Assembly (NCBI RefSeq): GCF_029626265.1
Contig: NZ_JARUBN010000001.1
Coordinates: 5,211,001-5,275,000 of the forward strand
Reading direction: 5' to 3'
From: Micromonospora sp. WMMD1102
GTDB lineage: Bacteria > Actinomycetota > Actinomycetes > Mycobacteriales > Micromonosporaceae
DNA: 64,000 nt
In this document: positions 1 to 64,000 of the stretch, piece after piece
Layout of the letters: every line of letters begins with the position of its first letter
Numbering within the stretch: the first letter of the stretch is position 1
Program-made: the position numbers and the translations under genes
The notes under the pieces: model-generated
Databases searched by the model: none
The model's input: the letters and a program-made list of their open reading frames with translations, nothing else
What the model was told of the DNA's origin: nothing

Positions 1-6
1 CGGGAA

Positions 7-52
7 GGGGCCAGCCCGCTGGCCCCGGGGCCAGCGCAGCTACCTGGCCCCG
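7..52. terminator. tandem GC-rich hairpins
   Basis: Two perfect stem-loops stand in a row: 9-bp arms GGGGCCAGC/GCTGGCCCC at 7-26 with a 2-base loop, and 8-bp arms at 27-34/45-52 with a 10-base loop. They lie just past the stop of the minus-strand gene ending at 67, so they probably terminate it. There is no T-tract, which is common in actinomycete terminators. Confidence 0.5.
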
Positions 53-66
53 GGGCCCGTCGCCGG

Positions 67-588
67 TTACGTCGTCGTCGAGATCCGCGCGTACGCCCAC
101 GGACGGCGGTAGCGCAGCAGGACCGCCAGCAGTACGACGGTGAGCAGCGCCGCCCCGCCGTCCGTGAGGTACGACGGCAGCAGTCCCGGCATCCCGAACC
201 GGTCCCGGGTCGCCTCGAAGACCTCCGGCGGGATCATCACCAGCCCGGCCGCCTGGGTCGCGTTCACCCCGAGCACCGTCCAGAAGACCCAGCTCCGCCC
301 GGTCCGGGCGAGCAGGCCGACCGCGTTGCCGACCAGATAGACGCACCCGACGATCCGGAACCCGGTCAGGAAGCCGGGTGCGTCGGCCAGGGCCTGCGCC
401 TCGGTCGCGCCGGCGAGCCGCATCATCTCCACCATCGCGCGGAGGTCGATGATCACGAAGTTCTGGAGCGCCGTGCCGACGACGAAGAGGATCGAGCAGC
501 CGAGAACCAGGTTCTGCACCGGCCGGGTCCACCGGGTCGGTAGGCGATTGTCCCGATGGTCGTCGATCTGCCGTAAGGAAGCGGACAT
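67..588 (-). CDS. hypothetical membrane protein, about 173 aa
   Basis: I do not recognise this protein. From the ATG at 588 it has about four hydrophobic stretches: one starting near residue 25, two in the middle (with GFRIVGCVYLVGNAVG and the following VFWTVLGVNATQAAG) and a C-terminal one (ALLTVVLLAVLL) before an Arg-rich tail. It therefore looks like a small integral membrane protein. The frame stays open upstream to a GTG at 660, but those 24 extra residues are low-complexity and hydrophilic. A GGAGG lies only 2 bases before the ATG at 588, which is unusually close, so the start is uncertain. It is divergent from nothing close by and faces the small HTH gene at 685-879 in the same direction. 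Confidence 0.6.
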   Translation of the reverse strand: MSASLRQIDDHRDNRLPTRWTRPVQNLVLGCSILFVVGTALQNFVIIDLRAMVEMMRLAGATEAQALADAPGFLTGFRIVGCVYLVGNAVGLLARTGRSWVFWTVLGVNATQAAGLVMIPPEVFEATRDRFGMPGLLPSYLTDGGAALLTVVLLAVLLRYRRPWAYARISTTT

Positions 589-684
589 GTCCTCCGACGC
601 TAGGCCGGAGTCACGTCGACGTGATCCGGGATGATCCCCATCCCGTCCCTGAATCCGCACACCCGGACGGGCCCGGGCCGGCCC

Positions 685-879
685 TCACTTCGTGGTCAGG
701 TCCGGACGGTGCTGCCGGATCCACGCCTCGACATCCGACTTGCGCCAGACCTTCCCCATCACCAACTCCTGGTATGGCTCCGGAAAGTTGCGATGGCTGG
801 TGATCACGTGGACCCGTTGCTTGCTTATGCCGCCGAGCATCACCCGGATCTCATGCGCTCCGACAAGCTCAGGCTCCAC
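685..879 (-). CDS. small AlpA/excisionase-like HTH protein, 64 aa
   Basis: The sequence starts MEPELVGAHEIRVMLGGIS, followed by a recognition-helix-like KQRVHVITSHRNFP and the ending VWRKSDVEAWIRQHRP. This is the layout of the small winged helix-turn-helix proteins of the AlpA/MerR superfamily, in which DVEAWI is the classical last helix. The start is a GTG at 879 with an in-frame stop not far upstream and no clear Shine-Dalgarno sequence, so it may be leaderless. It is divergently arranged with the Cys-containing protein gene at 947. Its DNA target is unknown. No integrase or phage gene lies nearby, so I read it as a local regulator rather than an excisionase. Confidence 0.7.
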   Translation of the reverse strand: MEPELVGAHEIRVMLGGISKQRVHVITSHRNFPEPYQELVMGKVWRKSDVEAWIRQHRPDLTTK

Positions 880-910
880 GTCACGGACGCTAGATCGTTG
901 CCCCTATGCC

Positions 911-946
911 TTGACTAAGGTCAACAGCAGAGGCACCGTTAGAGGT
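911..946 (+). promoter_or_regulatory. candidate promoter for the 947 gene
   Basis: TTGACT at 911-916 is a good -35 hexamer. The -10 is less clear: CACCGT at 934-939 gives 17-base spacing, and TTAGAG overlaps the region just before the ATG at 947. A short leader or a leaderless transcript is implied. Inference from sequence only. Confidence 0.35.
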
Positions 947-1255
947 ATGACTCCGCCCAACCACTCAGCCGTCTTCGACCGCCTGCCGCCGCGAACCCAT
1001 CCGCATCCGCCGATCCGGCCGCTCTGGCTCTGCCGTGCCTGCGCCGCACCGTGGCCCTGCCCGACCGCACGCCTGCTCCTCCAGAGTGAGTTCGCGTCCG
1101 CGCCGGCCGCCCTGTCGATCCTGATGGTGGCCGTACTTCACGAGGCGATGACCGATCTGCACGCACTGAACCCGGGTGCCGAGCCGGATCTCACCGAGAT
1201 GTTCGGAAGGTTTGTCGGTTGGACCAGCCGAGGACCACTGTCCTCGTCAGGGTGA
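947..1255 (+). CDS. small LWLC/PWPC Cys-motif protein, 102 aa
   Basis: A short protein with the block PLWLCRACAAPWPCPTAR near residues 28-45, a helical middle, then DLHALNPGAEPDL and the ending RFVGW. The gene at 24465-24728 encodes a clear paralog (LWLCR, PWPC, DLHALDP, RFLGW), and both sit next to an XRE-type regulator. Proteins of this kind in Micromonosporaceae are, as I recall, sometimes labelled flavin reductase in databases, but nothing here resembles a flavin-binding fold and I would not use that name. The paired cysteines (LWLC and PWPC) could bind metal or form a disulfide. The ATG at 947 was chosen because the upstream part of the frame is not protein-like. It overlaps nothing and is followed by the XRE-TPR gene at 1417. 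Confidence 0.7.
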   Translation: MTPPNHSAVFDRLPPRTHPHPPIRPLWLCRACAAPWPCPTARLLLQSEFASAPAALSILMVAVLHEAMTDLHALNPGAEPDLTEMFGRFVGWTSRGPLSSSG

Positions 1256-1416
1256 CGGAACGCCGCCGCGTGACCTCTCCGGAGGCGCACCGCGAGAAAC
1301 GTCGTACCCGGGCGGTAGGAATTGGGCCGCGCAGAGAGGGTGACTCGTCGTCCTCCGGGGTCGTGCGCGGGGGTCAGCAGCAGGTACGTCAGATCGTCAC
1401 GCCCCGAAGGACCGTC

Positions 1417-2856
1417 ATGCCCCCAGCCGAGCACCACTCGCAGGACCCACACCTCCCGCAGGACCCGCACGACCCGACACCTGGTTCGGCCGCCGCGACC
1501 CATCCGGCCGGCACGCCGGGCTCCCTCGGCGCGCTGCTGGCCGAGCTGCGCCTGACCCGGGGCTGGAGCCAGCTCCGGGTGGCCGAGCAACTCTGCGCCG
1601 CCTCCGGGGTGCCGACGGTCAGCCGGCACGAGGTCTCCCGGTGGGAGCGCCAGCAGCGGGTACCCGGCGAGTTCTGGCTCGGCTGGCTGGCGGCCGTACT
1701 CGAGGTGCCCGTCGAGGATTTGGTGCTCGCCGCCGCCGCGAGCCGTCCCGCCGCGAGCCGTCCCGGCGGGTCCGGAGGCGCCGGCCGGACGACCTGCGGA
1801 GATCCCGGTACGGCACGGGCCAGCCAAGGATCGTCGACGTCGGCACGGGCCCGCCAGGAGCTGGCGACCTCGGCGCACGTCTGGCTCACCGACCCGGGCG
1901 GGCTGGCGTGGACGCCTTCGGATCAACCGGGAACGGCTGGCGGCGGCGTACCGCCGGGTCCGCTCGACAGTGCCGGAGTCGCCCGGTTGCGCCGGCTCGA
2001 CGACCTGGTCGGCGGGCGGGACCTGCTGTCGGCCCCGGCCGGCCGGCTCGCCCTGGCCACGGCGGGGTCGGCGACCGGCCGCCCCGGGCCGCGGGCACTG
2101 CCGCTGGTCGCCGAGGCGGCGCAGCTCGCCGGCTGGCTACACGCCGACGCGGGCGAGGTCGACGCGGCGCTGCGGGCGTACCGGCTGGCCCTGACCGCTG
2201 CCGCCGGAGCCGGTGACCGTAGCTTCGGCGGGCACGTACTCGGCTCGGCGAGTCACCTGCTCAGCGCCTTCGGCGACGCCCGGGGCGGGCTGCTGCTCGC
2301 CCGTACCGGATATCTCGGCGTCCGGCGGACCGCCCCGGCCGGGCTGCGGGCGCTGCTGCTGCACCGGATCGCGTTCGCGGCGGCGCGGTGCGGGCGGCGC
2401 CGGACGGCGTACGCCGCGCTGGCCGCCGCCGAACGGGCCGCCGGGCGACGCGAGCCGGCCCGGGAACCGGGCTGGCTCTACTGGCTGGACGAGGCCGAGC
2501 TGGCCGCGATGACCGGCCGCTGCCTCGCCGCACTACGCCGGCCGCTGCGCGCCGAACCGCTGCTCCGGGCCGCGCAGGCCCGGGGCGGGCAGCCGAGGAC
2601 GACAGCGGTCTACAGCGCCTGGCTGGCCCACACCTTCCTCGACCTGGGCGAGGTGGAGCAGGCCGTGCAGGTGGCGGAGGCGGCACTGCTGGACACCGTA
2701 CGGTCCGGGTCGGCGCGGGCGGCGGCGGAGCTGGCCGGCGTCGGCCGACGGATCGCGGCGTACCGGACGGAGCCGGCCGGCCGGCGGCACGTCGCGCTGG
2801 TGACGGCCGCCAGCCGCTACCTGCCGACGGTCTCACCGATGGCTCTGGCCGGATAA
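1417..2856 (+). CDS. XRE-family HTH regulator with TPR-like C-terminus, 479 aa
   Basis: Residues about 35-85 form a Cro/C1-type helix-turn-helix (LGALLAELRLTRGWSQLRVAEQL, then VSRHEVSRWERQQRVPGEFWL), followed by a flexible Ala/Pro/Arg linker. The region after residue about 190 is Ala/Leu-rich helical repeats (AAQLAGWLHADAGEVDAALRAY and similar) resembling the TPR-like tail of actinobacterial XRE regulators. It is therefore a probable DNA-binding regulator with a protein- or ligand-sensing repeat domain. The ATG at 1417 has GAAGGA just upstream. The longer frame from 1219 would overlap the preceding gene and is Arg-rich, so it was rejected. A duplicated SRPAASRPGG stretch sits in the linker. 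The target is unknown. Confidence 0.8.
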   Translation: MPPAEHHSQDPHLPQDPHDPTPGSAAATHPAGTPGSLGALLAELRLTRGWSQLRVAEQLCAASGVPTVSRHEVSRWERQQRVPGEFWLGWLAAVLEVPVEDLVLAAAASRPAASRPGGSGGAGRTTCGDPGTARASQGSSTSARARQELATSAHVWLTDPGGLAWTPSDQPGTAGGGVPPGPLDSAGVARLRRLDDLVGGRDLLSAPAGRLALATAGSATGRPGPRALPLVAEAAQLAGWLHADAGEVDAALRAYRLALTAAAGAGDRSFGGHVLGSASHLLSAFGDARGGLLLARTGYLGVRRTAPAGLRALLLHRIAFAAARCGRRRTAYAALAAAERAAGRREPAREPGWLYWLDEAELAAMTGRCLAALRRPLRAEPLLRAAQARGGQPRTTAVYSAWLAHTFLDLGEVEQAVQVAEAALLDTVRSGSARAAAELAGVGRRIAAYRTEPAGRRHVALVTAASRYLPTVSPMALAG

Positions 2857-3042
2857 CCGTAGGTAACGTCGCCGCCATTCAGGCCATCTATCTTCATCGT
2901 TTTTTCGGGTGCCGGTCGGGCGTCCGGGCGAGCGCTGTCCTCACGCCCATGAACAGGTAATACGGTCGGATCGACAAGCTGACGGCGGTACCGCCGGAAG
3001 GTGGTGGCGTGGCCGCGCCGCGCAGCCGGATGGACGATCTAC

Positions 3043-3055
3043 TAGCGTCATGGCG
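3043..3055 (+). promoter_or_regulatory. leaderless promoter -10 for the prenyl synthase
   Basis: TAGCGT at 3043-3048 is followed by 6 bases and the GTG at 3055, the usual spacing for a transcript whose first bases are the start codon. No Shine-Dalgarno sequence is present, which fits leaderless translation. No convincing -35 is visible. Confidence 0.4.
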
Positions 3056-4137
3056 TGACCGCACCCGCCCCGGTACCGCCGGTCGACCGCGCTGGCCTGC
3101 GCCAGCGGGTCGACAGCTCGCTGGCCCGCTTCCTCGCCAGACAGCGAGCCTGGATGACGAGCGTCGACCCCGAACTCGGCACGGTCGCCGAGGCACTGGA
3201 GGCGTTCGTGCTCGGCGGCGGCAAGCGGCTGCGACCGGCGTTCGGCTACTGGGGCTACCGGGGAGCCGGCGGAGCCGACTCGGACGAGATCGTCAGCGGC
3301 CTGGCCGCACTGGAATTCGTGCAGGCCAGTGCACTGATCCACGACGACCTGATGGACCGGTCCGACACCCGGCGGGGCGAGCCGTCCGTGCACCGCCGGT
3401 TCGCCGCCCAGCACCGGGCCGCCAACTGGTCCGGCGAACCGGACCGGTTCGGCGAGGCCAGCGCCATCCTCCTCGGCGACCTGTGCCTGGTCTGGTCCGA
3501 CGAGCTGCTGCACGGCAGCGGGATCGACCCGGTCGTCGTCGGCCGCGCCCGGCCGGTCTTCGACGAGATGCGTTCCGAGGTCACCATCGGGCAGTACCTG
3601 GACGTGCTCACCCAGGCGACCCGGGACACCTCGGTCGACCGGGCGAGCAAGATCGCCCGGTACAAGTCCGCCAAGTACACGGTCGAGCGACCGCTGCTGT
3701 TCGGCGCCGCGCTCGCCGACGCCCCCGCCGCGCTGCGTGCGGTGTACTCGGCGTACGGGCTGCCGCTGGGTGAGGCGTTCCAACTCCGGGACGACGTACT
3801 CGGTGTCTTCGGTGATCCCGGCCAGACCGGAAAACCGGCCGGGGACGACCTGCGGGAGGGCAAACGTACGTTCCTGGTGGCGGCGGCCCTGGAGGCGACC
3901 AGTCCGGCCGGCCGGGAACTGCTGGACACCCGGCTCGGCGACCCCGGGCTCGACCAGGCCGGGATCGAGGTGCTGCGCGAGATCATCACCAGCAGCGGGG
4001 CGCTGGACCGCACCGAGCGGCGGATAGCCACCCTCACCGACAGCGCACTTGCCGCCCTGGTCGGCGCCGCCCTGGAACCCGAGGCCCGCGAGGTGCTCGC
4101 CGACCTCGCCATCGTGGCCACCCGCCGCAAGGATTGA
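3055..4137 (+). CDS. polyprenyl (geranylgeranyl-type) diphosphate synthase, 360 aa
   Basis: A trans-isoprenyl diphosphate synthase that condenses IPP with allylic diphosphates in the cytosol. Visible hallmarks are GGGKRLRP near residue 52, the first Asp-rich motif HDDLMDRSDTRRG near residue 97, KYKSAKYT-like KSAKYTVERP and the second Asp-rich motif LRDDVLGVFGD near residue 245. Length is normal for the family. It holds the position of M. tuberculosis idsA2 (Rv2173), directly before the mannosyltransferase, and could supply GGPP or polyprenyl carriers for it or precursors for the lycopene-cyclase genes 2 kb on. Exact chain length cannot be read from the sequence. The GTG start fits the leaderless promoter. 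Confidence 0.92.
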   Translation: MTAPAPVPPVDRAGLRQRVDSSLARFLARQRAWMTSVDPELGTVAEALEAFVLGGGKRLRPAFGYWGYRGAGGADSDEIVSGLAALEFVQASALIHDDLMDRSDTRRGEPSVHRRFAAQHRAANWSGEPDRFGEASAILLGDLCLVWSDELLHGSGIDPVVVGRARPVFDEMRSEVTIGQYLDVLTQATRDTSVDRASKIARYKSAKYTVERPLLFGAALADAPAALRAVYSAYGLPLGEAFQLRDDVLGVFGDPGQTGKPAGDDLREGKRTFLVAAALEATSPAGRELLDTRLGDPGLDQAGIEVLREIITSSGALDRTERRIATLTDSALAALVGAALEPEAREVLADLAIVATRRKD

Positions 4138-4185
4138 GCACGCTTCGTCCCGTCCTGCCGAGCGGAACGCCCGCCGGAGGAAACG

Positions 4186-5910
4186 GTGACTGGAGATGCT
4201 GGTCTGGTGCGACCCGTCGGAGAGCCGCCCTCCCCGGCGCGCGGTCCGGGCCCGCCCACCCGACTGCGGATGGCCGGGTTCGCCGCCAGCGCCACGCTCG
4301 CGGCCAGCGCCTACGGCGCCGGGGCACTGCCGGCGGGCACCGCCGACCCCGCCTCGGGCTCGCTTCCGGGCGGCTGGAGCTACTGGCTGGGCCTGGCCGG
4401 CTGGTTCCTCGGGCTGGCCGCGCTGTCCGGCGTCTGGTGGCGGCTCGGCGTACGGCTGCGGCGGCAACCGGCGAGCGTACCGCTGGGCTGGCTGCTGCGT
4501 ACCGGGCTGCTCTGGGCCGCTCCGCTGCTGCTCGCACCCCCGGTCGGCAGCCGGGACGTGTACGCCTACGCCTGCCAGGGCGCACTCTGGCTCGACGGCG
4601 TCGACCCGTACGCCGTCGGCGTGCAGCCGGGCGGCTGTGTCTGGGCGGACGCCGTACCCGCGCTGTGGCGGGACACCGAGACGCCGTACGGGCCGCTGGC
4701 GGTGGCGCTGGCCGGCGGGGCGGTCGCGCTGGCCCGGCTGGTCGACATCTCCACCGACGGGCAACTGCTGGTCGCGGTCGCGCTGCTCCGGGCCGAGGCG
4801 CTGGCCGGGGTGGTACTCGCCGCCGGCAGCCTGCCCCGGCTGGCCCGGGCGAGCGGCGTCGACCCGGTCCGGGCCGCTTGGCTCGGTCTGGTCTCCCCGC
4901 TCGTCGGGGTGCACGCGCTCGGCGGCGCACACAACGACGCCCTGGTGCTGGGACTCGTGGTGGCCGCCCTGGCGCTGGCCGCGTCCCGCCCTCGGTTCGG
5001 GCCCGGCGTCGGGGCCGGGCCCGGCATCGCTGTCAGGCCCGGCATCGGGGTCGGGGTCGGGGCGCTGCTGGGGCTGGCGGTCGCGATCAAGGTCACCGCT
5101 ATCGTGGGGCTGCCGTTCGCCGTCCTGCTGTGCACCGCCCGCCCCCGGCACGTCCCGGATCGTCCCGGGCGGGTCACCGCCGGACGGACATCCGCGCCAG
5201 CCCCCGACCGAACGGACCAGGCCCGCCCCGTCGGGCCCGCGCCCGCAGTACTCCTCGATCGCCGGCTTGTCGCGACGGCCGCCACGGTGCTGGCCGGGGC
5301 GGTCCTGGCCTTCGCCGGGCTGTCCCTGGCCACCGGCCTCGACCTCGGCTGGATCTCCGCCCTCTCCGGCACCGGCCGGCTGGTGCAGTGGACCTCGATA
5401 CCCACCGGGTTGGGCATGGCGGCCGGCTACCTGCTGCGGCTCGCCGGGCACCCGGAGGCGGTGCACGGCGCGGTGGCGGCGGCCCGGCTCCTCGGCCTCG
5501 TCGCACTGGCCGGAACGCTCGCGCTGCTGCTGGTCCGCGCCGCACGGGAAGCTACGACCGACGCATCGCCCGACCTCCCGACAACCGACCGGCCCCGGGC
5601 CCGTCGTCGGCTGGTCGCCGTCACCGGGCTGGCCTTCACCGCTCTCGCCCTGCTATCCCCGATCTTCTATCCCTGGTACGGGCTGGTCGCGGTCACCGTG
5701 CTCGCGGCGGGCCTGGTCGACTGGCACCGGGTACGCCGGGTCGCCGTCGCGGTGATCGTGCTCGGCTTCCTGGTCCTGCCCGGCGGGCTCGGGCTGGCCG
5801 TGCTCAGCAAGCTGCCCGGTGCGCTACTCGACGTGGCCCTGGTGGCGGTGCTCAGCGCCGCGGCCTACCGGAGGTGGCGGTCCCGGTCCCGGTCTTCTTC
5901 CCGGCGCTGA
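4186..5910 (+). CDS. MptA/MptB-type alpha-1,6-mannosyltransferase (GT-C), 574 aa
   Basis: A large polytopic membrane glycosyltransferase with roughly 12 hydrophobic segments. The early conserved block RDVYAYACQG, then DGVDPY and ETPYGPLAV, matches the polyprenol-phosphomannose-dependent mannosyltransferases that extend mannan cores in mycobacteria and corynebacteria. In those the catalytic acidic residues lie in the first periplasmic loop, as here. A variable Pro/Arg-rich loop lies around residues 325-365. The GTG at 4186 has an excellent GGAGGAA 6 bases upstream. It follows the prenyl synthase by 48 bases, as Rv2174 follows Rv2173. Its 3' end overlaps the convergent lycopene cyclase gene by 46 bases. 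The substrate in a non-mycolate actinomycete is not known; a lipomannan-like glycan is a guess. Confidence 0.85.
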   Translation: MTGDAGLVRPVGEPPSPARGPGPPTRLRMAGFAASATLAASAYGAGALPAGTADPASGSLPGGWSYWLGLAGWFLGLAALSGVWWRLGVRLRRQPASVPLGWLLRTGLLWAAPLLLAPPVGSRDVYAYACQGALWLDGVDPYAVGVQPGGCVWADAVPALWRDTETPYGPLAVALAGGAVALARLVDISTDGQLLVAVALLRAEALAGVVLAAGSLPRLARASGVDPVRAAWLGLVSPLVGVHALGGAHNDALVLGLVVAALALAASRPRFGPGVGAGPGIAVRPGIGVGVGALLGLAVAIKVTAIVGLPFAVLLCTARPRHVPDRPGRVTAGRTSAPAPDRTDQARPVGPAPAVLLDRRLVATAATVLAGAVLAFAGLSLATGLDLGWISALSGTGRLVQWTSIPTGLGMAAGYLLRLAGHPEAVHGAVAAARLLGLVALAGTLALLLVRAAREATTDASPDLPTTDRPRARRRLVAVTGLAFTALALLSPIFYPWYGLVAVTVLAAGLVDWHRVRRVAVAVIVLGFLVLPGGLGLAVLSKLPGALLDVALVAVLSAAAYRRWRSRSRSSSRR

Positions 5911-6317
5911 GCGCCGCCGGAGTCCCCCCGGCCGGTGCCGGACGGTTGTCGACCGATGCCGGACCGTCGCCGGTCGAGCAGCCGGAGCAGCCGGGATCCC
6001 TCTCCGGCGGCCGGGGTCCGCTGCACGCCGGCCCGGCCCAGCCGGACCCAGACGGAGAGGGTCAGCAGCACCAGGGCGAAGCCGAAGAGCAGGTCCTCCA
6101 CCGGCGCGTACGCGAGCCGCCAGCCGATGATCGCGTCCGGGGCGTACCGGACGATGTCCCGACCGGTCAGGATGCCGTTGGAGATCAGCTGGAAGAACAC
6201 GACGATCGGGTACGTGGCCCAGAAGACCGGCCGGAGCAGCAGCCGGGTACGCAGCACGAAGAGGTCGACCAGCCCGGCACCGAGTACGCCGAGCAGGGCC
6301 GCCGCCGTGTAGGTCAC
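5865..6317 (-). CDS. lycopene cyclase domain protein, subunit B (CrtYd/Yf-like), 150 aa
   Basis: A three-to-four-helix membrane protein (VTYTAAALLGVLGAG, VFWATYPIVVFFQLISNG, LLFGFALVLLTLSVWV) with the motif APVEDLLF, the acidic PxED signature of heterodimeric bacterial lycopene cyclases. It is the second of two adjacent half-cyclase genes, and in known systems both halves are needed to close the carotenoid rings in the membrane. The GTG at 6317 overlaps the upstream gene's stop in GTGA, so the two are translationally coupled. AGGAG lies 8 bases upstream. The Arg-rich C-terminal tail of about 50 residues (RRSGIGRQPSGTG onward) is unusual and overlaps the 3' end of mptA. No phytoene synthase or desaturase is in the window. 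Confidence 0.82.
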   Translation of the reverse strand: MTYTAAALLGVLGAGLVDLFVLRTRLLLRPVFWATYPIVVFFQLISNGILTGRDIVRYAPDAIIGWRLAYAPVEDLLFGFALVLLTLSVWVRLGRAGVQRTPAAGEGSRLLRLLDRRRSGIGRQPSGTGRGDSGGAQRREEDRDRDRHLR

Positions 6318-6667
6318 GGTGACCGCTCCTGACCCGGTGGTGCCTCGTCGCCGGCCGGCCAGCGCCGCACCGCGCGTACCGCCTCGAAGCCGAGGATGGC
6401 GCAGCAGGGTACGACGACGAAGAAGAGCAGCTCGTCCAGGGGCAGGCCGCCGGGCAGCAGTACCCCGGTGGTCTGCTCCGGGTCGAAGGTCCAGTGTCCG
6501 GCGGCGATCGCCGCCAGGTCCCAGAGTGCGAAGACCACCACCACCGGCAGCAGGGTGAGCAGCAGCCGCCGCCACCGCCGCAGCACGTTGACCCGCAGCA
6601 CCGGCTCCAGCCACAACGCGGCTCCGAGGCACCCGGCGAGCACCGCCAGATAGGCGAACCGCTCCAT
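6314..6667 (-). CDS. lycopene cyclase domain protein, subunit A (CrtYc/Ye-like), 117 aa
   Basis: A small membrane protein beginning MERFAYLAVLAGCLG, with further helices LLLTLLPVVVVFALWD and LLFFVVVPCCAILGF, and the motif GLPLDELLFF. This motif is the first half-cyclase counterpart of the PxED/E box. GHWTFDPEQTTG precedes it, a stretch also typical of the CrtYc/Ye family. Length fits a single half-cyclase. It lies 14 bases after the Rv2175c-like gene and overlaps the partner gene by 4 bases, so all three are probably one operon. The pair could make C40 cyclic or C50 carotenoids; the sequence does not tell which. The Shine-Dalgarno sequence is weak, consistent with coupling to upstream translation. 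Confidence 0.82.
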   Translation of the reverse strand: MERFAYLAVLAGCLGAALWLEPVLRVNVLRRWRRLLLTLLPVVVVFALWDLAAIAAGHWTFDPEQTTGVLLPGGLPLDELLFFVVVPCCAILGFEAVRAVRRWPAGDEAPPGQERSP

Positions 6668-6681
6668 TCCGCGAGATCCGC

Positions 6682-7047
6682 TCAGAAGCCGGTGGCCTGC
6701 GCCCGGCGCTTGACCTCGCGGGCCCGGTCGCCGCCGAGGGCCGCCGCCGGGGTGCCGGGCAGGGTGTCGTCGGGCAGGTAGAGCCAGCGCAGTGTCGCCT
6801 CGTCGTCGTACCCGGCATCGTGCAGCAGGGTGAGGATGCCCGGCAGGTGCTTGCGTACGGTCCGGTTCGCCACCAGCTCGGCCGGGACCACCCGGGTGCC
6901 GTCCCGGCGGACCGCCAGCAGCTCCCGGTCCCGGATCATCTGGTGGACCTTGCTGATCGACACCTCGAGGCGCTCGGCGACCTCGGGCAGGTTCAGCCAC
7001 CCGGACGGTTCGAGCGGCTGCGAGTCGGCAGGTGCGGATTCGGTCAC
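6682..7047 (-). CDS. Rv2175c-like winged-HTH DNA-binding protein, 121 aa
   Basis: The core GWLNLPEVAERLEVSISKVHQMIRDRELLAV is an N-terminal helix-turn-helix, and the C-terminal half (TLRWLYLPDDTLPGTPAAAL) is typical of the Rv2175c family. In M. tuberculosis, Rv2175c is a DNA-binding protein phosphorylated by PknL, whose gene is divergent from it. Here the PASTA kinase gene is likewise divergent (7234), so the kinase-substrate pair is probably kept. The GTG at 7047 is preceded by AAGGTGG. The usual phospho-Thr lies near the N-terminus. Here the first residues are VTESAPADS, with one Thr at position 2, so the phosphosite is plausible but unproven. It is followed in the same direction by the lycopene cyclase pair. 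Confidence 0.85.
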   Translation of the reverse strand: MTESAPADSQPLEPSGWLNLPEVAERLEVSISKVHQMIRDRELLAVRRDGTRVVPAELVANRTVRKHLPGILTLLHDAGYDDEATLRWLYLPDDTLPGTPAAALGGDRAREVKRRAQATGF

Positions 7048-7093
7048 CCGCCCACCTTGCCACGCCGCCGCCGGACCACACGAACGGCTCCCC

Positions 7094-7148
7094 GCCGAGC
7101 CCCGGTCAGCGCTCCGCCGAGCCCCGGTCAGCGCTCCGCCGAGCGCGG
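7094..7148. repeat. 22-bp tandem repeat before the kinase gene
   Basis: GCCGAGCCCCGGTCAGCGCTCC occurs twice back to back at 7094-7137, and a third partial copy begins at 7138. The repeat lies in the divergent intergenic region between the Rv2175c-like and PknL-like genes, so it may affect the promoter region or be a replication-slippage product. Confidence 0.75.
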
Positions 7149-7219
7149 GCGGCGCGACACGAACTTTTCGCTTCGGCGTCGGCTGTGGCATCCTGTTCTG
7201 CCGCCGCCCCCTGGAGACA

Positions 7220-7234
7220 TAGACTGCCTGCCGA
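7220..7234 (+). promoter_or_regulatory. -10 box for the PASTA kinase gene
   Basis: TAGACT at 7220-7225 lies 8 bases before the ATG at 7234. With no Shine-Dalgarno sequence visible, a leaderless or near-leaderless transcript is likely. A poor -35 (TTCTGC, 7196) gives 18-base spacing. Confidence 0.35.
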
Positions 7235-9231
7235 TGGACATACAGGTCGCCGACACGCTGCTGAACTCGCTGATCGACGGGCGCTACCGCATCCGCGGTC
7301 GCGTGGCCCGTGGTGGGATGGCGACCGTCTACACCGCCATCGACGAACGGCTCGACCGTACGGTCGCGATCAAGATCATTCATCCGAACCAGGCACCGGA
7401 CGCCCAGGTGCAGCTCGCCGACTTCCTCGAACGGTTCACCGACGAGGCCAAGACCATCGCCCGGCTGACCCACCCGAACGTGGTGGCCGTCTACGACCAG
7501 GGCACCCACGGCGGCCTGCCGTACCTGGTCATGGAGTACGTCCGGGGCCGCACGCTGCGCGAGATCCTGGCCGAACGCAAGCGGCTCAACCCGAGCGAGG
7601 CGCTGGCGATCCTGGAGCAGATGCTCGCCGCGATCGGTGCCGCGCACCGGTCCGGTCTGGTGCACCGGGACGTGAAACCCGAGAACGTCCTGGTCGCCGA
7701 GGCGCCGAGCGGAGGGGCGGGCAACCTCGTCGACAGCGTCGTGAAGGTCGCCGACTTCGGGCTGGCCCGGGCGGTCGAGGCGAGTTCCGAGACCGACGGC
7801 GCCAACCAGCTGATGGCGACGGTCGCCTACGTGGCGCCGGAACTGGTCACCGAGGGCCGGGCCGATCCGCGTACCGACGTCTACGCCGCCGGGATCGTGC
7901 TCTTCGAGATGCTCACCGGGCGGGTCCCGTACGACGGCGACCGGGCCGTGGACGTCGCCTGGCAGCACGTCGACCGGGACGTACCGGCACCGTCCGAGCT
8001 GGTCCCCGGCCTGCCGCCGATCCTGGACGAGCTGGTCCGCCGGGCGACCCGACGCGACCCCGGCGCCCGGCCGACCGACGCGGGCGCGTTCCAGTCCGAG
8101 GTCCAGGTGGTCCGGGACGATCTCGGCACCGTCGCCAACGCCAACACGGCGGTATTCCGGCAGATCCCCGCCGCCGACCAGCCGACGATGGTGGTGCAGC
8201 AGCCCACCATGGTGGTCTCCACGGTGCGACCGACCGACCGACCGACCTGGGCCCGGCTGCCCGACCAGCCTCGGGAACGCGGCACCCCGCACCGCCGCCG
8301 GGCGGCGGCCAGTCCCGCGTCGGATTTCCTCGACCGGGTCCGCGAGATCGGCGGGCAGATCTTCGCCGGCCGGGCCTCGATCGTGGTGACCGTGGTCGCC
8401 CTCGCCCTGGTGCTCGGGATGACCGGCTGGTGGTTCGCGTTCGGCCGGTACACCGAGACGCCGAGCCTCGCCGGACTGACCGGCACGCAGGCACAGACCG
8501 AGGCCGAACAGTCGGGTTTCGTGGTCGAGTACGCGGACCCCCGCTACAGCGAGGAAGTCGCCAAGGACAGTGTGCTCGCCCAGGATCCCGAGTCGACCAG
8601 CCGGATCCGCCGGGGCGGCACGATCACCCTCACCCTCTCGCTCGGTCCGGAGCGCTTCCCGGTGCCGGACGTGGTCGGCAAGACGCTCGACCTGGCCCAG
8701 CTCGACCTGGAGAACGCGAGCCTGGTGATGGCGCGTGGCACCGACCGGTACGACGACAACCTGCCCGAGGGTGTGGTGATCGCCACCAGCCCGAAGGTCG
8801 GCACCGAGGTCAAGCCGGGCGACAAGATCACGGTCATCGTCAGCAAGGGCAAGGCGCCGATCAGCGTCCCGGTGCTGGTCGGCAAGAACATCAACGAGGC
8901 CCGGAACATCGTCAGGGACCTCGGCCTCAAGCTCAGCGAGGAGTACAAGGACTCCGACAAGCCCAAGGACCAGGTGATCACGCAGAGCCCGCAGGACGGT
9001 GCCGGGGTGGAGAAGGGCGCGCAGATCAAGGTCGAGGTCAGCAACGGCCCGCCGGCCGTGGTCGTGCCCCGGGTGGTCGACCTCCCCTGCCAGCAGGCGA
9101 AACAGCTCCTGGAGAGCCAGGGTCTGGCCGTCGGGGTGCAGATCAACCCGAACGGGACCGTCCGGTTCCAGAACCCGAACGAGAACACTCCGGTACCGCC
9201 AGGGAGCCAGGTTGTCATCACCTGCCTCTGA
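7234..9231 (+). CDS. PknL-like Ser/Thr protein kinase with four PASTA domains, 665 aa
   Basis: The kinase domain spans residues about 18-280: ARGGMATVY glycine loop, VAIKII lysine, HRDVKPENVL catalytic loop, VADFGLA metal loop, and APELV. A Pro/Arg-rich juxtamembrane region follows, then one transmembrane helix near residue 385 (VVTVVALALVLGM). The outside part has four PASTA repeats, starting about PSLAGLTG, PVPDVVGK, SVPVLVGK and VVPRVVDL. PASTA domains of such kinases bind peptidoglycan or lipid II, so this is a cell-wall sensing kinase. It is divergent from its presumed substrate gene (Rv2175c-like). The ATG at 7234 is the first in frame after the -10 box; longer frames upstream run through the repeat region. 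Confidence 0.93.
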   Translation: MDIQVADTLLNSLIDGRYRIRGRVARGGMATVYTAIDERLDRTVAIKIIHPNQAPDAQVQLADFLERFTDEAKTIARLTHPNVVAVYDQGTHGGLPYLVMEYVRGRTLREILAERKRLNPSEALAILEQMLAAIGAAHRSGLVHRDVKPENVLVAEAPSGGAGNLVDSVVKVADFGLARAVEASSETDGANQLMATVAYVAPELVTEGRADPRTDVYAAGIVLFEMLTGRVPYDGDRAVDVAWQHVDRDVPAPSELVPGLPPILDELVRRATRRDPGARPTDAGAFQSEVQVVRDDLGTVANANTAVFRQIPAADQPTMVVQQPTMVVSTVRPTDRPTWARLPDQPRERGTPHRRRAAASPASDFLDRVREIGGQIFAGRASIVVTVVALALVLGMTGWWFAFGRYTETPSLAGLTGTQAQTEAEQSGFVVEYADPRYSEEVAKDSVLAQDPESTSRIRRGGTITLTLSLGPERFPVPDVVGKTLDLAQLDLENASLVMARGTDRYDDNLPEGVVIATSPKVGTEVKPGDKITVIVSKGKAPISVPVLVGKNINEARNIVRDLGLKLSEEYKDSDKPKDQVITQSPQDGAGVEKGAQIKVEVSNGPPAVVVPRVVDLPCQQAKQLLESQGLAVGVQINPNGTVRFQNPNENTPVPPGSQVVITCL

Positions 9232-10189
9232 CCCCGCCCCCGGACGCCGCGGCACCGCACCGGTCGATGCCGGCCGCCCCGGCACCGCGCAGGTCGATCC
9301 CGGTCTTCCTGGCGTCGGGCGAGTCGGCGCCGTTGCGGAGCACCGGCCGGTCGGGTCGCACACGCCCACCTCGGGCGGGCTCGCCAAGGCGGCCCTGGCG
9401 TACGCCGACGCGATCGGCTCGGAGGTGGTGCAGGTCTACGTCGGCAACTCGCGGGGCTGGGCGCTGCCGCCGGGCGACCCCGGGCAGGACGCGGCGTTCC
9501 GGGCCGGCTGTTCCGAACGCGGGCTGCTGGTGTACATCCACGCGTCGCTGCTGACCAACCTCGGCTCGCCCACCCCGGCGACCGTGCAGAAGTCGGTGGC
9601 GACCCTGGCGCACGCCCTGGACAGGGGCGCCGCGATCGGTGCCGCCGGGGTGGTCTTCCACGCCGGCAGCGCGGTCGACGCCGGGCACGCCGAGGCGGCG
9701 ATGCGACAGGTACGCGAGGCACTGCTCCCGCTGCTCGACTCGGCCGCCGCCCGGGGCGGGCCGAAGCTGCTGGTGGAACCGAGCGCCGGTGGCGGCCGTT
9801 CGCTGGCCTCCCGGGTCGAGCACCTGGAGCCGTACCTCGCCGCCGTCGACCGGCACCCGTGGCTCGGTGCCTGCTTCGACACCTGCCACGCCTGGGCGGC
9901 CGGGCACGACCTGGCCCGGGAGGGCGGGATGCGCGACACGCTCGACGCGCTGGTCGCCGCGATCGGGCCGGACCGGCTCTGGCTGGTGCACGCCAACGAC
10001 TCGCGGGACCTGTGCGGCTCGACCCGGGACCGGCACGAGACGATCGGCAAGGGCAGCATCGGGGAGCCGGCCTTCGCCGAGCTGATGACCCACCCGGCGA
10101 CCGCCGGCATCCCGGTGGTGGTCGAGACGCCTAGCGAGAACCACGGACACGCCGACGACCTCGCCACCCTCCGACGGCTCGGCGGCTGA
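9212..10189 (+). CDS. nfo: deoxyribonuclease IV / AP endonuclease family 2, 325 aa
   Basis: A TIM-barrel zinc endonuclease that cuts DNA at abasic sites in base-excision repair. Metal-ligand motifs are present in order: YIHAS, VFHAGS, LLVEPSAG, CFDTCHAWAAGHD, WLVHANDS, DRHETIGKG and VVVETPS. The conserved core starts at VGSHTPTSGGLAKA near residue 49, so there is an unusual Pro/Gly-rich N-terminal extension of nearly 50 residues. No ATG or GTG exists in frame before the core. The TTG at 9212 has AGGGAG 5 bases before it and lies inside the last codons of the kinase gene (20-base overlap), implying coupled translation. Confidence 0.88.
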   Translation: MSSPASDPAPGRRGTAPVDAGRPGTAQVDPGLPGVGRVGAVAEHRPVGSHTPTSGGLAKAALAYADAIGSEVVQVYVGNSRGWALPPGDPGQDAAFRAGCSERGLLVYIHASLLTNLGSPTPATVQKSVATLAHALDRGAAIGAAGVVFHAGSAVDAGHAEAAMRQVREALLPLLDSAAARGGPKLLVEPSAGGGRSLASRVEHLEPYLAAVDRHPWLGACFDTCHAWAAGHDLAREGGMRDTLDALVAAIGPDRLWLVHANDSRDLCGSTRDRHETIGKGSIGEPAFAELMTHPATAGIPVVVETPSENHGHADDLATLRRLGG

Positions 10190-10223
10190 CCAGCCGGAAC
10201 GCCGAGGCCGCAGCCCGGGGACT

Positions 10224-10261
10224 TTGGGCCAGCGGCCCGGCGCGGCGTACCGTGTCGGCGG
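10224..10261 (+). promoter_or_regulatory. leaderless promoter for the M15 lipoprotein
   Basis: TTGGGC (10224-10229), an 18-base spacer, TACCGT (10248-10253), then 7 bases to the GTG at 10261. The spacing fits a transcript starting at the start codon. Confidence 0.45.
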
Positions 10262-11037
10262 TGGAACGGGGCGCACGGCGGATGCTGCCGGTCGGACCGC
10301 TCAGCGGGCTGCCGGTCGGACCGCTGGTCGGGCCGCCGGTCAGGCTGCTGGTCGGACTGCTGCTGACCGTGCTCGTGGTGGCCAGCTGCGGCGGCCCGCC
10401 GAGCGGTGAGCGGTCCACCGCCGGTACCGGACCGACCGCCAGCCCACCCGGCGCCCCGGACGGCCCCGCTCCCGCCTTCACGCACGACGTCTCCACGGTC
10501 GGCGCCACCGAGCTGGGGCCGAGCTGGCGACCCGGCTGCCCGGTCGGACCCGACCAGCTCCGGCGGATCCGGCTCGGCTACTGGGACTTCGAGGGCCGTC
10601 CCCAGCTCGGCACGATCGTCGTGCACCGCTCGGTCACGGCCGAGGTGGTCGAGATCTTCGGCACCCTCTACCGGGAACGCTTCCCGATCCGCCGGCTACA
10701 GCCCGTCGACGCGTACGCCGGCAGCGACGACCGGTCGATGGCCGACGACAACACCTCCGGCTTCAACTGCCGCCGGGCGGTCTCGACGGGCCCGGCGAAG
10801 TGGTCCGCGCACGCCTACGGGAAGGCGATCGACGTCAACCCGGTGGAGAATCCGTACCTGCTCGACGGCCGGGTGCTGCCACCCGCCGGGGCGGCGTACC
10901 GGGACCGCTCGGAGTCCCGGCCCGGGATGGCGGTCCCGGGCGGAACCCTCGTCGAGGCGTTCGCGGCGGCCGGCTGGCAGTGGGGCGGCACCTGGCGCTC
11001 CCCCGACTACCAGCACTTCACCCGCACCGGCGGCTGA
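10261..11037 (+). CDS. M15-family D-Ala-D-Ala carboxypeptidase-like lipoprotein, 258 aa
   Basis: The N-terminus has a hydrophobic segment ending in VLVVASCGG, a lipobox, so the protein is probably exported and lipid-anchored. The C-terminal half carries the VanY/M15-type zinc site: SAHAYGKAIDVNP (His and Asp ligands) and SPDYQHF (His). That predicts cleavage of D-Ala-containing peptidoglycan stem peptides or similar peptides outside the cell. Before the lipobox the N-terminus has an unusual repeated GPLSGLPVGPLVGPPV stretch. The GTG at 10261 is preferred because of the leaderless promoter; GTG 10252 and ATG 10282 are alternatives. A convergent threonine aldolase gene follows. Confidence 0.82.
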   Translation: MERGARRMLPVGPLSGLPVGPLVGPPVRLLVGLLLTVLVVASCGGPPSGERSTAGTGPTASPPGAPDGPAPAFTHDVSTVGATELGPSWRPGCPVGPDQLRRIRLGYWDFEGRPQLGTIVVHRSVTAEVVEIFGTLYRERFPIRRLQPVDAYAGSDDRSMADDNTSGFNCRRAVSTGPAKWSAHAYGKAIDVNPVENPYLLDGRVLPPAGAAYRDRSESRPGMAVPGGTLVEAFAAAGWQWGGTWRSPDYQHFTRTGG

Positions 11038-11064
11038 GCCCGCCTCGCAGGACGCGGCCAGGTC

Positions 11065-11122
11065 AGCGGCGGAAGATCGCCGTCAGCTGCGGAAGATCGT
11101 AATCAGCTACGGAAGATCGTGA

Positions 11123-11144
<22 letters not shown>
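11065..11144. repeat. 20-bp tandem repeat, four copies, carrying a stop codon
   Basis: GGAAGATCG occurs at 11071, 11091, 11111 and 11131, exactly 20 bases apart, with the flanking TCAGC also repeated. The copy at 11123-11142 is the 3' end of the threonine aldolase gene including its TGA. The other three lie just downstream of it, each with a degenerate copy of the last codons and stop. Confidence 0.85.
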
Positions 11145-13766
<2,622 letters not shown>

Positions 13767-13786
<20 letters not shown>

Positions 13787-14264
13787 AGCCGGACGGGGCC
13801 GGGGTGTGGCCGCCGACGGCCTCCTTGGCGATGCACCACTGGCCGCCCGCTCGGGCGACCGTGAAGAGGACCTTGGTCGGTACGGCTTTGCCACCGGTCG
13901 CCTTCACCGTGATCGACGTACTCACGTCCTGGTCGGCGCCGTTGGCCCGGACGTCGGTGATCGTCGCGGCCGTCACCGAGAAGTGCTTGGCGAAGTCGCC
14001 GTTCGGCCCGGTGGCCGCCTGGTCGAACGACTCCCGCAGCGGCTCGCAGAGCTGTTCGCGACCGTCGGCGACGCTCTTCGCCTTCATCGCGTCCAGGTAC
14101 GCCTGGACCCGCTCCCGGGCCCGCTGCGGACCCTCGTCCGGGGTGGGGGTGGGTTCGGCCCCCTGCCCGACGATCCCGTCGAGCGGGCCGCACCCGGTCA
14201 GCGCGAGCGGCGTCACCGCCAGCACCGCGACCATCCCGACCACCCGCCGCCGTACGCCGATCAT
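13767..14264 (-). CDS. secreted lipoprotein with NTF2/DUF4878-like domain, 165 aa
   Basis: The signal peptide VVGMVAVLAVTPLALTGCG ends in a lipobox (LTGC), predicting a lipid-anchored extracellular protein. After a Pro/Thr linker come a helix (ARERVQAYLDAMKAKS), a Cys-containing segment (GREQLCEPLRE) and a beta-rich C-terminal part (VLFTVARAGGQWCIAKE). This pattern is typical of the small actinobacterial lipoproteins with a cystatin/NTF2-like fold. The two Cys residues (LCEP and QWCIA) may form a disulfide. Function unknown. It is transcribed alone, facing away from the VapBC operon. Its 3' end is duplicated as a tandem repeat. Confidence 0.8.
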
Positions 14265-14407
14265 CCCGCTCCCTCCGCCGAACGGGTTCCCACCCTAGTC
14301 GAGCCGGCACCGACCGACCCGCCCGGACGCTCGACCCACCGGAGGCGCCGGCTCGACCACGACATATCGGCCGGTGACGGAACCTCCCGGGCAGCTCGGA
14401 GTGCTAG

Positions 14408-14444
14408 TGTTGGTGATGTATCGCGGATATGTACATCACCAACA
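14408..14444. promoter_or_regulatory. palindromic operator of the vapBC operon
   Basis: Perfect inverted repeat: TGTTGGTGATGTA (14408-14420) and TACATCACCAACA (14432-14444), with an 11-base spacer. It ends 1 base before AGGAGG of vapB, the place where VapB/VapC complexes of known systems bind to repress their own operon. Part of the promoter probably lies inside it. Confidence 0.8.
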
Positions 14445-14453
14445 GGAGGTGCC

Positions 14454-14675
14454 ATGGCCGTCACCCAGATCGACCTCGACGACGACGCGTTGGCTGAGGC
14501 GATGCGGCTGTCCGGCGCCCGAAGCAAGAAGGACACGGTGAACCTCGCACTCCGGGAGTACGCGGCCCGCCACCGCCGCATCGCGGCACTCGACGACTAC
14601 GCAACCGTTGCGCGGTCCTGGGACTACGAGGGATGGCAGGAGCTGCGCTCGGCCGGTAAGTCGCCCGCGGCGTGA
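14454..14675 (+). CDS. vapB: VapB-family antitoxin, 73 aa
   Basis: The beginning MAVTQIDLDDDALAEAMRLSGARSKKDTVNLALREYAARHRRIAAL is a ribbon-helix-helix DNA-binding domain of the VapB (DUF2191) type. The tail (DDYATVARSWDYEGWQELR) would wrap and block the toxin. A perfect AGGAGG lies 4 bases before the ATG. It overlaps the toxin gene by 4 bases (GTGA), the standard arrangement for antitoxin excess. The palindrome just upstream is its likely operator. Confidence 0.9.
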   Translation: MAVTQIDLDDDALAEAMRLSGARSKKDTVNLALREYAARHRRIAALDDYATVARSWDYEGWQELRSAGKSPAA

Positions 14676-15085
14676 TCCGCTACCTGGCCGACTCGTCGGC
14701 GCTCTGGCGCCTGCTGCGCGACTCCGAAGTACGGGCCGGCTGGGCTGACGTGATTTCCGATCACGCGATCGGATCATGCCAGCCGCAACGCACCGAATTC
14801 CGTCGCTCGGCCCGCAACCTCACCGAGTACGAGCAGATGACCGCCATGTTCACCGAACTGTACCCGGATGTTCCGGTGCCCAAGACGGCCTGGCAGTGGG
14901 TCGAGTCCGCGCAGTACCGGCTGTTGCGGGCCGGCGCCCATCGCGCCCTGTCCTGCGTCGACCTGCTGATCTGCGCCTGCGCCGCCGTCCGGGGGTTGGT
15001 GGTCCTGCACGACGACGCCGATTTCGCCACAGCAGCGCAACACCTGCCGGACCTTGCCGAGCGCCAGGTGTACTCCCTTCCCTGA
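14672..15085 (+). CDS. vapC: VapC-family PIN-domain ribonuclease toxin, 137 aa
   Basis: A PIN-domain toxin with the acidic metal site: IRYLADSSALWRLL (first Asp), a Glu in PQRTEFRRSARN, CVDLLICACA (Asp) and HDDADFATAAQHL (Asp pair). Toxins of this family cut tRNA or rRNA when freed from antitoxin. Start GTG 14672 overlaps the vapB stop. The length of 137 aa is normal and all catalytic acids are present, so it should be active. The target cannot be told from sequence. Confidence 0.9.
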   Translation: MIRYLADSSALWRLLRDSEVRAGWADVISDHAIGSCQPQRTEFRRSARNLTEYEQMTAMFTELYPDVPVPKTAWQWVESAQYRLLRAGAHRALSCVDLLICACAAVRGLVVLHDDADFATAAQHLPDLAERQVYSLP

Positions 15086-15140
15086 AACCACCCCCCGCAG
15101 CGGCAGCGGCAACGGGTCACGGGACGCCCGGCCCGCCGGG

Positions 15141-16346
15141 CTACCGGTGCCCGGAGTCCGCCGCGACCGGCTCGGGCGTCCGGGCCGCGACCGGGGTGCG
15201 CAGCCCCGGCCGGAGCAGCAGGGTGACCAGCAGGGAGAGCACCGCCATCACCGCCATCGCCGCACCGGCCGGCAGGTACTGGGCGATGGTGCCGGCCAGC
15301 GTCGCGGCCACCGCCTGCATGGTCAGCATGCCCGAGGAGTGCAGCCCGAGCGCCTGGCCGCGCATCTGCGGCGGCGTCAGGTCGACGAGCCGCTGCTGGA
15401 GCAGCACCCCCGCACCGAACCCGGCCGAGGCCACCGCGACGGCGATCGCGGCCAGCGGCAGCGGGACGGGCAGCGCGAAGAGCAGGTACGGCAGCCCGAG
15501 CGACAGTTGCAACGGCGTGACCAGCCGCTGCCGCCACCGGGCCGGGACGAACCGGCCGACCACGGTGTCCCCGGTGAGCATCCCGAGGGCACCGGCGACG
15601 AAGAGCACTCCGGCCGCCTCCGGGGCGTACGGGATGAACAGCGCCTCGCAGCCGACCACCAGCCCGTTCGGCAACCAGAGCGCCAGGTAGACGTACCGCC
15701 GGGGGGTTGCCGCCCAGAGCTGGGCGTTGACCTGCCAGGTCCGCCGGACGGAGGCCCGGTCGACAGCCCTCGGCGGGCGCCGGCTCAGGCCGAACCGGGC
15801 GACAAGCGCGGCGCCCAGGTGCAGCCCGGCGCCGACCAGCAGCACCTGGCGCGGTGCGACGAAGGTGAGCAGCAGGCCGCCGAGCGCGAACCCGGTGATC
15901 TGCATCGCCCCGACCGACATGTTCATCACCGACCGGCCGAGCAGGTAGCCGCCGTCCGGCAGGATCTCGCCGAGCAGGCCCCAGCGGACCCCGCCGCCCA
16001 TCGAACCGGCCAGCCCCATCACCCCGATCACCACGAAGATGCCCCAGATCGGCAACCCCGGCAGGGCCATCACCAGGCTGCCGGCGCAGAGCAGCAGCTT
16101 GAGGCTGACCAGCGCGGCGCGCGGCGGCACCCGGTCGGCGACCGAGAGCAGGGTGGCGGCACCGATCACCTGGGCGAAGGAGTGGCCGAAGAGACTCAGC
16201 GCGGCGAGCAGCGGCGAGCGGGTGGCGGAGTACACCAGGGTGCCGAGGGCGAGGCCGTTGACGGTGCTCGCCGCCACCTGGGCGGTGGTGGCCAGGAAGA
16301 GGGGACGGAACTCGGTGACCCGGAACAACTCCCGATAGGTACGCAC
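15141..16346 (-). CDS. MFS transporter (drug-efflux-like), 401 aa
   Basis: Twelve predicted hydrophobic segments, with a loop after the second helix (VADRVPPRAALVSLKLLL) resembling motif A of the major facilitator superfamily. Another conserved-looking turn is GPAAG-like GGGVRWGLLGEILPDG. It probably exports a small molecule by proton antiport across the cell membrane. It is divergent from the ArsR-type regulator at 16420 with only 73 bases between the starts, so that protein probably controls it. The substrate is unknown. GTG start at 16346 without a clear Shine-Dalgarno sequence. Confidence 0.85.
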   Translation of the reverse strand: MRTYRELFRVTEFRPLFLATTAQVAASTVNGLALGTLVYSATRSPLLAALSLFGHSFAQVIGAATLLSVADRVPPRAALVSLKLLLCAGSLVMALPGLPIWGIFVVIGVMGLAGSMGGGVRWGLLGEILPDGGYLLGRSVMNMSVGAMQITGFALGGLLLTFVAPRQVLLVGAGLHLGAALVARFGLSRRPPRAVDRASVRRTWQVNAQLWAATPRRYVYLALWLPNGLVVGCEALFIPYAPEAAGVLFVAGALGMLTGDTVVGRFVPARWRQRLVTPLQLSLGLPYLLFALPVPLPLAAIAVAVASAGFGAGVLLQQRLVDLTPPQMRGQALGLHSSGMLTMQAVAATLAGTIAQYLPAGAAMAVMAVLSLLVTLLLRPGLRTPVAARTPEPVAADSGHR

Positions 16347-16419
16347 GGCGAGCAGTCTGGGGTCCCCGCCCGCCGGGCCGGTACCTTTTCACCTGGAGAC
16401 GAAAGCGCAGGAGGTGGCC

Positions 16420-17448
16420 GTGGGGCTCTGGCTGCTCGACGCGGACGTGCTGGCCCGCAGCCGCTTCGCCCTCTCCCCGCTGGTGGAGGCCATCGCGGCG
16501 TTGAAGTCGCTGGACGGGCATCCGACGCCGCCCGGCCAGCGGGCCTGGCGGGAGGCGCACTCGGCCGCGTACCGGACCCGGCTGGCCGGCGACCCGTTCA
16601 CCGCCGCGTTCGTCCGGGCCGCCTTCCCGCCGCGCTGGGTGCCCGACTTCCTCGCCGCCCCGACCGACTTCCTGGACAGGCCGGCCGACAACGTCGAGAC
16701 GACGTTCGCCGGTGAGCTGCGCCGGATCCGCGAGACACCCGCCGAGGCACTCCGGGCCGACCTGCTGGCCGGACTGACGGGACCGCTCCCGAGGGTCCTG
16801 GGCAGCGCCGATCTGCCGGAGCGGGCCGCCGAACTGCTGGAATGGGTCTGGAGCCACACCCTGCGCCCGGACTGGCCGCGCCGGCAGCGGCTCTTCGAGG
16901 CCGACATCGTGTCCCGGACCCATCTGATCAGTTCGGGCGGCTGGGCAGCGACCCTGGACGGGATGCGGCCGGGGATGCGCTGGCTGGGAAACGGCCGCCT
17001 CCAGGTCAATACGTACGACCTTCCGCCGCAGGACCTCGGCGACACCGGGCTGCTCTTCGTGCCGAGTACGACCACCCGGGGCTGGGTCGGCTCGGACACC
17101 CGGGGCTGGGTCGGCTCGGACCAGCCGCACCGGCACACGGTGGTCTATCCGTGCCGGGGCACCCTTGCCGATCCGGCCCGGATCGCCCCACCGGCAGCGT
17201 TGAGCCGGTTGCTCGGCCCGATCCGGGCGGACATCCTGGCCCGGCTGGAGTCGCCGACCAGCACCACCCAACTCGTCGCCTCGACCGGACACCGGCTCGG
17301 GTCGGTCGGCGGGCACCTACGGGTGCTGCTCGACGCCCAACTCGTGCAGCGGCGGCGCGCCGGGCGGTACGTGCTCTACTCCCGCACCGCCGACGGCGAC
17401 CGGCTGGTCCGGATCAGCCGGCGGCCCGTCCGTCGGGCCGCCGGCTGA
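16420..17448 (+). CDS. ArsR-type winged-helix regulator with DUF5937-like N-terminus, 342 aa
   Basis: The C-terminal 90 residues are a winged helix of the ArsR/SmtB kind: LGPIRADILARLESPTSTTQLVASTGHRLGSVGGHLRVLLDAQLVQRRR, followed by the wing YVLYSRTADGDRL. The 240-residue N-terminal part (LDADVLARSRFALSPLVEAIAALKSL at the start) matches the DUF5937 arrangement of actinobacterial ArsR proteins and is probably a sensor domain. No metal-binding Cys cluster is seen. GGAGG sits 5 bases before the GTG at 16420, which decides it over the GTG at 16414. An 8-residue TRGWVGSD unit is exactly doubled near residue 220. Likely represses the divergent MFS gene. Confidence 0.85.
   Translation: MGLWLLDADVLARSRFALSPLVEAIAALKSLDGHPTPPGQRAWREAHSAAYRTRLAGDPFTAAFVRAAFPPRWVPDFLAAPTDFLDRPADNVETTFAGELRRIRETPAEALRADLLAGLTGPLPRVLGSADLPERAAELLEWVWSHTLRPDWPRRQRLFEADIVSRTHLISSGGWAATLDGMRPGMRWLGNGRLQVNTYDLPPQDLGDTGLLFVPSTTTRGWVGSDTRGWVGSDQPHRHTVVYPCRGTLADPARIAPPAALSRLLGPIRADILARLESPTSTTQLVASTGHRLGSVGGHLRVLLDAQLVQRRRAGRYVLYSRTADGDRLVRISRRPVRRAAG
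17074..17121 (+). repeat. 24-bp in-frame tandem duplication
   Basis: Two identical 24-base units (17074-17097 and 17098-17121) encode TRGWVGSD twice within the ArsR-type regulator. The reading frame is kept. It looks like a recent slippage duplication. Confidence 0.9.
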
Positions 17449-17512
17449 GTTTCCGGCAGGTGCGAGACTCCACCTCGCGGCGACGCGGATCTGGTCGGCC
17501 AGCGCCGAGACC

Positions 17513-18700
17513 CTAGTCGAGCAGGGCGGTCACCGTTCCGGCGGCGACCGTCCGGCCGCCCTCCCGGACGGCGAAGCCGAGCCCGACGTCCATCGCGATC
17601 GGCTTACCCAGTTCGACCGTGACCGTCACGGTGTCACCGGGCGCCACCTGGGGCAGTTCGCCCAGGTCCACCGCGCCGACCACGTCCGTCGTCCGGAAGT
17701 AGAACTGCGGCCGGTAGTTGGCGTGGAACGGCGTACGCCGGCCACCTTCGGCGGTGGTCAGCGCGTGGAGCTGGGCGGTGAACCGCCGGTGCGGCGTGAC
17801 GCTGCCCGGCATCGCCACCACCTGCCCCCGCTGCACCTGGTCGCGCTTGACCCCGCGCAGCAGTACGGCCGCGTTGTCCCCGGCCTGCGCCGACTCCAGC
17901 GACCGACCGAAGGTCTCCAGCCCGATCGCCACGGTCGACAGGGTCGGGGCGAGCCCGACCACCTCGACCTGGTCACCGGCGCGCAGCGAGCCGCGCTCGA
18001 CCGCCCCGGTCACCACGGTCCCCCGGCCGGAGATGGTCAACACGTTCTCGATCGGCATCAGGAACGGCCGGTCGAGGACGCGCGGCGGCACCGGGACGTA
18101 CCTGTCGACCGCGTCGAGCAGGTCTCCGATGGATTTCACCCAGTCCGGGTCGCCCTCCAGGGCCCGCAGCGCGGAGACCCGCACCACCGGCACCTCGTCG
18201 CCGGGGAAGCCGTACTCGCTGACCAGCTCCCGCACCTCCAACTCGACCAGGTCGAGCAGTTCGGGGTCGTCGACCGCGTCCGCCTTGTTCAACGCCACCA
18301 CCAGGTACGGCACGCCGACCCGCTGGGCGAGCAGCACGTGCTCCCGGGTCTGCGGCATCGCACCGTCCATCGCCGAGACGACCAGGATCGCCCCGTCCAC
18401 CTGCGCCGCCCCCGTGATCATGTTCTTCACGTAGTCGGCGTGGCCCGGCATGTCCACGTGCGCGTAGTGCCGGGTCGCGGTCTCGTACTCGACGTGCGCG
18501 ATGGTGATGGTGATGCCCCGGGCGACCTCCTCCGGCGCCCGGTCGATGCCGTCGAAGGCGACGAACCGGTTGACCGCCGGGTCCCGGTCGGCGAGCACCT
18601 TGGTGATCGCGGCGGTAAGGGTGGTCTTGCCGTGGTCGACGTGCCCCATCGTGCCGATGTTCAGGTGCGGCTTGGTGCGTACGAACTGGCTCTTGGCCAT
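17513..18700 (-). CDS. tuf: divergent elongation factor Tu paralog, 395 aa
   Basis: A complete EF-Tu: [10 protein letters not shown]-loop, RGITI switch I, DMPGHADY (G3), NKAD (G4), domain 2 GRGTVVTG and domain 3 [11 protein letters not shown]. It is not the housekeeping copy by context: no rpsL, rpsG, fusA or rpsJ nearby, and the sequence is unusual. At the E. coli R123-Q124 site it reads QR (LLAQRVGVP) and at R230 it reads Ala (VTGAVERG). Both positions are known from elfamycin-resistance mutants (Q124K for kirromycin, R230C for pulvomycin). So a resistant or specialised EF-Tu, comparable to Tuf3 of streptomycetes, is likely. ATG 18700 has GAGGA 7 bases upstream. A hairpin and a small ORF lie in its leader. 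Confidence 0.92.
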
Positions 18701-18836
18701 TTCACTGTCCTCTGTGGAGTGACTGGTGGCGGACGACGAGCGCGGGCGGGTGCCATACCGCGAGAAGGGGAAGCCGCGCCAGAACCGCGCATCCGGTGCG
18801 CCGACATGACAGGGGGCGACACCGGGAAACCGGGCC

Positions 18837-18874
18837 ACCCTCCTCCGTGGGTTCTGCTGGTGCGGGAGGAGGGT
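18837..18874 (-). promoter_or_regulatory. attenuator-like hairpin in the tuf leader
   Basis: A perfect 10-bp stem, ACCCTCCTCC (18837-18846 on +) with GGAGGAGGGT (18865-18874), and an 18-base loop. Read on the minus strand it begins at the stop codon of the leader ORF, so a ribosome at the end of that ORF would cover the 5' arm. One arm contains GGAGGAGGG, which could also act as a Shine-Dalgarno sink. It lies about 135 bases before the tuf start. Confidence 0.65.
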
Positions 18875-18996
18875 CAGCCTCGCGCGCCGCTATCCAGCCC
18901 GTGCAGCTGGACCGGCGAGGTGGTCGCCACGCACACGGCGGCGGGACCCAGCAGGACGAACCCTGCGGGCCACACAACCCCAGCCGTGCCGAACAT
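18874..18996 (-). CDS. putative tuf leader peptide, 40 aa
   Basis: A small [21 protein letters not shown] onward, ending [10 protein letters not shown]. It begins 7 bases after TAACGT, so it is placed as a leaderless first cistron of the tuf transcript. Its TGA overlaps the first base of the attenuator-like stem. The geometry (leaderless ORF, stop at the hairpin, then the main gene) is that of ribosome-mediated attenuation leaders. The peptide itself matches nothing I know. It could still be chance: the frame is open further upstream to 19113. Confidence 0.45.
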
Positions 18997-19003
18997 GACG
19001 ATC

Positions 19004-19009
19004 ACGTTA
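19004..19009 (-). promoter_or_regulatory. -10 box of the tuf leader transcript
   Basis: TAACGT on the minus strand (19009 to 19004) stands 7 bases before the ATG of the leader ORF. It is a good actinobacterial -10. No clear -35 is seen at 17-18 bases. Confidence 0.4.
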
Positions 19010-19243
19010 GGCCCAAACACTCCACCCCGCGACAGATATTCCCCCTGCCCCTCCCCGCCCCACCCACTCGGCGACGGGCACTGGCTGGCGGTCGGCGGGC
19101 TCAGCCTGCTCACCGTCGCCGGTCACCTGCTCGCCGGCCCGCCCCGGGAGCGCCGGGTCGCGAGCCGCACCGCCGCCACTCCCCCCGCTGCCTCCTTCGA
19201 GAGGGAGACCGCGTCAGCACCGAGCCCCACGACAGGACAGTCA

Positions 19244-19290
19244 ATCAAATTGTGTTGATACATCACTTCATTTTGATGTACTGTCCGATC
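19244..19290 (+). promoter_or_regulatory. promoter with overlapping ArsR-type operators
   Basis: TTGATA (19255-19260), an 18-base spacer and TACTGT (19279-19284), then 6 bases to the GTG at 19291: a near-consensus leaderless promoter. Two inverted repeats overlap it. ATCAA-N6-TTGAT (19244-19259) covers the -35, and TACATCA-N8-TGATGTA (19259-19280) covers the spacer and the -10. ATCAA/TTGAT half-sites are typical of ArsR family operators, so autorepression by the gene product is likely. Confidence 0.75.
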
Positions 19291-20067
19291 GTGGTCATGT
19301 CGCGCCAATCCACCCCGACGTTCGTACGCCTGACCGCCCATCCGCTGCGCTGGCGACTGCTCACCGAGCTAGCGACCGGCGACCTCCGGGTCCGGGAGCT
19401 GGTGGCACTGGTCGGCGAACCGCAGAACCTGGTCTCCTACCACCTGCGACTCCTGCGGGACGGTGGACTGGTCACTGCCGTGCGCAGCAGCTACGACGGA
19501 CGGGACAGCTACTACCACCTCGACCTCGATCGCTGCGCGAACGCACTGGCCGACACCGGCGCCGCGCTGCACCCGGCACTGCGTCGGGAATCCGCCCCGC
19601 TGCCGGTGCGTCCCGTCGACCTGCGGCGTACGCCCCGAGTCAGCGTGCTCTTCGTCTGCACCGGCAACAGTGCCCGCTCACCGATCGCCGAGGCCCTGCT
19701 CCGGCACCACACCGACGGGCAGGTCGAGACGATCAGCGCAGGCGGTTCACCCAGGTCCCGGCTGCATCCCGGCGCCGCACGAGTCCTTCGCAGGGAGTTC
19801 GGCGTTCGCATCGCGGACCAGCTCCCCCGGCACTGGGACACCGTCGCCGGGCGCCGGTTCGACTACGTCATCAGTTTGTGCGACAGGGCCCGCGAGAAGT
19901 GCCCCGACTTTTCGGGCGGTCCCCGGCGGGTGCACTGGAGCATCCCCGACCCTGCCGCCGACGGTGACCCGGACCAGGTCGACCACTCCGCCTTACAGCG
20001 GGCCGCGGTCGACATCGACACCCGGGTCAGGCGTCTGCTGCCCGTCCTGTGCACCACTCGACCCTGA
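19291..20067 (+). CDS. ArsR regulator fused to ArsC-type arsenate reductase, 258 aa
   Basis: Residues about 1-100 are an ArsR winged helix (PTFVRLTAHPLRWRLLTELATGDLRVRELV, LVSYHLRLLRDGGLV). The usual ELCVC metal-binding motif reads ELATG, so the classical As(III) cysteines are absent. Residues about 115-255 are a low-molecular-weight phosphatase/arsenate reductase fold with the P-loop VCTGNSARSPIAEALL (CX5R) and the extra thiols of thioredoxin-coupled ArsC, LCDRAREKCPDF, followed by VHWSIPDPA. So sensing and arsenate reduction are joined in one chain. GTG 19291 fits the leaderless promoter; ATG 19297 is an alternative. Confidence 0.88.
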   Translation: MVMSRQSTPTFVRLTAHPLRWRLLTELATGDLRVRELVALVGEPQNLVSYHLRLLRDGGLVTAVRSSYDGRDSYYHLDLDRCANALADTGAALHPALRRESAPLPVRPVDLRRTPRVSVLFVCTGNSARSPIAEALLRHHTDGQVETISAGGSPRSRLHPGAARVLRREFGVRIADQLPRHWDTVAGRRFDYVISLCDRAREKCPDFSGGPRRVHWSIPDPAADGDPDQVDHSALQRAAVDIDTRVRRLLPVLCTTRP

Positions 20068-20080
20068 CGGAGGTCCCACC

Positions 20081-20476
20081 GTGACCGCACCAGACCAGTA
20101 CGCCAGCGTCCGCTACATCGTCGACGACGTCCGGGCGGCCGTCGACTTCTACACCACCCACCTCGGCTTCGTCCTGAAGGCCAGCGCCGGGCCCGCCTTC
20201 GCCGAGGTGTTGCGCGGTCCGCTGCGGCTGCTGCTGTCCGGGCCAGCCAGTTCGGGTGCCCGCGCCACGCCCGACGGCGCCACCGTCGCCGGCCGCAATC
20301 GGATCCACCTGGTCGTCGGCGACCTGGACGGCGAGATCGGCCGGCTGCGCGACGCCGGGTTGTCGTTGCCAGGTGAGGTGGTCCACGGACCCGGTGGTCG
20401 GCAGATCCTGCTGACCGATCCTGCCGGCAACCTCGTCGAGCTGTTCCAGCCCGCGCACCGGCCGGACGCACCCTGA
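20081..20476 (+). CDS. VOC (glyoxalase/bleomycin-resistance) family protein, 131 aa
   Basis: A single-domain vicinal-oxygen-chelate fold: VRYIVDDVRAAVDFYTTHLGF at the start, IHLVVGDLDGEIGRLRDAG in the middle and GGRQILLTDPAGNLVELFQPA at the end. These are the paired beta-alpha-beta-beta-beta modules, with the metal-ligand Glu in LVELF. GGAGG lies 7 bases before the GTG at 20081. It starts 13 bases after the ArsR-ArsC gene and is cotranscribed, so a role linked to arsenic or thiol chemistry is plausible, as with other VOC genes in ars operons. The substrate is unknown. Confidence 0.85.
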   Translation: MTAPDQYASVRYIVDDVRAAVDFYTTHLGFVLKASAGPAFAEVLRGPLRLLLSGPASSGARATPDGATVAGRNRIHLVVGDLDGEIGRLRDAGLSLPGEVVHGPGGRQILLTDPAGNLVELFQPAHRPDAP

Positions 20477-20640
20477 CCGACGGGCGCGATCCGCCGCACG
20501 CACCATGACCGACGGATATGCGATCCACCGGACGGCCAGGGCCACGGCGTATGAGGCCCCGGCAGGTGCGGACACGGAAACGGTACGGTCCGCCGTGCGG
20601 CCGTACCGTTCTCCGGTTCCTCGGGTTCCTCGGGGGTGCC

Positions 20641-20964
20641 TCAGCGGGCGAGCGCCTTCTCCAGTTCGGCCTTGGACATGCTCGACCGGCCCTTGATGTT
20701 GCGCTTCTTCGCCTCGTTGTAGAGCTGTTCCCTGGTCCGCCCCTGCGCGCCGGTGTGCGACCGCTTGCCGCCCCGGTGCCCGGAGGAGACATCCTTGATC
20801 GACGAGCGGCTGGCGGTCTTCGACTCGCCGGCCCGAGCGCGTTCCTTGTTCACCGTCCGGGCGGCGATCTCCTCGGCGCGTCCGGTCGGCTCGCCGCGCT
20901 TCTTGGCGCTGGCCTTGATATGCTCGTACTGGCGTTCCCGCTTGGGAGACGATCCTGCGGGCAT
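20641..20964 (-). CDS. Rho-N-terminal-like (plasmid stabilization type) basic protein, 107 aa
   Basis: A small, very basic protein: PKRERQYEHIKASAKKRGE, then AEEIAARTVNKERAR, and the C-terminal RTREQLYNEAKKRNIKGRSSMSKAELEKALAR. The last part is a Rho_N/SAP-like helix-extended loop-helix, which binds nucleic acid. Actinobacterial homologues are usually named plasmid stabilization protein without experimental basis. AAGGAG lies 8 bases before the ATG. It follows the general-stress-type SDR gene by 18 bases in the same direction and probably shares its transcript, which suggests a stress role. Confidence 0.8.
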   Translation of the reverse strand: MPAGSSPKRERQYEHIKASAKKRGEPTGRAEEIAARTVNKERARAGESKTASRSSIKDVSSGHRGGKRSHTGAQGRTREQLYNEAKKRNIKGRSSMSKAELEKALAR

Positions 20965-20982
20965 GACACAACTCCTTTCCGC

Positions 20983-21831
20983 TCAGAGGATGGGCTTGCC
21001 GCCGGTGACCGGGATGATCGCGCCGGAGATGTAGCTTGCCTCGTCCGAGGCGAGCAGCACGTACGCCGGGGCGCACTCCTTCGGCTGGCCGGGGCGGCCC
21101 AGCGGGGTGTTCTTGCCGAACTTCTCGACGTGGTCCGGCGGCATCGTGGACGGGATCAGCGGGGTCCAGATCGGGCCCGGCGCGACGCCGTTCACCCGGA
21201 TGCCCCGCTCGCCGAGCATCTGGGCCAGCCCGGCGGTGAAGTTCGCGATCGCACCCTTGGTGGTCGCGTACGGCAGCAACGTCGGGCGCGGCGTGTCGTA
21301 GTTGATCGAGCTGGTGTTGATGATCGACGCCTTGTCGCCGAGGTGCGGCAGGGCCGCCTGTACCAGCCGGAACATCGCGGTGATGTTCACGTCGAAGGTG
21401 TGCTGCCACTCCTCGTCGGTGACCTCTTCGATGGTTTCGTGCGTCATCTGGTAGGCCGCGTTGTTGACCAGTACGTCGATTCTGCCGAACTCCTCGACCG
21501 CCCGGTCCACCACCTCGCGGCACACCGCCGGGTCACCGACGTTCCCGGCGACGAGTACCGCCTTGCGGCCCTCGTCCTCGACGAGTTTGGCGGTCTCCCG
21601 GGCGTCGTCGTGCTCGTTCAGGTACGAGATCAGCACGTCGGCGCCCTCCCGGGCGTACGCGATGGCGACCGCCCGGCCGATGCCGCTGTCCCCGCCGGTG
21701 ATGACCGCCTTCTTGCCCGCCAGTCGACCGGAGCCCCGGTAGGAGTCCTCGCCGTGGTCGGGCCTGGAGTTCATCGCGTCGAGGGTGCCGGGCGGCTGCT
21801 GCTGCGGCTCGGCCTGCTGGTTCTCGGGCAT
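20983..21831 (-). CDS. SDR oxidoreductase, general stress protein type, 282 aa
   Basis: A short-chain dehydrogenase with an N-terminal extension rich in Gln and Pro. The cofactor motif is TGGDSGIGRAVA, followed by VLVNNAA, a catalytic Ser in NTSSINYD, YATTKGA (Tyr and Lys) and GGKPIL at the end. Both the Ser-Tyr-Lys triad and the extended N-terminus agree with the Bacillus YdaD/YhxC-like general stress oxidoreductases. GAGGAG lies 8 bases before the ATG. An inverted repeat, CTGGTATG-N9-CATACCAG, sits 24 bases before the start and is the likely control site. The substrate is unknown. Confidence 0.88.
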   Translation of the reverse strand: MPENQQAEPQQQPPGTLDAMNSRPDHGEDSYRGSGRLAGKKAVITGGDSGIGRAVAIAYAREGADVLISYLNEHDDARETAKLVEDEGRKAVLVAGNVGDPAVCREVVDRAVEEFGRIDVLVNNAAYQMTHETIEEVTDEEWQHTFDVNITAMFRLVQAALPHLGDKASIINTSSINYDTPRPTLLPYATTKGAIANFTAGLAQMLGERGIRVNGVAPGPIWTPLIPSTMPPDHVEKFGKNTPLGRPGQPKECAPAYVLLASDEASYISGAIIPVTGGKPIL

Positions 21832-21854
21832 CGGGCAACTCCTCGGGTGTGGGA

Positions 21855-21879
21855 CTGGTATGAAAGGTCCCCATACCAG
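21855..21879. promoter_or_regulatory. inverted repeat before the SDR stress gene
   Basis: CTGGTATG (21855-21862) and CATACCAG (21872-21879) are perfect 8-bp arms with a 9-base spacer. On the minus strand it overlaps the expected promoter or early leader of the SDR/Rho-N operon. It could be an operator. Confidence 0.5.
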
Positions 21880-21947
21880 GCAGCCGGTAAACCCGATCCC
21901 CGATCGTCACCGAAGCCGCTGAGCTGCGCCGATCGATCTCGGCCCGA

Positions 21948-22499
21948 TCAGTCGTGGCCGTCGTTTCGCAGCCGAGCGAACGCCTCGATCGCGTCCAGGT
22001 CGGCGGGGCGCAGTCCCCGGCCCGGGTCGGGCGCGATCAGCAGGGCGGTCCCCCGGGCCACCGCCCGGTCCAGCATCCTGTCGCCGGTCGGGATCGCCTC
22101 GTCGTCGGTCCAGACGAGGGTACGGCCGGCGGCCAGCACCGCGCGGGCGGCGGCCAGCTTGACCGGCCAGCCCAGCTCGCCCTTGGGCACCGGATCGCAG
22201 TCGAGGGCGCGGCCCAGCGCCGGCAGCTGCCACAGCCGTTCCAGCAGGTCCGCCTCCGGGCACCAGGTGCTGCACCAGCGCACCTCGACGGCTCCGGAGA
22301 CGTGCAGGCTACGAATGCGGTCGACAAGCGCGCCGGCCCAACGCAACGGGTACTCGCACCGGTCGGCCTCGGACCAGACGTCGGCCCGGCGGGCTGACCG
22401 GCCCCACCCCGGGCGCCGGGCGTTGACCACGCCGTCGACGTCGAGCAGCCAGACCGGCGGCAGATCGGGTACGACCGGCAGGTCGGGCTCGATTTCCAT
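21948..22499 (-). CDS. HAD-domain protein, 183 aa
   Basis: The start PVWLLDVDGVVNARRPGWG holds the HAD nucleophile motif DVDGV. Later VRWCSTWCPEADLLERLW resembles motif II, and TLVWTDDEAIP is the acidic motif IV. It belongs to the actinobacterial and phage HAD domain proteins that probably act as small phosphatases or as structural remnants of them. Two Cys residues in the CSTWC block stand out. GGAGG lies 5 bases before the ATG at 22499. It is transcribed away from the lipoprotein gene at 22598 and has no functional partner nearby. Confidence 0.78.
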   Translation of the reverse strand: MEIEPDLPVVPDLPPVWLLDVDGVVNARRPGWGRSARRADVWSEADRCEYPLRWAGALVDRIRSLHVSGAVEVRWCSTWCPEADLLERLWQLPALGRALDCDPVPKGELGWPVKLAAARAVLAAGRTLVWTDDEAIPTGDRMLDRAVARGTALLIAPDPGRGLRPADLDAIEAFARLRNDGHD

Positions 22500-22597
22500 G
22501 GTGCCTCCGATGATCGACTCTCATTGTGGACACCGCTCGTCAGTGGCCTCTTGTAATCTCCCGGCGCCGGACACAACAATCCCAGTGGAGGGTGTCG

Positions 22598-23221
22598 ATG
22601 AGAGTCCTACGCCGAGCTTCCCTGTCACTTGCCGTCCTTGCGGCTCTGGGCGGCGGCGGCTGCTCCTCCGCCGCACCGCGACAACCGACGCCGACGGCTA
22701 CGCCGGCCACGTCGCAGCAGGCCGTGCGGTTCGACAAGGCGCTGCACGACGAGCTGGTCGGGATGCTCGAACGCGACCAGGCCGAGCTGAACGGTGTCCC
22801 GCAGACCGACACCGCCGAGCAGCGCACCGCCCGGCTGAAGGAGATCATCGAGAAGCACGGCTGGCCCACATTCGATCTCGTCGGCAAGGACGGCGAGAAT
22901 GCCGCCTGGGCGATCGCCCAGCACTCGGATCTCGACCTCGCCTTCCAGCAGCAGGCGCTCGAACTGCTGCGCGCGGCCGTCGCACGCGGCCAGGCATCGC
23001 CCGGCAACCTCGCGTACCTGGAGGACCGGGTCGCCGTCGCGAAGGGCGAGCCCCAGACGTACGGCACGCAGATGCGGTGCGGTCCGGACGGGCCCGCGCC
23101 GACGACTCCGATCCGGGACGAGGCCGGTGTCGACAAGCGGCGGGCGGCGGCCGGCCTCGACCCGCTGGCCGAGTACCGGACCGAGATGACCAGGATCTGC
23201 GCCGAGGACGAGAGCCAGTAG
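22598..23221 (+). CDS. DUF6624-like secreted lipoprotein, 207 aa
   Basis: The signal peptide (MRVLRRASLSLAVLAALGGGGCSS) ends in a lipobox, so it is probably lipid-anchored outside. The mature domain has LHDELVGMLERDQAE, then IIEKHGWPTFDLVGKDGENAAWAIAQHSDLDLAFQQQALELL and YLEDRVAVAKGEPQTYGTQM. This order (HGWP, then AQHSD, then ALLEDR-like, then YGTQ) is the DUF6624 signature. Function is not known. GGAGGG lies 6 bases before the ATG at 22598, which decides the start over the longer frame at 22526. Single gene. Confidence 0.85.
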   Translation: MRVLRRASLSLAVLAALGGGGCSSAAPRQPTPTATPATSQQAVRFDKALHDELVGMLERDQAELNGVPQTDTAEQRTARLKEIIEKHGWPTFDLVGKDGENAAWAIAQHSDLDLAFQQQALELLRAAVARGQASPGNLAYLEDRVAVAKGEPQTYGTQMRCGPDGPAPTTPIRDEAGVDKRRAAAGLDPLAEYRTEMTRICAEDESQ

Positions 23222-23260
23222 GTAGTCCGTCTGGTCGTGGAAGAAGCACAGAACCCGGGA

Positions 23261-23713
23261 TCAGTCCGCCCGGAGTCGGTCGGCGATGGCGGTGGTGATT
23301 TCGACGCGCCGTTCGGACGTCAGCCACTCGCTCTCCGGTCGGGTGAGGTAGTGGAAGATCCGGGGTCCGCGGTGTTCCGGCGGAAGGTCCGGCATCCGGG
23401 GTACGAGGTGGAAGTGCACGTGCCCGAAGCCCTCCGCCTCGGCGAACTGCATCACGTACGTCTTCGTGCAGCGAACGGTCTCGTGCAGGGTGGTGCTGAG
23501 CCGGTGCAGCAGCGGGCCCAGTTCGGCGGCCTCGACCGGGGTCAGCTCGGCGATCGAGGTGACGTGCCGCCGTGGCAGCACGACCAGCCAGCCCGGCAGG
23601 CTGGAGTTGAACGCGTGCGCGACCCGCCAGTGGTCGGTGACGTGCAGCCGCTCCGCGAACGACGCGGCGGCGAGGTCGTCCTCCTGGCGGCAGGAGTAGC
23701 AGTCCCCGGTCAT
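23261..23713 (-). CDS. HIT-family nucleotide hydrolase/transferase, 150 aa
   Basis: The histidine triad reads GHVHFHLVPR, which fits the HxHxH part of the family motif. Upstream the fold-typical WLVVLPRRHVTSIAELTPVEAAELG is present. The N-terminal CYSCRQEDD resembles the Cys pair that often begins HIT proteins (Cxx C). It probably hydrolyses AMP- or nucleotide-linked substrates in the cytosol. Length is normal. It shares the strand with the NTPase gene upstream (23748), 34 bases away, and may be cotranscribed with it. Confidence 0.88.
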   Translation of the reverse strand: MTGDCYSCRQEDDLAAASFAERLHVTDHWRVAHAFNSSLPGWLVVLPRRHVTSIAELTPVEAAELGPLLHRLSTTLHETVRCTKTYVMQFAEAEGFGHVHFHLVPRMPDLPPEHRGPRIFHYLTRPESEWLTSERRVEITTAIADRLRAD

Positions 23714-23747
23714 CGCCTCATTCTGCCGCCCGCAATCCTCCCCGGCG

Positions 23748-24392
23748 CTACCGCAGAAACGGGGCGAAGTGCTCGGCGACCAGTCCGGCCACCTCCTCGG
23801 CGTCGCGACTGCCGTCGACCTCGATCACCCGGATGCCGAGCCGGCGGGCGCCGCGTACGGCGTCCTCGGCGAGCAGGCGGTCCCGCTGCACCCGGTTGCA
23901 CTGCGCGAGTTCGGGATCGCTGACCTGATGGGCCAGCCGACCGGCCCGGGGCAGCCGGTCGAGCTGGTGTCGCCGGAAGTCTTCGGTAGGCACCAGCACC
24001 ACCATCCGCCGGGTCGACCCGCTGACCGCCGCGACCAGGTCGGGACGCAGCCCCCAACCCTCGGCGAGGACTGGCCGGGGTGCGGCGAGCGCCCGCAGGT
24101 CGTCCTGCACCCACTCGAACCGCACGGCGAACTCCGCCAGCGCCTGCCGGGCCATCTCCTCCGGTGTCGTGTCGACCCAGGCCGTTTCCAGGTCGGGATC
24201 GGCCGGCTCGCCGCGCCGGAGCCGGCGGACGATCCGCCGGTCGTTGTGCCCGCGCGCGTCGTGGTAGTCGTAGTGGTAGTGCGTCAGGCCGTAGCGCTCG
24301 GCGAGGATCCCGGCGACCGTCGACTTGCCGGCCCACTGGGCGCCGCCGATCCACAGTGCCTGCTGGAGAGTACGGAAAGGGTCCCACGGCAT
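23748..24392 (-). CDS. P-loop NTPase/kinase-like protein, 214 aa
   Basis: A Walker A motif, GGAQWAGKST, is followed by YGLTHYHYDYHDARGHNDRR. The rest of the protein has the shape of a small-molecule kinase (TRRMVVLVPTEDFRRHQLDRL, GARRLGIRVIEVDGSRD). It belongs to the cluster of uncharacterised nucleoside-kinase-like proteins of actinomycetes. The ATG at 24392 gives a domain that begins 14 residues before the P-loop. A TTG at 24458 would add 22 residues and is less likely. No clear Shine-Dalgarno sequence. Substrate unknown. Confidence 0.72.
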   Translation of the reverse strand: MPWDPFRTLQQALWIGGAQWAGKSTVAGILAERYGLTHYHYDYHDARGHNDRRIVRRLRRGEPADPDLETAWVDTTPEEMARQALAEFAVRFEWVQDDLRALAAPRPVLAEGWGLRPDLVAAVSGSTRRMVVLVPTEDFRRHQLDRLPRAGRLAHQVSDPELAQCNRVQRDRLLAEDAVRGARRLGIRVIEVDGSRDAEEVAGLVAEHFAPFLR

Positions 24393-24464
24393 GCCCAGAA
24401 TCGTGAGCCGGTCCGGCGCCGAATTCCAGTCTTGTTTTTGCCCATTTTCCCTGGTCAACTGAGG

Positions 24465-24728
24465 TTAGGAGCCGGAAAGCCAGCCGAGGAAGCGTTCGCT
24501 GAGCGCGGTCACCGCCGGAGCGCCGGCCGGGTCCAGGGCATGCAGATCGCGGTACGCCTCGGCGAGCGACGAGCCGAGCCGCACACAGAGCGCGCCCCGC
24601 GAGTCCGGGTACTCCCGGACCAGGCGCAGCCGCGCGGCGGCGCACGGCCACGGTTGCCCGTCGGTGCGGCACAGCCACAGTGGTCGCAGCGGCGTGTGCG
24701 GGCCGACCGGCGGCTCCGGTCCCGTCAT
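24465..24728 (-). CDS. small LWLC/PWPC Cys-motif protein, 87 aa (paralog of the 947 gene)
   Basis: The core PLRPLWLCRTDGQPWPCAAARLRLVREYP and the ending DLHALDPAGAPAVTALSERFLGW match the protein at 947-1255 block by block. Cysteines in LWLC and PWPC are conserved between the two. It is divergent from an XRE-DUF5753 regulator (25059), 330 bases away; the other paralog lies beside an XRE-TPR regulator. This repeated neighbourhood suggests that the small proteins work with such regulators. Catalytic function is not visible. ATG 24728 was chosen because the conserved block starts 18 residues later. An overlapping frame with a better Shine-Dalgarno sequence begins at 24834 (see findings). Confidence 0.72.
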   Translation of the reverse strand: MTGPEPPVGPHTPLRPLWLCRTDGQPWPCAAARLRLVREYPDSRGALCVRLGSSLAEAYRDLHALDPAGAPAVTALSERFLGWLSGS

Positions 24729-25058
24729 CGCCGTACCCCGGCACGCACCGGCAACACAGCCACAACCGGCGCCAGTCCCGGCAGTGCCGGAAAACGAGCG
24801 GGACGGGCCGCCGGATCCGATGTACTTTCCGCATCGCGTCTCCTTCCGAGTTGGAAGGGGGCCATCTCTGCACGGGGGAAGAGAGACGGCCCCCGCAGGT
24901 TCCGCCCGGCCGGTCACCATGCCAATTGCGATCCGAGCGGTTCCGCTGGTGACACTCTGCTGTGGAGTGCACTACGGTCGATACGTGCTCGCGGCATCTG
25001 CGCAGGTCAGGAGGCAGACGAGCAATTTCCTGGAACGGATCTTCGGCAGTGAGCAGAG
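24729..25058. other. divergent intergenic region, 330 bp, with an SD-led ORF start
   Basis: Between the LWLC paralog and the XRE regulator. On the minus strand GGAAGGAGACGCG precedes an ATG at 24834 opening MRKVHRIRRPVPLVFRH and later LWLCCRCVPGYGDD. That frame overlaps the LWLC gene out of phase and has no early stop. It may be a small upstream gene damaged by a frameshift, or a real start with chance extension. No tRNA or terminator was seen. Confidence 0.4.
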
Positions 25059-25781
25059 ATGGGACTATCGATGGGACTCGTCACGGAATACGTCCTCGCC
25101 GAGCTTAGGCTGTTTCGCACTGAGCAGCGACTCAGTCAGGAGGACTTCGGACGCAAGATCGGTTATTCTGGATCACACGTCAGCTCGGTGGAGACCAGCC
25201 AGCGCCCACCGACCGACGAATACGTGCAGAAGATCGACGACGCTTTCCAGACCGGCGGTATGTTCAGCCGGATGCTCGGCAAACTCGCCAAGCTGGACAG
25301 CACACCGGCCTGGCTCCGCGACTGGATCGAGTTCGAACGCCTCGCCCGGCTACTCCGCTGGTACGAGCCGGCCTTCATCCCCGGCCTCCTGCAAACCGAG
25401 TCGTACGCCCGAGCAACGATGGCCGGGATGCATCTGACGCCCGCACAGATCGACCAGCGGGCTCAGAGCCGGCTGGAGCGACAGACGGTCCTCACGGCAG
25501 ACGACCCCGCACAGTTCGTCTTCGTCATCGACGCGATGGTCCTCCGTCGACCCGTGCGCGGCGAGCCAGGTGTGATGGCGCAGCAGCTTCAACACCTGGC
25601 AACCGTCGCGGAGCTGCCACACGTACAGCTCCTCGTGGTACCGAAAGAGGTTGGGCTCTACCCCGGCATCGTGCTAGTGCGCGACACCAAGGACCGCGAC
25701 GGCGGCACTCTCAGCTTCACGCCGGCACACTGGCGGGCCTTCGTACACCTCGCCAGGCAGCAGCAGCCACCGACCGCCTGA
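25059..25781 (+). CDS. XRE-DUF5753 regulator apparently fused to DUF397 tail, 240 aa
   Basis: Residues about 1-65 are a helix-turn-helix (LFRTEQRLSQEDFGRKIGYSGSHVSSVETSQRPPTDEYV). Residues 75-210 are the DUF5753 block (AWLRDWIEFERLARLLRWYEPAFIPGLLQTESYARA, PHVQLLVVPKEVGLYPG). Where DUF5753 would continue for about 60 more residues, the chain changes to LVRDTKDRDGGTLSFTPAHWRAFV, the normal end of a DUF397 protein. In actinomycetes a separate DUF397 gene commonly follows this type of regulator, so a deletion between the two genes probably joined them in frame. Start: ATG 25059 or ATG 25071; neither has a strong Shine-Dalgarno sequence. Confidence 0.85.
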   Translation: MGLSMGLVTEYVLAELRLFRTEQRLSQEDFGRKIGYSGSHVSSVETSQRPPTDEYVQKIDDAFQTGGMFSRMLGKLAKLDSTPAWLRDWIEFERLARLLRWYEPAFIPGLLQTESYARATMAGMHLTPAQIDQRAQSRLERQTVLTADDPAQFVFVIDAMVLRRPVRGEPGVMAQQLQHLATVAELPHVQLLVVPKEVGLYPGIVLVRDTKDRDGGTLSFTPAHWRAFVHLARQQQPPTA

Positions 25782-25842
25782 CCGCGACCCGGCCAGGCCC
25801 CCGGCGCGGTCGCCGAGGGCCTGGTCCCGCAGAGCGGTCGGC

Positions 25843-26244
25843 TCAGGCGACGGCGGTGCCTTCGAGTTCGACCAGTTGGCCGGGGATGGCCAGCCGGGTC
25901 ACCCCGAGCATCGTGGTGGTCGGTGCCACCCCGGCGGCGCCCAGCCGCGACGCGAGCACGCCGTAGTGCGGGAACAGCAGGTCGACGTCGGTGGTGTAGA
26001 CGTTGAGCCGGACGAGGTTCGCGAGCGACATGCCCGCCCCGGCGAGTACCGCCTCCAGGTTGTCGAGGCTGAGCGCCAACTGTGCCGCCATGTCGCCGTC
26101 GTGCTGGGGCTTGCCGTCGGCACTCATCGCGGTCTGCCCGGAGCAATACAGCGTCCGGGTGTGCCCGGAGACGATCTCGCCCTGGTTGAATCCCATCCCG
26201 ACCGACCAGGTCACCGGGTTGACCGCCGTTCGTTCCACAGTCAC
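25843..26244 (-). CDS. RidA (YjgF/YER057c) family protein, 133 aa
   Basis: A small trimeric-type enamine/imine deaminase candidate: LYCSGQTAMSADGKPQHDGDMAAQLALSLDNLEAVLAGAGMSLANLVRLNVYTTDVD, then GVTRLAIPGQLVELEGTAVA. The Arg that binds the carboxylate in RidA proper is represented by VTRLA-like context. Several RidA subfamilies keep the fold but vary the substrate, so a precise reaction cannot be given. The GTG at 26244 has GGAG 5 bases upstream and is preferred over the longer frame from 26277. It is convergent with the XRE regulator. Confidence 0.85.
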   Translation of the reverse strand: MTVERTAVNPVTWSVGMGFNQGEIVSGHTRTLYCSGQTAMSADGKPQHDGDMAAQLALSLDNLEAVLAGAGMSLANLVRLNVYTTDVDLLFPHYGVLASRLGAAGVAPTTTMLGVTRLAIPGQLVELEGTAVA

Positions 26245-26967
26245 AACAGCTCCATTCGATTCGTCACCAGCACGCACGTCCGTCGACTCGGCGCTCGCCG
26301 TCCTCGACGTCGTCCCGGGCAGCCTGGCAACGAATCACGACAACCTGTGTCGTCTTTTCAACGCGATCTCCAGTACCCGATCCGGGCCCGGATCTGGCGG
26401 CGCAGCCGTGTCCACAGCAGGTCCGACACAGACCTCACACCTACCGGCTGTCCCGGGTCGTGGCCGCCGAGGAACTCGCCGAACCGCACAGCGACCGGAC
26501 CTGGGCGATCTGGCCGACGCCACAGTGGACGCACACGTCTCTGCACAACCCCGCCAACGCATTCGCAACCTGCTACGCACTGTCATCCTGAATCAGGCGT
26601 CGGCCGGGCCCACCAGTCAGCCGACGAGACTGTCGAGCTGCCCCGCCTGTGCGCCCACTCTCGCGAGCGACGCCGTTACCGAGGAGGAGGGAGGAGGTCG
26701 AGGGAACGGGAGGAGTTCGAGGGAACGGGGGGACATAGACAGCGAAGGTCACCGCCGAGCGGATGTCCGGATTGTCGCGCCCCGTTTGTGCACCCAGCTC
26801 GACAGTCTGCGCAGCGAGGTATCCCCAGCCGGACCTGCTACACGAACTGCCATCAGTCGACCACAGCTCGTGGCGTCATCGATGAGCGGCGCCGACGGAG
26901 CAGACGCTCGGGGCGGGCTTCGAGGCGTTCGGGTGGGGGCCGGAGAACCCACCGACCGTCCGACCAG
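26245..26967. other. 723-bp gap without a supported gene
   Basis: Open frames here are short, Arg/Pro-rich and without family motifs or good ribosome sites. A near-duplicate GTCGAGGGAACGGG / TTCGAGGGAACGGG lies near 26697-26730. The region follows the abrupt 3' end of the STAND regulator gene and could be decayed remains of it or of another gene. No tRNA, CRISPR or transposase signal was seen. Confidence 0.4.
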
Positions 26968-28914
26968 CTAGCCGGTGGCACGGCGGTTCGTGACCAAGCG
27001 GCTGTGCCAGTTCCGGCCGCCCCGGACATTCCGCGTCCACGTCTCACCAGCGTGGTCGCCGATCTCCTGGAACAGCCGCAACGCCTGCCGGAGGTGCTCC
27101 GCCCCCGGCGCGTAGCGGCGCAGCCGCAGATGGGCCGCACCAAGGCGGGCCAGCGCCCACGCCTCTGCGCGCAGGTCCCCGCAGCGGCGGGCGGCCTGGC
27201 GGGCGTACCCGTGCACGGTCAGCGCGTCGGCGTGCTGGCCGCCGTCGAGGTAGCGGAACAGGCTGCCCGACAGCCGGGTGGTGTGGCCGGGCCAGCCGTT
27301 CCGGGCGGTGTACCCGGCCACGGCGACCAGGGTGGGACGTTCGGTGTCCAACCACGCCCGCGCAGCGTCCGGACCGGACAGCACCGGAGTGCTCAGTCCC
27401 GGAACACCCGAGGTCGGCAAGGTCGGCAGCGGGGGCACAACCTCGGCCGGGGCCACGACCTCGACCGGGGCGAGCAGCTCCGTCGCGGCGGCGCAGGTCG
27501 CCAGGTAGAAGTCGAACAGCCGGGTGAGGGCGTCGCGACGGTCGCCGGGCGGGTCCTCGTCCCTGGACCGGCCCAGCGCGTATCCCCGGACGAGGTCGTG
27601 GAAGCCGTACCGCCCGGATGCGCCCTGCTCCAGCAGGTGGTCGGCGCAGAGCCGGTCCAGCCGGCGCCGGGCGGTGGCCGGGTCGGTGGCGGTCAGCGCC
27701 GCCGCCGCGTACCCGTCGAGGTCCTGGCCGGGGTGCGCCGCCGCCAGCCGCAGCAACCGCCGCTCCTCAGCGGACAGGTGCCGGTAGGACAGGTCGAGGG
27801 CCAGTTCGATCCCGACCTCCAGCCGTCCCTCGTGGTGGCGTTCGTCGAGTCGTTCCGCATGGTCGGTCAACGTCCAACCGGGCGTGCCCCGGATGTGCGC
27901 GGCGACCAGCACCAACGCCAGCGGCAGGTGACCGCAGCGCTGGGCGATCCGGGCCGGCGCGCCCGGATCCCGACCAACCGGGGTACCCGGCGCGGCCCGG
28001 CTCAGGAAGACGACCGCCTCGTACGGGGTGAACGCGTCGACGGTCAACTGCGTCGCCGACGGCAGCCCGGTGAGGCGACGACGGCTGGTGACGAGTACCG
28101 GACAGTTCGGGGTCTCCGGCAGCAGCGGACGGACCTGGTCGGCGTCGGCGGCGTTGTCCAGGATCACCAGAGTGCGGCTGCCGGCGAGCCGGTCCCGGTA
28201 GGCGGCGACCCGGGCCGGCAGGTCGTGCGGCACCCGCTGGCCCGGCGTCCCGAGCAGGCGCAGAAAGCCGTCCAGCACGGCGGCCGGATCGGCCGGCGGC
28301 TGGACCGGGTCGGGATGGAATCCGCGCAGGTCGACGAAGAGAACCCGGTCGAACGGCCGACCCCGGGCGAGCAGGTGCCCGGCGCGGATCGCCAGCTGCG
28401 TCTTGCCGACGCCGGCCATCCCGGCAATCGCGACGACGACCGGGACGTCAACCCCGCCTTCGGCATGCTCGGGGCAGAGGGTACGCCGAAGTTCGTCCAT
28501 CTCGGCGGTGCGGCCGGTGAAGCCGGCCAGGTCCGGTGGCAGCCCGGCCCGCACCCGCACCTGCGCCGCCGCCCGGGTCTCCCCGCCGACCACCTGGAGC
28601 ACCTGCTGCCACTGCGTCACGTAGCCGGGATCCGGATGCAGCGCCCGGACCACGGCGACGACCAGGTCGATTTTCAACCGCCGCCGGCCGGGCCGGAAGC
28701 AGTCCACCACGGTCGTCTTTCCGACCAGTTCGCCGGCCGGCCGGCCCGCCTCGGTCCAGGCCGCGTTCACCCGGTCCTTGATGTTCTCGTACGACGGGTC
28801 GCCGGCCCAGACCTTGAGCGCGCGCAACCGTTCGACGAGGTCGTCAAGGGTGCTGGCCCGTCCGGGATCGGGCAACGCCACGAAGCTCTCCACCACCTGC
28901 TGTCCAGCCCTCAT
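26968..28914 (-). CDS. STAND (NB-ARC) ATPase regulator, apparently C-terminally shortened, 648 aa
   Basis: Residues about 1-110 resemble the N-terminal region of AfsR/SARP-neighbour STAND proteins (LPDPGRASTLDDLVERLRALKVWAGDPSYENIKDRVNAAW). The NB-ARC core follows: FTGRTAEMDELRR, P-loop IAGMAGVGKTQLA, kinase-2 TLVILDNAAD, sensor LVTSRRRLTGL and GLPLAL-like CGHLPLALVL. A winged-helix part (FHDLVRGYAL) and the start of TPR repeats come next. The chain stops after about one and a half TPRs in a tail (NVRGGRNWHSRLVTNRRATG) unlike TPR. Normal members continue for several repeats. GGAGG lies 6 bases before the ATG at 28914. Confidence 0.8.
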   Translation of the reverse strand: MRAGQQVVESFVALPDPGRASTLDDLVERLRALKVWAGDPSYENIKDRVNAAWTEAGRPAGELVGKTTVVDCFRPGRRRLKIDLVVAVVRALHPDPGYVTQWQQVLQVVGGETRAAAQVRVRAGLPPDLAGFTGRTAEMDELRRTLCPEHAEGGVDVPVVVAIAGMAGVGKTQLAIRAGHLLARGRPFDRVLFVDLRGFHPDPVQPPADPAAVLDGFLRLLGTPGQRVPHDLPARVAAYRDRLAGSRTLVILDNAADADQVRPLLPETPNCPVLVTSRRRLTGLPSATQLTVDAFTPYEAVVFLSRAAPGTPVGRDPGAPARIAQRCGHLPLALVLVAAHIRGTPGWTLTDHAERLDERHHEGRLEVGIELALDLSYRHLSAEERRLLRLAAAHPGQDLDGYAAAALTATDPATARRRLDRLCADHLLEQGASGRYGFHDLVRGYALGRSRDEDPPGDRRDALTRLFDFYLATCAAATELLAPVEVVAPAEVVPPLPTLPTSGVPGLSTPVLSGPDAARAWLDTERPTLVAVAGYTARNGWPGHTTRLSGSLFRYLDGGQHADALTVHGYARQAARRCGDLRAEAWALARLGAAHLRLRRYAPGAEHLRQALRLFQEIGDHAGETWTRNVRGGRNWHSRLVTNRRATG

Positions 28915-29132
28915 ACGTCCACCTCCCGCCCCCGGCGCCGTTCCCGGGCCGCTCACGCTAACCAGCCGCCGCCAGCGACTGTCGGCCACCAGACATAGCT
29001 GTGCGGAATCGTTCGGGATTCCGCCGGACAGCCCGCCGGCACCGGAACAGTCGACGTCAGGCAGTCCCGGCTCCCGCCGACAACCGCTGGCGGGGATCGC
29101 GGGTACCTCGTTTCCGCTTTCGGGGAGGAAGC

Positions 29133-29768
29133 ATGCTCAGTACCGGCAACACATCGGCCCGCCCGTCGGCGGCGCGCAGAAGTCGAGTGGTCGGGGCCGT
29201 CCTGACGGTCCTGGCCATCGCGGCGGCGCTGCTCGTCGCGCCAACGCCCGCCTACGCGGACACCCTCCGCAGGGAGCTGGTGAGTGGCCACGGCCCCCTT
29301 CGCGCCGACGTGATGTGGGCCTCCACGGCGACCCACCAGGGGGTCTTCCTGTGGCCGGACAACACCAGCGCCTCGCAGGAGTTCGACCTGCTCGACAGCG
29401 GCGGCGGTTTCTTCCGGATCAGGGCCCGGCACTCCGGCCAGTGCCTGATGCTCGACTGGCGGGCCGGGTTCTACGACAACGGCACGCCGATCATCCAGTT
29501 CCCGCACTGCTCCGCCGGCTACGCCCCGGGCGAGTGGTTCACCCAGGAGGTCTTCCACCGGCCCTGCACCGGTCAGTGCTTCGGCTCCTGGTTCGTGCTG
29601 ATCAAGAACCGCGAGACCGGCATGTGCCTGGACGTCGCCGCGCCGTCCGGGCGGCCCGCCCAGCAGGGTGTGTTGCAGCAGTGGCAATGCATCTCGGCCA
29701 CCACCGAATGGAACGCCTTCAACCAGATGTGGAAGATCCACGATCCCACTCCGGTGATCATCGGCTAG
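29133..29768 (+). CDS. secreted ricin-type beta-trefoil lectin protein, 211 aa
   Basis: The Sec signal peptide (VVGAVLTVLAIAAALLVAPTPAYA) is followed by a single beta-trefoil domain. Evidence is the spacing of RIRARHSGQCLMLDW, FVLIKNRETGMCLDVAAPSG and LLQQWQC-like VLQQWQC, the QxW repeats, plus Cys residues likely in disulfides. It would bind carbohydrate outside the cell. No catalytic domain is attached, unlike many ricin-lectin hydrolases. GGGGAGG lies 5 bases before the ATG at 29133. It is divergent from the STAND regulator, which may control it. Confidence 0.85.
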   Translation: MLSTGNTSARPSAARRSRVVGAVLTVLAIAAALLVAPTPAYADTLRRELVSGHGPLRADVMWASTATHQGVFLWPDNTSASQEFDLLDSGGGFFRIRARHSGQCLMLDWRAGFYDNGTPIIQFPHCSAGYAPGEWFTQEVFHRPCTGQCFGSWFVLIKNRETGMCLDVAAPSGRPAQQGVLQQWQCISATTEWNAFNQMWKIHDPTPVIIG

Positions 29769-29879
29769 CCCGGGGTGGCGCTCGGCGCGGACGGTAGGGC
29801 GGTCGGCACCCGGCCGCCCCATCCGCCCGGCTCCACGGTCATCTGCCTCAATCGACCGTCATCTGCCGGCTGCCACCGG

Positions 29880-30398
29880 CTACGGACCGAGCGGTCGGGC
29901 GATGTCCCGGGCGTAATCCACCACCGCCGCGCCGACCACTGTCGCCTCGACCGGCAGCACCTCCAGGCAGCGCCGCACCGCCGCCGCCATCAGGGCGTTC
30001 GGCACCCGCATCGACAGGGTGCAGTGCGGCACCCAGCGGCCGGGGCGGTAAAGCTCGCTGACCGGGACGCCGGCCCAGGTCAGCCGCTCGTGCACCATCG
30101 CCTGGTGGGCCAGCAGCTCCGGGGTGGGACTCGGGCCGAGCCAGAGCACCCGGCCGACGAACTGGCCGGCGTACTGGAAGGAGAGCGGTAGCGGCGGGGC
30201 CACCACCGTCCCGCTCAGCGCCTCGGCGACCTCGTCCGGGTCGAGCCGGGGCGCGACGGCGAGCGAGACGTGCGGCCGGTGCCGCTGCCCCAGCATCGAA
30301 CGGAGGCTCTGCACACCCTCGGATTCCAGGGCGTCCCAGAGCACCCGGATCCGCCGGGTGGCATCGGTGTCGAAATACAGCTCCAGGGCGGCGACCAC
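29880..30398 (-). CDS. 2H phosphoesterase / 2'-5' RNA ligase family protein, 172 aa
   Basis: Two HxT/S motifs placed about 80 residues apart: PHVSLAV and PHCTLSM. They form the active site of the LigT/2H superfamily, which hydrolyses cyclic phosphates or 2'-5' bonds in RNA or nucleotides. Length and spacing are normal. Start GTG 30398 (GTGGTCGCC) with no strong Shine-Dalgarno sequence. Transcribed on its own after the ricin-lectin gene, convergent with it. The substrate is unknown. Confidence 0.82.
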   Translation of the reverse strand: MVAALELYFDTDATRRIRVLWDALESEGVQSLRSMLGQRHRPHVSLAVAPRLDPDEVAEALSGTVVAPPLPLSFQYAGQFVGRVLWLGPSPTPELLAHQAMVHERLTWAGVPVSELYRPGRWVPHCTLSMRVPNALMAAAVRRCLEVLPVEATVVGAAVVDYARDIARPLGP

Positions 30399-30547
30399 CG
30401 GTCCACTTTAGGAGGCGGATCGCGACCCGCCGGCCCGGCTCTGCCCGGCGGTGCAGTACCGCCCCGCACGAGAGTGCAGAACCGGCCCACCCGACGGCAG
30501 AGCCCCGGCCGTCCGCTCGGGACGACCGGGGCTCACCCCCGCCCCTG

Positions 30548-32167
<1,620 letters not shown>

Positions 32168-32189
32168 GGTGGCGTCTCCCTTATTGATA

Positions 32190-32245
32190 GGAAACTTTCC
32201 AGATAGTGTCTGCGCACGCTACTCAGCAGTTCACCGCTTCGTCAA
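32190..32245 (-). promoter_or_regulatory. chitinase promoter with XlnR-like palindrome
   Basis: On the minus strand, TTGACG (32245-32240), an 18-base spacer and TAGCGT (32221-32216). Downstream at 32200-32190 is the palindrome GGAAA-C-TTTCC. It contains GAAACTTTC, the core described for negative elements of actinomycete xylanase and cellulase genes. It would lie just after the transcription start, a repressor position. Confidence 0.55.
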
Positions 32246-32457
32246 GATGTCCATGTTTCGATCCGCCGCGCACGCCCCGGCGAACGGTCCGCCACCGGCA
32301 CCCGTACCCGGCCGGCGACAGGTTCGGACCGAACCGGGCGGGAAGCGATCCTGACCGCACCGCCGCCCGGTAGCCTCTGCACCATGACCGAGCGGAAAGC
32401 GAGCACCATTCGGGCCGGGCGACCGGTGCACGGGGACGAGCGGCCCGGAGGCACCCG

Positions 32458-32949
32458 GTGAGCGTCTTCGACGTCCAGATCGGAGCACTGACCGGCGACG
32501 GCTTCACCGACCTGGCCCAGTTCCGGGGCAACGCCGTCCTGGTGGTCAACCTCGCCTCCAAGTGCGGCCTGACCCCGCAGTACGTCGGACTCCAGACCCT
32601 GCACGAAAGGTACGCCGACCGCGGGCTGACCGTGCTCGGCGTGCCCAGCAACCAGTTCGCCGACCAGGAGCCGGGCACCCCGGCGGAGATCGCCGAGTTC
32701 GCCCGCTCCACCTTCGGCGCGACGTTCCCGATAACCGAGAAGATCGACGTGAACGGCCCCGGCCGGCACCCGCTCTACGCCGCGCTCGTCGACACCGCCG
32801 ACACCGACGGCCACTCCGGCGACATCCGGTGGAACTTCGAGAAGTTCCTGGTCGGCCCGGACGGCACGACGGTCGCCCGGTTCGCACCCCAGGTCGAGCC
32901 GGAGTCACCGGAGATCGCCGCCGCCATCGAACGGGTACTACCCAGGTAG
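32458..32949 (+). CDS. glutathione peroxidase-family (thiol peroxidase), 163 aa
   Basis: A GPx-fold peroxidase: VVNLASKCGLTPQYVGLQTLHERY (peroxidatic Cys), LGVPSNQFADQEPGTPAEI (Gln of the triad) and WNFEKFLVGPDG (Trp, Asn). Because actinomycetes use mycothiol and thioredoxin rather than glutathione, thioredoxin- or mycoredoxin-linked peroxide reduction is likely. There is a Cys only at the active site in this sequence (SKC), so a resolving Cys in the chain is not obvious. GGAGG lies 6 bases before the GTG at 32458. It overlaps nothing and is followed by the membrane protein gene after 32 bases. Confidence 0.9.
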   Translation: MSVFDVQIGALTGDGFTDLAQFRGNAVLVVNLASKCGLTPQYVGLQTLHERYADRGLTVLGVPSNQFADQEPGTPAEIAEFARSTFGATFPITEKIDVNGPGRHPLYAALVDTADTDGHSGDIRWNFEKFLVGPDGTTVARFAPQVEPESPEIAAAIERVLPR

Positions 32950-32981
32950 CGGGTACCGCCCGGCTGGCGGACACTGGACGG

Positions 32982-33893
32982 ATGCGTACGGGCGTGGGCC
33001 GGGAGTGCCGGATCCTGCTGCGCAGCCCGGTGTCGTGGGTCGCCCCGGCGCTGCTGGTCACCGCCGCCGTGCTGCTGATGCCACTCAACGCCGGCTACCA
33101 CGACTTCTGGGTCAACTACGACCCGCAGGGCGACGAGCAACTCCTGACCCGCTACCACGTCGACGGCGTGCAGACCGCCACCTCGGGATTCCTGGTCGGG
33201 CACCTGCTGGCCCTGCTGCTCGGCGCCGTACTCGTGCTGGCCGACTACGCGCCGACCCGACTCGAACATCGGGACGGCGTGCCCGAGCCCGGACAGGTGC
33301 TCCCCGGCAAACTGGCCGTGGCCGCCGGCGCGGGCCTGCTGCTGGGCCTGCTCAACGCGGCGGTGAGCATCCCGCTGGCGGCGTCCGCCTGGGGACCGCC
33401 GCCGAGCCGGGACCGGGTCGCGGCCGCCGGCCTCGCCGTCGACCCCGAACTGCTGGCCGACTCCGGGGTACGCCTGGCCATCGCCGTCGGGATAGCGATG
33501 TTCCCGCTGCTCGCCGCCGTGGGGGTGGGGCTGGGCGCACTTGTCGGCACCTGGTCCCGGCTCTGCGCGGTACTTGTGCTCTGGGGCCTGGCGTCGATCG
33601 GGGTCGGCGGAGCGGTCAGCCTCGCCACCCCGCGCCTGGCCGTACCGACGTTCGCGCTGCTGCTGCTGGCGCTGCCGGTCAGCGGACACGTCGCCATCGG
33701 TTGGGGCGCCCTCGCCGGGTTCGACGCCGCCGACGGCGGCGCTGACGGCGGCGTCCCGATCGGGTACCCGGAACTGGCCGCGATCGCCGCACTGGCCGGC
33801 GGGCTCGGCTACGCGCTCGCCGGCTACCGGCTCGCCCCGGCGCTGCTCCGCCGCCGACTCGCCGGTCGGCAGCCCTGCCCACCGCCGACGTGA
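32982..33893 (+). CDS. polytopic membrane protein (ABC-2 permease-like), 303 aa
   Basis: Six or so hydrophobic segments (VSWVAPALLVTAAVLL, LLALLLGAVLVLADYA, and so on), an extracellular loop with YHDFWVNYDPQG after the first helix and a short motif EHRDGVPEPGQVLPGKLAVAAG between helices 2 and 3. The arrangement resembles ABC-2-type exporter permeases or their relatives, but no ATPase partner is adjacent. ATG 32982 with a weak site (GGACGG). It is 32 bases after the peroxidase gene and may be cotranscribed with it by position only. Function unknown. Confidence 0.68.
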   Translation: MRTGVGRECRILLRSPVSWVAPALLVTAAVLLMPLNAGYHDFWVNYDPQGDEQLLTRYHVDGVQTATSGFLVGHLLALLLGAVLVLADYAPTRLEHRDGVPEPGQVLPGKLAVAAGAGLLLGLLNAAVSIPLAASAWGPPPSRDRVAAAGLAVDPELLADSGVRLAIAVGIAMFPLLAAVGVGLGALVGTWSRLCAVLVLWGLASIGVGGAVSLATPRLAVPTFALLLLALPVSGHVAIGWGALAGFDAADGGADGGVPIGYPELAAIAALAGGLGYALAGYRLAPALLRRRLAGRQPCPPPT

Positions 33894-34109
33894 CCGGCCA
33901 GGCGTCCGTTCCACCCAGCGCACCGGGTAACGATTAGATCACTCGGCGTGGCATGCTTGCTCCCCTCGTCGAGCCCCCGCCACCCTGTCCCCGGCACACC
34001 CGGTCCCCGTCGCAGACCCGGCCGCGACCAGTGGCGGGCGGACGGACCGTGGGTGCGACATCCCGGGCCACCTGGCCGATACCCTGCCCGCCACATCCCA
34101 GGAGGCGAG

Positions 34110-35123
34110 ATGGAGCACCTCGAACGACCCGTCCGGCCGGTACGCCGGATCGTCGCGGCAGCCGCCGCCCTCGGACTCGGACTCGGACTGTCCGCCGTCA
34201 CCACCGCCCCGGCCAACGCCACACCTCGCGGCACCACTCCGCTCGGCAGCACCACCCCGGTCGGCGGCACCACTGCACTCGGCGGCACCATCACGCTCGG
34301 CACCAGCGCGCGGGTCGGCTACGTCCGGCTGGCCCACCTGTCCCCGGACACGCCGGCCGTCGACGTCTACCTCGGCCCGGCCGAGGGCACGGCCGAACCG
34401 CAGGTGTTCGAGGCGGTCGGCTACGGCGTACTCTCGCCGTACCTGCCGCTGCCGACCGGCCCGTACGCGGTCGCGATGCGCCGGGCCGGCGCCCCGGCCG
34501 ACGACCCGCCGGTGCTCACCACAAGCGTCTCGGTGCGTGACGGGGAGGCGTACACCGTCGCCGGGGTCGGCCGCTACGCCGACCTGGGGCTGCGGGTGCT
34601 CGAAGACGACCTCAGCTCCCCCGCCGATGGCCGGGCCAAGGTACGCGTCGTGCAGGCGTCGGTACGCGCGCCCGTGATCGACGTCGCGCTGGCGGACGGG
34701 CCGAGCATCGCCGAGGGCGTACCCTTCGCCACCACCACGTCCTACCACCAGGTCACCCCGGGCCGGTCCACGCTGCGGCTGTCGGCGACCGGGGCGAAGC
34801 CGACGACCACGCCGGTGTCCCTGCGGGACGGGACGGTCTACTCGCTGCTGGTGCTCGACGCGAAGGCGGGCGGGTTGACCACGGAACTGCGGGTGGACGC
34901 CCGCGGCGGAGTGGTGGTGCCGGACGGTGGCGTGGACACCGGAGCAGGCGGCACGGCGACCGGAGCCGGCGGCACGGACATCGGAGCCGGAGCCGGAGCC
35001 GGTGGCACGGCGGGGGCGGGCGCGCCGGCGTACCCGCTCGGGCTGGCCGCGGTCGGCGCGCTGGCTGCGGTCGTGGTCGCGGCGGCGACCAGGTCCGCGC
35101 TCCGCCGCCGCCGCACGACGTGA
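34110..35123 (+). CDS. DUF4397 cell-surface protein, 337 aa
   Basis: A signal peptide (RRIVAAAAALGLGLGLSAVTTAPANA) is followed by a Gly/Thr-rich TTPLGSTTPVGG linker and two DUF4397 beta-domains: VRLAHLSPDTPAVDVYLGP and VRVVQASVRAPVIDVALADGP. The C-terminus has a Gly/Ala/Thr repeat, one hydrophobic helix (LGLAAVGALAAVVVAAAT) and RRRR, the shape of a cell-wall sorting signal. No LPXTG is seen; APAYPLG stands in its place. The next gene is a class F sortase and overlaps it by 4 bases, so it may anchor this protein. AGGAGG precedes the ATG at 34110 by 4 bases. Confidence 0.88.
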   Translation: MEHLERPVRPVRRIVAAAAALGLGLGLSAVTTAPANATPRGTTPLGSTTPVGGTTALGGTITLGTSARVGYVRLAHLSPDTPAVDVYLGPAEGTAEPQVFEAVGYGVLSPYLPLPTGPYAVAMRRAGAPADDPPVLTTSVSVRDGEAYTVAGVGRYADLGLRVLEDDLSSPADGRAKVRVVQASVRAPVIDVALADGPSIAEGVPFATTTSYHQVTPGRSTLRLSATGAKPTTTPVSLRDGTVYSLLVLDAKAGGLTTELRVDARGGVVVPDGGVDTGAGGTATGAGGTDIGAGAGAGGTAGAGAPAYPLGLAAVGALAAVVVAAATRSALRRRRTT

Positions 35124-35950
35124 CGGCAGGCCACCCACGCCACGTGACGGCAGGCCGCGCGACGGTGGATCGATCGCTCGAGAGGGCGGGACGGACCGGG
35201 CCGGACGGGGTCAACCTGCTACTCTGCGCGGTTCTCGGGGTGAGTCTGGGGCTAGCGCTGGCCGGCGACGCGCTGCCAGTCCCGCCGTCGGCCACACCAC
35301 CGACGGCACCGGTCACGCTGGCAGGCCCGGACGCGCCGCCAGGCCCGGACGCGCCGCCAGGCCCGGACGCGCCACCCGGGTCGGGCACGCTGCCGGCACC
35401 GGCCGCTGCCCCGCCCGGTGGCACAGCGCCGGACTGTCGGGACGGCTGCCCGGCCGGGGGGATGGTGGACCGGCCGGCCGCCGGGGCGCCGACCCGGATC
35501 CGCATCCCGAGGATCCGGGTCGACGCGACCCTGACCCGGCTGCGGCTGAACCGGTCCGGCCGGCTCGCCGCCCCACGCGGCTTCACCGAGGCCGGCTGGT
35601 ACGCCGCCGGCACCGCACCCGGGGACGTCGGGCCGGCGGTACTCGCCGGGCACGTCGACTCGGCCACCGGACCGGCGGTCTTCGCCCGGCTGTCGGAACT
35701 GCGACCGGGCGACCGGGTCGAGGTGCGGCGGGGTGGCCGGTGGATCCCGTTCCGGGTGACCGGCGCCAGCCGGCACGCCAAGGACGAGTTTCCCACCGAC
35801 GCCGTCTACGGGCCCACCCCCGGGGCGGAGCTGCGGCTGATCACCTGTGCCGGCGTCTTCGACCGGCCCACCCGGCACTACCGGGACAACCTGGTGGTCT
35901 TCGCCGTCGCCGACCAGCCGGTGGTGCTCCCCGGATCGGCCGCCGACTGA
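35120..35950 (+). CDS. class F sortase, 276 aa
   Basis: A membrane-anchored transpeptidase: the N-terminal hydrophobic segment LLLCAVLGVSLGLAL, then a Pro-rich linker with the hexamer GPDAPP repeated three times, and a beta-barrel with LAGHVDS (His), LITCAGVFD (Cys) and HYRDNLVVFA (Arg), the sortase triad. Class F sortases of actinobacteria often accompany DUF4397 proteins. The GTG at 35120 overlaps the upstream stop codon. The acceptor and exact sorting motif cannot be read. Alternative starts exist before the TM helix. Confidence 0.9.
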   Translation: MTAGHPRHVTAGRATVDRSLERAGRTGPDGVNLLLCAVLGVSLGLALAGDALPVPPSATPPTAPVTLAGPDAPPGPDAPPGPDAPPGSGTLPAPAAAPPGGTAPDCRDGCPAGGMVDRPAAGAPTRIRIPRIRVDATLTRLRLNRSGRLAAPRGFTEAGWYAAGTAPGDVGPAVLAGHVDSATGPAVFARLSELRPGDRVEVRRGGRWIPFRVTGASRHAKDEFPTDAVYGPTPGAELRLITCAGVFDRPTRHYRDNLVVFAVADQPVVLPGSAAD

Positions 35951-35952
35951 CC

Positions 35953-36000
35953 GATCTTGATGACTTGTCGTCGTTCTCCCGACCACGATCAATCAAGATC
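35953..36000. terminator. dyad after the sortase gene
   Basis: GATCTTGAT (35953-35961) and ATCAAGATC (35992-36000) form perfect 9-bp arms with a 30-base loop, starting 3 bases after the sortase stop. It fits a terminator between the convergent sortase and DUF2203 genes, although the loop is long. Confidence 0.5.
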
Positions 36001-36039
36001 TAGTGTGTTCCTCGCAGGGCGCGGCGGAGGTGGGGTGGG

Positions 36040-36390
36040 TCAGACGGGGCGGCGGCCGGAGAAGCCACACTCCACCCGGTGATACCAGCGCAGGTCGCTG
36101 TCACCCTCCAGCCAGCACCAGAGCACCGGCCGGCCGTCCCGCTCGCCCGGAAAGTCGAGCAGCACCGGGGCGAAGCCCTTGACCTGGATGTCGTGCCCGG
36201 TCAGCTCCTCCAGGATGCCGAAGATCCGCGCCTCCAGGCCCTTCACCTCGGCCAGTCCGCCGAGCGGGCTCGCTCCCCGGTCGGCCAGGTCGGCCCGCAG
36301 CTCGGCCAGATCGGCGCGGAGCACGATCAGCTCGTCGATCCGCGGCCGCAACGTCGCGATCAGGTGACGTGCCTGGGCAAGGGTGAACAC
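36040..36390 (-). CDS. DUF2203 protein, 116 aa
   Basis: Short protein starting VFTLAQARHLIATLRPRIDELIVLRADLAELRADL, then GLAEVKGLEARIFGILEELTGHDIQVKGFAPVLLDFPGERDGRPVLWCWLEGDSDLRWYHRVECGFSGRRPV. This is the full DUF2203 pattern, with the terminal GEGDxxxWHxxxxGxxGR box (here EGDSDLRWYHRVECGFSGRRP). Function unknown. Starts at 36408 (GTG) and 36396 (GTG) are possible; the GTG at 36390 is chosen by the family's usual beginning and a CATACT box 6 bases upstream. It is in the same direction as proC upstream, 48 bases away. Confidence 0.82.
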   Translation of the reverse strand: MFTLAQARHLIATLRPRIDELIVLRADLAELRADLADRGASPLGGLAEVKGLEARIFGILEELTGHDIQVKGFAPVLLDFPGERDGRPVLWCWLEGDSDLRWYHRVECGFSGRRPV

Positions 36391-36438
36391 GCGCACAGTA
36401 TGGAGCACCCGGGGCCGACGGCGGACCCGACGTACGGC

Positions 36439-37257
36439 TCAGTCGTTCTGTGCCGCGATTTCCCGCGCCCGGTCCCGGGCGGCCTCCAGCGCGGCCAGCA
36501 GCGCCGCACGTACGCCGTGGTTCTCCAGCTCGCGAATCGCCGAGATGGTGGTACCGGCCGGCGAGGTGACCGCCTCGCGCAGCTTCACCGGGTGCTCGCC
36601 GGAGTCCCGCAGCATCACCGCCGAGCCGATCGCGGTCTGCACGATCAGCTCGTGCGCGACCTGGCGGGGCAGCCCGAGCAGGATGCCGGCGTCGACCATC
36701 GCCTCGACCAGCAGATAGAAGTACGCCGGGCCGGAGCCGGACAGCGCGGTCACCGCGTCCTGCTGGGATTCGGGCACCCGGATGGTCGCGCCCAGCGGCC
36801 GGAACATCTCCTCGGCGAGTTCCAGGTGTGCGGCGGTGGCGTGCACTCCGGCGGAGATCGCCGTCATCGCCTGGTCGACCAGGGCCGGCGTGTTGGTCAT
36901 CACCCGGATCACCGGGGTGCCGTCGGGCAGCCGCCGGGCGAAGAAGTTCGTCGGCAGCCCCGCGCAGAGCGAGACCACCAGCTTGTCGGCCGGTACCTTG
37001 GCACCGATCTCGTCGAGCAGCGCGTCCGCGTCCTGCGGCTTGACCGAGACCGCGAGTACGTCCGCCTCGGCGACCGCCACCAGGTTCTCCACCACCTGTA
37101 CGCCGTACCGGGTGGCGATCTCCTCGGCCCGGCTCTGCCGCCGGGTGGTCGCCAGCAGCCGGTCCACCGGCCAGCCCGCCCGGAGCAGCCCGGAGAGCAT
37201 CAGTTCGCCGATCTTGCCGGTGCCGATCACGGCGACGGTGTGCGCTCCCGGTGCCAT
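36439..37257 (-). CDS. proC: pyrroline-5-carboxylate reductase, 272 aa
   Basis: The last step of proline synthesis, reducing pyrroline-5-carboxylate with NAD(P)H. Evidence: VAVIGTGKIGELMLSGLLRAG (dinucleotide fold), VLAVSVKPQDADALLDEIG, RVMTNTPALVDQAMTAISAG and the C-terminal signature ALSGSGPAYFYLLVEAMVDAGILLGLP with LREAVTSPAGTTISAIRELE. Length is normal. GGAGGAGGAG lies 3-12 bases before the ATG at 37257, which is decisive; the longer frame to 37335 is not family-like. Confidence 0.95.
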   Translation of the reverse strand: MAPGAHTVAVIGTGKIGELMLSGLLRAGWPVDRLLATTRRQSRAEEIATRYGVQVVENLVAVAEADVLAVSVKPQDADALLDEIGAKVPADKLVVSLCAGLPTNFFARRLPDGTPVIRVMTNTPALVDQAMTAISAGVHATAAHLELAEEMFRPLGATIRVPESQQDAVTALSGSGPAYFYLLVEAMVDAGILLGLPRQVAHELIVQTAIGSAVMLRDSGEHPVKLREAVTSPAGTTISAIRELENHGVRAALLAALEAARDRAREIAAQND

Positions 37258-37384
37258 CGCTCCTCCTCCTCGGGTGGAAGCCGTTCCGCTCGGCGGGAAT
37301 CCGGGTTGGCCCGCCGCACCCGGCGGAGAGATCAAGCTGACCCCTCGGACCGGGCGCGGCGGCCCAACCCGGCACGACAGGCGG

Positions 37385-38413
37385 TCAGCTGCCGAAGAAG
37401 ACCTCGGCCTCGGTGTAGCGCTCCAGCGGCACGGTCTTCAGCTCACGGGTTGCCTCGGCCAGCGGAACCCGGACGATGTCGGTGCCCTGCATGGCGACCA
37501 TCTTGCCCCAGTCGCCCTCGTGCACGGCGTCGATCGCCGACAGGCCGAGCCGGGTGGCGAGCACCCGGTCGAACGCGGTCGGGGTGCCGCCGCGCTGGAT
37601 GTGCCCGAGTACGACGGTCCGGGCCTCCTTGCCGGTCTTCGCCTCCAGCTGCTCGGCGAGCCACTGCCCGATGCCGCCGAGCCGGACGTGCCCGAACGAG
37701 TCGAGTTCCTGGTTCTGCAGCCGCATCTGCCCGTCGAGCGGCTGGGCACCCTCGGCGACCACCACGATCGGCGCGTACTGCTTCTGGAAGCGCTTCTCGA
37801 CGTAGGTCGCGACCTGGTCGACGTCGAACTGCCGCTCGGGCAGCAGGATCACGTTCGCGCCACCGGCCAGGCCGGCGTGCAGGGCGATCCAGCCGGCGTG
37901 CCGGCCCATCACCTCGACGACCAGGGTGCGGTGGTGGCTCTCGGCGGTGGTGTGCAGCCGGTCGATCGCCTCCATCGCGATGTTCACGGCGGTGTCGAAC
38001 CCGAAGGTGTAGTCGGTCGCGCCCAGGTCGTTGTCGATCGTCTTCGGTACGCCGACCACCTGGACGCCGAGTTCGTGCAGCTTGGTGGCGACGCCGAGGG
38101 TGTCCTCGCCGCCGATCGCCACCAGCGCGTCCACGCCCTGCTCGGCCAGGTTGGTCTTGATCTGCTCGACCCCGCCGTCGATCTTGAACGGGTTGGTCCG
38201 GGAGGAGCCGAGGATGGTGCCACCGCGCGGCAGGATGCCCCGCACCTCCGCGATCCCGAGCGGCTTGGTCAGCCCTTCCAGCGGGCCGCGCCAGCCGTCA
38301 CGGAACCCGACGAATTCGTGGTCGTAGGTGGCGACGCCCTTACGCACCACCGCTCGGATCACCGCGTTCAGACCCGGGCAGTCACCACCACCGGTGAGCA
38401 CGCCGATACGCAT
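37385..38413 (-). CDS. pfkA: 6-phosphofructokinase with PPi-type signature, 342 aa
   Basis: Group III-like phosphofructokinase: MRIGVLTGGGDCPGLNAVIRA, then AIGGEDTLGVATKL, GVPKTIDNDLGATDYTFGFDTA, VEVMGRHAGWIALHAGLAGGA, and VVLGHIQRGGTPTAFDR. At the two positions that separate ATP from PPi enzymes (E. coli G104 and G124) this protein has Asp (GGEDT) and Lys (PKTIDND). That combination is known from PPi-dependent enzymes such as that of Amycolatopsis methanolica. A reversible PPi-linked step of glycolysis is therefore likely, though generic annotation would call it ATP-dependent. Confidence 0.93.
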   Translation of the reverse strand: MRIGVLTGGGDCPGLNAVIRAVVRKGVATYDHEFVGFRDGWRGPLEGLTKPLGIAEVRGILPRGGTILGSSRTNPFKIDGGVEQIKTNLAEQGVDALVAIGGEDTLGVATKLHELGVQVVGVPKTIDNDLGATDYTFGFDTAVNIAMEAIDRLHTTAESHHRTLVVEVMGRHAGWIALHAGLAGGANVILLPERQFDVDQVATYVEKRFQKQYAPIVVVAEGAQPLDGQMRLQNQELDSFGHVRLGGIGQWLAEQLEAKTGKEARTVVLGHIQRGGTPTAFDRVLATRLGLSAIDAVHEGDWGKMVAMQGTDIVRVPLAEATRELKTVPLERYTEAEVFFGS

Positions 38414-38633
38414 GATCTGCTTCTCCTCCAGGAGCTTCGGATGAGCCCGTCAAGCCCCAGGGTGAAAGTCAGGTCAGACCGTCGGCGTCGTTGCCGGCCC
38501 GGGGCGGGCCGTCATTGCGCACTGTAGTCGCCCGCCCCGAGCCGGACCACCGCGCCCCGGCCACCGTCCGGGGCCGAACCGGTCATCGGGGCGGCCGGCG
38601 GGCGGTACGAGCCGAAACGATCACGAGTCGCGC

Positions 38634-39143
38634 TCAGGACGGCGCCGGGCGGGGATGCATGGCCTGCCAGCGGGCGAGGTTGTGCCGGGCGTCGACAAGC
38701 GCGTCGTGCCGGTCGGCGGCGGCGTCCGGCAGCGGCGGGCTGCCCTGGTCCTCCCAGCGCTGGCGCAACTCCTTGGTGAACCGGGGAATCTCCCGGGGCA
38801 ACGCCGGCATCGCCCCCCAGAGCTGGGCCAGCGCCACGTGGTCGTACGCCGCGTACCAGGCCCAGAGTTCCAGTTTCTCCCCCGGCCGGCCCCGGACCGG
38901 CTCCATCAGGAACTCGTAGAGGTCGTCCCGGATCCGTTCCCGGGAGCGCCACGCCCGGTCGGCCGGCGACGGCAGCTTGTCCAGGACGTGCCGGCGTACC
39001 CACGGCACCGCCCGGGAGTCGTCGAACTCGGTGGAGACCGCGTAGAACTCGCGACCGTACTCGTCGACGACACCGATTGACACGAGGTCGACCAGCCGGC
39101 CGTCCTCGATGAACTCGCAGTCGTAGAAATAGCGGTAGACCAT
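38634..39143 (-). CDS. Rv2179c-like 3'-5' exoribonuclease, 169 aa
   Basis: Starts MVYRYFYDCEFIEDGRLVDLVSIGVVDEYGREFYAVSTEFDD, the typical opening of Rv2179c-type RNase AS, in which the DxE (here DCEF) begins a DEDD active site. Later come ELWAWYAAYDHVALAQLWG (Asp) and RHDALVDARHNLARW (His and Asp). The Mycobacterium protein is a Mg-dependent RNase that shortens A-tails. All acidic positions appear intact. It holds the syntenic place of Rv2179c but here lies 26 kb from aroG because of insertions. No good Shine-Dalgarno sequence. Confidence 0.88.
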   Translation of the reverse strand: MVYRYFYDCEFIEDGRLVDLVSIGVVDEYGREFYAVSTEFDDSRAVPWVRRHVLDKLPSPADRAWRSRERIRDDLYEFLMEPVRGRPGEKLELWAWYAAYDHVALAQLWGAMPALPREIPRFTKELRQRWEDQGSPPLPDAAADRHDALVDARHNLARWQAMHPRPAPS

Positions 39144-39637
39144 CGCCCGCCATCTTCGCCCATCCGTCCCGCCCTACGGGAATCGGGGGTGGAATTTCCA
39201 CCATTCGGCGCCGACGTGCCGGTCGGAGTACGGCGGGCGGGAGGCCGGCGTGGTGATCCTGAGGTGTCGGCGGATCACCACGCCCTCCCTGCGGCCCGGC
39301 CAGCGCCCCCACGCCGGCCGGACCCCGGGTCCGCCGCGGCCGACCAGCGGGCTCTTGGCATGCCCTCCGGCCGGTCGCGGCTCCCCGCGCCCCCAAGGCT
39401 CCGCCACGCCCCCGTACGGTCCCCACCCAGTGGCGGATCTGACGTCAGAATGCGCCCTGCTCAGCGACAGAACTGTCACAGAAGTGATTTCGGGGGTGTA
39501 CAGCAAGCGACACGACCGTCATGATCTGATGTGTACCGCTACCGGACCCTACCGGTATCAGTTTCACCTTGCTTCTTCGGTCGGTTGCGGGTCGTCCGAG
39601 AGCAAACTGTGGTTATTTACCGGGGAGGGGTTGAGCC
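39144..39637. other. 494-bp intergenic region before crp, with a 12-bp hairpin
   Basis: GGCGTGGTGATC (39247-39258) and GATCACCACGCC (39273-39284) form a perfect 12-bp stem with a 14-base loop. No credible gene was found: frames are short or lack motifs. The rest probably holds the divergent promoters of the exoribonuclease and crp genes. A small structured RNA is possible but unsupported. Confidence 0.5.
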
Positions 39638-40330
39638 GTGGAGGTTCGCCTGCCTGAGCCGGGCGACGCCCTCACCGGCGTCGAGATGTTCGCCGGCCTT
39701 GAGCCAGAGGTGCGCCAGCGGGTCATCGCCGCGGCGGTGCCGCGCACCTACCGCAAGGGGCAGCTGCTCTTCGTCGAGAACGATCCCGGCGAGTCCCTGA
39801 TCGTCCTGCGCCGGGGAGCGGTCGCGGTGTTCCGCACCGCCCCGACCGGCGAGCGCGCGGTGCTCAACGTCATCCGCCCGCCGGACGTGCTCGGCGAGGT
39901 GTCCCTGTTGGACGCCTCCACCCGGTCGGCGTCCGCCGAGGCCATCGAGGACTGCACCGCGCTGGCGCTGTCCCGTGGGGCCTTCATGGAACTGGTCCAC
40001 TCCAACCCGCGCATCCTCGACGCGGTGATGCGGTCGCTCGGCGGGCTGATCCGGCGGCTGACCGAGCAGAACGCCGACCACGTCTTCCTCGACCTGCCGG
40101 GTCGGGTCGCCAAGACGCTGGTCCGGCTGGCCGGCGAGAGCCAGGCGCCGATGATCACGATCGAGCTGAACCAGAGCCAGCTGGCCGAGATGGCCGGTGG
40201 CTCGCGGCAGAGCGTCAACCAGGCCATCGGGTCGTTCGCCAGCCGGGGCTGGCTGCGCACCGAGGGGCGGCGGATCGTGGTGACCGACGTCGCGGCGCTG
40301 CGTCGCCGGGCCGGCATGGCCGAGCGCTGA
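39638..40330 (+). CDS. Crp/Fnr-family transcription factor, 230 aa
   Basis: Residues about 15-125 are a cyclic-nucleotide-binding domain: TYRKGQLLFVENDPGESLIVLRRGAVAVFRT, then NVIRPPDVLGEVSLLDASTRSASAEAI (phosphate-binding cassette with a GE motif). Residues about 150-220 are the winged helix: IELNQSQLAEMAGGSRQSVNQAIGSFASRGWLRTEGRRIVVTDVAALRRRAG. It resembles GlxR/CRP of actinobacteria and should respond to cAMP. GGGGAGGGG stands about 10 bases before the GTG at 39638. A class III cyclase gene lies 1.5 kb away. Confidence 0.92.
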   Translation: MEVRLPEPGDALTGVEMFAGLEPEVRQRVIAAAVPRTYRKGQLLFVENDPGESLIVLRRGAVAVFRTAPTGERAVLNVIRPPDVLGEVSLLDASTRSASAEAIEDCTALALSRGAFMELVHSNPRILDAVMRSLGGLIRRLTEQNADHVFLDLPGRVAKTLVRLAGESQAPMITIELNQSQLAEMAGGSRQSVNQAIGSFASRGWLRTEGRRIVVTDVAALRRRAGMAER

Positions 40331-40500
40331 CCGGGCGCCGACGGGCTGCGTCACCGGGTCGGCACGGCCGAACGCCGACCGGGCCGAACCGGTCCCGCGC
40401 CCCTGCCCGCCAGCGCCCTCTACTGTGTCCGGTCGGCGGGCCCGGTCGCCCCACTGCCCCGGATCGGGGAGGGGCGGTGTTCCGGCCCGGAAACGACGGT

Positions 40501-40539
40501 GGGCGCTCCGGAAGACCCGCCACGGTTTCCGGAACGCCC
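40501..40539. terminator. strong hairpin between convergent genes
   Basis: GGGCG-CT-CCGGAA (40501-40513) pairs with TTCCGG-AA-CGCCC (40527-40539), with a 2-base internal loop. It lies between crp (ends 40330) and the small minus-strand gene that ends at 40564, so it is probably a terminator for the latter and perhaps both. Confidence 0.65.
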
Positions 40540-40563
40540 TCACAGCGCAGTGCGCGGGACCGG

Positions 40564-40761
40564 TCAGGTCGCCCCCGGCCAGTTGGTCGTGTCCCGGCTG
40601 CCGCCACCGGTCGCCCCCGGCCAGTCGGGGTTCTCACCGCCGACGATGCCGGCGGCCTGGAGCTTCGCCAGGGTGGCGGCGTCCACGTCGATCATGTCCC
40701 CCGAGGAGTGGCCGACGCCGTCGCCGTCGGTCCATTCCTTTTCCAGTCGGACGTACACCAT
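40564..40761 (-). CDS. small conserved-looking hypothetical protein, 65 aa
   Basis: MVYVRLEKEWTDGDGVGHSSGDMIDVDAATLAKLQAAGIVGGE is a compact beta-alpha segment that resembles phage-like or structural small proteins of actinomycetes. It ends in two NWPGAT-like units (DWPGAT and NWPGAT) separated by GGGSRDTT. GGGAG lies 8 bases before the ATG, so it is probably a real gene. It faces the large cyclase gene, from which it is divergent, and has a hairpin after its end. Function unknown. Confidence 0.65.
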   Translation of the reverse strand: MVYVRLEKEWTDGDGVGHSSGDMIDVDAATLAKLQAAGIVGGENPDWPGATGGGSRDTTNWPGAT

Positions 40762-40931
40762 TGCCCATCTCCCTGATAAATCGTCGATCGGTCGGCGCCA
40801 ATGACTGTATCTTGGATCACTATGGGTGGGACTGTCCGCTAGCTAACAGCCCGGTTCCCGACACCGGCGCGGGCGCCGATACTCGGCGGTGGCGAACTCC
40901 CGCCCGCACGACTGCCGGCGGTTCGCCGGAA

Positions 40932-41060
40932 CCCCCGGGCCGGCGGCCACGGCCGGACGGCGTGACGGCAACGGCCGAACGGCGTAACGGCCACGGCCAC
41001 CGCCGGGCGGTGTAGGGGCCACGGCCGGACGGCGTGACGGCTGCGGCCGGACGGCGTCAG
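40932..41060. repeat. degenerate repeats before the cyclase gene
   Basis: A 28- and 16-base alternating pattern: GGCCACGGCCGGACGGCGTGACGG-type units recur at about 40950, 40998 and 41019, with shorter GGCCGAACGGCGTAAC-type units between. It fills the 343-bp gap between the small minus-strand gene and the cyclase gene. No promoter stands out inside it. Confidence 0.55.
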
Positions 41061-41104
41061 TTTCGCCCGGACAGCACGTCCCTTCGACGCTGTAGGAGGA
41101 CGGC

Positions 41105-44100
41105 ATCACCGCTAACTGCACCAGATGCGGCCGGATCGCCGCCGTCGGCGACCGTTTCTGCGGCGGCTGCGGCACCGAGCTGACCCCGGCCTGCCCGCAC
41201 TGCGACCGGCCACTGTCTCCCGATGCCGCGTTCTGCACGGCCTGCGGCAAACCGCGCCCGAACCCGCCCGGCCGACCGGCCACGATGTCCCAGGAGGACC
41301 GACGGCGGGTCAGCGTGCTCTTCGTCGACCTCATCGACTTCACCCCGTACGTCGAACGGGCCGACCCGGAACTGGTCCGGGGCATGCAGACGGCCTTCTT
41401 CGCGGCGGCCCGCCGGGTCATCGGACAGTACGGCGGGGTGGTGGAGAAGTACATCGGCGACGCCGTGATGGCGCTGTTCGGGGCGCCGGTGGCGACCGAG
41501 ACCGACCCGCTGCGCTGTGTGCGGGCGGGCCTGGAGTTGCAGCGGGTGCTGACCCGGTTCACCCCCACCGGCGCCGACCACCTGCGTTTCCGGGTCGGGG
41601 TGGCCACCGGCGAGGCGCTGGTGGACGTGGCCGCCGCCCGGGACGGCGGACAGGCCATCGTGGCCGGTGACGTGGTGAACACGGCGTCCCGGATGCAGTC
41701 GGTGGCGCCGCCCGGCGGGGTACTCGTCTGCGGCACCACGTACGCGCTCACCCGGGACGCCATCCGCTACTCCGAACAGGCGCCGGTCACCCTGCGCGGC
41801 CGCTCCTCGCCGACCGAGGTCTGGCTGGCGCTCGCCCCGGTGGACCGGCAGCCGCCGGACCGGGAGCCGGACACCACCCCGCTGATCGACCGGGAGCACG
41901 AGCTGGGGCTGCTGGTGAACGCGCTGCACCGGTCGATCCGGGACCGGCTGCCGCAGATGGTGACGGTGCTCGGGCACGCCGGCATCGGCAAGAGCCGGCT
42001 GGTCCGGGAGCTGTTCCGGCACACCGAGCGGCTGACCGACGAGCCGCTCACCTGGCGGGTCGGCCGCTGTCCGCCGTTCGGCGAGAACGTCACGTTCGCC
42101 GCGCTGGCAGACATCGTCAAGGCCGAGGCCGGGATCCTGGACACCGATCCGGCACCGGTCGCCACCCGACGGCTGGAGACGGCACTCGTCGAACTTGTCG
42201 GCCCGGGGCCGGCGGACCGGCTGATGGACGCGCTCCGTCCGGTGGTGGGGCTGCCCGGCCCGACCCTGCCGGCCGAGGAGTCCGAGTCGGCGTGGCGGCG
42301 CTTCCTGGTCGCGCTCGCCGCCCGCCAGCCGACCGTACTCGTCTTCGAGGACCTGCACTGGGCCGACGAGGCGATGCTGAACTTCGTCGAGCTGCTCGGG
42401 GCGTACGCGCAGAACGTGCCGCTGCTGCTGCTCTGCACCGCCCGCCCCGAGCTGGTCAACCGGGAGCCGAGCTGGGCCGGCACCATCACCGGCTCGATGA
42501 CGGTGACCCTGCCGCCGCTGCGGGACACCGGCATCGCCTCGCTCTACGGGCACATCTTCGGCCAGGCGGCCTTCTCCACCGACATGCTCAGCCCGCTGGT
42601 CGAGGTGGCCGACGGCAACCCGCTCTACGCCCACGAGTACGTCCGGATGCTGATGGAGCAGGGCGCACTGCGCCAGTCCGGCCGGGGCTGGTCGCTGGAG
42701 AAGCAGCCCGACCTGGCGATGCCGGACAGCGTCCACTCGGTGATCGCCAACCGGGTGGACCTGCTCGACGGCCCGGACCGGATGGTGCTGCTGGCCGCCT
42801 CGGTGGTCGGCGTGCAGTTCTGGCCGGGGGCGGTGGCGGCAGCGCTCGGTCAGTCGGTCGAGTCGGTGGAACGGACGCTGCGCCGGCTGGAGCAGCGGGA
42901 CTTCGTGCACGAGCAGGCGACCTCGGCGATGGCCGGCCAACCCGAGTTCCGGTTCCGGCACGTGCTGGTCCGGGACGTCTGCTACCAGCGGCTGCCCCGG
43001 ACCGAGCGGGTCGCCCGGCACGACCGGACCGCGGACTGGCTGGACAGCATGTCCCGGGGTCGGGACACCGACCTGGCCGAGGTGCTGGCCCACCACCGCT
43101 GGGCGGCGCACGAGATCGCGCACACCCTCGGGGTGGACACCGAACGGTACGCGCCACCGGCCCGGGAGGCGCTGCACCGGGCGGCCCGCCGGGCGTACGC
43201 GCTGCACGCGCTGGACGCCGCCGCCAACCACGCGGGGCGGGCGCTCGGGCTGGCCGACGACAGCGATCCGGTCGGCCGGCTGCACCTGGAACTGCTGCTC
43301 ACCGAGATCTCCTATTTCCGCGACGGCACCGCCTTCCTGGCCGGTGGCGGCACCGACCAGCTGCACGCGCTCGCCGACCGGCTCTTCGCGTACCAGGAGA
43401 CGGGTGGCGCGGCGCGGGCCTGGACGCTGCTTGGCAAGGCCGCCTGGCTGCGGGCCGACCGGGCCGGGGCACTGTCCTGCCTGGACCGGGCCGGGGAGCT
43501 GTTCGACGCGCTGCCGGACACCGCCCAGAAGGCGGACGCCTACGCCGAGCTGGGTCGGCTGCACATGCTCAACTACGAGCGCGACCCGGCGGTGGCGGCG
43601 GCCGGCGCGGCGGCGGACATCGCCGAACGGCTCGGCCTGGTCGAGGTGCAGACCGACGCCCGGATCACCGTGGCGACCGCCCGCTACCAGGCCGGTGACC
43701 GGGCCGGCCTGGACGAACTGCACAGCATCCTGCGGTTCTGCCAGGATTCCCAGCTCGTCGTGCTGCCCCGGGTGGTACGCAACCTCGCGCACGCGATGCG
43801 CGAGGAGGGCGACTGGATCCGCGCCGACGAACTGGTCGCCTTCTGCCCGGCGCTGGCCGAGGCCGAGGCGCTGTCGACCGGCGGCTCGGCGGAGGCCGCC
43901 CGCGCCTACTGGGAGGGCGACGTCGGGCGGCTGCTGACGATCGCCGACGGGTTCGTGGACACCCCGGCCGGCCGCTGGGACATGCAGATCCGCGGCATGC
44001 GGGCCTACCTGCGGGTGCTGCGCGACGAGCCGGTGCCGGGCGGGACCACGGGCGGGACGCCGGCCGGTCGGCCCGAGGTGGGCTCCCCCGACGACGTGGC

Positions 44101-44671
44101 GGACGCGTTGCAGACCGCCCGGCGCAGCGGCTTCCACCGGCTGCACTGGAACATGCTGGCCCTGGGCGCGTTCTGCCGGACGCTACAGGGGCGCACCGGC
44201 GAGGCTGCCGACCTGCTGGCGGAGCTGACCGATTCGTGGGCGACCGTGCCGGCCCTGGCCAGCGGGGAGTGGCTGCCGGCCGCCTCGTACGCCGCCGCGC
44301 TCACCGGCCGGGACTCGGCGGTGCGTCTCCGGGGCATGCTGGACGCGGTCACCCACTCGACGCTCTGGGTGGAGGCGGCGGTGCGTACCGTGACGGCCGC
44401 GCTCGCCGGCGCGGACGGCGACCACGAGCGGGCCGGCCAGCTCTATCTCGCGGCGGCGGAGAGCTACGGCCAGATCCCGGACGCGACCGACCGGATGTTC
44501 GGGCTGGCGCTCGCCGCGCAGCAGCTGGCGCTGGCCGGCGACGACTCCGCCGCCGAGATGGCGCTGGCCGAGGTACGCGCCTTCGCACTGCGCAACAGGG
44601 TGCCCGGCCTGCTCCGGCTCGGCCACCCCCCGCCCGCCCAGGAGACCGAAACCCCGATGCTCGCCTCCTGA
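41105..44671 (+). CDS. zinc-ribbon class III adenylate/guanylate cyclase with STAND-like ATPase, 1188 aa from an ATC start
   Basis: The N-terminal 50 residues carry two zinc ribbons (NCTRCG...FCGGCG and CPHCD...FCTACG). Then a class III cyclase domain: VLFVDLIDFTPYV (metal Asp), EKYIGDAVMALFG and GDVVNTASRM, all key residues kept. Next an ATPase with GHAGIGKSRL (Walker A) and LVFEDLHWADEA (Walker B), and long TPR-like repeats. No ATG, GTG or TTG exists in frame before the zinc ribbons: AGGAGG (41094-41099) lies exactly 5 bases before an ATC at 41105. The first standard start is ATG 41285, which removes both ribbons. Frame checked by hand. Conversion of ATP or GTP to a cyclic nucleotide is likely; Crp (39638) may read it. 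Confidence 0.9.
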   Translation: MTANCTRCGRIAAVGDRFCGGCGTELTPACPHCDRPLSPDAAFCTACGKPRPNPPGRPATMSQEDRRRVSVLFVDLIDFTPYVERADPELVRGMQTAFFAAARRVIGQYGGVVEKYIGDAVMALFGAPVATETDPLRCVRAGLELQRVLTRFTPTGADHLRFRVGVATGEALVDVAAARDGGQAIVAGDVVNTASRMQSVAPPGGVLVCGTTYALTRDAIRYSEQAPVTLRGRSSPTEVWLALAPVDRQPPDREPDTTPLIDREHELGLLVNALHRSIRDRLPQMVTVLGHAGIGKSRLVRELFRHTERLTDEPLTWRVGRCPPFGENVTFAALADIVKAEAGILDTDPAPVATRRLETALVELVGPGPADRLMDALRPVVGLPGPTLPAEESESAWRRFLVALAARQPTVLVFEDLHWADEAMLNFVELLGAYAQNVPLLLLCTARPELVNREPSWAGTITGSMTVTLPPLRDTGIASLYGHIFGQAAFSTDMLSPLVEVADGNPLYAHEYVRMLMEQGALRQSGRGWSLEKQPDLAMPDSVHSVIANRVDLLDGPDRMVLLAASVVGVQFWPGAVAAALGQSVESVERTLRRLEQRDFVHEQATSAMAGQPEFRFRHVLVRDVCYQRLPRTERVARHDRTADWLDSMSRGRDTDLAEVLAHHRWAAHEIAHTLGVDTERYAPPAREALHRAARRAYALHALDAAANHAGRALGLADDSDPVGRLHLELLLTEISYFRDGTAFLAGGGTDQLHALADRLFAYQETGGAARAWTLLGKAAWLRADRAGALSCLDRAGELFDALPDTAQKADAYAELGRLHMLNYERDPAVAAAGAAADIAERLGLVEVQTDARITVATARYQAGDRAGLDELHSILRFCQDSQLVVLPRVVRNLAHAMREEGDWIRADELVAFCPALAEAEALSTGGSAEAARAYWEGDVGRLLTIADGFVDTPAGRWDMQIRGMRAYLRVLRDEPVPGGTTGGTPAGRPEVGSPDDVADALQTARRSGFHRLHWNMLALGAFCRTLQGRTGEAADLLAELTDSWATVPALASGEWLPAASYAAALTGRDSAVRLRGMLDAVTHSTLWVEAAVRTVTAALAGADGDHERAGQLYLAAAESYGQIPDATDRMFGLALAAQQLALAGDDSAAEMALAEVRAFALRNRVPGLLRLGHPPPAQETETPMLAS

Positions 44672-44756
44672 GGCGACCTCCCATGCCGGACCCACGCCGA
44701 ACCCGCCAGCGAGAGGCTCGCTGCGGCTCGGGTGGCTCCGTCGGCTCGGGTGGCTG

Positions 44757-45497
44757 TCAGGCGGCCAGGGAGTCGGCGGGCGAGTCGGCGGGCAGATTGC
44801 CGGCCGCCGTCACCGCCGTCCGCGGCTGCTGGGTCTTGATCTTCTGGGCGTAGATGTCGACGTACTCCCGGCCGGAGAGTTCCATCAGCTCGTACATGAT
44901 CTCGTCGGTGATGGCCCGCTCCACGAAGCGGTCGCCGCCCATCCCGGCGTACCGGGAGAAGTCCAGCGGGCGGCCGAACCTGATCCTGACCCGCTTGATC
45001 TTCGGCAGCAGCTTGCCGGGCGGCTGGATCTCGTCGGCGTTGAGCATCACCACCGGGACGACCGGGGCGCCGCTGTCCAGGGCGAGCCGGGCCACCCCGG
45101 TCTTGCCCCGGTAGAGCCGGCCGTCCGGCGAGCGGGTGCCCTCCGGGTAGATTCCGGCGAGGTTGCCGGAGCGGAGCACCTCGAGCTGGGTGTCCAGCGC
45201 CGCCTGCGCGGCCCGGCCGCCGGTGCGGTCCACCGGGATGGTGCCGGTGCCCACGAAGAACATCTTCACCAGCCAGCCCTTCAGCCCTTTGCCGGTGAAA
45301 TATTCGGCCTTCGCGACGAAGGTCACTTTTCGCTTGACCATCAGCGGCATGAAGATCGAGTCGGAGAACGACAGGTGGTTGCTGGCGATGATCGCCGGGC
45401 CGGAGGCGGGGACGTTCTCCCTCCCCTCGACCTGCGGCCGGAAGATCAACCTCAGCCAGGGCCCGAGGATGACGTACTTCATCAGCCCGTACAGCAC
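44757..45497 (-). CDS. 1-acylglycerol-3-phosphate O-acyltransferase (PlsC-like), 246 aa
   Basis: Phospholipid acyltransferase, Rv2182c-like. The block NHLSFSDSIFMPL is the HX4D site, FVAKAEYFTG follows, and YPEGTRSPDGRLYRGKTGVARLALDSGAPVVPV holds the glycerol-phosphate-binding motif. It would acylate lysophosphatidate at the cell membrane. The GTG at 45497 has GAAGGA 7 bases upstream; the ATG at 45482 is an alternative. The C-terminus is a low-complexity Ala/Pro tail. It is convergent with the cyclase gene and divergent from the DUF308-like gene at 45751. Confidence 0.9.
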   Translation of the reverse strand: MLYGLMKYVILGPWLRLIFRPQVEGRENVPASGPAIIASNHLSFSDSIFMPLMVKRKVTFVAKAEYFTGKGLKGWLVKMFFVGTGTIPVDRTGGRAAQAALDTQLEVLRSGNLAGIYPEGTRSPDGRLYRGKTGVARLALDSGAPVVPVVMLNADEIQPPGKLLPKIKRVRIRFGRPLDFSRYAGMGGDRFVERAITDEIMYELMELSGREYVDIYAQKIKTQQPRTAVTAAGNLPADSPADSLAA

Positions 45498-45750
45498 CAG
45501 TGTCCTTCCCGAGCGTCCCGCGCGTCCCCACGTCGGCCGCCGGCCGGGCAGGACGCACGGGTACGCGTCGAGCGGGGCCGGTGTCCGCGGGCGGGAACTG
45601 TCGGCAAGAAGCCTACGAAGCGGGTACGCCGCGCCACAACGCACTCCCGCAACCCGTGCCCGCCGTGTCACGATTCATTGCACGGCACATGCGGCGCGAG
45701 CGGTCGGCGACACGGCCACGCGGCACAGGCCGGTAAGGGAGGGTGTCGGG

Positions 45751-46605
45751 GTGTCAGCGGGTGGCGCCCGCCGGGGACGGCGGGACAACGGGCTGGAGGC
45801 GACGGAGTACGCCGTCGCCGGCGACGTGGACCCGCGGCTCGGCGAGCACCTGCTCGACGTACTGGCCGCGGGCGGGATCGCCGCCTATCTCCAGCCGTCC
45901 GCCGACCTCAACCCGGTGACCCGGACCACCATCGTGCCGCCCCGGCCGGTGGACCGGCTCTACGTCGACCGGAGCTTCCTGGCCACCGCCCGGGACTACC
46001 TGACCCAGCTCGCCGACGAGGACCCGCCCGGCCAGCCGCCGGCTCCGCGCCAGGATCCGGACCCGGACGTGGAGGCGGAGTGGGTTAGGATCGTCGCCGG
46101 CTACCACACCGAGGTCGCGGCGGACTCCCGGTCCTGGCCCGCCGTCGAGGACGTCGCGGCCGCCGAGTCGACCGACCGGCCCGCCGGGACGGGCACCGCC
46201 CGGCCGGGCACCGACCCCGCCGGTCCGGCCGAACCGGGCGTACGCCGGCTCCCCTCGGCCACCGAGTTCTCCGGCATCTCGGTCGGCGGCCGGGCCGACG
46301 AGCCGTCGCTGCTCGACGGGCTGGACACCTTCGGCGCGGACCTGCCCGGCGACCCGGACGACGAGCGCTACGTCCCGCCAATGCCGCCGCCGCTGCCCCG
46401 GCTGTCGAAGTACGCGGTGGTCGGGGTGCTGGCCCTGGTCGCCGGCTTCGCCCTCTTCCTCTTCCCGCACCTGCTCCCGATCGACCGGGGGCTGGTCACC
46501 ATGCTCGGCTTCGCCGGCATCCTCACCGGGTTCGTGACGCTGATCTGGCGGCTGCGGCCCGGCAACGAGCCCGACGATGACCCGGACGACGGAGCGGTGG
46601 TCTGA
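45751..46605 (+). CDS. membrane protein with DUF2007/signal-transducer-like N-domain and C-terminal TM helices, 284 aa
   Basis: The N-terminal 75 residues (EYAVAGDVDPRLGEHLLDVLAAGGIAAYLQPSADLNPVTRT, DRLYVDRSFLATARDYLTQL) resemble the small alpha/beta signal-transducing module (DUF2007 type), which I cannot assign firmly. An acidic, Pro-rich region of about 120 residues follows, then two hydrophobic helices (YAVVGVLALVAGFALFLFP and LVTMLGFAGILTGFVTLIW) near the C-terminus (DUF308-like). GGAGG lies 8 bases before the GTG at 45751. It is divergent from the acyltransferase gene. Function unknown. Confidence 0.78.
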   Translation: MSAGGARRGRRDNGLEATEYAVAGDVDPRLGEHLLDVLAAGGIAAYLQPSADLNPVTRTTIVPPRPVDRLYVDRSFLATARDYLTQLADEDPPGQPPAPRQDPDPDVEAEWVRIVAGYHTEVAADSRSWPAVEDVAAAESTDRPAGTGTARPGTDPAGPAEPGVRRLPSATEFSGISVGGRADEPSLLDGLDTFGADLPGDPDDERYVPPMPPPLPRLSKYAVVGVLALVAGFALFLFPHLLPIDRGLVTMLGFAGILTGFVTLIWRLRPGNEPDDDPDDGAVV

Positions 46606-46790
46606 GCCCCGCCTGTCCCCCGCCGTCCCCCGCTGTCCAGATCGCGAGATTCATCACCCCGTGGAGCCAGGGCGTAACACTCGCGTAATTTCGCCTCAGT
46701 AGGAATACTGCTGTCAGTTACCTTCCCCTCACGACTGCCCCGATCGCTCCTATTCGCGGTGGTCGCCTCGCCCCGGAACGAGGTGCCCGA

Positions 46791-48206
46791 TTGCGACAGA
46801 GTTCCCTCGTGGTGGTGGCCAACCGGCTGCCCGTCGACGACAGTGTGGCGCCGGACGGCGCCTGTGAATGGCGCCGCAGCCCCGGTGGGCTGGTCAGCGC
46901 ACTGCACCCCCTACTCCAACACACCCCGGCGACCTGGGTCGGCTGGGCCGGCGGCACCGGTCCCGCACCGATGCTCGCCGACGTCGACGGCGTACGCATG
47001 CACACCGTGCCGCTGGCCGGCGACGACGTACGGGACCACTACGAGGGCTTCGCGAACGCGACGCTCTGGCCGCTCTACCACGACGCGGTGGAGCAGCCGG
47101 TCTACCACCGCCGCTGGTGGGAGGCGTACCAGCGGGTCAACCAGCGGTTCGCCGAGGCGGCGGCGGAGGCCGCCGAGCCGGGCGCCCTGGTCTGGGTGCA
47201 GGACTACCACCTGCAACTCGTGCCCGCCCTGCTCCGGGCGGCCCGACCCGACCTGCGGATCGGCTTCTTCATGCACGTGCCGTTCCCGCCACCGGAGCTG
47301 TTCATGCAGCTCCCCCGCCGGGCCGAACTGCTGCTCGGGATGCTCGGCGCCGACCTGGTCGGCTTCCAGCGCCCGCAGGCGGCGCACAACTTCGCCCAGC
47401 TCGCCACCAAGGTGCTCGGGTTGACCGCCACCGACCGGCGGATCGCCGTCGACGACCGGGTGGTGCGGATCGGCGCCTTCCCGGTCTCGATCGACATGAC
47501 CGAGATGGAGGCGCTGGCCGACCGCCCCGACGTGGTCGCCCGGGCCGCCAGGATCCGGCGGGACCTCGGCGACCCGCAGCACGTACTGCTCAGCGTGGAC
47601 CGGATGGACTACACCAAGGGCATCGAGCAGCGGCTCAAGGCGTACAGCGAGCTGCTGGCCACCGGGCACGTGAAGGTACGCGACACCGTGATGGTGCAGG
47701 TGGCGGTGCCGAGCCGGGAGCGGGTCGAGCAGTACCAGATCCTCCGGGACCGGGTCGAGCGCGAGGTCGGCCGGATCAACGGCGAGTTCGGCCGGGTCGG
47801 CGAGCCGGCGATCCACTACCTCACCCAGCCGTTCGACCGGGCGGAACTCGTCGCGCTCTACCGGGCCGCCGACATCATGGCGGTGACCCCGCTGCGGGAC
47901 GGGATGAACCTGGTCGCCAAGGAGTACGTGGCGGCCCGGGTCGACAACGGCGGTGCGCTGCTGCTCAGCGAGTTCGCCGGGGCGGCCGCCGAGTTCCCGG
48001 AGGCGTTCCTGGTCAACCCGCACGACCTGGAAGGGCTGAAGCTGACCCTGATGCACGCGCTCCAGGCCATCCCGGCCGACCTGACCGCCCGGATGACCGC
48101 GATGCGCGAGCAGTTGCGGGTGAACGACATCCGGGCCTGGGCCCGCTCCTACCTGACCGCCCTGGACCAGACCGGCACCCTCGTCCGCCGCCTCACCACC
48201 AGTTGA
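46791..48206 (+). CDS. otsA: trehalose-6-phosphate synthase, 471 aa
   Basis: GT20 enzyme that joins UDP-glucose (or GDP-glucose) to glucose-6-phosphate. Evidence: VVVANRLPVDDS and GGLVSAL near the start, WVQDYHLQLVP, FFMHVPFPPPELF, VDRMDYTKGIEQRL and TPLRDGMNLVAKEYVAAR. Length is normal. The start is a TTG at 46791 with GAGG 8 bases upstream, giving MRQSSLVVVANR. No otsB gene follows, so the phosphatase must be elsewhere. A 13-bp hairpin after the stop (48223) is the likely terminator. Confidence 0.95.
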   Translation: MRQSSLVVVANRLPVDDSVAPDGACEWRRSPGGLVSALHPLLQHTPATWVGWAGGTGPAPMLADVDGVRMHTVPLAGDDVRDHYEGFANATLWPLYHDAVEQPVYHRRWWEAYQRVNQRFAEAAAEAAEPGALVWVQDYHLQLVPALLRAARPDLRIGFFMHVPFPPPELFMQLPRRAELLLGMLGADLVGFQRPQAAHNFAQLATKVLGLTATDRRIAVDDRVVRIGAFPVSIDMTEMEALADRPDVVARAARIRRDLGDPQHVLLSVDRMDYTKGIEQRLKAYSELLATGHVKVRDTVMVQVAVPSRERVEQYQILRDRVEREVGRINGEFGRVGEPAIHYLTQPFDRAELVALYRAADIMAVTPLRDGMNLVAKEYVAARVDNGGALLLSEFAGAAAEFPEAFLVNPHDLEGLKLTLMHALQAIPADLTARMTAMREQLRVNDIRAWARSYLTALDQTGTLVRRLTTS

Positions 48207-48222
48207 CCCTCTTCCGTGCCGA

Positions 48223-48260
48223 GGGAGCGTTCGGCTCGCCGCAGCAGGCCGGACGCTCCC
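48223..48260. terminator. terminator hairpin between otsA and the hydrolase
   Basis: GGGAGCGTTCGGC (48223-48235) pairs with GCCGGACGCTCCC (48248-48260), 13 bp with one T-G pair, and a 12-base loop. It lies between convergent genes and could serve both. Confidence 0.7.
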
Positions 48261-48279
48261 TGATCACCGACTGCCCGGG

Positions 48280-49086
48280 TCAGCCGGTGGAAGCCTTGTC
48301 GAGCCAGTCGAGGATCGCGTCGATCGGCTCGCGCCAGCGGGCGTCCAGCATCATGTCGTGACCCATGCCGGGGAAGAGCAGCGGGGCGACGCCGTACCGG
48401 CCGGCCGCCCGGGTGAGCGCCGACGGCGGCACCACCCGGTCGTCGGGACTGCCGAGCACCAGCATCGGCGGCCGGCCCACCGCCGGCTCCGCCGGCCGCT
48501 GCCGGAGCAACTGCCACTGCGCCCGCGCCGAGGCCCGGCCCAGCCGGGCGGTGTACTCCCGGGCCGCCGCGTCCGGCAGCTCCCGGCTGAACAACTGCCG
48601 GTGGCTCAGCCGGAGCGGGCCGCCGAAGACCGCCGGCAGCGTACCGGCCGGATTGCGCAGCAGCGCGGCACCGAAGGTGCTCCAGCCGCCGAAGACCGGC
48701 GCGACGAGCACACCGGCGCGGGCCGGATAGCGGGCCAGCGCGTGGGCCACCACGAGCGCGCCGGCACCGTGCCCGACCAGCACCGCCTGCCGGTCCAGGC
48801 CGGTCGCCACCTGCACCACGTCGTGCGCGTACGCCCGCAGCGTCGCCTTCGGCGCCCGCCCGCTGCCGCCGTGCCCGCGCAGGCTCACCGCGTGCGCCGG
48901 AAAGCCCCGGGTCGCGGCGTGTTCGAGCCAGTTCTCGGCGAACGCCCACGCCCCGTGCCCGAACCCGGGTACGAACAGCAGCGGCGGTTTCCCCTCCGGC
49001 GCCTCCGGGGTGGCCGCGCGTACCTCCCGGAACACCGCCGGCACCGGGCGGGTCCAGTCCCGCACCCGTACGACCCGGGTCTTCAC
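48280..49086 (-). CDS. alpha/beta hydrolase-fold protein lacking the nucleophile Ser, 268 aa
   Basis: Fold evidence: PLLFVPGFGHGAWAFAENWLEHAATRGF, VSLRGHGGSGRAPK, VLVGHGAGALVVAHALARYP, MLVLGSPDDRVVPPSA (Asp) and FPGMGHDMMLDARW (His). The nucleophile elbow that normally reads GHSxG is GHGAG here: the Ser codon position is GGT (Gly). The Asp and His of the triad are present. So it may be a non-hydrolytic relative, a pseudoenzyme, or act through other chemistry. The GTG at 49086 overlaps the upstream monooxygenase stop (GTGA) with GGAGG before it, so both are made together. Confidence 0.85.
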   Translation of the reverse strand: MKTRVVRVRDWTRPVPAVFREVRAATPEAPEGKPPLLFVPGFGHGAWAFAENWLEHAATRGFPAHAVSLRGHGGSGRAPKATLRAYAHDVVQVATGLDRQAVLVGHGAGALVVAHALARYPARAGVLVAPVFGGWSTFGAALLRNPAGTLPAVFGGPLRLSHRQLFSRELPDAAAREYTARLGRASARAQWQLLRQRPAEPAVGRPPMLVLGSPDDRVVPPSALTRAAGRYGVAPLLFPGMGHDMMLDARWREPIDAILDWLDKASTG

Positions 49087-50483
49087 GCCGGCACCTCCAG
49101 CTCGTCCAGGGTGCGCTGCACCGTACGCAGGTAGTCGACGTGCCCGATCTCGAACCAGTGCCGGGTGCTCTCCTTCACCTTGGCGGGGTGCCACCGGTTG
49201 CCGGCCTCGGCGTCCACCCGGGCGGCGAACGTGCGGGCCCGCTCCGGCGCGGCCTCGCGCAGCCGCAGCCAGCGGGCGATCAGCACCGACTGCCAGTGCA
49301 CCAGCGGCAGCAGGCCGGAGTCCGGCTGGAGCAGGCCGGCCACCGCCAGCGTCGGATGCCGCCGGGGGAAGGCGTTCAGATAGAGGGCGGGCCGGCCGGA
49401 CGCGTCGGTGCCGAGCAGCTCCGGCGCCAGGAACTCGAAACGCGGCAGGTAACCGGTGGCGAAGACCACCAGGTCCGGCTCGACCTCCTGCCCGTCGACC
49501 AGGGTCACGCTGTTGCGACGGAACCGGGCGACGTCCGGCACCGGCGTGATCGAACCGTGCCCGAGCTGGTGCACGAGGTGGCTGTTGACGATCGGGTGGG
49601 TCTCGAAGACCCGGTGGTCGGGGCGGGGCAGTCCGAACCGGGTCAGGTCGCCCACGGTCAGCTTCAGCACCCGGTGGAAGAGCCACTGCCGCAGCCGCAA
49701 CGGCAGCCGGTAGGGCGCCAGTGAGTCGTTGACCTGGTCGGCGGGGCGGCCGAAGGCGTACTTCGGGGCGTACCAGTAGCCGCGCCGGGTGGAGTGCCAG
49801 CACTTGACCGCCTGCTGTCCCGCCTCGACGGCGATGTCACAGCCGGTGTTGCCGGCCCCGACCACCAGCACCCGCTTGCCCCGGATCTGGGTCGCGTCCT
49901 TGTACGCCGAGGCGTGGATCACCTTGCCCCGGAACTCCTCCAGCCCCTCGTAGGCCGGTGTCTTCGGCGACCAGTTGTGCCCGTTCGCCACCACCACCGC
50001 CGCGTACCGGGAGGTGCGCTCGGCGCCGTAGCCGCCGGTGCTGCGGGTGGTGACGTCCCACCGGTCGCCCTCGGCCGGCTCGACCCGGACGACCTCGGTG
50101 CCGAACCAGATGTGCGGCCGCAGGTCGAAGTGGTCGGCGTAGTGCTCCAGATAGGACAGCAGCTGGCTGTGGTGTGGATAGTCCGGCCAGGTGTCCGGCA
50201 TCGGGAAGTCGGGGTATTCGGTGAGCGGGCGGGACGTGATGAGGTGGGTGCTGGCGTAGACCGGGCTGCGGTCGTGCCGCCAGTTCCAGGCCCCGCCGAC
50301 GCCGGTCTCCCGTTCGTAGCAGTCGACGCCGAAGCCGTACTCCTTCAGGTTCTTGATCGCGGTGAGGCCGGTGGCCCCGGCGCCGATCACGCAGACGGTG
50401 CCGCCCCGGTCGTAGACCGGGCGTCCGTCCCGCCAGAGGGTCGCGGCCGGGTCGTTGCTCTCCTGGTCGCTGAAGGTGGACAC
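49083..50483 (-). CDS. flavin-containing monooxygenase (FMO-like), 466 aa
   Basis: A two-dinucleotide-fold oxygenase: FAD motif VCVIGAGATGLTAIKNLKEYGF, GVGGAWNWRHDRSPVY, and the NADP motif VLVVGAGNTGCDIAVEA. LVVFATGYLPRFEFLAP is the ATG-containing end of the FMO family. It would oxidise soft nucleophiles (N, S) or carry out Baeyer-Villiger chemistry using NADPH and O2. It is translationally coupled to the serine-less hydrolase after it. AAGGAG lies 9 bases before the GTG at 50483. The substrate is unknown; the operon pair suggests a small catabolic or detoxifying step. Confidence 0.9.
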   Translation of the reverse strand: MSTFSDQESNDPAATLWRDGRPVYDRGGTVCVIGAGATGLTAIKNLKEYGFGVDCYERETGVGGAWNWRHDRSPVYASTHLITSRPLTEYPDFPMPDTWPDYPHHSQLLSYLEHYADHFDLRPHIWFGTEVVRVEPAEGDRWDVTTRSTGGYGAERTSRYAAVVVANGHNWSPKTPAYEGLEEFRGKVIHASAYKDATQIRGKRVLVVGAGNTGCDIAVEAGQQAVKCWHSTRRGYWYAPKYAFGRPADQVNDSLAPYRLPLRLRQWLFHRVLKLTVGDLTRFGLPRPDHRVFETHPIVNSHLVHQLGHGSITPVPDVARFRRNSVTLVDGQEVEPDLVVFATGYLPRFEFLAPELLGTDASGRPALYLNAFPRRHPTLAVAGLLQPDSGLLPLVHWQSVLIARWLRLREAAPERARTFAARVDAEAGNRWHPAKVKESTRHWFEIGHVDYLRTVQRTLDELEVPA

Positions 50484-50655
50484 CGAGAAATCTCCTTTTG
50501 TCCGGCACGAGTGCCGACGTGCGGGGGAATCCTCTCGGCTGCCGTCGTCCTTGTCCAGCCCAACGCGCGCCACTTCCGGGCAAGTACCGTCAGTCGACGT
50601 AGCCAGAGCGGCGGTCCACGCCGTCTCGACCCGCGAGGCCGTGCAGGAGCAGCCG

Positions 50656-51117
50656 ATGATCGTCGACGCAACACTGGCCCGGATCAACGAGGGGGTGCAG
50701 GCGCACCACCAGCAGGGCCGGCGCGAGGCCGCGCGGGACCTGTTCGCACAGATCTGGGACGAGATCGGCGGGGAACGGGGCGATCCGCTGCACGTCTGCG
50801 TCCTCGCGCACGCGATGGCCGACGTGCAGGACGACGTACCCCAGGAGTTGCTCTGGGATCGGCGGGCGCTGGCAGCGGTCGACCTGCTCACCGACGCCCG
50901 GCTCGCGCAGGCCGGGGTGCCGATGCGGGTGGCCGGCCTGTACCCGTCGCTGCATCTCAACCTGGCCGACTGCTACCGCAAGCTCGGCGACCTCGACCGG
51001 GCCCGGGAACACCTCGGGCACGCGCGGGCGGGGATCGACGCGCTCGGCGACGACGAGTACGGGCAGCTGATCAGAAGCGGCCTGGACCGGCTGACCCAGC
51101 AGCTCGCCCCCGGGTAG
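50656..51117 (+). CDS. tetratricopeptide-repeat protein, 153 aa
   Basis: A short all-helical protein: INEGVQAHHQQGRREAARDLFAQIWDEIGGERGDPLHVCVLAHAMADVQ, then LHLNLADCYRKLGDLDRAREHLGHARAG (a TPR unit). It belongs to the actinobacterial TPR proteins of about 150 residues, generally of unknown role. AGGAG lies 7 bases before the ATG. It is divergent from the monooxygenase gene (173 bases apart) and convergent with the LacI gene. Confidence 0.78.
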   Translation: MIVDATLARINEGVQAHHQQGRREAARDLFAQIWDEIGGERGDPLHVCVLAHAMADVQDDVPQELLWDRRALAAVDLLTDARLAQAGVPMRVAGLYPSLHLNLADCYRKLGDLDRAREHLGHARAGIDALGDDEYGQLIRSGLDRLTQQLAPG

Positions 51118-51132
51118 GCCGGGCGCCGGCGG

Positions 51133-52146
51133 TCACGCGGAGTCGCGCAGCACCAGTCTGGTGGGCAGGATGAGGGAGGCGGTCTCCCGCCCCGCGATCA
51201 CCTCGACGAGCACCCGGGTCATCTCCTTGCCCAACGCCTGGATCGACTGGTGGACCGTGGTCAACGGCGGATCGGTGCGTCCGGCTATCCCCAGGTCGTC
51301 GAAGCCCACGACCGCCACGTCCGCCGGCACGGACCGGCCCGAATCGGCGAGCACCCGCAGGGCGCCGGCCGCCATGTTGTCGCTGCCGGCGAAGACGGCG
51401 TCGAGATCCGGGTGGTCGTCGAGCAGCGCCTTCATCGCCGCAGCGCCGCTGGCCTCGGTGAAGTCACCCTCCGCCACGCCGTACGGAGGCAGACCCGCCA
51501 TGATCATCGCTTCCCGGTAGCCCCGGTAGCGGGCCGCGCCGGCCTCGGTGCCCAGTTCGCCGGTGATGGTGACGATGCGGGTTCGGCCGAGGCCGAGAAG
51601 GTGCTCGGTGGCGAGCCGCGCCCCGCCGAGGTTGTCGGAGTCGACATACCACTGCGGCTTGAAGTGCAACGGCCGACCGCCGTACACGGCCGGCAGGCCG
51701 GCCCGGCGCACGATGTGGGTCAGCGGGTCGTCCCCGCGCAGCGCCATCAGCATGATGCCGTCGACGCCCCGGGTGTTCAGCAGGTTGGTGAGCCGGGACC
51801 GGCCCCGGCCGGAGCTGGCCAGGCACAGCAACAGGTGCAGGTCGGTCTCCTCGAGCGCCGCGGAGACCCCGACGATGACCTGGCCGAAGAACGGATCGGC
51901 GAAGAGTTCGGGGTCGTCGTGGGAGATGGCGAGGGCGACGATTCCGGTCTGCCGGGTGGCAAGGGCCCGAGCGGTGCGGTTGGGCAGGTAACCCAACTCC
52001 TTGATGGCCTTCTCGACGGCCTCCCGGGTGGCGCGGCTGACGTGTGGCGCCTTGTTGAGGACCCGGGACGCGGCGGAGCGTGACACACCGGCACGTGCGG
52101 CCACCTCGTCGAGCGTGGGCTGGCGCCGGGTCGTCCCTGTTCCCAT
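51133..52146 (-). CDS. LacI-family repressor (CebR-like), 337 aa
   Basis: N-terminal HTH: TLDEVAARAGVSRSAASRVLNKAPHVSRATREAVEKAIKELGYLPNRTARALAT, followed by the periplasmic-binding-protein-like sugar domain (YVDSDNLGGARLATEHLLGLG, AVFAGSDNMAAGALRVLADSG, DVAVVGFDDLGIAGRTDPPLTTVHQS). The hinge and sensor are those of sugar-responsive repressors. The neighbouring GH6 cellulase and the two palindromes (TGGAAGCGCTTCCA type) upstream of it make it the probable cellulose/cellobiose-responsive repressor, as CebR in Streptomyces. ATG start 52146. It is divergent from the cellulase gene. Confidence 0.9.
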   Translation of the reverse strand: MGTGTTRRQPTLDEVAARAGVSRSAASRVLNKAPHVSRATREAVEKAIKELGYLPNRTARALATRQTGIVALAISHDDPELFADPFFGQVIVGVSAALEETDLHLLLCLASSGRGRSRLTNLLNTRGVDGIMLMALRGDDPLTHIVRRAGLPAVYGGRPLHFKPQWYVDSDNLGGARLATEHLLGLGRTRIVTITGELGTEAGAARYRGYREAMIMAGLPPYGVAEGDFTEASGAAAMKALLDDHPDLDAVFAGSDNMAAGALRVLADSGRSVPADVAVVGFDDLGIAGRTDPPLTTVHQSIQALGKEMTRVLVEVIAGRETASLILPTRLVLRDSA

Positions 52147-52405
52147 CCTGCCGCCGCGTCCTTCCTGCCTAACGTCGGTTGCCTAACGTCGGAGACAGGC
52201 CGACGACGGGGGCACCCGGCGTGGCTCGGTCGGCGCCGAACCGGCTACCGGCGGGGCTGGCGTCGCCGGTAGATGATATCGACCTTCAGCGATCAAGGTC
52301 GACACGGCCACGTCGCGCGCCCCGGGGGCGCCCGGGTGTCGGTCCGGGGCGCGCGTCGCCGGCCGTACGAGTTCGGTGCCGCTGGCCGAGACCGGTGCCG
52401 TAGCG

Positions 52406-52421
52406 CTGGAAGCGGTTCCAG
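52406..52421. promoter_or_regulatory. LacI/CebR-like operator 1
   Basis: CTGGAAGCGGTTCCAG is a 16-base dyad with one mismatch at the centre. It resembles the TGGGAGCGCTCCCA box of CebR and the operator 2 palindrome 108 bases on. Confidence 0.65.
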
Positions 52422-52472
52422 TATCGGCCTGACATTGGCGACGCACCGGATCCGGGCCCGACGGGTGCAACC

Positions 52473-52501
52473 TTGACTTCTGCTCGTCACATGCCCAACA
52501 T
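52473..52501 (+). promoter_or_regulatory. candidate promoter of the GH6 cellulase
   Basis: TTGACT (52473-52478), a 17-base spacer and CAACAT (52496-52501). Operator 2 lies about 28 bases after the -10, so a repressor bound there would block elongation or open-complex formation. Confidence 0.4.
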
Positions 52502-52528
52502 TGAATCGACATCAATAGATAGACTGTA

Positions 52529-52546
52529 ACTGGAAGCGCTTCCAGT
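52529..52546. promoter_or_regulatory. LacI/CebR-like operator 2
   Basis: ACTGGAAGCGCTTCCAGT is a perfect 18-base palindrome located between the promoter and the cellulase start. It is the best repressor site in the 548-bp regulatory region. A further dyad, TCGACCTT-N8-AAGGTCGA (52279-52302), lies nearer the LacI gene. Confidence 0.8.
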
Positions 52547-52694
52547 CTGGCCCGAGCTGGCGCCCCCAGGCGTGCACGGGCGCCCGGTCGCGGGACGGCA
52601 AAGGGCACCGACCCGCGACGCGGTGACCAGACAGGTGGCGGCCCCCACCACCGGTTCATGTCGACACACCTCCCAACGCTCTAGGAGACTCGCG

Positions 52695-53669
52695 ATGAGA
52701 CGACCCGCCCGTCCGCTGCTCGCGGTTGCGGCCGCGCTGGCAGTGGCGGTCCCGACGATCCTGTTCGGCTCGTCGGCCGCCCACGCCGATCCGATCAGCC
52801 AGACCAGCGGCTTCTACGTCAACCCCAACTCCAGCCCCGCGTCGTGGGTCGCCGCCAACCCCGGTGACGGACGCGCCAACGCGATCAGGACCTCGATCGC
52901 CCAGAAGCCGATGGCCTCCTGGTTCGGCAACTGGAGTGGCGACATCGGATCCGCGGTCGGCAACTACGTCGGTGCCGCGGACGCCGTCGACAAGCTCCCC
53001 CTGCTGGTGGCCTACAACCTCCCCGGCAGGGACGCCTGCGGCGGGCACTCCGGCGGTGGCGCCGGAAGCGTCGCCGCCTACGACGCGTGGATCTCGGCCT
53101 TCGCCGGCGCCATCGGCAACCGGCCCGCCGTGGTCGTCCTCGAACCGGACTCGCTGGGCGACTTCAACTGCATGAACCAGGGGCAGATCAACGACCGCGT
53201 CGGCATGCTCAGCCGCGCCGCCAACCAGTTCCGGACCAGGGCGCCGAACACCTGGGCCTACCTCGACGCCGGCAACCCCGGCTGGGTCGACGCCCGGACC
53301 ATGGCGCAACGCCTCAACTCCGCCGGTGTCGGCAACGCGCACGGGTTCGCGCTGAACGTCTCGAACTACTTCACCACCGGCGAGAACACCAACTACGGCA
53401 ACAACGTCGCCAACACGCTGCGTAACAGCTACGGGTACTCCAAGCCCTTCGTGATCGACACCAGCCGCAACGGCAACGGTGCCAACGGGCAGTGGTGCAA
53501 CCCGGGCGGCCGCAGGATCGGCACATCGACCCAGATGGGCGGCGGCGCCGAGATGCTGCTGTGGCTCAAGACGCCGGGCGAGTCCGACGGCAACTGCGGG
53601 GTCGGATCCGGATCCAGCGCCGGGCAGTTCCTGCCCGAGGTGGCCTACAAGATGGTCTACGGCTACTGA
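52695..53669 (+). CDS. secreted GH6 cellulase, 324 aa
   Basis: Signal peptide (PLLAVAAALAVAVPTILFGSSAAHA) followed directly by a glycoside hydrolase family 6 barrel: PLLVAYNLPGRDACGGHSGGGA (region of the catalytic acid), VVLEPDSLGD, WAYLDAGNPGWV, GFALNVSNYFTT, FVIDTSRNGNG (Asp) and LLWLKTPGESDGNC. It has no carbohydrate-binding module, so it is a compact endoglucanase or exo-type enzyme. AGGAG lies 7 bases before the ATG at 52695. Expression is probably controlled by the divergent LacI repressor through the two palindromes. Confidence 0.95.
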   Translation: MRRPARPLLAVAAALAVAVPTILFGSSAAHADPISQTSGFYVNPNSSPASWVAANPGDGRANAIRTSIAQKPMASWFGNWSGDIGSAVGNYVGAADAVDKLPLLVAYNLPGRDACGGHSGGGAGSVAAYDAWISAFAGAIGNRPAVVVLEPDSLGDFNCMNQGQINDRVGMLSRAANQFRTRAPNTWAYLDAGNPGWVDARTMAQRLNSAGVGNAHGFALNVSNYFTTGENTNYGNNVANTLRNSYGYSKPFVIDTSRNGNGANGQWCNPGGRRIGTSTQMGGGAEMLLWLKTPGESDGNCGVGSGSSAGQFLPEVAYKMVYGY

Positions 53670-53724
53670 ACCTGGATGACGCGACGCAGCGGTCGAGCCG
53701 GTTCACCGGGCGTACCGGCGAGTG

Positions 53725-53762
53725 GAAGTGCCCCTCCCGCGAACAGGCGGGAGGGGCACTTC
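53725..53762 (+). terminator. terminator after the cellulase gene
   Basis: A perfect 16-bp stem, GAAGTGCCCCTCCCGC with GCGGGAGGGGCACTTC, and a 6-base loop gaacag. It is the strongest hairpin in the window. Confidence 0.85.
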
Positions 53763-53873
53763 GCAGGTGGGGGAAGTACGGTCGGACAGGGTCCAGAGCC
53801 ACGCCCCGGCGGAAGTGACCCAGATCACCCTGCCGGGAGATCCGTCTCTCCCGGCACGATCGATTGACAGGAC

Positions 53874-54443
53874 GTGAGAGCGAGCGAGCCGGACGAGGAG
53901 CACCTGCTGCGACGCGTCGCGCGGGCCGATCTGGACGCCTTCGATGAGTTGTACCGGCGTACCTCGCCCTGGCTCGCCATTCGGCTGCGGCGACGCTGTG
54001 CCGACGACGGGATCGTCGCGGAGGTGCTCCAGGACACGTACCTGACGGTCTGGCGGGCGGCCGGGTCGTTCGCCGCGCTGCGGCCCTCCGGCGGCGCGGA
54101 TGCCCCGGGCGGCAGCGCCGCCGGATGGATCTGGACGATCGCGGCGCGGCGGCTGGTGGACGCACTGCGACGCCGCGCCCGGCAGCCGGACGTACTGCCC
54201 GCCGAATCGCTGCCGGTGCCGAACTCACCGGCGGCCGAGGACGTGGCACTGGACCGGACGATCGGAAACGAGCTGGGTGCGGCGGTGGACCGGCTCGCGC
54301 CGGAACTCCGCGCGGTGCTGAGCGCCATGGTCATCGACGGACTGACGGTACGGGAGACGTCGGCCCTGCTGGGACTGCCCGAGGGCACGGTGAAGAGCCG
54401 GGCGCGGCGCGCCCGCAACGTACTACGGGAGGCGCTGTCGTGA
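53874..54443 (+). CDS. ECF-type RNA polymerase sigma factor, 189 aa
   Basis: A two-region sigma: HLLRRVARADLDAFDELYRRTSPWLAIRLRRRC and EVLQDTYLTVWRAA (region 2), then AVLSAMVIDGLTVRETSALLGLPEGTVKSRARRARNVLREAL (region 4 HTH). A Gly/Ala-rich insertion (ALRPSGGADAPGGSAAG) sits between. It overlaps the zinc-binding anti-sigma-like gene by 4 bases, so the pair is a usual sigma/anti-sigma set. The GTG at 53874 has AGGA only 1 base upstream, so initiation may differ. Confidence 0.9.
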   Translation: MRASEPDEEHLLRRVARADLDAFDELYRRTSPWLAIRLRRRCADDGIVAEVLQDTYLTVWRAAGSFAALRPSGGADAPGGSAAGWIWTIAARRLVDALRRRARQPDVLPAESLPVPNSPAAEDVALDRTIGNELGAAVDRLAPELRAVLSAMVIDGLTVRETSALLGLPEGTVKSRARRARNVLREALS

Positions 54444-55246
54444 CCGCTCACGTTCCGGCCGCCGCACTGGAGGCGTACGCGCACGGCCGACCCGGCCCCG
54501 GCGCGGAGGACACCGCGACCTGGGTGGTGGAGGTGCACCTGGAGAGCTGCGCCGAGTGCCGGGCGCGGCTCGCCGGGTTCGCGGCTCCGCCGGTACGGGA
54601 ACTGCTCGACGGCGCACGGGAAACGATCATGCATCGGGCGCGGACCGGGCCCGGACCGGCCCGGCGCTCCCGGTGGCGGCGGTGGACGTGGCGCTGGACG
54701 GACTGGTCGCTACCGGCCTGGGCCGCGACGACAAGCATCGCGGTCCTCGTCGCGTTCCTGCTCGACTCCGCGTACCCGCACCGGCCGTCGACGGTGCTGC
54801 TGCTCGCCCCGGTGGCTCCGCTCACCGGCCTCGCGGTCGCCTGGTCGCGGCACACCGACCCGGCCTGGGAGGTGGTCGCCGGCACCGCGCGGGCGGGCCT
54901 GGAGCTGCTGCTCCGCCGTACCGCCGCGATCCTCTCCCTGGCGCTGCCGCCGCTCGCGGTCGCGGGCTGGCTGCTCGGCACCTCCCCCGCGCTCTGGCTG
55001 CTGCCCTGCCTGACGTTCACCGCGGCGACGCTGCTGCTCGGCGGCCGGATCGGCGTCACACCCGCCGCCGTGGTCCTGGGCCTCGGCTGGGTCGCGGCGG
55101 TCGTCGCACCGGCGCTGGTAACCGCACGCGCACCGGCCCTCGTCCAGGCCGAGAGCCTGCCCGGCTGGGCGGTGGCCGCCGCCGTCGTCACCGCGCTCGC
55201 CGCACTGCGCTCCGACGACTTCCGGCGCCTCACCAGCTGGCGCTGA
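54440..55246 (+). CDS. zinc-finger (zf-HC2) anti-sigma-like membrane protein, 268 aa
   Basis: The beginning holds EVHLESCAECRARLAGFA, a His-x3-Cys-x2-Cys zinc-binding element of the anti-sigma family. After a short basic part come six or so hydrophobic helices (WAATTSIAVLVAFLL, LSLALPPLAVAGWLL, and so on). So this is an integral membrane anti-sigma factor, larger than usual. The GTG at 54440 overlaps the sigma gene stop. It would hold the sigma factor at the membrane until signalled. Confidence 0.85.
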   Translation: MTAHVPAAALEAYAHGRPGPGAEDTATWVVEVHLESCAECRARLAGFAAPPVRELLDGARETIMHRARTGPGPARRSRWRRWTWRWTDWSLPAWAATTSIAVLVAFLLDSAYPHRPSTVLLLAPVAPLTGLAVAWSRHTDPAWEVVAGTARAGLELLLRRTAAILSLALPPLAVAGWLLGTSPALWLLPCLTFTAATLLLGGRIGVTPAAVVLGLGWVAAVVAPALVTARAPALVQAESLPGWAVAAAVVTALAALRSDDFRRLTSWR

Positions 55247-55357
55247 CCCCGCACCACCACTGTCGGCGACGCCCGACACATCCGGAAGACCGCACGCGGG
55301 ACCGGATCAGACGGCGCCGGCCGACGACCCCTGCCCCCCGGAGAACGAGGAGACGAG

Positions 55358-56155
55358 ATGGTACGCGCCATCGACCCACACGACGTCCGCGCCAGCACCC
55401 ACGCCTTCGAGGTGGAGACCAGGCAACTGCGGGTGAAGGCCGGCAGGCACCTCGCCGTCAACGGGCTCGACCTCGCCCTCGGCACCGGCGTGCACGGGCT
55501 GCTCGGGCCGAACGGCGCCGGCAAGACGACCCTGATGCGCGCCCTCGCCACGGTGGTCAAGCCGACCGGCGGCGCGCTGCGGCTGCTCGGCCAGGACGCC
55601 ACCCCCGGCCGGGGACTGCGCGACGTGCGCGGCCGACTGGGATACCTGCCCCAGCAGTTCGGCTTCTATCCCCGCTTCACCGTGCGCGACTACGTCGAGT
55701 ACATGGCCTGGCTGCGCGACATGCCCTCGGCCGCGGTACCCGGTGCGGCGCAGCGGGCCATCGAACGGGTACACCTGGCCGACCGCGCCGACTCCAGGCT
55801 CAAGTCCCTGTCGGGCGGCATGCTGCGCCGCGCCGGCATCGCGCAGGCGATCGTGAACGAACCGGCGCTGCTGCTGCTCGACGAGCCGACCGTCGGTCTC
55901 GACCCCGAGCAGCGGGTCGAATTCCGCGAACTGGTCCGCGAACTGGGCGCGACGAGCTGCGTGGTGGTCTCCACCCACCTGGTCGAGGACGTGGTGGCCG
56001 CCTGCTCCGACGTCCTGCTGCTGGACCACGGCACCCTGGTCTTCCAGGGCGTACCGGCCGACCTGGCCCGGTTCGGTGCGGCCGGCGGCGTCGGGGACAG
56101 CCCCGCCGAACGCGGCTACTCGCACCTGCTGCGGCAGCGCCGGAGCGCGTCGTGA
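55358..56155 (+). CDS. ABC transporter ATP-binding protein, 265 aa
   Basis: Walker A GLLGPNGAGKTTLMRAL, Q-loop GYLPQQFGFYP, signature KSLSGGMLRRAGIAQAI, Walker B ALLLLDEPTVGLDPEQR and a His switch in VVVSTHLVEDV. It drives an export or transport cycle with the membrane proteins coded next. GAGGAGACGAG lies before the ATG. In the sigma/anti-sigma operon, so it is probably induced by that sigma factor. Confidence 0.95.
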   Translation: MVRAIDPHDVRASTHAFEVETRQLRVKAGRHLAVNGLDLALGTGVHGLLGPNGAGKTTLMRALATVVKPTGGALRLLGQDATPGRGLRDVRGRLGYLPQQFGFYPRFTVRDYVEYMAWLRDMPSAAVPGAAQRAIERVHLADRADSRLKSLSGGMLRRAGIAQAIVNEPALLLLDEPTVGLDPEQRVEFRELVRELGATSCVVVSTHLVEDVVAACSDVLLLDHGTLVFQGVPADLARFGAAGGVGDSPAERGYSHLLRQRRSAS

Positions 56156-57507
56156 TCCGGGTCGTCCGCGTGGAACTGCTCCGCTCCACCGCGAAGAGCC
56201 TGGCGATCCTGCTCTTCGGCGTCTTCGCCCTCAGCGCCGCCGCGATGCACCGCGCCTGGTGGGCGCAGTGGCTGGTGTTCACCTACGTCGAGACCACCAC
56301 ACTGTTCCTGGCCGTACCGCTGGCGCTGGCCGGCGGCGCGCTGATCGGACGCCGCGACCGGCGCACCGGCGCCGCCGAGCTGGTCGCCAGTACCGGGCGC
56401 CCGCGCTGGCAGCGGGTGACCCCGACGATGGCCGCCACCGCTGTCGGGGTCGCCGCCGCGCACCTGCTCTTCCTCGCGCTCGCCGGCACGCTCGTCGCGG
56501 TGACCGGCAGCTACCTCGGCCCGGCCGGCATCCCGACCGTGCTGATCGACACGGCACTGCTCGTCGGCGCCGCCTGGGCCGGGGTCGCCGCCGGCCGGGC
56601 CTGGGCGTCGCCCCTGCTGCCGCCGATGCTCGCGGCGGCGGCCCTGGCCGGGCAGCTCGGCGTCGACGTGGTGGCGTTGCCGACCGCGAACCCGAGTCCG
56701 TGGCGGAACCTGAACCTCGTGGTGCAGCCTGCGGAGTTTCCGTGGGAGGACGCGACCTGGCGGGCCCTGCTCGGCCGCCTGGCGCTCGGCGCCGGCCTCG
56801 CGCTGGGCGGCTTCCTGCTGGTCGCCACCAGGTCGTGGTGGTACCGGGGAGTGGGCACCGCGGCGCTCGCCGCCGGCGTGGCCGGCCTGCTCCTCGTCAC
56901 GCCCTCCGGGCAGACGAACCGGTACCGGGTGGAGCCGTCGGCGCAGCGGGTGGTGTGCGCCGACGGCGCCCCGGAGGTCTGCGTGACAGCGGTACACGCC
57001 TACGCCCTGCCCGGGATCGTCCCGGACGTCCGCCGCGCGCTCACCGCGCTCGCGAAGCTGCCGGGCGCACCCACCCGGGCGGCGGAGTTCCGACCGGGCA
57101 CCGCGGGTACGTTCAGCAGCAACCAGTTCTGGACGGGCAAGCCGACGACCGAGCCCGGTACGGTGCTGTTCGTCCTGGAGCTCGCCGGCACCAGCCGGAC
57201 GGACCCGGACCTGACGGCGAGCATCGTCTTCGGCGCCGGCACCCGCTGGAACGGGTGTGCCCAGGACGACGAGGTCGCCAAGGCCGCGGCCGGGGCGTGG
57301 CTGCTCGGCACCGACGACCTGCGGATCGTGGAGGACGGCTGGGAGTACCCGGACGACCTCCGGCAGGAGATCCGGAACACCGTGCGGCAGCTGCGCGCCC
57401 TGCCCGAAACCGAACAGCTCCGCCGGGTGACCGCCCTGCGGGACGCCGCGAACCGGTGCGAACCCGACCTGCTGAGGCTGCTCACCGGCAGCGAGGGCGC
57501 CTCGTGA
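56152..57507 (+). CDS. ABC-2-type permease-like protein with large C-terminal domain, 451 aa
   Basis: The first half has six to seven helices (SLAILLFGVFALSAAAM, LFLAVPLALAGGALIG, LLFLALAGTLVAV, TALLVGAAWAGVAAG and others) of an ABC-2 permease. The second half (from TNRYRVEPSAQRVVCADGAPEVCVTAVHAYALPG) is a soluble, Cys-containing domain likely outside the membrane. Translationally coupled to the ATPase (GTGA overlap at 56152) and to the next gene. The substrate is unknown. Confidence 0.8.
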   Translation: MIRVVRVELLRSTAKSLAILLFGVFALSAAAMHRAWWAQWLVFTYVETTTLFLAVPLALAGGALIGRRDRRTGAAELVASTGRPRWQRVTPTMAATAVGVAAAHLLFLALAGTLVAVTGSYLGPAGIPTVLIDTALLVGAAWAGVAAGRAWASPLLPPMLAAAALAGQLGVDVVALPTANPSPWRNLNLVVQPAEFPWEDATWRALLGRLALGAGLALGGFLLVATRSWWYRGVGTAALAAGVAGLLLVTPSGQTNRYRVEPSAQRVVCADGAPEVCVTAVHAYALPGIVPDVRRALTALAKLPGAPTRAAEFRPGTAGTFSSNQFWTGKPTTEPGTVLFVLELAGTSRTDPDLTASIVFGAGTRWNGCAQDDEVAKAAAGAWLLGTDDLRIVEDGWEYPDDLRQEIRNTVRQLRALPETEQLRRVTALRDAANRCEPDLLRLLTGSEGAS

Positions 57508-58166
57508 CCGCCTCGCCGCCCGCTGCCGGCGGCCGAGGCTGGCTCCCGCTCCGCCAAGGCTGGCTCCCGCTGTACCTGCGGTCCCGGCGGGTACCGCTGG
57601 CGGTGGCCGTGTCGGTCGGCGCGGTCGCGGTGGTCTCGGCCACCTGGGCGGGCGTCACCGACCAGTCCCGGGTGCACCAGAGCCTCGCCGCGCTCACGGT
57701 CGCGCTGGCGGCCGCCCCGATCATCCCCACCCTCGCCGGGGACGACGCCGCCCTGGAACAGACCGCCGCACTGCGCTGGCCGCCACGCCGCGCACTGCAC
57801 CTGCTCACGGGTGCGGCGGTCGTCGCCGGGATACTGGTCGCCGCCCGACTCGGCGGCACCGACTTCGGTCCGGCCGGGCTGGTCGCGCGCAACACCGCCG
57901 GGCTGGTCGGCCTGCTCGGCCTCGGTACGGCGCTCGCCGGCACCTCGTGGTCGTGGCAGGCGCCGTTCAGCTGGGTCGCGGCGCAGTGCTTCGTGCCGCT
58001 GCCGGACGGCCCCGTCTGGCGGCAGGCGCTGCTGTGGATGGTCCAGCCGCCGGAGAACCGCACCGCCGCCGTCACCGCCGGGGCGCTGCTCCTCGCCGGT
58101 CTCCTCGGGTACGCCGCGCGGGTCGGCCCACCGACCTCCGCCGCCGAGACGGCGATGGCCCAGTAG
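57504..58166 (+). CDS. membrane protein of the ABC operon, 220 aa
   Basis: Five or six hydrophobic segments (VPLAVAVSVGAVAVVSA, SLAALTVALAAAPII, LTGAAVVAGILVAA, and so on) with a duplicated GWLPLRQGWLPL stretch near the N-terminus. It overlaps the permease gene by 4 bases (GTG 57504), so it is part of the same unit. Function unknown, probably the second membrane component. Stop at 58166. Confidence 0.8.
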   Translation: MTASPPAAGGRGWLPLRQGWLPLYLRSRRVPLAVAVSVGAVAVVSATWAGVTDQSRVHQSLAALTVALAAAPIIPTLAGDDAALEQTAALRWPPRRALHLLTGAAVVAGILVAARLGGTDFGPAGLVARNTAGLVGLLGLGTALAGTSWSWQAPFSWVAAQCFVPLPDGPVWRQALLWMVQPPENRTAAVTAGALLLAGLLGYAARVGPPTSAAETAMAQ

Positions 58167-58267
58167 GCAGGGGCCCGGGGTCGGGCCGGCGACAGCCGAA
58201 CCGACCCCGGGTCGTCAGGTCCGATCAACGGTCGGGAACTGACCGGAGGTACTGCGAGTCTCTCAGC

Positions 58268-58530
58268 ATGAACAGCGAAGTCCTGCTTCCGCCGCAGTCG
58301 GTACCGACCGACGGGGCCGTGCTCAACCCGTTCGTGATCGTTGACGACGCGGCCGGTCTCGTCACCTTCGTCTCCGAGGTCTTCGGCGTCGGAGAAACCG
58401 CCGAGGCCCGTACCCCGATGCCCGACGGCAAGCTCATCCATGCCCAGCTGCGCCTCGGCACCGTCGACCTGATGATCGCCGATCGGCTCGACGGTTGGCC
58501 ACCGCACCCCGGCCTGCTCCAGGTCTGGGT
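58268..58530 (+). pseudogene. truncated VOC/PhnB-like gene fragment
   Basis: ATG 58268 opens MNSEVLLPPQSVPTDGAVLNPFVIVDDAAGLVTFVSEVFGVGETAEARTPMPDGKLIHAQLRLGTVDLMIAD, the first half of a PhnB-like VOC protein. After LLQVWV the frame continues in an Arg/His-rich run with no VOC features, through an antisense gene. The second half of the fold is missing. It is therefore a 3'-truncated remnant; the exact end of the remnant is uncertain. Confidence 0.65.
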
Positions 58531-58595
58531 GGTCCCGCTGCTGTCGCGGTCCCGCCGGATGGTGGCCGAGGACCCGCCCTGGCACACTCGGCGCC

Positions 58596-58796
58596 GTGCT
58601 GCCCATCATCACGTTGCGCAACGTCGGGTCCGCCGCCATCGCGGTCGGACTGCTCGTCGCCGTACTCACCCTCGGCACCAGCACCGACCGGCCCTTCGTC
58701 CTCGCCGTGCTCCTGGTGCTCGTCGGTACCGGCCTACGGCTGGAGGCCGCCATCCGCGCCCGGAACGTACCCGGCCGGGGCGGCGCCGACCGCTGA
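58596..58796 (+). CDS. small membrane protein, 66 aa
   Basis: Two hydrophobic helices (VGSAAIAVGLLVAVLTLG and FVLAVLLVLVGTGLRLEAAI) with a short RARNVPGRGGADR tail. The GTG at 58596 has no clear Shine-Dalgarno sequence. It lies immediately after the VOC remnant and is convergent with the EEP-family gene. I do not recognise it; it could be real or a chance frame, though hydrophobic pattern and codon choice look genuine. Confidence 0.5.
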   Translation: MLPIITLRNVGSAAIAVGLLVAVLTLGTSTDRPFVLAVLLVLVGTGLRLEAAIRARNVPGRGGADR

Positions 58797-58811
58797 CCCG
58801 GGGGCGGGAGT

Positions 58812-59537
58812 TCAGCCGGCGGCCGGCAGCAGCAGATCGACGCGGATCGGAAGGTGGTCGCTGGCCCGCCGGGTCTGCGCGGTGTCCACCACGTCGTAGT
58901 CGAGCACCTCGATCCCGGGTGCGACGAAGAGCGCGTCGATCCGGTCGCGCGGCTCTCGGCACGGGAAGGTGCACCGGTCCGCGCCACCACCCGCCACCGC
59001 CGCGTCGGTCAGCCCGTCGGCCACCGTACGCCAGGCTCCGCCGCCCGAGTTCTCGTTGAGGTCGGCCCCGACCACCACCGGCAGCCGCAGGGCGGTCAAC
59101 TCCTGTTTGAGCAGGGTCGCCTGGTGGGGGCGCTCGGCCGGGTCGGTGGAGAGGTGCGAGCCGGCCAGCACGAACCGGGCCGCCCCGATCCCGCACTCGG
59201 CGAAGACCGCACCCCGCAGGTGCCGGCCCGGCGTCAGCGGGAACCGCTGGCACCAGGTGCGGTAGACCCGGACCCGCAGGCTGGTCAGCAGCAGGTTGCC
59301 GAGCGCCGGCAGGCCGCCGGCCGCCACCACCAACCCGAACCGGTCGGCCAGGGCGGCGCACCTGTGCCGCCAGCGGAACCGGCGCGGTGCCTCCTGCACG
59401 ATCACCACGTCCGGCTCCAACGCCCGGACCGCCCCGGCCAGCGCGTCGGTGTCGTCCCGTTGACCGTGCACGTTGTAGGAGAGCACCCGAAGGCGCACCG
59501 GTGACGTCTTCCCGCCGGAGGACTGTTGCTGAGCCAC
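58812..59537 (-). CDS. endonuclease/exonuclease/phosphatase family hydrolase, 241 aa
   Basis: Family motifs in order: RVLSYNVHGQR (Asn), VIVQEAPRRF (Glu), LAGSHLSTDPAERPHQATLLKQEL (His), PVVVGADLNENSGGGAWRTV (Asp-x-Asn) and RRASDHLPI (Asp-His). It is a Mg-dependent phosphodiesterase fold of the DNase I type. No signal peptide. The GTG at 59537 has AAGGGG 7 bases upstream; the longer frame to 59678 is not family-like. In the same direction as the glucokinase gene, 49 bases away. Confidence 0.9.
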   Translation of the reverse strand: MAQQQSSGGKTSPVRLRVLSYNVHGQRDDTDALAGAVRALEPDVVIVQEAPRRFRWRHRCAALADRFGLVVAAGGLPALGNLLLTSLRVRVYRTWCQRFPLTPGRHLRGAVFAECGIGAARFVLAGSHLSTDPAERPHQATLLKQELTALRLPVVVGADLNENSGGGAWRTVADGLTDAAVAGGGADRCTFPCREPRDRIDALFVAPGIEVLDYDVVDTAQTRRASDHLPIRVDLLLPAAG

Positions 59538-59586
59538 GCCGTACCCCTTGCTCGTCGGTTCCGCTCCGCCCCCGCGCGGTGCCCGG

Positions 59587-60534
59587 CTAGCGGCGTCGGG
59601 CCAGGTCGGCGGCACCGACCATGCCGGCCGAGTTGCCCAGCTCGGCGGGGCGGATCTCGGCCACCGGAATTGTGGCACGCGCGGCGAGAGCGTCCAGGTA
59701 GGACCGACGTGTCGGACCCATCAACAGCTCACCGGCCTCCACCACACCGCCACCGACCACCAGCACCTGCGGGTCGAGGATCTGCGCCATGTCGGCCAGC
59801 CCGACGCCGAGCCAGTTCCCGATCTGCGCGAAGGCCGTGCCGGAGACCGGGTCGCCCGAGCGGGCGGCGGCGGTCACCATCGGTCCGGTGATCGCCTCGA
59901 CGTCACCGCCGGCCAGGTCGAGCAGGACGGTGGCCCGCGCGGGTTCCTGCCGCGCGCCGGCCCGGGCGAACCGGACCAGGGCGTTGCCGCTGGCGTACTG
60001 CTCGATGCAGCCGAGCCGGCCGCAGCCGCAGACGTGGCCGTCCGGCACCGAGAGCATGTGCCCGAGTTCGGCGGCGATGCCGTGCGCGCCGCGCAGCAGC
60101 TCCCCGCCGAGCACGATGCCCCCGCCGACCCCGGTGCCGATGGTGAACAGCACCATCGAGTCGTCGGCGTCCCGGGCCGCCCCGTGGCGGAACTCCGCCC
60201 AGGCCGCCACGTTGGCGTCGTTCTCCACGATCACCGGCAGCCCGACGGCGTTGCCGACGAAGTCCCGCAGCGGCTCGTCCCGCCAGGCGATGTTCGGGGC
60301 GAACAGCACCGTGGAGCGGGCGGCGTCGATCCAACCGGCGGCGCCGATGCCGACGGCGGTCACCTCGTACTCGGCGGTCAACTCCTTGACGACCTCGACG
60401 ATCACGTCACGGGTCCCGGCCACGTCCTCGGCGGGAGTGTCCCGGCGTGTCTGCGCCCGCACCACACCGTCGACGTCGACCACCCCGGCGGCCACCTTGG
60501 TACCCCCGACGTCGACTCCGATGGTCAGCGTCAC
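59587..60534 (-). CDS. glkA: ROK-family glucokinase, 315 aa
   Basis: ATP-dependent sugar kinase: TLTIGVDVGGTKVAAGVV (phosphate 1), VENDANVAAWAEF, FTIGTGVGGGIVLGGELLRG, ELGHM, and the ROK zinc site HVCGCGRLGCIEQYASG. It would phosphorylate glucose in the cytosol. The GTG at 60534 has GGGGAG 9 bases before it; a longer start at 60555 adds 7 residues. It stands between the EEP gene and the Pro-rich protein gene on the same strand. Confidence 0.93.
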   Translation of the reverse strand: MTLTIGVDVGGTKVAAGVVDVDGVVRAQTRRDTPAEDVAGTRDVIVEVVKELTAEYEVTAVGIGAAGWIDAARSTVLFAPNIAWRDEPLRDFVGNAVGLPVIVENDANVAAWAEFRHGAARDADDSMVLFTIGTGVGGGIVLGGELLRGAHGIAAELGHMLSVPDGHVCGCGRLGCIEQYASGNALVRFARAGARQEPARATVLLDLAGGDVEAITGPMVTAAARSGDPVSGTAFAQIGNWLGVGLADMAQILDPQVLVVGGGVVEAGELLMGPTRRSYLDALAARATIPVAEIRPAELGNSAGMVGAADLARRR

Positions 60535-60641
60535 CGAGCCGCTCCCCTCTGCCACACCGCACCCACGCGGTCACCGTCCCGCCACCTGCCGCCGTACCGT
60601 GCCGTTCCGCCCGGCGTCCACCGGCGGACCGCCTCCGGTGG

Positions 60642-61628
60642 TCAGCCGTCCTCGCCGGGCACGGCATGCTCACCGGAGCCGGTGGCGGCCGGTTCCTCCG
60701 GGGACCGCGACGCGGGCACCGGTGGTCGACCGGTGGCCGGCGGCGCGGCCGGCCTGGTCGGCTCCGCTCCGGCCGGGTTCGCCCGGTCCGGACCGGTGGT
60801 CGTCCCGGTCTCCCGGGTTCCGGCCTCGGCACGGGTGGCGGCCGCCCAGACGTCGCCGGGCGTGTCCGCCGGCCACGAATCATGCCTGGTACCTGTCGCC
60901 TCGCGCCACACGGTGTCCCGCCACCGGCCCGGTGTGCCACCCGGCGACGCTCCGGCCGGCTCGGGCCCACCGGCCGGCTCGGGCCCACCGGCCGGCTCGG
61001 GCCCACCGGCCGGCTCGGGCCCACCGGCCGGCGCCTGCGCCGTCCCGGCCGGTCCGGTGATCGAGGAGAGGGCACGCAGCAGGCTCGCCACCCCGGCGGC
61101 GAAGTCCCCGGCACCGGTGGCGAGTCGTTCGGCCAGTTCCGGGCTCGGGTCCCGCAGCGCCGCGATCGACCGACAGACCGGGCAGACGCAGCATTCGGCA
61201 TCACCGGTGGCGAAGCCGGCCCCGGACGAAGCCGTACCGGCCCCCGGTTGGCCGCCCCGCGCCGATGCCGGAGGCAGGTCGTCAGGTGACGGTGGCGGTG
61301 GCGGGGTGGAATTGCGGGGTTCCGGCCCCGGGGTGACCGGTTCGGGCTTCGCCGCCTCTGGCGTGGTCGGCTCCGGCGAGCCTGCCTGTGGGGTGGCCGG
61401 CTCCGGGGTGGTTCGCTCAGGTCGGTCCGGCCGCGACGGCGCGCCGGCCTGGTCCAGTACGTCCGAGATCATCTGCCCGAACGACCCGAACGACCCGAAC
61501 GACCCGGCCCGGTCCCGTGCCTCGGAGGCGGCGGTCCGGGCCATCGCCAGCGCGGCGGCGACCAGCCGCTCCGCCTCCTCGCGGGCGGAGCCCGGATCGG
61601 ACGCTCCGGACGAACTCCTGTCTTCCAT
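60642..61628 (-). CDS. Pro/Ala-rich cytoplasmic protein with CVCPVCR motif, 328 aa
   Basis: An N-terminal helix (ASDPGSAREEAERLVAAALAMARTAASEARD) is followed by a Pro/Glu/Thr linker, then AECCVCPVCRSIAALRDPSPELAERLATGAGDFAAGVASLLRAL, probably a zinc-binding or metal-linked helix. This resembles the DUF5304-like protein of streptomycetes in the same neighbourhood. The C-terminal third is low-complexity, with an 18-base unit encoding GPEPAG repeated four times (60952-61023). GGAGGAG lies 5 bases before the ATG at 61628. Function unknown. Confidence 0.75.
   Translation of the reverse strand: MEDRSSSGASDPGSAREEAERLVAAALAMARTAASEARDRAGSFGSFGSFGQMISDVLDQAGAPSRPDRPERTTPEPATPQAGSPEPTTPEAAKPEPVTPGPEPRNSTPPPPPSPDDLPPASARGGQPGAGTASSGAGFATGDAECCVCPVCRSIAALRDPSPELAERLATGAGDFAAGVASLLRALSSITGPAGTAQAPAGGPEPAGGPEPAGGPEPAGGPEPAGASPGGTPGRWRDTVWREATGTRHDSWPADTPGDVWAAATRAEAGTRETGTTTGPDRANPAGAEPTRPAAPPATGRPPVPASRSPEEPAATGSGEHAVPGEDG
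60952..61031 (-). repeat. 18-bp in-frame repeat, four copies
   Basis: CCGGCCGGCTCGGGCCCA repeats from 60952 to 61023 and then breaks. It encodes PEPAGG-type hexapeptides in the Pro/Ala-rich protein and is prone to slippage. Confidence 0.85.
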
Positions 61629-61688
61629 GATCGGCTCCTCCACCCCCGGTTTGCTGCACAGCTGGGCCGGCGCCAGTCCGCGCTGCCG

Positions 61689-62144
61689 TCAACCCGCCCT
61701 GTTCAGAGTCTCCACCCGCCTCTTGAGCTGCGTCAGCGCGGCGTCCATGATCATCTTCTCGGCCTTGCGCCGGAACATCCCCAGCATGCCTACCGACAAC
61801 TCGACCTCCAGGGTGTAGGTCACCGTCGAGGTGCCGTCCCCGTTGTCCTCGATGTCGTACGACCCGTTCTGCACCTTCTGCATCCGCGAGGGCTCCACCA
61901 GGTGCCACTCGATCCGCGAGATGTCCTCGGCGTACTCGTACGCCAGCGTGTACTCGTCGGTCATCACCGAGGCGTCGAGTACGAACCGCACCCGGGCCGG
62001 ATAGCCGTCCTCGTACTCCTCGGTCACCTCGACCCGCTTGACCGCGTCGGCCCACTCCGGATAGCGCGGAAAATCGCAGATGACCGCCGTCACCTGAGCC
62101 GGCGGCGCGGCGATCACGATCGACTGGGTGGAGGAATCCGCCAT
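61689..62144 (-). CDS. SRPBCC (START-like/polyketide cyclase) family protein, 151 aa
   Basis: A helix-grip fold: TQSIVIAAPPAQVTAVICDFPRYPEWADAVKRVEVTEEYEDGYPARVRFVLDA at the start, TYTLEVELSVGMLGMFRRKAEKMIMDAALTQLKRRVE at the end. It is the Rv2185c-like lipid- or cofactor-binding protein. TAGCCT lies 7 bases before the ATG at 62144, suggesting a leaderless transcript. It is divergent from the FadD15-like gene, as Rv2185c lies near fadD15 in Mycobacterium. The ligand is unknown. Confidence 0.88.
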   Translation of the reverse strand: MADSSTQSIVIAAPPAQVTAVICDFPRYPEWADAVKRVEVTEEYEDGYPARVRFVLDASVMTDEYTLAYEYAEDISRIEWHLVEPSRMQKVQNGSYDIEDNGDGTSTVTYTLEVELSVGMLGMFRRKAEKMIMDAALTQLKRRVETLNRAG

Positions 62145-62324
62145 GCTCGGCAGGCTACCGCGCAATCGGGTGGGTCCGGCCGACCGCCTCGACCCGTTCG
62201 TTCCCACTCGACCCACCTGGCCGGGCGGTCGGCGCCGGTCGAAGGTAGGTTGCGGGTAGTCCGACCGGCCGAGCTGGCCCGGTCGACGCGAGCACGAGGT
62301 CGATACGAGCACGAGGGAGTGCAG

Positions 62325-64000
62325 GTGCGCGAGTTCTCGGTTCCCCCAGCGGTCACGGTCGGGGACGCGGCCAACCTCACCGACCCGGTCTGGGACAACG
62401 CCGAGGAGGCCCCGGACAGCGTGCAGTTCGTCCGGCGCGCGGTGGACGCCGCCGGCCGGCAGGACGGCTGGGCCGACGTGACCTGCCGGCAGTTCCACGC
62501 CGAGGTGGTCGCGCTGGCCCGCGGCTTCGTCGCCGCCGGGATCAACCCCGGTGACCGGGTGGGCCTGATGAGCCGGACCCGGTACGAGTGGACCCTCGTC
62601 GACTACGCGGTCTGGGCGGCCGGCGGGGTGACCGTGCCGATCTACGAGACCTCCAGCCCGGAGCAGGTCGCCTGGATCCTCTCCGACTCCGGCGCGGTCG
62701 GCTGTGTGCTGGAGACCAACGGGCACGCGATGGCGCTGGCCGGGCTCCGAGACCAGCTGCCGAAGCTGGAGCAGGTCTGGCAGCTCGAACTCGGCGGCCT
62801 CGACGAGCTGGTGGCACTCGGCGAGCGGATCGACCCAACCAAGATCGAGGTACGCCGCAAGGCGGTCAAGGCGGCCGACATCGCCACCATCATCTACACC
62901 AGCGGCACCACCGGGCGACCCAAGGGCTGCGTACTGACCCACCGGAACCTGCTCGCGGACATCTGCAACGCCATCCCGGTGCTGCCGAACCTCTTCAACG
63001 AGGGCGCCTCGACGCTGCTCTTCCTGCCGCTGGCCCACTCGTTCGCCCGGCTGATCCAGATCGGCACGGTCCGGGCCCGGGTCACCGTGGCGCACAGCGC
63101 CGAGGTGAAGCACCTGGTCGACGAGTTGAAGGAGTTCCGGCCCAGCTTCGTGCTCTCGGTCCCCCGGGTCTTCGAGAAGGTCTACACCGGCGCGGTGCAG
63201 AAGGCGGCCGCGGAGGGCAAGGGCAAGATCTTCGGCCGGGCCGAGCAGGTGGCTGTCGCGTACAGCCAGGCCCTGGACACCCCGTCCGGGCCGGGCCTGG
63301 GCCTGCGGCTGCGGCACCGGGTCTTCGACCGGCTGGTCTACCGCAAGCTCCGGGCCGCGCTCGGCGGGCGCTGCCACAACGCGATCTCCGGCGGAGCTCC
63401 GCTCGGCGCCCGGCTCGGGCACTTCTTCCGGGGCGTCGGGGTGCAGGTCTACGAGGGGTACGGCCTGACCGAGACCTCCCCGGCGGTCGCGGTGAACCTG
63501 CCCGGCGCGATCCGGATCGGCACGGTCGGCCGGCCGCTGCCCGGGGTGACCGTCCGGATCGCCGACGACGGCGAGATCCTGATCAAGGGTGACGTGGTGT
63601 TCCAGGGGTACTGGAACAACCCGGAGGCGACCGCCGAGGTGCTCACCCCGGACGGCTGGTTCCACAGCGGTGACCTGGGCGAACTCGACAACGACGGCTA
63701 CCTCTGCATCACCGGGCGGAAGAAGGAGATCATCGTCACGGCGAACGGCAAGAACGTCGCTCCGGCCGTACTGGAGGACCGGATCCGGGCGCACCCGCTG
63801 GTCAGCCAGTGCATGGTGGTCGGCGACCGGCGGCCCTTCGTCGCCGCGCTGGTCACCATCGACGAGGAGGCGCTGCCGGCCTGGCTGCGCCGGCACGACC
63901 GCCCGGCGGACACCCCGGTCGGGAAGCTGCGGGACGACCCGAACCTGCGCAGGGAGATCCAGAACGCCGTGGACGAGGCCAACCAGGCGGTGTCCCGGGC
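62325..64000 (+). CDS. fadD15: long-chain fatty-acid-CoA ligase (FadD15-like), partial
   Basis: An AMP-forming acyl-CoA synthetase whose 3' end lies beyond the window. It begins VREFSVPPAVTVGDAANLTDPVWDN, then IIYTSGTTGRPKGCVLTHRNL (AMP-binding P-loop), LPLAHSFARL, GYGLTETSPAVAVN, DGWFHSGDLGELDNDGYLCITGRKKEIIVTANGKNVAP. The order and FadD15-like N-terminus match Rv2187. It would activate fatty acids as CoA esters at the inner side of the membrane. GGGAG lies 6 bases before the GTG at 62325. At least 558 codons are present. Confidence 0.95.
   Translation, partial: MREFSVPPAVTVGDAANLTDPVWDNAEEAPDSVQFVRRAVDAAGRQDGWADVTCRQFHAEVVALARGFVAAGINPGDRVGLMSRTRYEWTLVDYAVWAAGGVTVPIYETSSPEQVAWILSDSGAVGCVLETNGHAMALAGLRDQLPKLEQVWQLELGGLDELVALGERIDPTKIEVRRKAVKAADIATIIYTSGTTGRPKGCVLTHRNLLADICNAIPVLPNLFNEGASTLLFLPLAHSFARLIQIGTVRARVTVAHSAEVKHLVDELKEFRPSFVLSVPRVFEKVYTGAVQKAAAEGKGKIFGRAEQVAVAYSQALDTPSGPGLGLRLRHRVFDRLVYRKLRAALGGRCHNAISGGAPLGARLGHFFRGVGVQVYEGYGLTETSPAVAVNLPGAIRIGTVGRPLPGVTVRIADDGEILIKGDVVFQGYWNNPEATAEVLTPDGWFHSGDLGELDNDGYLCITGRKKEIIVTANGKNVAPAVLEDRIRAHPLVSQCMVVGDRRPFVAALVTIDEEALPAWLRRHDRPADTPVGKLRDDPNLRREIQNAVDEANQAVSR

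Follow-up and report, generated by a model that had tools for sequence, protein, structure and literature searches.

A conserved leader with a small open reading frame and a predicted pseudoknot precedes tuf3-type EF-Tu genes in actinobacteria

Anatomy of the locus

The window, a stretch of 64,000 nucleotides from Micromonospora sp. WMMD1102, carries on its minus strand a gene for a tuf3-type EF-Tu together with an elaborate leader, the parts of which are collected in Table 1. An earlier note on this DNA had called the gene a divergent, spare EF-Tu, and its product is indeed only 65% identical to the main EF-Tu of the same genome. The same note had described TAACGT, a 7-base gap, an ATG opening a 40-codon frame, and a TGA overlapping a perfect 10-bp stem with an 18-base loop. 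Direct reading of the window confirmed all of these elements to the base, and the tuf start, which had been placed about 135 bases past the stem, lies 136 bases beyond it, at the ATG at 18700. Three parts of the leader are absent from that note, namely a WblC-type box upstream of the promoter hexamers, a rare CGA codon near the end of the upstream open reading frame (uORF), and a second helix (P2), one strand of which lies inside the loop of the first (P1).

Table 1 Features of the tuf3-type locus in the window
Feature	Position	Strand	Remark
WblC/WhiB7-type box GAATAT (consensus GAAAWY)	19041-19036	minus	3 bp before -35
-35-like hexamer TCGCGG	19032-19027	minus	17 bp to -10
-10 element TAACGT (TANNNT)	19009-19004	minus	7 bases before uORF ATG
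Leaderless uORF, 40 sense codons	18996-18874 (ATG 18996, TGA 18876-18874)	minus	conserved frame
Hairpin P0 within uORF, GCAGGG TTCG TCCTGC	18966-18951	minus	5/6 pairs in 25/25 nearest relatives
Rare Arg codon CGA, penultimate sense codon	18882-18880	minus	CGA in 67/72 loci
P1 5' arm, first base being the A of the UGA stop	18874-18865	minus	direct reading and covariation
P1 3' arm	18846-18837	minus	direct reading and covariation
P2 5' strand CAGAACC, inside P1 loop	18856-18850	minus	own-versus-cross pairing tests
P2 3' strand GGTTCTG	18786-18780	minus	own-versus-cross pairing tests
tuf3-type EF-Tu, 395 aa	18700-17513	minus	TIGR00485, 603 bits (cut-off 522.4)

Two further observations were made at the locus. 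An in-frame GTG at 18838, within the 3' arm of P1, opens a 441-aa reading frame (18838-17513, minus strand), and automatic annotation could place the tuf3 start there, absorbing the leader. On the plus strand, a divergent gene at 19297-20064, preceded by an AT-rich stretch, combines an ArsR-type HTH with an arsenate-reductase-like domain in a single frame.

Occurrence of the leader before tuf3-type genes

A DNA search with the leader gave a match in five of six other genomes of the genus, the sixth (G004) having only a main tuf gene and a chance match. Among 300 genomes of the family, 285 were matched, mostly at just the start of a tuf gene; two leader-DNA matches lying in sugar-kinase-like coding sequence (L014 and L015) were rejected as chance. 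Further tuf3-type loci were obtained from protein searches of order and class samples and from a scan of named genomes, and include those of Streptomyces dysideae (L049), S. pseudovenezuelae (L054), Actinophytocola gossypii (L057), and Nocardia sp. CC227C (L094). We analysed 72 loci, 30 of which came via leader DNA, a route biased towards the leader, and 42 via EF-Tu protein similarity. The leader was present in all 42 loci picked by the EF-Tu protein and not by the leader. Many of the 72 loci are close relatives rather than independent events, and alignment A1 accordingly holds 62 rows, the distinct sequences among them. A "Streptomyces-like" set is referred to below; its label was inferred from similarity to the named loci.

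Left out of the 72 were duplicates (L008, L017, and L129-L132), chance anchors at other EF-Tu loci without an ATG (L072, L079, and L095), and other EF-Tu loci without P1, including L056 and L067, which are of the main-like type. The latter two, EF-Tu copies from Streptomyces, share 68% and 66% identity with the query, and neither has the leader. L142 and L180 were also left out, their start being unmatched by the script, yet both have the leader; L222, L223, L239, and L240 were added later and stand outside the 72. None of ten main-tuf loci (L143-L152) showed the TGACC stem. The earlier note had been prepared to give up its reading if the uORF and stem were not conserved in close relatives; both recur in the 72 tuf3-type loci.

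R1, a covariance model of the uORF end and P1, was run on a class sample of 296 genomes. Its best 33 genomes (E <=5.3e-6, a line drawn after inspection of the list) coincide one for one with the 33 that the tuf3 protein search picks out at E 1e-172, an agreement that is partly built in, as 29 of the 33 leaders are in the model alignment and a thirtieth duplicates one of these. G558, G549, and G726 are matches independent of the model alignment. Below the 33 come a tuf3 locus in G624 (E 6.6e-6) and then G590, where the tuf3 gene is decayed and the leader is kept. The matches in G677, G763, G562, and G574, none of them before an EF-Tu gene, were read as chance, and so were those in G462, G137, G353, G902, and G842, likewise not before EF-Tu. 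Among the R1 matches opened, the leader preceded no gene other than EF-Tu. In an order sample of 249 genomes, a score of 585 bits or more marked 15 genomes as having tuf3, the rest being main-type; all 15 have the leader, and the further strong R1 matches in G481 and G312 are tuf3 loci outside the model. A phylum sample of 246 genomes yielded seven strong R1 matches and G590. None of these lies outside the class, and the model already contains most of them; two weak matches in unrelated coding sequence were rejected. Within the window's own genome, the next R1 match after the tuf3 locus reached only E 0.17.

Promoter, uORF and RNA structure

The same best-fit layout precedes the uORF in 72/72 loci, consisting of a GAAAWY-like box, 3 bp, a -35-like hexamer, 16-18 bp, a -10-like element, 6-7 nt, and the ATG. 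When the promoter score was compared with 200 shuffles of each upstream stretch, at most 5% of shuffles scored as high in every one of the 72 loci (mean 11.8 vs 6.3), with a mild bias in that the uORF ATG was itself picked by promoter score among in-frame ATGs. Just two of the three key -10 bases are present in the Streptomyces-like set and several other loci. Box, 3-bp gap, -35, spacer, and -10 together correspond to a predicted WblC/WhiB7-activated promoter. The window's genome encodes a WhiB-like protein (L237) with an RGRP AT-hook, a mark of WhiB7. In the whiB7-like locus of this genome, the script found no GAAAWY-like match, and several short ORFs are located there. Separately, three identical WhiB-like frames (L234, L235, and L236) were seen in G000:C1 near 3947, 51951, and 8669278; two of them lie near the two main-contig ends, possibly as an end repeat.

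The layout of WblC-activated promoters, with the GAAAWY consensus 3 bp from the -35, a spacer of 16-19 bp, a TANNNT-like -10 and starts 7-8 bp past the -10 element, is set out in PMC7157823. Because published WblC-type starts fall at this distance, the predicted transcription start is the uORF ATG. A start between the hairpin and tuf, which the earlier note had named as fatal to its reading, is thus disfavoured by the promoter layout. According to excerpts of the same paper, S. coelicolor tuf3 (SCO1321) is directly WblC-activated, WblC and HrdB having been found at its promoter, and is inducible by tetracycline (PMC7157823); tuf3 is also assigned to the HrdB regulon in an excerpt of PMC6344877. 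As a side observation, a leader motif of Streptomyces pntA is a weak riboswitch candidate (PMC11109978), and pntA is among the WblC-activated genes named in PMC7157823, so that other WblC genes may have structured leaders.

Across the 72 loci the uORF takes 21 different lengths between 24 and 65 codons, always in frame with a stop at the stem. The frame is thus kept while length varies and the stop stays fixed to the stem, which bears out the earlier view of this small ORF as a leader. Its peptide commonly starts with MF and mostly ends in GAR followed by G, S, or R, or in DTR followed by G, S, or I. Of single-change codon differences, 299/657 (46%) were synonymous in a 33-codon set versus 27% expected, and 343/970 (35%) in a 30-codon set versus 28% expected. 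In the 30-codon set the changes by codon position were 457/651/661, and because position 2 is as variable as position 3, the coding signal is weak there. A conserved in-frame coding sequence therefore lies before the gene, as for a regulatory uORF, and a regulatory role is predicted for it.

The penultimate sense codon is CGA in 67/72 loci, GAG in three, and GAT in two. CGA accounts for 0/176 Arg codons in five coding sequences of the window and for 18/2125 (0.85%) in the 72 tuf3 coding sequences. Such a rare codon being yet so prevalent at this one position, selection appears to act on the nucleotides and not on the residue alone. A Salmonella his-leader assay, as presented in an excerpt of PMC4046918, found CGA to be read slowly or poorly. 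In the consensus fold of the window group, the C and G of CGA are paired with bases after P1, so there may be an RNA reason for part of the codon; the A, which is the base that makes the codon rare, is unpaired in that fold.

Three loci outside the 72 show variants of the leader end. L240 (G312) is a minimal version with an 8-codon uORF (MFRRDARS), CGA-AGC-UGA, and P1, its tuf3 being cut by the contig end; its P2 strands are GAGAACC in the loop and GGTTCTC downstream. At L222 (G624), a tuf3 leader, CGA stands where the stop is usually found, and the stop of the uORF comes 12 nt later. L223 (G590) is a decayed EF-Tu3-like gene that keeps the leader end with P1 and P2, and no in-frame uORF ATG was found at it. 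Hairpin P0 was rejected as a core part of the leader, the 8-codon uORF of L240 having no room for it; since its pairs are invariant in the 25 nearest relatives, P0 is without covariation support.

P1 is paired in 95.1% of cells over the 62 distinct sequences. In the covariation check that the earlier note had proposed for the stem, 40 cells were changed on both sides, compared with 14.8 +- 3.0 in shuffles, none of 500 of which reached the observed count. Its loop measures 14-27 nt in the 72 loci, and in 37 of them 2-5 more pairs can be added to the helix, which takes it into the stop and last codon. The folding stability of the whole leader is ordinary (z = -0.77), so the evidence for the leader lies in conservation and not in energy. 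A search of Rfam gave no match at gathering score for the leader; weak resemblances to two microRNA families (best E 0.22) fell far short of the respective gathering scores and were rejected.

P2 pairs sequence in the P1 loop with sequence downstream of P1. Lineages are aligned in different registers in alignment A2, and P2 was assessed by own-versus-cross pairing rather than counted on that alignment. With one locus from each of 11 short-spacer groups, the mean longest Watson-Crick run was 8.55 between a locus's own strands and 4.98 with those of others, a value that 0/2000 permutations reached. Omission of L174, which belongs to a genus common with the Streptomyces-like set, left this difference in place (8.3 vs 4.9, 0/2000), and 9/90 foreign pairs then reached a run of 7. 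One group is represented by L045, which lacks a good P2; this locus was retained in both calculations. Strand pairs include GGACCCC/GGGGTCC, GAGCCCC/GGGGCTC, GGGAACCCAC/GTGGGTTCCC, CGGGACCTCGG/CCGAGGTCCCG, and CGTGACCCG/CGGGTCACG. A run of at least seven Watson-Crick pairs occurs in 65/72 loci as opposed to 10% of shuffles when 75 nt are searched; runs were counted from this length because those of 6 often arise by chance (in 31% of shuffles). A looser test, which took the whole loop and 75 nt downstream and also allowed within-lineage crosses, gave means of 7.56 for own, 6.10 for cross, and 5.56 for shuffled strands.

Loop L2 measures 0-4 nt and loop L3 9-15 nt in the short-spacer groups, the exceptions being the automatic picks for loci L045, L171, and L176. 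Most of the window's nearest relatives have an L3 of about 43-51 nt before the P2 3' strand, and P2 varies little among them. By covariation and loop length, P1 and P2 are predicted to interleave as an H-type pseudoknot.

Possible modes of action

H-type pseudoknots that act as frameshift signals consist of two interleaved stems about 12 nt ahead of the ribosomal P site. A ribosome holding CGA in its A site would have a P-site codon that starts 11 nt ahead of the 10-bp P1, counted to the first base of the helix. By analogy, this is roughly the spacing at which a ribosome would run into downstream structure; in loci whose P1 reaches into the stop codon, contact would come approximately one codon earlier. 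The rare, slow codon is thus placed close to the point at which the pseudoknot would slow the ribosome down, and termination would require P1 to be opened, so that we read the leader as a putative ribosome-gated pseudoknot. The tuf3 leader differs from frameshift pseudoknots in having no frame that continues into the gene, and programmed frameshifting or readthrough into tuf3 was rejected, as the stop-to-ATG distances fall into the three classes modulo 3 at 20, 29, and 23 of the 72 loci.

The earlier note had described the stem as a hairpin attenuator. The stem was upheld but the attenuator was not, as 0 terminator-like sites (GC-rich hairpin plus U-tract) were found in the window between 18600 and 19300 and the stem appears to be one half of a pseudoknot. 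Classical transcription attenuation, in which P1 would be a terminator or pause hairpin and the position of the ribosome on the uORF would select an antiterminator as in the whiB7/wblC leader, has in its favour that tuf3 belongs to the same regulon and that wblC itself is described as under a uORF and attenuation in excerpts of two papers (PMC7157823; PMC12421871). We consider it unlikely, because besides the missing terminator-like site there is no U-run after P1 in the leader sequences inspected, the 14-27-nt loops and interleaved P2 are unlike an intrinsic terminator, and no competing partner for P1 appeared in the two consensus folds made. In translation attenuation, the uORF end would instead pair with the tuf3 ribosome-binding region, which a ribosome on the uORF end would free. 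GCTTCG, the complement of the uORF end CGAAGC, does occur within the last 60 nt before tuf3 in 17/23 Streptomyces-like loci, but such a 6-mer is found in only 3/49 other loci, and the uORFs of L175-L178 end in CGACGC, with the matching GCGTCG only in L177. We regard this mode as quite improbable; among Streptomyces-like loci, GCTTCG/CGAAGC may tie the uORF end to the tuf3 ribosome-binding site in a lineage-specific way.

Between 82 and 191 nt separate the stop from tuf3, and owing to this variation the pseudoknot would not simply cover the tuf3 ribosome-binding site. With no terminator-like site and a variable distance, neither plain intrinsic termination nor such covering fits all lineages. 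The combination of a conserved pseudoknot with a variable distance to tuf3 would suit a self-contained module, in which the pseudoknot is bound by a protein (EF-Tu itself or some other factor) or blocks 5'-3' decay, the uORF mainly serving to hold a ribosome at the 5' end as protection for the mRNA; this explanation leaves the fixed UGA position and the CGA codon unaccounted for, and we regard it as distinctly unlikely. A last alternative is that conservation concerns only a WblC promoter and a functional leaderless small protein, with an incidental RNA structure; good conservation of the promoter and the frequent MF start speak for it. It is highly improbable, however, because P1 and P2, both of which covary, are situated at the stop (P1 from its A onwards) or beyond it, and the uORF ranges from 8 to 65 codons.

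Returning to the ribosome-gated pseudoknot, we propose that WblC would supply a transcript starting at the 5'-terminal AUG of the leaderless uORF, and that ribosomes would reach the pseudoknot roughly as their A site receives the poorly decoded CGA. When elongation is fast, ribosomes would pass, terminate, and leave, whereupon the pseudoknot would reform and tuf3 would be held down. When aminoacyl-tRNA delivery by EF-Tu becomes limiting, as with translation inhibitors, an EF-Tu block, or starvation, ribosomes would dwell on CGA-NNN-UGA, and this dwell would prevent P1 from closing and increase tuf3 output. Which way the effect runs, with the open state as the productive one, is a guess, and the open pseudoknot could increase output through less premature transcription stop, better tuf3 initiation, or mRNA protection. 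The uORF and pseudoknot would in this way add a second, direct check of elongation on top of WblC.

The earlier suggestion of a translation-sensing switch for a spare EF-Tu is well supported as regards the predicted anatomy. Elfamycins, which the earlier note had given as an example of a trigger, would be a candidate inducer; the induction published for the S. coelicolor gene is by tetracycline. That the locus is a conserved actinobacterial cis-regulatory leader of a backup EF-Tu gene and works by the proposed mechanism, taken jointly, we put at a probability of roughly one half. The narrower proposal of an EF-Tu-function sensor, in which the time needed for delivery of the Arg-tRNA ternary complex at a pseudoknot-held CGA would decide whether the backup EF-Tu is made, is offered tentatively and is rather unlikely to hold.

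uORF attenuators are already known in the WblC regulon and elsewhere. A 2022 study by Lee, Lee and Roe reportedly described a uORF leader of whiB7/wblC through which the regulator itself is controlled by transcription attenuation. Like the tuf3 leader, it is an actinobacterial uORF leader within the same antibiotic-stress regulon; it is described as working by transcription attenuation, whereas the tuf3 leader has a predicted stop-fused pseudoknot and no terminator-like site was found in it. The leaderless polycysteine uORFs of mycobacteria are said, after Canestrari in 2020, to be attenuators that respond to cysteine via Cys codons. They resemble the tuf3 uORF in being leaderless and actinobacterial, and differ from it in their use of Cys codons where the tuf3 leader has one near-invariant CGA and a predicted pseudoknot. 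At the toiL uORF of E. coli topAI, antibiotic-stalled ribosomes alter RNA structure and relieve repression, as summarized in PMC12121999; the structure there occludes the topAI ribosome-binding site, Rho is involved, and the gene differs from tuf3 (PMC12121999). The Streptomyces ARE5 ABCF genes tiaA and are5sc have antibiotic-responsive uORFs before a translation-protecting factor, which an excerpt of PMC12421871 presents as very short, with a ribosome-binding site and with proposed terminator/antiterminator folds.

Streptomyces EF-Tu3 is inhibitor-resistant and made only under stress, according to a passage of PMC12309360 that cites earlier work. Among the literature matches listed, setting aside the original tuf3 papers and the wblC attenuation paper, there was no description of the tuf3 leader, and as far as we found in the literature, post-transcriptional gating of Streptomyces EF-Tu3 synthesis has not been described. 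The tuf3 leader would provide a concrete circuit, in which a stress activator is combined with a proposed elongation-sensing uORF and pseudoknot. If the codon-pseudoknot logic is true, it would be a terminator-free bacterial readout of elongation, and model R1 would be a handle for finding such leaders elsewhere. The EF-Tu-sensor reading, if true, would represent a class of uORF defined by a codon-pseudoknot pair and not by a terminator or a stalling peptide.
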